Assembly: GCA_021808055.1 (NCBI GenBank)
Contig: JAKBCH010000043.1
Coordinates: 1 to 15,478, forward strand
Direction: 5' to 3'
DNA: 15,478 nucleotides
Source: Pseudomonadota bacterium
GTDB taxonomy: Bacteria; Pseudomonadota; Alphaproteobacteria; Acetobacterales; Acetobacteraceae
A program made the translations under genes and the position numbers. This document shows, one piece after another, positions 1 to 15,478 of the stretch. Positions within the stretch are counted from its first letter, which is position 1; each line of letters opens with the position of its first letter. The notes beneath the pieces were generated by a model. The model ran no database searches. It was not told where the DNA came from and was given only the letters and a program-made list of their open reading frames with translations.

Positions 1-32
1 TCCTTGCCGGGGGAAAGCTTGCTGACGTCCAT
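1..32 (-). CDS. ppa: Inorganic pyrophosphatase, N-terminal fragment (cut by window edge)
   Basis: Only the first ten codons lie in the window, reading MDVSKLSPGK on the minus strand from an ATG at 30-32. This matches the conserved opening of bacterial family I soluble inorganic pyrophosphatases, which in alphaproteobacteria typically begin MD(I/V)SK(I/L)xPGK. The enzyme hydrolyses pyrophosphate to phosphate in the cytoplasm and pulls biosynthetic reactions forward. A good ribosome binding site (CAGGAG, nine bases before the ATG) supports the start. A sigma-70-like promoter lies at 63-92. The identification rests on ten residues plus the ribosome binding site, so the sequence left of the window must confirm it. 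Confidence 0.6.
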   Translation of the reverse strand, partial: MDVSKLSPGK

Positions 33-62
33 AGACCGGAACTCCTGTTGAAGACTGCGGCG

Positions 63-92
63 CGTATAACCCGGCCCGGCGCATCTTGCCAA
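63..92 (-). promoter_or_regulatory. Predicted sigma-70 promoter for the ppa-like gene
   Basis: On the minus strand there is a -35 box TTGGCA (plus-strand 87-92, five of six consensus bases), an 18-base spacer, and a -10 box TATACG (63-68, four of six). Transcription would start near position 56, giving a leader of about 24 nt that contains the CAGGAG ribosome binding site of the gene starting at 32. The arrangement is read by eye and untested. Confidence 0.45.
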
Positions 93-120
93 CGCGGCCA
101 TGGCTTGTATGGTGCGGCAG

Positions 121-142
121 CCTTTCAGGCCCTACTGAAAGG
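121..142. repeat. Perfect 8-bp hairpin just upstream of the tRNA gene
   Basis: CCTTTCAG (121-128) and CTGAAAGG (135-142) form a perfect 8-bp stem with a 6-nt loop, ending four bases before the mature tRNA 5' end at 147. It lies between the divergent ppa-like promoter and the tRNA. It could be a processing or transcription signal in the tRNA leader. There is no U-tract, so a terminator is unlikely. Confidence 0.5.
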
Positions 143-146
143 GTGT

Positions 147-222
147 GCGCCGGTAGCTCAACGGTTAGAGCGGACCGCTCATAACGGTTTGGCTGCGGGT
201 TCGATTCCTGCCCGGCGCACCA
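147..222 (+). tRNA. tRNA with CAT anticodon, probably tRNA-Ile2 (lysidine type)
   Basis: A complete 76-nt cloverleaf can be folded. The acceptor stem GCGCCGG (147-153) pairs with CCGGCGC (212-218). The D stem is GCTC/GAGC (156-159/168-171). The anticodon stem GACCG/CGGTT flanks the loop CTCATAA, with CAT at 180-182. The T arm is 195-211 with loop TTCGATT. The discriminator is A219 and CCA is encoded at 220-222. The fully paired 1-72 position and the lack of three consecutive G-C pairs in the anticodon stem argue against initiator tRNA-fMet. The acceptor pairs C4-G69 and C5-G68 are the pairs TilS lysidine synthetase favours in E. coli tRNA-Ile2, whereas elongator tRNA-Met has U4-A69 and A5-U68 there. 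Ile2, reading AUA after lysidine modification, is therefore the preferred identity; elongator Met is the alternative. Confidence 0.93.
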
Positions 223-232
223 GTTTCAGGTA

Positions 233-727
233 TTATTGCAGAGCTTCATCCCCCGCCAGCAGTGTCTGCAAATCGGCTTCTGCCCGGTTAATTTCCTCTT
301 GCAGAATCTCGGCCTGGGCCTCCAGCTTCATCGCCTCGTCCTGTAGGCCGAACATGTAGCCATTTTCTGGCTCAATCCGGGCGATCCGCGTCCGGAGCTG
401 GTGCTGCACCCCGGAAACCTCTTTCAAAAAGGCCAGCAACAGCGCGGCCCGGGTTTCTTGCGGGTAGTGGTGCCATTTATGCTGCATGGCAGCGTGGGTT
501 TCAGCGGCCAGCGCATAGGCCAAAGATGGGTTGTTTGGGTGGCAGGCATCCAGATCATGCCGCAGCTTGGCAACAGCGGTGCCGATTTCAGCCATCGCCG
601 CGGTTTCGGGCACGCCCGGCAGCTTGCCGCTAACATAGCCAGCAAAAGAGAATGTAGCGCTGCTTGCGGTGTCGTCGGCGGATTTCCCCATTTCGTCCTG
701 GCTCCGGCTGGCGTCTCTCGTGGCCAT
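233..727 (-). CDS. Hypothetical coiled-coil protein (164 aa)
   Basis: I do not recognise the family. The 164-residue product has a polar, Ser/Asp-rich N-terminus (about residues 1-25) and an alpha-helical middle with a His/Trp-rich stretch (HKWHHYPQET, about 83-92). Its C-terminal third, about 118-160, is rich in Glu, Gln, Leu and Ala and looks like a coiled coil. There is no signal peptide or membrane segment, so it is probably cytoplasmic. The TAA stop at 233-235 lies ten bases past the 3' end of the convergent tRNA. The start ATG (725-727) has no strong Shine-Dalgarno sequence; a perfect inverted repeat at 734-769 lies immediately upstream. Competing frames are shorter or overlap the tRNA, and this frame has the most protein-like composition. 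The function is unknown. Confidence 0.6.
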   Translation of the reverse strand: MATRDASRSQDEMGKSADDTASSATFSFAGYVSGKLPGVPETAAMAEIGTAVAKLRHDLDACHPNNPSLAYALAAETHAAMQHKWHHYPQETRAALLLAFLKEVSGVQHQLRTRIARIEPENGYMFGLQDEAMKLEAQAEILQEEINRAEADLQTLLAGDEALQ

Positions 728-733
728 CTGGAG

Positions 734-769
734 TCATGCAAATATCAAGGTGCTGAGATATTTGCATGA
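734..769. promoter_or_regulatory. Perfect 13-bp inverted repeat upstream of the hypothetical gene
   Basis: TCATGCAAATATC (734-746) is exactly repeated inverted as GATATTTGCATGA (757-769) with a 10-base spacer. It begins seven bases upstream of the ATG at 727, so it covers the leader or core promoter of the leftward gene. The AT-rich perfect arms and the position suggest an operator or a translation-blocking hairpin rather than a terminator. No regulator gene is adjacent, so the binding protein is unknown. Confidence 0.5.
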
Positions 770-908
770 AGATGATTCCGGGCAGGCGGCCACACGCCTA
801 CCTCAACACCTTAGGCTAACACCACCTCCAAGGTGAACGAAGTTACAAATATGTTATGGCCACGACATTGTTCTTTACAGAACCATGCGCTCGAATTTTC
901 AAGACATT

Positions 909-940
909 CGAGAGGAGAGACTGATTAGTCTCCCCTCTCG
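909..940 (-). terminator. Hairpin terminator after the amidohydrolase gene
   Basis: A 14-bp stem (909-922 with 927-940) closes a 4-nt loop GATT. On the plus strand there is one A-C mismatch (916/933). In a minus-strand RNA this becomes a G-U wobble, so the stem is fully paired only in the leftward transcript. It lies 23 bases after the TAG stop (964-966) of the amidohydrolase gene. The downstream bases are AT-rich but lack a real U-tract, so efficiency is uncertain. An overlapping 7-bp repeat (CTCGAAT at 890-896, ATTCGAG at 906-912) allows an alternative fold. Confidence 0.6.
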
Positions 941-963
941 CGCGAGGTCAGGCTAAAATATTA

Positions 964-2148
964 CTATATTGAAAAGAATTTTTTGGCGCAACCTGCGATG
1001 ATCCAATCCCGTTCGGCGTGGGGAACGCCTCTGAAATTTTGCTCGATCGTCTTGTGTGAATGTGGGAAGGTTGTCTCAGAATGTGGATAATCTGATGACC
1101 ACATTATATTTCGTCCGCCAGGCTGATGCCGCAACTGTACGCCGATCGGATCGCTGATGAACGAAGCATAGACGTTTTGGTCGAAGTAATAACTGGGTGG
1201 ATGGGCGATGTTACATTCCGTCCAGTAGCGCTGCATGTCCCAGGTGCGATCCATATAGTTGGCTGCCCAGGGAATCCATCCTACGCCAGCCTCAATCAAC
1301 CCAATGCGCAAATTCGGAAAACGGTCAAACACGCCACCATAAATCATGATGGCGGGCATTTCCAGCATGGCTGGTTTGCCCATTACGACATCCGGCAAGA
1401 AGTTGGTTTTGTCCGTAAAGCGGGATACGCGCGCGCCAAGATGGAAGGTAACGGCCAAGTCAAGATCGCAAGCTGCGGCCCAAAGCGGGTCGAATTCCGC
1501 ATCGCGATATTGCCGGAGGCTTTGCGCATCGCCCGAAAGCGCTTGATATTGTGAGAGAGCTTTGTTCAGTGTGCTTGCCGTTTGCGGAAAAGCCGGAATA
1601 TTCACGGCCACGGCACCGCTGCGCTTGGCATCATGCATCATGGCGATGGTTTGGTCCACATCCATAACCGGCAAAAAAGCCGCATATTTCAAACGCTTCG
1701 GGTTTTCGCTGCAAAAATCCGCCACCCAACGGTTATAGGCGCCGAAACTACTGGTATACAGGTCCATATTCCCCGTCTGCAACGGTCCGCCGCCAAACAC
1801 GATGGCCACGTCCACTCCGTCTTTGTCCATGTCGCGGAGCCGTTGCGGCGCCATCCAGCCGCCCAGGCGCATATCGGACAGCTTTCCCGCATTGCGGTAC
1901 TCCTTGGCGGAGCGCCCAGCCTGAGACTGCATCAGATGAACCTTGCGCCGTGCTCCTTCAAACACGACATAATCAAACTCGCCGTCGCTCTCCACCACAG
2001 GGGCCAGCTCGCGGAATTTGGGCGGCAAGTAGTCGCGCCACATGCCGGGCGGGGGGGTCACGTGTACATCGGCATCAATCACAAAATCGGCCACACGGGG
2101 CTCTGCTTCCACGTCCCGGTTGGCGTCAATTATCTCTGTGGCATCCAT
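964..2148 (-). CDS. Amidohydrolase family 2 (ACMSD-like TIM-barrel) enzyme
   Basis: This 394-residue cytoplasmic protein belongs to the amidohydrolase-2 (PF04909) group of metal-dependent hydrolases and non-oxidative decarboxylases, related to ACMSD and gamma-resorcylate decarboxylase. Visible motifs are the N-terminal metal motif D-x-H (D27, H29 in DADVHV), a barrel His at 236 (TFHLGA), and the C-terminal SSDYPH motif with Asp353 and His356. I chose the ATG at 2146-2148 because AGGAGG lies six bases upstream; the longer frame to 2205 has no such signal and would run into the promoter. It is the last gene of a leftward catabolic set whose other members (CoA-transferase, FAH enzyme) lie upstream. 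It has its own predicted promoter with a TetR-type operator at 2220-2233. The substrate is not deducible; a C-C bond hydrolysis or decarboxylation step is an inference. Confidence 0.88.
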   Translation of the reverse strand: MDATEIIDANRDVEAEPRVADFVIDADVHVTPPPGMWRDYLPPKFRELAPVVESDGEFDYVVFEGARRKVHLMQSQAGRSAKEYRNAGKLSDMRLGGWMAPQRLRDMDKDGVDVAIVFGGGPLQTGNMDLYTSSFGAYNRWVADFCSENPKRLKYAAFLPVMDVDQTIAMMHDAKRSGAVAVNIPAFPQTASTLNKALSQYQALSGDAQSLRQYRDAEFDPLWAAACDLDLAVTFHLGARVSRFTDKTNFLPDVVMGKPAMLEMPAIMIYGGVFDRFPNLRIGLIEAGVGWIPWAANYMDRTWDMQRYWTECNIAHPPSYYFDQNVYASFISDPIGVQLRHQPGGRNIMWSSDYPHSETTFPHSHKTIEQNFRGVPHAERDWIIAGCAKKFFSI

Positions 2149-2195
2149 TCTATCCTCCTGATTTTGGGCTTGCGCCGCGGCGTTTGCATTCAAGG

Positions 2196-2224
2196 AGCCT
2201 AGCAAAAAATTAAAATTGTAGCAA
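2196..2224 (-). promoter_or_regulatory. Predicted promoter of the amidohydrolase gene
   Basis: On the minus strand TTGCTA (2219-2224) and TAGGCT (2196-2201) are separated by 17 bases. Transcription would start near 2189, about 40 nt before the ATG at 2148. The -35 box lies inside the palindrome at 2220-2233, so a protein bound there would block RNA polymerase. The boxes are only moderate matches to consensus. Confidence 0.45.
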
Positions 2225-2233
2225 GCGCTTGGT
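2220..2233. promoter_or_regulatory. Predicted TetR (KstR2-like) operator, site 1
   Basis: AGCAAGCGCTTGGT contains the perfect 10-bp palindrome CAAGCGCTTG and fits the pattern AnCAAGnnCTTGnT described for mycobacterial KstR2. The same 12 bases CAAGCGCTTGGT recur at 4399-4410 in front of the CoA-transferase gene and tetR. It sits in the 105-bp gap between the FAH gene and the amidohydrolase gene and overlaps the -35 box of the latter. Repression by the nearby TetR protein is inferred. Confidence 0.7.
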
Positions 2234-2253
2234 TTTTATCCTGTGTGGCGGCT

Positions 2254-3093
2254 TCATTGGGCCAGTGGCGAGGCTGACACGGATATATCCATGCGGCCAA
2301 TGCGTGGAATATCAAGGCTCATCACATCACCGGGCATCACCGGTGCCACGTCGGCAGCGCCCGAGAAAATCACATCGCCAGGGTACAGCGTCATGGCTGA
2401 GGAGGCGAAAGCCACAAGCTGTGCGGGGCTGCCGGTCAAATCGCCAAAAGCGCGCTGCCCGCGCAATTCGCCATTCACCCGGAATTCGTACGCCAGGCTG
2501 GATGGGTCGGGAATTTCATCTCCGGTCACCAGCCACGGGCCAAGCACGCCGTAACTGTCAAAAGATTTACAGAAGCAGAAAAACTCCTTTTGTTCTTTCA
2601 TGGTCATATCCATGCCGCCCGTGTAGCCGGCCACATAATCCAGCGCCTCGGCCTCGCTCACATTGCTGCAGGTCCGGCCTATCACAATCGCCAGTTCCGG
2701 TTCGTGCAATGTGGTACGGCTGGTCCAGCGTATGTGCACGCCCTCATCCGCCCCAGCCATCGCGCTGGTTGCCTTGAATAAGAATCCCAGCACCCCGAGC
2801 GGCGCGCCGTGGTGCTTCCAATTTCCCACACCGCAGATGAATTTCCCGGGATTTGCCACGGGCGACAGCAATTTTACCGCCGCCCGGGGCAGAGCGGGGG
2901 AGCTTTTCGCCGCCTGTTCAATCAAGGGCCGTAGCCGTGGCAGGCTGGCCAGGAATAAATCCTCGCGCGGTAAGGGCCAGGTTACGGCGGGCAGTTCGCG
3001 CGTCACATCTGTTACGTCGTGTATCGCCTCTCCGTTCACCAGGCCCAGGCGAGGCAAATTTTCTTCTGGCAGCATAAAACGGCAAATTTTCAT
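2254..3093 (-). CDS. Fumarylacetoacetate hydrolase (FAH) family protein
   Basis: The 279-residue protein is a member of the FAH superfamily, which cleaves C-C bonds in diketo acids or hydrates/decarboxylates 2-oxo acids using Mg or Mn. The metal ligands are visible: E131-x-E133 in HEPELAIVIG and D162 in GGMDMT, followed by K176 in KSFDSYGVLGPW. The typical C-terminal strand GDVIFSGAADVAPVMPGDV follows at about 239-257. Many relatives have a TGTP-type motif where this protein has SGAA. The ATG at 3091-3093 has TAGGAT upstream and leaves a 16-bp gap after the CoA-transferase stop (3110-3112); a longer frame to 3132 would overlap that gene. It is co-oriented with the CoA-transferase gene and very likely in the same transcript. 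The exact substrate is unknown. Confidence 0.88.
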   Translation of the reverse strand: MKICRFMLPEENLPRLGLVNGEAIHDVTDVTRELPAVTWPLPREDLFLASLPRLRPLIEQAAKSSPALPRAAVKLLSPVANPGKFICGVGNWKHHGAPLGVLGFLFKATSAMAGADEGVHIRWTSRTTLHEPELAIVIGRTCSNVSEAEALDYVAGYTGGMDMTMKEQKEFFCFCKSFDSYGVLGPWLVTGDEIPDPSSLAYEFRVNGELRGQRAFGDLTGSPAQLVAFASSAMTLYPGDVIFSGAADVAPVMPGDVMSLDIPRIGRMDISVSASPLAQ

Positions 3094-3109
3094 GGCATAT
3101 CCTAAAGGT

Positions 3110-4324
3110 TTATTGCACGGCGGCACAGGCACGCAGCCGTGACACGTCTTGCGGTGTCAGCCCTAGCCCGTACAGAATCTCATCTGTGTGTTCGCCCAGT
3201 TGCGGCGCCCGCCGCGGCTCAAGCGGTGCGCTGCGTCCATCAAAACCCACCGGCCCGCTGGCCAATGTCACGTTAGAGCCATCTTGCACCGTTACATCAA
3301 ACAAATACCCGTTGGCTGCCGCCTGCGGGTCTTCCGCCACCTCGTGGATGGTTTTCACCAACTCCCAGGGAGCGTCCCAGCCCTCAAACAGCGGCTTCCA
3401 ATCCGCCCAGTCCCGCACCGCCACGGTGGCACTGAATTCACCAATCAGCGCCGCGCCATTTTCCACCCGGGCCCGGCTTGTGGCAAAGCGCGGATCGCCG
3501 GCCAATTCCTCGCGCCCCAGCAAGCGGCAGAGTGAAAGCCAATAGCGCTCCGGGTCCAGCAGCATCAGCTGAATGAATCGGCCATCACGTGTCTTGTAGG
3601 CGGTGGTCAGGGGAAAGCGCGATGCCTGACTGGTTGCCGCCATTTGTTCCGGCGTTTGCACCTGGCTCAGCACCACATCGGCCGAGAGTATCCACATGGC
3701 CGATGCCAGCAGAGATATATCCACCACCGATGGCTCACCTGTCTGTGCCCGTTTGAACAACGCCCCGGCAATGCCATAGGCCACGGCAACGGAAGATGCA
3801 TGGTCTCCCAGTGCCGGGCGTGGCCGCAACGGGGCATCCGCATTCGCCACATTCAGCATGTGCGCAAATCCACCGCGCGCCCAAAAGGCCGAGGCGTCAA
3901 ATCCCGCCTTGCCGGCCTCTTTGCCGCGGAACCCCACGCCATTGCCGCGTACATAGATCAGCTTCGGGTTGCGCGCGCGCAATGCCTTTACGTCAAAACC
4001 AAGCCGTTCTATGGCCGGAGGGCGCAGGCTGGTGAGGAATACATCCGCAGTTTCGATCAGGCGCAGAAACACGTCACGACCCGCAGCGGTTTTCAGGTCG
4101 ATGGCCACGCTTTTCTTGCCGCGGTTATTCAGCTCCATCGAAAGATTGGCCGATTTAGTTGCCCGCCCATCGGCAATCTTTAATGTCCGGTACGGGTCGC
4201 CTGCCCCCGGAGGCTCTATATGGATGACCTCCGCCCCTTGGTCCGCCAGCAAGGCCCCGGCGGCGGGCACAAATACAAATTGCGCCAGTTCCACCACCCG
4301 GACGCCAGAAAACGCACCCATCAT
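3110..4324 (-). CDS. CaiB/BaiF family (class III) CoA-transferase
   Basis: The 404-residue protein has the class III CoA-transferase signature. It opens with GVRVVELAQFVFVPAAGALLADQGAEV at about 7-33, then has IEPPGAGDP, NRGKKSVAIDLK and an AGFDASAFWARGG motif with the expected catalytic Asp at 143. These enzymes move CoA from an acyl-CoA donor to a carboxylic acid through an aspartyl-CoA anhydride, which would activate a catabolic acid in the cytoplasm. Two adjacent ATGs (4322-4324 and 4319-4321) follow GTGGGGAG; the second gives better spacing, a one-residue difference. It is first in the leftward set and is followed 16 bp later by the FAH gene. The intergenic region with tetR holds an operator at 4397-4410 and a CATAAT -10-like hexamer at 4390-4395 on the minus strand. 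Confidence 0.9.
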   Translation of the reverse strand: MMGAFSGVRVVELAQFVFVPAAGALLADQGAEVIHIEPPGAGDPYRTLKIADGRATKSANLSMELNNRGKKSVAIDLKTAAGRDVFLRLIETADVFLTSLRPPAIERLGFDVKALRARNPKLIYVRGNGVGFRGKEAGKAGFDASAFWARGGFAHMLNVANADAPLRPRPALGDHASSVAVAYGIAGALFKRAQTGEPSVVDISLLASAMWILSADVVLSQVQTPEQMAATSQASRFPLTTAYKTRDGRFIQLMLLDPERYWLSLCRLLGREELAGDPRFATSRARVENGAALIGEFSATVAVRDWADWKPLFEGWDAPWELVKTIHEVAEDPQAAANGYLFDVTVQDGSNVTLASGPVGFDGRSAPLEPRRAPQLGEHTDEILYGLGLTPQDVSRLRACAAVQ

Positions 4325-4372
4325 CTCCCCACTCCCTATTCGTGGCGGTAAAAATTCACGGCCCGGCCACGG

Positions 4373-4401
4373 TTGCTGTTGCTGCCTAAATTATGTATCA
4401 A
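4373..4401 (+). promoter_or_regulatory. Predicted rightward promoter for the leader ORF and tetR
   Basis: TTGCTG (4373-4378), a 17-base spacer and TATCAA (4396-4401) form a plausible sigma-70 promoter. The -10 box overlaps the palindromic operator at 4397-4410, which would give autoregulation. It would drive the 31-codon ORF at 4459 and tetR at 4572. The hexamers are moderate matches. Confidence 0.4.
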
Positions 4402-4410
4402 GCGCTTGGT
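4397..4410. promoter_or_regulatory. Predicted TetR (KstR2-like) operator, site 2
   Basis: ATCAAGCGCTTGGT fits AnCAAGnnCTTGnT and contains the same perfect CAAGCGCTTG core as the site at 2220-2233. It lies in the divergent region between the CoA-transferase gene and tetR, overlaps the predicted rightward -10 box and is next to a CATAAT on the minus strand. This is the expected place for an operator controlling both directions. Confidence 0.72.
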
Positions 4411-4458
4411 AAAATATCCATGGGCGCTATCGCCGTCAAGCACAGCGGGGAGGTGGTC

Positions 4459-4554
4459 ATGAAAGTTCCACCGCTGGTCGCGTTAATATCCGTGGTTTGC
4501 TATGGGGTCTTTTCATATGCCACGCCGCTGTCTTCCGGCTGGTGGCGCGGCTAG
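4459..4554 (+). CDS. Candidate 31-aa hydrophobic leader peptide upstream of tetR
   Basis: An ATG at 4459-4461 follows GGGGAGG with a five-base gap, the best ribosome binding site in this intergenic region. The frame runs 31 codons to a TAG at 4552-4554. The peptide begins MKVPPLVALISVVCYGVF, has one hydrophobic stretch (about residues 5-20), and ends in a Ser/Gly/Trp-rich tail. The stop is embedded in TAGGAGGA, the purine-rich sequence just upstream of the tetR start codons, so its translation could be coupled to that of tetR. It is in a different frame from tetR. No homologue is recognised, and a chance ORF of this length is possible; the strong Shine-Dalgarno sequence and the stop position are the evidence. 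Confidence 0.45.
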   Translation: MKVPPLVALISVVCYGVFSYATPLSSGWWRG

Positions 4555-4571
4555 GAGGAATGAGGGGCAGG

Positions 4572-5336
4572 ATGGCGGAAGATACTAAACAGGCTAGGCT
4601 GTCTGGGGCCAAAACAGCACCAAAAGCCGCTGCCGCGCAGCAGCTTAAGGCGGCTCCAAAAACTGGTAAAATCGATCGCCGTACCCGCATTCTTCAGGCC
4701 GCTACCCATCGCTTCGCTGAATGCGGGTTCGATTTCACCACCGTCCGCCAGATTGCCGATGATGTTGGAATTCTTTCAGGCAGCCTCTATCATCACTTTG
4801 CCACCAAGGATGAGATGCTGCACGAGATCGTGCGCGGCGCGGTTCAGCAGTTGCGTGGCACTGTCAAACGTATTGCCGCAGCACCGGTCAGTGCCGAGCG
4901 CAGGCTGGTCGCTCTGGTGCTGTTCGAGCTGGATGAGATGACGCGCAACCAGCAAGTCCACGCCATCCTTACGAATAGCCGCCGTTTCTTCCGGGGTAAC
5001 CCGGAATTTGCCTATGTCGTAGAGGCCAAGAAGGAGAATTTCTACGCCTGGAAGCGCGTGCTGAAGGACGGCATCGATGCCAGGCTTTTTAAGCCGGAAA
5101 TCGATCCATTCCTGACCATCCTCACCATTTCCCGCATGCTTAACACCGCGGCGGATTGGTACAGAAACGAGGATGTCTATGTTTCCGGCTCGGGCGAGTC
5201 GGATAAACCCTATACGCTCGACAAGGTGAAGGATTTCCATCTCGACTTTATTCTCAACGCCATACGTTTGCCGTCCCGCACCGCTGAACCCATCCCGCGG
5301 CAGGACGGCGAGGCGCTGGCCAGCATTACGGCCTGA
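4572..5336 (+). CDS. TetR family transcriptional repressor (KstR2-like)
   Basis: The protein is 254 residues from the ATG at 4572. A Lys/Ala-rich N-terminal tail (1-34) precedes the TetR helix-turn-helix domain at about 35-85, with TTVRQIADDVGILSGSLYHHF at 56-76 as the recognition region. The remaining ~170 residues form the ligand-binding and dimer domain, which resembles the C-terminal domain of KstR2-type regulators of acyl-CoA catabolism. Start choice is uncertain. ATG 4560 sits only one base after AGGAGG, while ATG 4572 follows GAGGGG by four bases. The frame to 4497 is unlikely because it crosses the leader ORF. It is divergent from the CoA-transferase gene. Two AnCAAGnnCTTGnT palindromes (2220, 4397) are its probable operators, and a CoA thioester its probable inducer; both are inferred. 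Confidence 0.9.
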   Translation: MAEDTKQARLSGAKTAPKAAAAQQLKAAPKTGKIDRRTRILQAATHRFAECGFDFTTVRQIADDVGILSGSLYHHFATKDEMLHEIVRGAVQQLRGTVKRIAAAPVSAERRLVALVLFELDEMTRNQQVHAILTNSRRFFRGNPEFAYVVEAKKENFYAWKRVLKDGIDARLFKPEIDPFLTILTISRMLNTAADWYRNEDVYVSGSGESDKPYTLDKVKDFHLDFILNAIRLPSRTAEPIPRQDGEALASITA

Positions 5337-5525
5337 CACGCTTTATCTAGCGCCGCCCCTGTGACGGCCCGCATAAATTGTGCAAAGAGCAGGGCCATGT
5401 GGACGCAGAACACAGGCCGGCAGGCCGCAAACCGTGGCAACTCCCTTCTTACAGGTCAGGCAAGGACCGCTGCGCGCTCGTGCCGGCATGTTGTTCTTGG
5501 TATCAAATTTAAGGAAATCAGTTAG

Positions 5526-7205
5526 ATGGCCGCTTACCAATACGTGTATGTGATGAAAGATCTCACCAAAGCCTATCCTGGCGGGCGTGAGGTGTTCAAA
5601 GGCATCACGCTCTCTTTCATGCCTGGTGCCAAAATCGGCGTGCTTGGCGTCAATGGTGCCGGTAAGTCCACCCTGCTGAAAATCATGGCGGGCATAGAAA
5701 AAGAATATGGTGGCGAGGCCTGGGCCGCCGAGGGCGCGCGAGTCGGCTATTTGCCGCAGGAGCCGCAGCTCGACCCAGAGAAGAACGTGGGTGAGAATGT
5801 TGCCGAGGCCTTCGCTGATCTGCGCAAGGCCATTGCGCGGTTCAACGCCATCTCGGAAGAATTCGCCGAGCCGATGGACGATGACAAGATGAACAGCCTG
5901 CTCGCCGAACAGGCCCAGTTGCAGGAAGTCATCGATGCCGCCGATGGCTGGGATCTCGACCGCCAGATTGAAATCGCGCTGGACGCGCTGCGTTGCCCGC
6001 CACCCGAGGCCGATGTGCGCCCGCTTTCTGGAGGTGAGCGCCGCCGCGTGGCGCTATGCCGCCTTTTGCTGGAAAAGCCCGAACTGCTGCTGCTCGATGA
6101 GCCGACCAACCATCTCGATGCGGAGTCGGTGGCGTGGCTGGAACGCACCTTGCAAAACTACGCTGGCACGGTCATCCTTGTTACGCACGACCGTTACTTC
6201 CTCGACAATGTGACCAACTGGATCCTCGAAATTGAGCGTGGCCGCGGCTACCCTTATGAGGGCAACTACTCCGCTTGGCTGGAGCAGAAGCGCAAGCGCC
6301 TGGCTCAGGAAGAAAAGGAAGAATCCGCCCGTCAGCGCGCCTTGGCCGAGGAGCAGGACTGGATTTCCGCGAGCCCCAAGGCGCGCCAGACCAAGAGCCG
6401 CGCCCGCATCCAGCGCTACGAGGAAATGCTACAAAAATCGCAAGAGATGCAGGCTGGTGTGGCCGAAATCATCATCCCGCCCGGCCCGAGGCTGGGGGGG
6501 ACGGTTATCGAGGCCATCGATCTCTGCAAGGGGTTTGGCGACCGGGAGTTGATCGAAAACCTCAACTTCAAACTCCCGCCGGGCGGTATTGTTGGCGTTA
6601 TCGGCCCCAATGGCGCTGGCAAATCCACGCTGTTCAAAATGATCACGGGCCTGGAGAAGCCGGATTCTGGCGCGCTTAAAATTGGCGAGACCGTCAAACT
6701 CGGCTATGTCGATCAGTCGCGTGATAGCCTCGAGGCCAACAAGAATGTGTGGGAAGAAATCTCCGGTGGCACCGATGTCATCTATCTGGGCAAGCGCGCC
6801 GTCCCTTCACGCGCTTATGTTGGGGCCTTCAACTTCAAAGGCGCGGATCAGCAGAAGAAAGTCGGTGTGCTCTCGGGTGGGGAGCGCAACCGCGTGCACC
6901 TCGCCAAGATGCTGAAGTCGGAGGCAAATGTCATCCTGCTCGATGAGCCGACCAACGACCTGGACGTGGATACGCTGCGCGCGCTGGAAGAGGCCCTGAT
7001 GGAATTCCCTGGCTGTGCCGTTATCATTTCTCACGATCGCTGGTTTCTCGACCGTCTGGCCACCCATATCCTGGCCTTCGAGGGCGATAGCCATGTGGAA
7101 TGGTTCGAAGGCAATTTTCAGGCCTATGAGGAAGACAAGCGCCGCCGCCTCGGCCAGGACGCCACGGAACCCCACCGTATCAAATACCGCCCGCTCACGC
7201 GGTAA
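5526..7205 (+). CDS. ettA: Energy-dependent translational throttle protein EttA (ABC-F ATPase)
   Basis: This 559-residue ABC-F protein has no membrane segments and matches EttA from end to end (E. coli EttA is 555 aa), including [20 protein letters not shown] near the N-terminus. Domain 1 has Walker A at 41-49, signature LSGGERRR at 167-174, and Walker B/catalytic Glu192 in [12 protein letters not shown]. The charged linker between the ATPase domains spans about 240-310. Domain 2 has Walker [10 protein letters not shown] at 360-368, LSGGER at 449-454, and Glu474 in [12 protein letters not shown]. EttA binds the ribosomal E site and gates the first translation cycles according to ATP/ADP. The ATG at 5526 follows TAAGGAAA. 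The 189-bp gap after tetR holds no convincing gene or terminator. A 7-bp hairpin follows at 7216-7237. Confidence 0.96.
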
Positions 7206-7215
7206 GCCGGAGGCA

Positions 7216-7237
7216 CCTTGCTGGCACATAAGCAAGG
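7216..7237 (+). terminator. Weak hairpin after ettA
   Basis: CCTTGCT (7216-7222) and AGCAAGG (7231-7237) form a perfect 7-bp stem with an 8-nt loop, ten bases after the ettA stop. There is no U-tract, so it may be a processing or Rho-assisted end rather than an intrinsic terminator. The next gene starts at 7283. Confidence 0.35.
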
Positions 7238-7282
7238 CCAAGGCGGCTGCGCTCTCTCTGGTGTCCCCCAGGGGGGCGCCTG

Positions 7283-7807
7283 ATGAGCGTGACCTGGGCC
7301 TGGGTTGTAACCACAGCGCGGTTGCGGATGACCCCTGTGGGGCATTGGGACTTGCCGGACCTAATCCGGCTGAAGGGTGACCCGCGTGCCTATGCCCTAA
7401 TGCTGGGGGGGGTAAAGGGGCCAATTGATGTGGCGGCGGAGCTGGCGCATGACATTCAGGATTGGGGCCGCCACGGCTATGGCATGTGGGCGGTGCGCGC
7501 TCTGCGCGGCAAGTTTCTTGGCATAACCGCCCTCATGCACCGGCCAGATGGCCGGGGCGTTGCCCTGCGCTTTGCTTTTCTACCCGAAATGCGCGGCCTG
7601 GGTCTGGCCAGTGAGGCCGCTGGCGCGGCTCTTAATTACGGGCACTCCAATGCGGGGCTGGAGCGTATCGTTGCCATCGCACGGCAGGATAATTTTGCAT
7701 CCCGCGCGGTTTTGGGCGGCATTGGTATGCCCTATGCCGGTGAGTTTATGCGTGATGGAAATTTAATGTATATTTATCAATCTATTCTACACGGAAACAT
7801 CAGGTGA
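7283..7807 (+). CDS. GNAT family N-acetyltransferase (RimJ/RimL-like)
   Basis: The 174-residue protein shows the RimJ/RimL-type GNAT layout. It has an N-terminal TARLRMTPVGHWDLPDL segment (residues 11-27), a central beta strand GYGMWAVRALRGKFLGITAL, and the acetyl-CoA pyrophosphate loop RGLGLASEAAGAAL at about 108-121. A C-terminal strand-helix NAGLERIVAIARQDNFASRAVLGGIGM follows. It probably acetylates an amino group of a protein N-terminus, metabolite or antibiotic; the substrate cannot be read from sequence. AGGGGGG six bases before the ATG supports the start. It follows ettA by 77 bp. A run of eight G (7405-7412) at codons 41-44 is a potential slippage site that would truncate the protein. 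Confidence 0.85.
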   Translation: MSVTWAWVVTTARLRMTPVGHWDLPDLIRLKGDPRAYALMLGGVKGPIDVAAELAHDIQDWGRHGYGMWAVRALRGKFLGITALMHRPDGRGVALRFAFLPEMRGLGLASEAAGAALNYGHSNAGLERIVAIARQDNFASRAVLGGIGMPYAGEFMRDGNLMYIYQSILHGNIR

Positions 7808-7889
7808 AATCGCGTCCATGCGGGACGAAACCTATTGCTTTTAGCCCCTGTTTTGTCACTTAAACCTTACTGTGACACGCGAAGAACAC

Positions 7890-8120
7890 ATGTCGATTCT
7901 CTCTTTTCTGGGCCGCGCCATGAGCGGTGCGCAGGAAGCGGTTGATGTTGAGGCGGATGCGATCATCCGGGCCTTTTTCAAGCGCAACCCGGAGGCGGCC
8001 TATCATGTAACCAAGCTGGCCATGGCCTTGGCCAAACAGCCACAGCCGCGTTCAGCCCTGTCAAAATCCCGCAACTGGCTCGCTTCTCTGCTGGAACGCC
8101 GCGATAATTTTGCCTCGTAG
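7890..8120 (+). CDS. Small hypothetical protein, possibly DUF2076-like
   Basis: A 76-residue product from the ATG at 7890 (MSILSFLGRAMSG). A GTG at 7872 would add six residues but has no ribosome binding site; the ATG itself has only a weak GAAG upstream. The central segment VDVEADAIIRAFFKRNPEAAYHV, residues 18-40 of the 76, resembles the N-terminal pattern of DUF2076-type proteins (acidic residues, then ALIxxxxxxNPxAAY). The long C-terminal part of that family is absent, and the tail is short and basic. There is no signal peptide or membrane segment. It lies between the acetyltransferase gene and the toxin-antitoxin pair on the same strand. The function is unknown and the family link is tentative. 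Confidence 0.5.
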   Translation: MSILSFLGRAMSGAQEAVDVEADAIIRAFFKRNPEAAYHVTKLAMALAKQPQPRSALSKSRNWLASLLERRDNFAS

Positions 8121-8125
8121 CGATA

Positions 8126-8159
8126 TTGCAACTTCTGCTTGTGAGTAATAGAATTATTA
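8126..8159 (+). promoter_or_regulatory. Promoter and likely autoregulatory operator of the toxin-antitoxin operon
   Basis: TTGCAA (8126-8131), a 17-base spacer and TAGAAT (8149-8154, five of six consensus bases) predict transcription from about 8161, 15 nt before the antitoxin ATG. The -10 box sits inside the small inverted repeat TAATA/TATTA (8146-8150/8155-8159). RHH antitoxins normally bind such palindromes over their own promoter, so this is the expected operator. Confidence 0.55.
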
Positions 8160-8175
8160 ACAAGTGGAGGTAGGT

Positions 8176-8445
8176 ATGGCGGACTACGTGGCGAAACCGG
8201 CCCCGGTCAGACTGCGCGCGGAACGGCTGGAAGCCCGTGTTACGGCCGGTCAGAAGGCGCTTATTGAACACGCCGCGGCATTGCAAGGGCGGTCGGTGAC
8301 CGATTTCGTGCTGAGTTCCGTGCAGGAGGCAGCGGCTAAGGCCATAGATGAGCATCAGCGCCTTACGCTCTCGGTGCGCGACGGGCGGTCTTTTGTGCAG
8401 GCTCTGGTAGGGCGCAAGGCGCAAGCGGGCCGCGATGAGGATTGA
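8176..8445 (+). CDS. tacA: DUF1778/TacA-type ribbon-helix-helix antitoxin
   Basis: The 89-residue protein matches the DUF1778 antitoxin family. Its N-terminal RLEARVTAGQKALIEHAAALQGRSVTDFVLSS region (about 14-45) forms the DNA-binding ribbon-helix-helix. The C-terminal tail, SVRDGRSFVQALVGRK (about 66-81), is the segment that wraps and neutralises the GNAT toxin in this family. The ATG at 8176 has a strong GGAGG five bases upstream; an upstream in-frame GTG (8164) overlaps that site and is rejected. Its TGA (8443-8445) overlaps the toxin start by 11 bp, the usual coupling in these operons. Autorepression with the toxin at the palindrome around 8146-8159 is expected. Confidence 0.88.
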   Translation: MADYVAKPAPVRLRAERLEARVTAGQKALIEHAAALQGRSVTDFVLSSVQEAAAKAIDEHQRLTLSVRDGRSFVQALVGRKAQAGRDED

Positions 8446-8926
8446 ACCTCTCACCCAAGCGCATGAGCGTGGCGGTTTTCGCTGCGGTGTTCCTTCATTC
8501 GACAAATACTTCCGTGCCCAGGCCGGGCGTGATGCGGCCAAGAGCCTGGCCGCTATTTTCGCGGGCGTGCTGCCAGAAGGTAAACTGGCGGGCTATTATG
8601 CACTTTCCGCCGCCGCCGTGCTGCTGCCAGACTTACTGGGTGGCCCGCAGCGTCTGGTCTCGCGTTACCCTGTGCTCACAGCGGCGCGGCTCACGCGCCT
8701 CGCGGTTGATAAGCGCCATCGCGGCCAGGGCCACGCCGCTGTCCTGCTGGCTGACGCCCTTAACCGCCTGCGTGCCTCTCCTGTCCGGCCCATGGCCGTT
8801 ATTGCTGAAATCCCCAACGAGACTGCCCGGCATTTTCTGGAACATGCCGGCTTTCAGGTCTTACTGGACCAGCCCAACCGTGCTTTCCGCGTGCTGCAGA
8901 CAGCCCCAAACCGGGAAGCCTCCTGA
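8435..8926 (+). CDS. tacT: TacT-type GNAT toxin with altered catalytic position
   Basis: The 163-residue protein is a GNAT acetyltransferase of the TacT/AtaT toxin type, which blocks translation by acetylating the amino acid on charged tRNAs. It has the N-terminal FDKYFRAQAGRDAAKS, the substrate strands KLAGYYALSAAAV, and an acetyl-CoA loop RHRGQGHAA at 94-102. At the C-terminus, family members have an F-Y-x3-G-F motif whose Tyr is catalytic (Y140 in Salmonella TacT, Y144 in AtaT). This protein has F134-L135-EHA-G-F, so that Tyr is Leu. The usual VDA before it is AEI here. The toxin may be weakened, inactive, or use another residue. Its ATG overlaps the antitoxin by 11 bp. A strong hairpin (8928-8950) follows directly after the stop. 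Confidence 0.85.
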   Translation: MRIEPLTQAHERGGFRCGVPSFDKYFRAQAGRDAAKSLAAIFAGVLPEGKLAGYYALSAAAVLLPDLLGGPQRLVSRYPVLTAARLTRLAVDKRHRGQGHAAVLLADALNRLRASPVRPMAVIAEIPNETARHFLEHAGFQVLLDQPNRAFRVLQTAPNREAS

Positions 8927-8927
8927 G

Positions 8928-8950
8928 AACGGGCGATTTCATTGCCCGTT
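8928..8950 (+). terminator. Hairpin after the toxin gene (first of three tandem hairpins)
   Basis: AACGGGCGAT and ATTGCCCGTT form a 10-bp stem (one G-T wobble) with a 3-nt loop, starting one base after the toxin stop. Only two U follow the stem, so intrinsic termination would be partial; read-through into flbT is possible. Confidence 0.45.
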
Positions 8951-8954
8951 AAGC

Positions 8955-8990
8955 AGCCTGTGCCAGGCTAAGTCCTCTGAATTGGACTTA
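8955..8990 (+). promoter_or_regulatory. Two further hairpins in the flbT leader
   Basis: AGCCTG/CAGGCT (8955-8960/8964-8969, loop TGC) is followed immediately by TAAGTCC/GGACTTA (8969-8975/8984-8990, 8-nt loop). The second stem ends at the first base of the flbT ribosome binding site AGGTGA (8990-8995). Both stems are perfect. In an RNA reading through from the toxin gene they would sit directly before the flbT start and could modulate translation or mRNA stability. Confidence 0.5.
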
Positions 8991-8996
8991 GGTGAC

Positions 8997-9389
8997 ATGT
9001 CGGCATTGATTCTGGAGCTCAAACAAGGGGAGTCGATGATCTTGAACGGCGCGTTCATCCGCTTCAAGACGCGAACAAGGCTGGAATTGAACACGCAGGC
9101 GCGCTTCCTGTTCGGTAAGCAGATCATGCGCGCGGAAGAGAGCACGACTCCCGCCCGCAAGGCCTATTATGCGCTACAACAAGCCTATATTGGTGCCGAA
9201 TCAGAGCGTCCGGCCGCCCTGGCCCATGCCCACATGCTGATCCAGGCCTTGCGGGATGAAACTGCGCCAGAGAGCAGCCAGGGATGGGATGCGCTGCTTG
9301 CCGCCAGCGCCGAAGAGGCGGGGTTCGAGGCGCTGAAGCTGGCCCGGCAGATGATTCGCGCTGAGGATTTTGCCGCCATCAAGCGCTGA
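8997..9389 (+). CDS. flbT: Flagellar biosynthesis repressor FlbT
   Basis: The 130-residue protein is FlbT, an alphaproteobacterial post-transcriptional regulator that in Caulobacter binds flagellin mRNA and couples its translation and decay to flagellar assembly. Recognition rests on the conserved start LELKQGESMILNGAFIRFK (residues 5-23) and on the block IMRAEESTTPARKAYYALQQAYIG (about 43-66). The length is normal for the family. The ATG at 8997 follows AGGTGA; the longer frame reaching back to 8442 lies across the toxin gene and is spurious. The usual partner flaF and flagellin genes are not in this window, so this is an isolated copy. It may be read through from the toxin operon. Its last 11 bp overlap the convergent LOG gene. 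Confidence 0.9.
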   Translation: MSALILELKQGESMILNGAFIRFKTRTRLELNTQARFLFGKQIMRAEESTTPARKAYYALQQAYIGAESERPAALAHAHMLIQALRDETAPESSQGWDALLAASAEEAGFEALKLARQMIRAEDFAAIKR

Positions 9390-9939
9390 GGAGGCGCAAC
9401 TCTTGTAGCCGTGCCAGTGCCGCTGGCGCGTCCGGCACAACTTCGAACAAGCCGCGGACGGTATCGCGCGCAAAGCCATAGGCGATAATCTGCTCCACCA
9501 TTGTCACAAAAGGCTGCGCCCAGCCCAGAATATCCACCAGGATGATCGGCTTCTCATGCTGGCCGAGCTGCTTCCAGGTCAGAATTTCAATAGTTTCATC
9601 AAAAGTTCCTAATCCGCCAGGCATGACGATGAACGCATCGCCCAGCGCGAATAGCCGCCGCTTGCGCGTATGCATCGAGTCGGTGACGATAAGCTCCGTC
9701 AGCCCATGAAACTCCACCTCACGCCGCCGCAAAAAATCGGGGATAATGCCGGTAACCTCGCCGCCAGCGCCCAGCGTTGCCGCCGCTGTTATGCCCATAA
9801 GCCCCACATTGCCGCCGCCAAAAACAAGCCGCATGCCGTTTTCACCCAGCCCTTGGCCCAGGGTTTTTGCGGCTTCCGCATAGGCCGGGTCTTTGCCGGG
9901 GGAAGAACCGCAAAACACGGTTACGGAAAAACGGTTCAT
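9379..9939 (-). CDS. LOG family protein (TIGR00730-type nucleotide phosphoribohydrolase)
   Basis: The 186-residue cytoplasmic protein has a Rossmann fold of the LOG family, whose members release the base from cytokinin riboside or other nucleoside 5'-monophosphates. Visible motifs are VTVFCGSSPGKDPAYAEAA at about 6-24, LVFGGGNVGLMG at 38-49, and the catalytic PGGLGTFDE motif at about 108-116 followed by TWKQLGQHEKP. The length is typical. The ATG (9937-9939) has GAGG upstream. It converges on flbT with an 11-bp overlap of the coding ends and diverges from the LysM gene 53 bp away. In bacteria outside plant-associated niches the true substrate is often unknown; a purine-nucleotide salvage role is likely. 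Confidence 0.92.
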   Translation of the reverse strand: MNRFSVTVFCGSSPGKDPAYAEAAKTLGQGLGENGMRLVFGGGNVGLMGITAAATLGAGGEVTGIIPDFLRRREVEFHGLTELIVTDSMHTRKRRLFALGDAFIVMPGGLGTFDETIEILTWKQLGQHEKPIILVDILGWAQPFVTMVEQIIAYGFARDTVRGLFEVVPDAPAALARLQELRLLSA

Positions 9940-9992
9940 ATAGTCTTGCCTCGCTTCCAGTTCCGCCCCGTTCGTGGCAGGCTAGGGGCGAC

Positions 9993-10952
9993 ATGGCAAG
10001 CAAACAGGACAATTCGGGTGAGTCCCCCACCCCACCGCGCCGCAGGGTAGAGTTAATCGCTTTGCTGGTGCTGGCGGGTTTGGTTCTGGTGGATCTGGGC
10101 ACTATGCTTTACCTCCACCATAAGCGCGCGCCCGTGCCCCGCGCGGTGCAAGTGCCGGCGGCCGCCAGCCAGCAAGCCCCGGCGGGGCCAGAATTCGACG
10201 TCGTTCGTGTAGATTCGCAGGGCAATGCCGTTCTGGCCGGCCGTGCCGTGCCAGGGGCCGTGGTTACCATTAAGGATAATGGCGCCATACTCGGCACCGT
10301 GACGGCGGATGCGCAGGGGGCCTTTGTCCTGCTCCCCGCCAAACCGCTCAAGCCGGGCGCGCACACCATCACCATGTCGGAAAAACTGCCTGACGGCACG
10401 ATGCTGGCCAGTACCGAGGATGCGTCCATAAATCTTCCCGGCAATGGCGGGCAGGCGCTTACCGTGCTTTCTGGCGCCAATGGCAGTTCACTCTTGTCTG
10501 GCCAGGGGCCGCATCCCGGAGAGCTGGCCCTTGGCGCGGTGGATTACGATACATCCGGCCACGCTATTTTCTCAGGCACTTCGCCGGCGGGCGCCAAGGT
10601 TAACCTCAGTCTTGGCAACCAGCTTATTGGTAGCGCGGTAGCCGACGCCAAAGGGCGCTGGCATATTACCGCGCTCACCCCGTCTGGCCGCGGTATGCTT
10701 GTGCTCGATGCCACCACCAGCAACGGCACGCAACTGCCCGTGGTTACCGCCCCCTTTGCCCCAGAGACTCTGAAAAACGCCCTGGCCGAGGGCCACATCA
10801 TCATCGCCCCGGGCGATTGCCTCTGGATCATCGCCAAGCATATCTACGGCGAGGGCACCAGATACACCCTCATTTATGCCGCCAATGCCGGCCAGATTCA
10901 TAACCCGAACCTGATATTCCCAGGGCAGAATTTTGTTCTGCCGCGCAAATAA
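9993..10952 (+). CDS. Membrane-anchored Ig-like/LysM domain protein
   Basis: The protein is 319 residues. A basic N-terminus (PPRRR) precedes one membrane segment (about 19-41), giving a bitopic protein facing the periplasm. A Pro/Ala-rich linker (about 46-68) follows. Two bacterial Ig-like beta repeats with matching patterns (VDSQGNAVLAGRAVPGA at about 72-88, VDYDTSGHAIFSGTSPAGA at about 184-202) come next. A C-terminal LysM domain (about 267-317, GDCLWIIAKHIYGEGTRYTLIYAAN) would bind peptidoglycan. The ATG at 9993 has AGGGG upstream; extending to 9867 would run into the divergent LOG gene. The stop lies 14 bp before psd, so the gene probably leads the psd-pssA operon. The exact role in the envelope is unknown. 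Confidence 0.88.
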   Translation: MASKQDNSGESPTPPRRRVELIALLVLAGLVLVDLGTMLYLHHKRAPVPRAVQVPAAASQQAPAGPEFDVVRVDSQGNAVLAGRAVPGAVVTIKDNGAILGTVTADAQGAFVLLPAKPLKPGAHTITMSEKLPDGTMLASTEDASINLPGNGGQALTVLSGANGSSLLSGQGPHPGELALGAVDYDTSGHAIFSGTSPAGAKVNLSLGNQLIGSAVADAKGRWHITALTPSGRGMLVLDATTSNGTQLPVVTAPFAPETLKNALAEGHIIIAPGDCLWIIAKHIYGEGTRYTLIYAANAGQIHNPNLIFPGQNFVLPRK

Positions 10953-10966
10953 GGCCAAATGACCAT

Positions 10967-11644
10967 ATGGATATTGTCGAGAGTGTAAAATCGGTGCTCA
11001 GCCCGCCGCACAAGGCTGGCTATCCATTCATTGCCGGCGGCCTTGCCGTGGCTGTGCTGGGCCTGTTCGTGTGGCAGCCGCTGGCCTGGGTCGGTGTGCT
11101 GTTCACATTGTTCTGCCTTTATTTTTTCCGCGACCCGGACCGCATTCTGCCGCCGCGCGCCAATGTATTCGTGGCCCCGGCCGATGGCTTGGTGGTTAGC
11201 ATTGAGCAAGCCGTGCCGCCCGCCGAGCTTGGCCTGACCTCCGCCCCGCGCACCCGCGTCGCCATTTTTCTTTCGGTGCTGGACGTGCATGTAAACCGCG
11301 CCCCCATTGCCGGTACGGTGGAGAAAATCGCCTATCATCCCGGCCTGTTCCTCAGCGCCGCCGAGGATAAAGCGAGCGATGACAATGAGCGCAACGCGCT
11401 GTTGCTGCGCCTGCCCACGGGTGAGGACGTGGTGGTGGTGCAAATCGCCGGGCTTATCGCCCGCCGTATTTTGTGTGAGGCGCGGGAAGGCCAGACCCTG
11501 GCCGCGGGCGAGCGCTTCGGCATCATCCGCTTCGGCAGCCGGACCGATTTGTACCTGCCAGAGGGCTGCGCGCCGCTCATCGCAGTGGGCCAGCGCATGA
11601 TCGGCGGCGAGACCGTGATCGCCGAGCTGCCCGGCGCCGCATGA
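10967..11644 (+). CDS. psd: Phosphatidylserine decarboxylase proenzyme, short (PSD-A) type
   Basis: The 225-residue proenzyme converts phosphatidylserine to phosphatidylethanolamine at the inner membrane. A hydrophobic hairpin (about 20-52) anchors it. The short-type core follows: FFRDPDR, the catalytic Asp in APADG (about 70-74), and the LDVHVNRAPIAG motif (about 95-106). Near the C-terminus the RFGS site gives autocleavage between Gly190 and Ser191, the Ser becoming the pyruvoyl group of a 35-residue alpha subunit. The length is normal for the class. The ribosome binding site is weak (AAGG 12 bases upstream), consistent with coupling to the LysM gene 14 bp upstream. The stop overlaps the pssA start as ATGA (11641-11644). 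Confidence 0.95.
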   Translation: MDIVESVKSVLSPPHKAGYPFIAGGLAVAVLGLFVWQPLAWVGVLFTLFCLYFFRDPDRILPPRANVFVAPADGLVVSIEQAVPPAELGLTSAPRTRVAIFLSVLDVHVNRAPIAGTVEKIAYHPGLFLSAAEDKASDDNERNALLLRLPTGEDVVVVQIAGLIARRILCEAREGQTLAAGERFGIIRFGSRTDLYLPEGCAPLIAVGQRMIGGETVIAELPGAA

Positions 11645-12462
11645 CACCGCGCCGCCGCCTGCCGCGCCGCCAGCGCTTTTCCGGGCAAAGCTTCAACCGC
11701 ATGCTGCCCAACCTGATGACGCTGCTAGGCCTCTGCATTGGGCTGTCATCCATCCGTTTTGCCATGGATGGCAAATTCAGCACGGCGGTTTTTGCCTTGG
11801 CCGCATCGATGGTCATAGACGGGCTCGATGGCCGCATCGCGCGCATTCTCAAGGCCACATCGCGTTTCGGCGCGGAATTCGACTCGCTCTCCGATTTTCT
11901 CTGCTTTGGCGTTGCTCCGGCGCTCATCATTTACATGTGGTCGCTTGCGCCCTGGGGTGGCATTGGTTTCTTGCCGCCGCTCATTTTCGCCTCGGCCATG
12001 GCGTTGCGCCTGGCACGTTTCAACGCGGCGCTGGACAGTGCGCCCAAAGCGGCCTTCGCCTATAATTTCTTTACTGGCGTACCGGCTCCGGCTGGCGCGG
12101 CCTTGGCTCTGTTTCCGCTTTTCGTGGGGCTGGAGGCCCAGGACATTCACGCTGTTTGGTTATGTAACTTGGTGGCCTATCCGCTGTTTTCAGGCGCCGT
12201 CCTGGTTGTAACTGGGCTGCTCTGCGTTTCAACCCTGCCAGTCTGGAGCTTCAAGAACTTCAAGATTCCCACAGCCGGAATTTTGCCGCTTTTGCTGGGT
12301 GTCGTCGTGTTCGCCGCGCTTATCTTCGCCGATCCGTTTCTCGCCGGTGCGCTCATCGTTATCGCCTATGTCGTCATGCTGCCTTTCTCGCTCCGCAGTT
12401 ACCACAAACTTGCGCGCCAAGCCGAGGAGCGGCGTGCGGCAGCCGAGACGGTCGATCCCTGA
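11641..12462 (+). CDS. pssA: CDP-diacylglycerol-serine O-phosphatidyltransferase
   Basis: The 273-residue membrane protein makes phosphatidylserine from CDP-diacylglycerol and serine, the step before Psd. The CDP-alcohol phosphatidyltransferase motif is complete: D60-x2-D63-G64-x2-A67-R68-x8-G77-x3-D81-x3-D85. It has about eight hydrophobic segments and basic ends, as expected for the Bacillus-type integral enzyme. The ATG overlaps the psd stop by four bases (ATGA), so the two are translationally coupled. The operon ends here: the next gene starts 86 bp on behind its own palindrome, though no terminator with a U-tract was seen. Confidence 0.95.
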   Translation: MTPRRRLPRRQRFSGQSFNRMLPNLMTLLGLCIGLSSIRFAMDGKFSTAVFALAASMVIDGLDGRIARILKATSRFGAEFDSLSDFLCFGVAPALIIYMWSLAPWGGIGFLPPLIFASAMALRLARFNAALDSAPKAAFAYNFFTGVPAPAGAALALFPLFVGLEAQDIHAVWLCNLVAYPLFSGAVLVVTGLLCVSTLPVWSFKNFKIPTAGILPLLLGVVVFAALIFADPFLAGALIVIAYVVMLPFSLRSYHKLARQAEERRAAAETVDP

Positions 12463-12480
12463 AAAACACGCCTAGATTGA

Positions 12481-12498
12481 ATATTATTGCAACAATAT
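12481..12498. promoter_or_regulatory. 18-bp near-palindrome upstream of the Hint protein gene
   Basis: ATATTATTGCAACAATAT is an 18-bp dyad with one mismatched pair and no loop, so it reads as a protein-binding site rather than a hairpin. Its centre TTGCAA (12487-12492) could be a -35 box with TAGTTT 17 bases downstream, although that -10 is poor. It lies in the 86-bp gap between pssA and the large repeat protein. Confidence 0.45.
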
Positions 12499-12548
12499 GC
12501 TCGTTTTGGTAGTTTTACTTACCCCTTAACGACCGCCAATGCAGGCAT

Positions 12549-15221
12549 ATGTCCGGCACCATCATCACCACTATGTCCTCGCTCGGCCTCACACTCAGTG
12601 GCACGAGCCAGCCCGCAATCACCATTGCCGCCACGGGCTCGCTTGAGCCTCCATCTGGCCCGGCCATCTATGCTGCGGTACCGCATTGGCGCCTGTTCAA
12701 CCAGGGCAATATCATCAGCGGCGGGGCGTCTGGCATATACCTTCAATCTGGTACGGCTTATCTGGCCAATCAGGGGTATGTTGGCGGGCTTACCGGTATT
12801 CAGGGCTATATCACCCTGCAAAATACTGGGCAGGTTACAGGCCGTACCGGGGCGGGTATTGCCGGTATGGGCAATATCGTCAATCGCGGTACCATATCGG
12901 GCACATGGCATGGTGCCTCTGGCGTGGTATTTTCCAGTGGCACCATCGTTAACGGCCGTGTTGGCCAGGTGCGCGGGGCGTATCAGGGTGTGCGTATCTC
13001 CGGCGCTGGCAGCATTACCAATCTTGGCACCATAGAAGGCGGGCAAGGGGCGGGGGTGGTTCTGGGCGCCGGCGTGCTGATGAATGGGGCAAGCACGGTC
13101 CAAACCGCGCGCATTTACGGCCATTCCGGTGGTGTCAGCCTGACGGCAGGTGGCACCATCTTCAATTATGGCCAAATTTCGGGCTTCAACGGCATCTATG
13201 CGGCTACGGGCACGGTTGAGAATACTGGTCTTGTTTCTGGTGGCGCGTCCTTAAAACTGGCCATCCCTTTTGCGGGATATACCTATGCGTCCGGTGCTGG
13301 TGTTATTCTCGCGGATGGCACGTTGCGCAATGGCGGCACTGTGCTGGGTGGCGGCATCCCCGCTTTTCCCGGGGTCGCTGCCGGTACGGCGGGCACAGGG
13401 GCCGTACTCAATGCGGGCTTCATCATCAACACAGGCAGCATCGCCGGTGGCGTTGCTACGGGCGCCGCACTTACGGGCGGCAATGGCGTGACGGCCAATG
13501 CTGGCACGCTTGATAATAACGGCGAGATTGCAGGCGGAGCCGCCTACAAGGGTGGTAATGGGGTGATGCTGCTTTCCACCGCCTACGCGCAGAATAGTGG
13601 TACCATTCAGGGTGGAAGCGGCACGTTTGGGGGGGCGGGCGCGTGGCTGCAGGGCGGCACCCTGGTTAATTCGGGCAGTTTGTCCGGCGGGACGGGCACA
13701 AGCTGGAGCTGGTCGCCCGGCTTGGCAGCGGGGGCTGTCATCTATACCGGCCTGCTTATGAATGCGGGCAATATCACTGGTGGCGCGCAGCAGCATATTG
13801 GCGCAGATCTCGGCGCGGGCACGCTCAGCAACGCGGGCACCATTTCCGGTGCCACCGGCATTTTGGAACAATCCGGCCTCATTGCAAATACCGGCCTCAT
13901 ACAGGCCAGCGCGGTTGGGGTGGAACTCTGGAACGGCGTGCTCACCAATGCCGGAACAATTTCTGGCCCTTATGCCGTTTACATGGCCGCCGCGGCGCAA
14001 ACCCTGGTGGCGGATCCCGGCGCCAGCTTCCAGGGTAAGGTAGCTGCCCATGGCGGTGCCACGCTTAATCTCGCCGGCGGCACGGGCATGCTGGATATGG
14101 GCACGAGCTTCTCCGGCTTCGGCGCCATTACCTTCAGTCCGGCCGGTCATTGGACGCTCGCGGGCGGCCTGCCCCAGCTTACGGGTGGTGAAGTCATAAC
14201 CGGCTTCACACAGGGCGATACGCTGGAGCTGGAGGACTTCACCGCTAGCGCCGCCGCTTATGTGCCTGGTGTGGGGATGGAGCTGTCCAACGGCACCAGC
14301 ATCGTCACCATCAGCATTGCCACAAGCGGCCTTATTGTCACGCCCAATGCCTTGGGCACGCGCATTGCCATCTGTTACGTTCAGGGCACGCGCATTACCA
14401 CCGCCCAGGGAGAACGCGCCATCGAGGAATTGGCCATAGGCGATGTGCTGCCCACGCATTTTGGCTGTATGCAACGCATAAAATGGATAGGCCGTCAGAG
14501 CTTTACCGCGGCGGCGCTGCAAGGCGCCCGCGCCCGCGCGCCCATCCGCATCATGGCCAATGCACTTGACCCCAATATGCCCAAGCGCGACCTGTTTATT
14601 TCCCCGGGTCATTCCATTCTACTCAACGGCAGGCTCATTCTCGCCAAACACCTGCTCAACGGATTGACCATTACCCAGCCTGAACCGGTGCGGGACGTGA
14701 CCTACCATCTCATCGAGTTCGCCACGCATGATTGCATTCTCGCCGAAGGCGTCTGGGCTGAGAGCTTTGCCGATGGACCCGGCTTGCGCGCCAATTTTGA
14801 TAACCAGGCAGATTTTTACAAGCTCTACCCTGGCCATACAGAGCCCGAAACCGTAAAACTCTGCGCCCCCCGTCCAGAACAAGGCCCGGAACTGGCCGTG
14901 GTTTTACGCGCCGTGGCGGCGCGTGCAGGCTATTTTCATCCAGGCGCTTTGCGCGGGTTTATTGAACATATTGAAGGCCGCCATGTGGAAGGCTGGGCGC
15001 AGGATGCGGCCTGGCCTGATTTGCCGCAAATTCTTCAAGTCTGGGCTGATGGCGAGGTTCTTGGCGAGGCGTTTGCCTGCCAGTACCGCGAAGATTTGGC
15101 GGCAGCGGGGATTAGCCAAGGCCGTGCCCACTTCATTTTTACCGCGGACCGGGATTTTTCCAGCAACAGCCTGCGTGTATGCCGTCTGACCGATGGCGCG
15201 GCGCTGCCCCGGCTTTTCTAG
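12549..15221 (+). CDS. Large beta-helix repeat protein with C-terminal Hint_2 domain
   Basis: The 890-residue protein has three parts. Residues ~45-490 carry about 17 copies of N-x-G-x-(I/V/L)-x-G at roughly 20-40 residue spacing, typical of a surface beta-helix (adhesin/autotransporter passenger). A Hint_2 domain follows at about 606-755, with Cys609 in ICYVQGTRI, GERAIEELAIGD, and His688 in SPGHS; such domains can self-splice or cleave. The last ~95 residues contain VEGWAQDAAWPDLP and YREDLAAAGISQGRAHFIF, a pattern I associate with a GWAxD-type domain in alphaproteobacterial glycosyltransferase-related proteins. No Sec signal peptide, autotransporter beta-barrel or RTX repeat is visible, so the export route is unknown. 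The ATG at 12549 has only a weak AGG nearby. A 453-codon antisense frame is a by-product of its Gly/Ala-rich codons. Confidence 0.88.
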   Translation: MSGTIITTMSSLGLTLSGTSQPAITIAATGSLEPPSGPAIYAAVPHWRLFNQGNIISGGASGIYLQSGTAYLANQGYVGGLTGIQGYITLQNTGQVTGRTGAGIAGMGNIVNRGTISGTWHGASGVVFSSGTIVNGRVGQVRGAYQGVRISGAGSITNLGTIEGGQGAGVVLGAGVLMNGASTVQTARIYGHSGGVSLTAGGTIFNYGQISGFNGIYAATGTVENTGLVSGGASLKLAIPFAGYTYASGAGVILADGTLRNGGTVLGGGIPAFPGVAAGTAGTGAVLNAGFIINTGSIAGGVATGAALTGGNGVTANAGTLDNNGEIAGGAAYKGGNGVMLLSTAYAQNSGTIQGGSGTFGGAGAWLQGGTLVNSGSLSGGTGTSWSWSPGLAAGAVIYTGLLMNAGNITGGAQQHIGADLGAGTLSNAGTISGATGILEQSGLIANTGLIQASAVGVELWNGVLTNAGTISGPYAVYMAAAAQTLVADPGASFQGKVAAHGGATLNLAGGTGMLDMGTSFSGFGAITFSPAGHWTLAGGLPQLTGGEVITGFTQGDTLELEDFTASAAAYVPGVGMELSNGTSIVTISIATSGLIVTPNALGTRIAICYVQGTRITTAQGERAIEELAIGDVLPTHFGCMQRIKWIGRQSFTAAALQGARARAPIRIMANALDPNMPKRDLFISPGHSILLNGRLILAKHLLNGLTITQPEPVRDVTYHLIEFATHDCILAEGVWAESFADGPGLRANFDNQADFYKLYPGHTEPETVKLCAPRPEQGPELAVVLRAVAARAGYFHPGALRGFIEHIEGRHVEGWAQDAAWPDLPQILQVWADGEVLGEAFACQYREDLAAAGISQGRAHFIFTADRDFSSNSLRVCRLTDGAALPRLF

Positions 15222-15248
15222 AGCGAGCTGGCTTGAGATGCGCTCGCT
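15222..15248 (+). terminator. Possible terminator of the Hint protein gene
   Basis: AGCGAGC (15222-15228) and GCTCGCT (15242-15248) form a perfect 7-bp GC-rich stem with a 13-nt loop, starting one base after the stop codon and followed by only two further T. Weak intrinsic terminator. Confidence 0.35.
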
Positions 15249-15294
15249 TTGCGCGCGATCCGAACGTCTGAATCGCGCCCTCCTTCATTGATTG

Positions 15295-15356
15295 AGAGCC
15301 GGATTCAGATTTCAGGCCGGATCACGTTGTGATCCGGTCTAAAATCATCCGGCTCT
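15295..15356. repeat. 62-nt imperfect palindrome, probable dispersed intergenic element
   Basis: The element folds almost end to end: AGAGCCGGAT/ATCCGGCTCT (15295-15304/15347-15356), GATTT/AAATC (15308-15312/15342-15346), AGG/TCT (15314-15316/15338-15340, one wobble) and CCGGATCAC/GTGATCCGG (15317-15325/15329-15337) with loop GTT. That is about 27 base pairs with small bulges. The CCGGAT core appears in both outer and inner arms. Size and symmetry resemble dispersed palindromic elements of alphaproteobacterial genomes; copy number cannot be seen from one window. Confidence 0.6.
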
Positions 15357-15454
15357 AGCACTACTTTGGCATATTATTGAGTTCTGTTATTTTTTAGGAT
15401 TCCCGAATCGGCTTTTGACTGATTCATGGGTGGTCGGCATTGACGAGGCTGACC

Positions 15455-15478
15455 ATGGCGCCCCCGCGATTGGACTGG
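15455..15478 (+). CDS. Possible gene start cut by the right window edge
   Basis: An ATG at 15455-15457 follows GAGG by six bases and opens eight codons (MAPPRLDW) to the window end without a stop. An imperfect inverted repeat (TGGTCGGC at 15431-15438, GCTGACCA at 15448-15455) surrounds the ribosome binding site. The product is not recognisable from eight residues. The 98 bases between the palindrome and this start hold AT-rich sequence and several GATTC/GAATC words, but no clear promoter was identified. Confidence 0.3.

Follow-up and report, generated by a model that had tools for sequence, protein, structure and literature searches.

A TetR regulator with a KstR2-like helix and candidate CAAGnnCTTG operators at an alphaproteobacterial catabolic locus

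Which regulator acts at two matching palindromes among the catabolic genes of an alphaproteobacterium, and what kind of pathway would it control? The window, that is, the whole stretch of 15,478 nucleotides that we analysed, carries on its minus strand the genes for amidohydrolase B (964..2148; Amidohydro_2, PF04909, E 2.5e-24; likely ATG at 2148), an enzyme of the FAA_hydrolase (FAH) family (2254..3093, read from an ATG; PF01557, E 2.6e-39; the ORF reaches a GTG at 3132) and a CoA-transferase of family III, caiB (3110..4324; PF02515, E 2.6e-95). On the plus strand lies tetR (4572..5336), whose product we assign to the KstR2/AtuR type of repressors from its domains, homologues, fold and position in a tree; the start at 4572 was picked from homologue comparison, and the longest ORF begins at 4497. 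Both domains of this TetR family protein (TetR_N and TetR_C_24) scored above their Pfam cut-offs (PF00440, 48.4 bits against 24; PF17932, 35.6 bits against 26.4). The sites, their placement, their co-occurrence with the TetR gene, the helix identity and the fold reported below were all computed.

The first-pass annotation had placed two 14-bp sites with a common core in this region, and both the coordinates and the core, CAAGCGCTTGGT, were confirmed. Operator O1 (AGCAAGCGCTTGGT, or ACCAAGCGCTTGCT in the gene direction; 2220..2233) is intergenic: on one side of it the FAH gene stops at 2254, and on the other it precedes the likely ATG of amidohydrolase B by 71 nt. Operator O2 (ATCAAGCGCTTGGT; 4397..4410) separates caiB and tetR, which diverge from starts at 4324 and about 4572, respectively. 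The first-pass annotation had described these positions as the promoter regions of the catabolic genes and of tetR. The window held no other copy, as had been claimed: the only exact matches to ANCAAGNNCTTGNT were O1 and O2, with a mean of 0.01 in 200 shuffles, none of which had two. When up to three mismatches to O1 were allowed, 7 matches were found against 2.27 expected; four of the seven came from the two palindromes, each of which counts once per strand. O1 and O2 are very probably the landing sites of the neighbouring KstR2-like TetR.

The likeness of this protein to KstR2, also claimed before, was borne out, since the solved structures closest to it both by sequence and by predicted fold were those of KstR2, and the recognition-helix segment GILSGSLYHHF is identical in the two. 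KstR2 (Rv3557c/MSMEG_6009/ro04598) uses the operator AnCAAGnnCTTGnT, which is found at its own promoter and a few others (Kendall et al. 2010, PMC3068626), and sequence matching likewise located this pattern at the own promoter of tetR and at its few predicted target promoters. Moreover, O1 is identical over all 14 bases to one published KstR2 operator, that of the EMSA-positive Rv3557c/Rv3558 probe (PMC3068626), so the sites do fit the KstR2 pattern. A transferred KstR2 proper, with the same operator, HIP-CoA as its ligand and steroid C/D-ring degradation as its task, could explain these identities. Some relatives are in fact named 'cholesterol catabolism regulator' by JGI, and a related Novosphingobium cluster, described below, encodes an OB-fold protein of the ChsH2 type together with a thiolase-like one, which also occur as a pair in steroid side-chain breakdown.

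The remainder of the protein makes this explanation unlikely. In a tree for which 8 rows were used out of the 31 in alignment A1 (rows taken among the 120 matches listed of 653, with three duplicate rows removed before the tree was built), the two KstR2 rows grouped with a Streptomyces protein (99/99), and the window TetR fell in another, well-supported branch (100/99); some branches are long, and long-branch joins may be false. Outside the DNA-binding half, the identity of the window TetR was 27-31%, whereas the two KstR2 rows from actinobacteria shared 73%. Its ligand domain also differs, with S and N at the positions aligned to R162 and W166, which we take to be two CoA-contact residues of KstR2; both are kept in the row of 2ibd (titled RHA5900 and presumably KstR2) and in the Nocardia row, which we named KstR2 from its identity to 2ibd plus its operators. 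The KstR2 regulon, as given in PMC3068626, serves HIP catabolism (ipdABCF, fadE30-33, fadD3, echA20, fadA6), whereas the proteins scanned beside our sites belong to other families, bar a generic enoyl-CoA hydratase and an AMP-ligase, and none was of the ipdAB/ipdC/fadE kind. This agrees with the earlier statement that the enzyme set here (amidohydrolase, CaiB and FAH) is a different one. Further differences from KstR2 are the alphaproteobacterial host and the centre of the placed operators of the genus, which is CG in all of them. By these alignments the window TetR is not a KstR2 orthologue, and neither the operator nor the label 'cholesterol catabolism regulator' implies sterol catabolism. 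A transferred KstR2 and convergence had been offered as the only choices; because the TetR stands in a clade of its own, a DNA-binding half of common descent, joined to a ligand half that has diverged, is the better fit. EdcR-type steroid control was also considered and rejected, the published EdcR operator, TnnCnnTACnAnTnGTAnnGnnA, being different (PMC8700777).

Nor is the operator specific to KstR2, to which the first-pass annotation had tied it. Pseudomonas AtuR, of acyclic terpene utilisation, and RdmA, of DSF metabolism in P. nitroreducens, bind AGCAAGCGCTTGG (PMC9973270), so that they share the operator core as well as the role of a repressor over a catabolic cluster, and the operator word seems to be common to at least three lineages of repressors. 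The AtuR-like proteins read here carry a similar SGSIFHHF helix (GIQSGSIFHHF). The window TetR could then be a regulator of the AtuR/RdmA type, acting on acyclic terpenes or branched fatty acids, and its KstR2-like fold a coincidence, but this is very unlikely, as identity to the AtuR-like proteins was 21% outside the DNA-binding half, the enzymes are others, and the three AtuR-like rows formed their own group in the tree (100/100), the placement of which relative to the rest was weak (39/65). In addition, AtuR and RdmA act at a pair of operators spaced by about 40 bp within one promoter, and the window has single ones; paired repeats of the AGCAAGCGCTTGG type 30-50 bp apart occurred at 0 places in the source genome and were present in 4 of the 349 genomes scanned. 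The AtuR-like loci (3 of 4 yielded a TetR row) were picked by their operator, which is therefore not independent evidence. In the open-licence literature searched, no paper named AtuR together with KstR2.

The pattern ANCAAGNNCTTGNT was found at 4 places in the 2.79-Mb source genome, against 1 for a reversed control. Two of these are O1 and O2. The third CG-centred site, C27:40546, repeats the O1 14-mer (AGCAAGCGCTTGGT) and precedes by 80 nt the gene of another amidohydrolase (amidohydrolase A), in an unlinked gene run that includes an AMP-ligase. Many unlinked copies had been named as a possible objection; the scan gave this one further CG-centred copy, which also precedes a catabolic-type gene, and the compact regulon at one locus proposed before is too small. 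The last site, AACAAGGCCTTGTT at C19:46266, has a GC centre and lies within the gene for a 611-aa penicillin-binding protein, and it was set aside as probably due to chance. The genome has 20 TetR_N domains, and among the 19 that were readable only that of the window TetR contains SGSLYHHF.

The genus was represented by 38 genomes, and the TetR was present in exactly the four of them that have at least three CG-centred sites (4/4 with the TetR versus 0/34 without; Fisher 1.4e-5, which is not a true probability because the genomes are related). CaiB proteins of at least 72% identity were found in the same four only, and in all of them the operator CAAGCGCTTG lies between caiB and tetR. Once gene starts had been re-read, 17 of the 19 sites in these genomes preceded catabolic genes or lay in the tetR/caiB intergenic region, and two were still within other genes; the mechanical ORF call had placed 13 of the 19 in this way and 6 inside an ORF, four of which were re-read as upstream, the homology of the downstream protein beginning after the site. 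The background of 32 TetR-less genomes (the 38 minus the four and minus G595 and G599) had 10 places in 8 genomes, all in mechanically called ORFs. Mechanical placement was thus 13/19 versus 0/10 (Fisher 4.0e-4), or versus 2/12 with G595 and G599 included (6.4e-3); the re-read comparison, 17/19 versus 0/10 (3.3e-6) or 2/12 (8.2e-5), is uneven because starts were re-read in the TetR-bearing genomes only. G595 and G599 have the operator and amidohydrolase A, with no TetR detected in them, on contigs that match those of TetR-bearing genomes with 100% identity along 13,473 and 8,719 bp, which suggests mis-binning, or possibly real transfer.

The operator core was near amidohydrolase A orthologues at 6 of 6 loci (two on duplicate contigs), near both amidohydrolase C orthologues (87% identical to each other) and near CaiB orthologues at 4 of 4 loci; it was near none of the other matches, namely 0 of 8 amidohydrolases and 0 of 26 CaiB proteins (30 of the 31 CaiB matches were examined). 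Amidohydrolase, CaiB, FAH, LLM and PhyH genes follow the sites; in relatives the enzyme set also includes an LLM monooxygenase and a PhyH dioxygenase, together with enoyl-CoA hydratase, thiolase-like and alpha/beta-hydrolase enzymes. When the two central bases were left free, the excess of ANCAAGNNCTTGNT over the reversed control was clear in G598 (5/0) and modest in G601 (8/4) and G602 (8/3); G522 (4 vs 10) and G443 (6 vs 8), which also bear the TetR but are more distant, showed none. Searches for the TetR across the class and family gave 1 of 200 genomes at 1e-20, 2 of 385 at 1e-30 and 3 of 385 at 1e-25, counts that do not measure its spread because at most 6-13 candidates were scored per genome; a contig scan gave one distant Arthrobacter TetR. 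That the palindromes are there by chance or for another protein, the neighbouring TetR binding elsewhere, could draw on the background copies, but is highly improbable given the co-occurrence, the placement at orthologous promoters and the restriction of the matching helix to this protein among the readable TetR_N domains of the genome. By scanning genomes for the operator word, unlinked pathway genes can be brought together, here into a proposed regulon of 17 sites in four genomes, and the hunt for the substrate is therefore directly testable.

At O2, a caiB promoter-like element, TTGACG-17-TATTTT (4411..4439, minus strand), has 9 of 12 matches and a -10 that abuts the operator; the element is weak taken alone, because the scan found 2 where 1.0 was expected. 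Beside O1 the promoter scan gave no element above threshold, and O1 is among the 10 of 23 gene directions in which, in a scan run without a shuffle control, no above-threshold element met the operator. In all four TetR-bearing genomes of the genus, TTGAC[GC]-17-TAnnnn was found both at caiB and at amidohydrolase A, so the predicted promoter placement of the operators recurs in relatives.

We consider it highly likely that the window TetR is a KstR2/AtuR-type repressor of a CoA-dependent catabolic route other than HIP or steroid-ring catabolism. The operator binding, repression, ligand class and substrate that we infer would be connected as follows. A TetR dimer, of the KstR2/AtuR type, would bind AnCAAGCGCTTGnT palindromes at O2, at O1 before amidohydrolase B and at the unlinked run headed by amidohydrolase A. 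Since O2 abuts the -10-like element of caiB, binding there should block RNA polymerase, and it may also limit tetR itself. The inducer would be an intermediate of the pathway. Most likely it is an acyl-CoA thioester that CaiB or the AMP-ligase encoded in the C27 run would form, and its binding in the C-terminal domain would free the DNA of the repressor and so switch the pathway on. The enzymes of the pathway would be the amidohydrolases, CaiB and FAH, to which relatives would add LLM, PhyH, enoyl-CoA hydratase, thiolase-like and alpha/beta-hydrolase enzymes.

A related tetR/caiB cluster with a variant operator is carried by the conjugative megaplasmid pSA1 of Novosphingobium resinovorum (locus L010). 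As in our genomes, tetR and caiB are divergent and accompanied by LLM monooxygenase, PhyH and amidohydrolase B genes, with enzymes 62-73% identical (69.5% for amidohydrolase B). In contrast, the helix of its TetR reads LLAGSLYYHF and its operator, AACAAGCGTTTGTT, has one mismatch; the 24.6 kb of pSA1 read contained one-mismatch operators only and no exact CAAGnnCTTG. Tentatively, and with slightly less than even confidence, we propose that the SGS(L/I)(Y/F)HHF helix and CAAGnnCTTG form an old portable module, in which a DNA-binding half kept in Actinomycetota, Pseudomonas and alphaproteobacteria alike is combined with diverged ligand domains that each serve a different CoA-thioester catabolism, and that its branch in the alphaproteobacteria is the mark of a previously undescribed degradation pathway (amidohydrolase-CaiB-FAH-LLM-PhyH) moving with its operator between genomes and megaplasmids. 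Transfer within the alphaproteobacteria is suggested by this megaplasmid cluster and by the surroundings of the package, which adjoins EttA in the window and not in G602.

The regulator of the window, a TetR protein with TetR_N and TetR_C_24 domains (4572-5336, + strand), is very probably a KstR2/AtuR-type repressor that would bind the sites described here, respond to a ligand and control a scattered regulon for a CoA-linked catabolic pathway. Three leftward genes (- strand) encode the amidohydrolase AH-B (Amidohydro_2; 964-2148), an FAA_hydrolase, FAH (2254-3093), and CaiB, a class III CoA-transferase (3110-4324). Both 14-mers proposed as operators in the first-pass annotation are present, at 2220-2233 and 4397-4410, and no further exact match to ANCAAGNNCTTGNT occurs in the 15,478 bases (0.01 expected), as had been claimed.

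Genome-wide (G000), four copies of the pattern were found, and one of its reversed control; two are those of the window, one lies on another contig, and the fourth, GC-centred, is within a penicillin-binding-protein gene. The place beyond the window, AGCAAGCGCTTGGT at position 40546 of contig C27, has a second amidohydrolase gene, AH-A, 80 nt downstream. AH-A is the first gene of a run on one strand, putatively a single transcript, whose further members encode LysR, DUF2889, another amidohydrolase (the third), an AMP-ligase and a thiolase-like protein. The LysR regulator within this run (L005, 4849-12466) suggests a second control layer inside the TetR-controlled genes. The genome has 20 TetR_N domains; among the 19 that were readable, the helix motif SGSLYHHF was found in the window TetR only.

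Across 38 genomes of the genus, probably Acidocella judging by the match between the start of the G598 TetR and a database TetR labelled 'Acidocella sp.', ANCAAGCGCTTGNT occurs at 31 places in 14 genomes, and its reversed control at one. Four genomes carry 3, 4, 6 and 6 copies and the remainder 0-2; a profile search (E up to 1e-15) found TetR in exactly these four (G000, G598, G601 and G602; Fisher 1.4e-5). Against a background of 0.31 per genome (10 places in 32 genomes, excluding the four TetR-bearing and two duplicate-contig genomes), the Poisson probability is 0.004 for three sites and 1e-6 for six. The co-occurrence signal rests on the CG-centred form, because with any central pair the sites and reversed controls numbered 5:0 in G598, 8:4 in G601 and 8:3 in G602.

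After gene starts were re-read, 17 of the 19 sites in the TetR-bearing genomes precede listed genes; the mechanical gene call placed only 13 upstream, since four lie inside over-long ORFs. Four sites, one per genome, separate caiB from tetR; four precede AH-A, two AH-B, three FAH or a thiolase-FAH run, one a luciferase-like monooxygenase (LLM) with the dioxygenase PhyH, one PhyH with a phosphoesterase opposite, and two a further amidohydrolase, AH-C (copies 87% identical), with a SnoaL_4 protein opposite one and DUF3574 opposite the other. The two remaining sites fall within other ORFs (L046, L047). In genomes lacking a detected TetR, 10 of 12 sites are inside ORFs as called mechanically, and the other two, in G595 and G599, lie on contigs 100% identical to those of TetR-bearing genomes: G595:C53 (L057) to G000:C27 (L005) over 13,473 bp, and G599:C59 (L045) to G598:C127 (L044) over 8,719 bp, in each case between different species. 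As EttA of G595 and G000 is only 81% identical, these contigs are likely mis-binned, or may reflect very recent transfer. The operator core was absent from the fetched flanks of all 8 other amidohydrolase matches of the same searches and of 26 other CaiB matches (one further match is outside this count).

At caiB and AH-A, in 4/4 genomes each, a TTGAC[GC]-17-TAnnnn element runs into the operator. Elsewhere the right half of the operator is itself TTGCTA, with TATnnn 17 bases on (PhyH in G601; LLM and AH-B in G602), and an element ends at the operator at tetR of G598 and DUF3574 of G602. Both placements would suit steric repression. In this survey, made without shuffle control and with hexamers that are consensus matches only, 10 of 23 gene directions, including AH-B and tetR of G000, had no above-threshold element meeting the operator.

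The resemblance of TetR to KstR2 noted in the first-pass annotation was borne out. Its best PDB sequence matches (E about 1e-25) are 4w1u and 4w97, which carry the name KstR2, and 2ibd (titled RHA5900), which we take to be R. jostii KstR2; the first four Foldseek matches of its AlphaFold2 model (pLDDT 87) are 4w97, 4w1u and two 2ibd chains. The DNA-binding part is 60% identical to the Nocardia and 2ibd rows, and the rest 31% and 27%, respectively. In a 22-row tree with several long branches, the TetR clade is separate from KstR2 and from AtuR-like proteins. A transferred KstR2 proper, which a ChsH2-type protein in the pSA1 cluster described below would favour, is very unlikely. The window TetR groups with database relatives P0002 and P0005 and not with the other three of the genus, consistent with separate acquisition.

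The pSA1 megaplasmid of Novosphingobium resinovorum, conjugative by PLSDB typing, carries LLM-PhyH-AH-B-OB_ChsH2_C protein-thiolase-like-CaiB and then a divergent TetR; its LLM, PhyH, AH-B and CaiB are 62-73% identical to their genus counterparts. AACAAGCGTTTGTT, one mismatch from the operator, sits between caiB and tetR. The one-mismatch variants AACAAGCGTTTGTT and ATCAAACGCTTGTT lie on either side of TetR (L010, 11768-11781 and 12674-12687), whose helix reads LLAGSLYYHF, a candidate case of natural helix/operator co-variation.

The operator of KstR2 is AnCAAGnnCTTGnT, with EMSA-positive probes, one of which contains AGCAAGCGCTTGGT, and autoregulation (Kendall et al. 2010, PMC3068626). The Pseudomonas repressors AtuR and RdmA are reported to bind AGCAAGCGCTTGG/CCAAGCGCTTGCT (PMC9973270); that the window TetR is a regulator of their kind for acyclic terpenes or branched fatty acids is, given its separate clade, very unlikely. 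A scan of 349 genomes from the phylum found their paired pattern in 4, and the adjoining TetR, readable in three of the four loci, has the helix GIQSGSIFHHF and is presumably AtuR. In the alphaproteobacterial genome G522, whose TetR has GILSGSLYHHF, CAAGCGCTTG stands at the starts of LLM and SDR runs in forms departing from the outer A/T, and the exact operator is not enriched (4 vs 10 reversed). At L039, the locus of an alphaproteobacterial TetR with GILSGSLYHHF, AGCAAGCGCTTGGG and GCCAAGCGCTTGTT (5566 and 13596) precede genes for a luciferase-like monooxygenase and an SDR protein. The exact site is absent at the promoters of TetRs with other helices (G443b, G601b and Streptomyces L066). These few cases suggest, rather than prove, a helix-operator code. 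On close to even chances, the SGS(L/I)(Y/F)HHF helix and the operator word could form an old portable module, whose alphaproteobacterial branch would mark a degradation pathway moving with the operator. Among the open-licence papers searched, we found none that treats KstR2 together with AtuR or Acidocella.

The window also holds a tRNA-Met gene (CAT anticodon) close to its edge, at 147-222, and, at 12549-15221, a gene for a repetitive protein of 890 aa whose C-terminal region contains a Hint_2 domain at residues 608-743.
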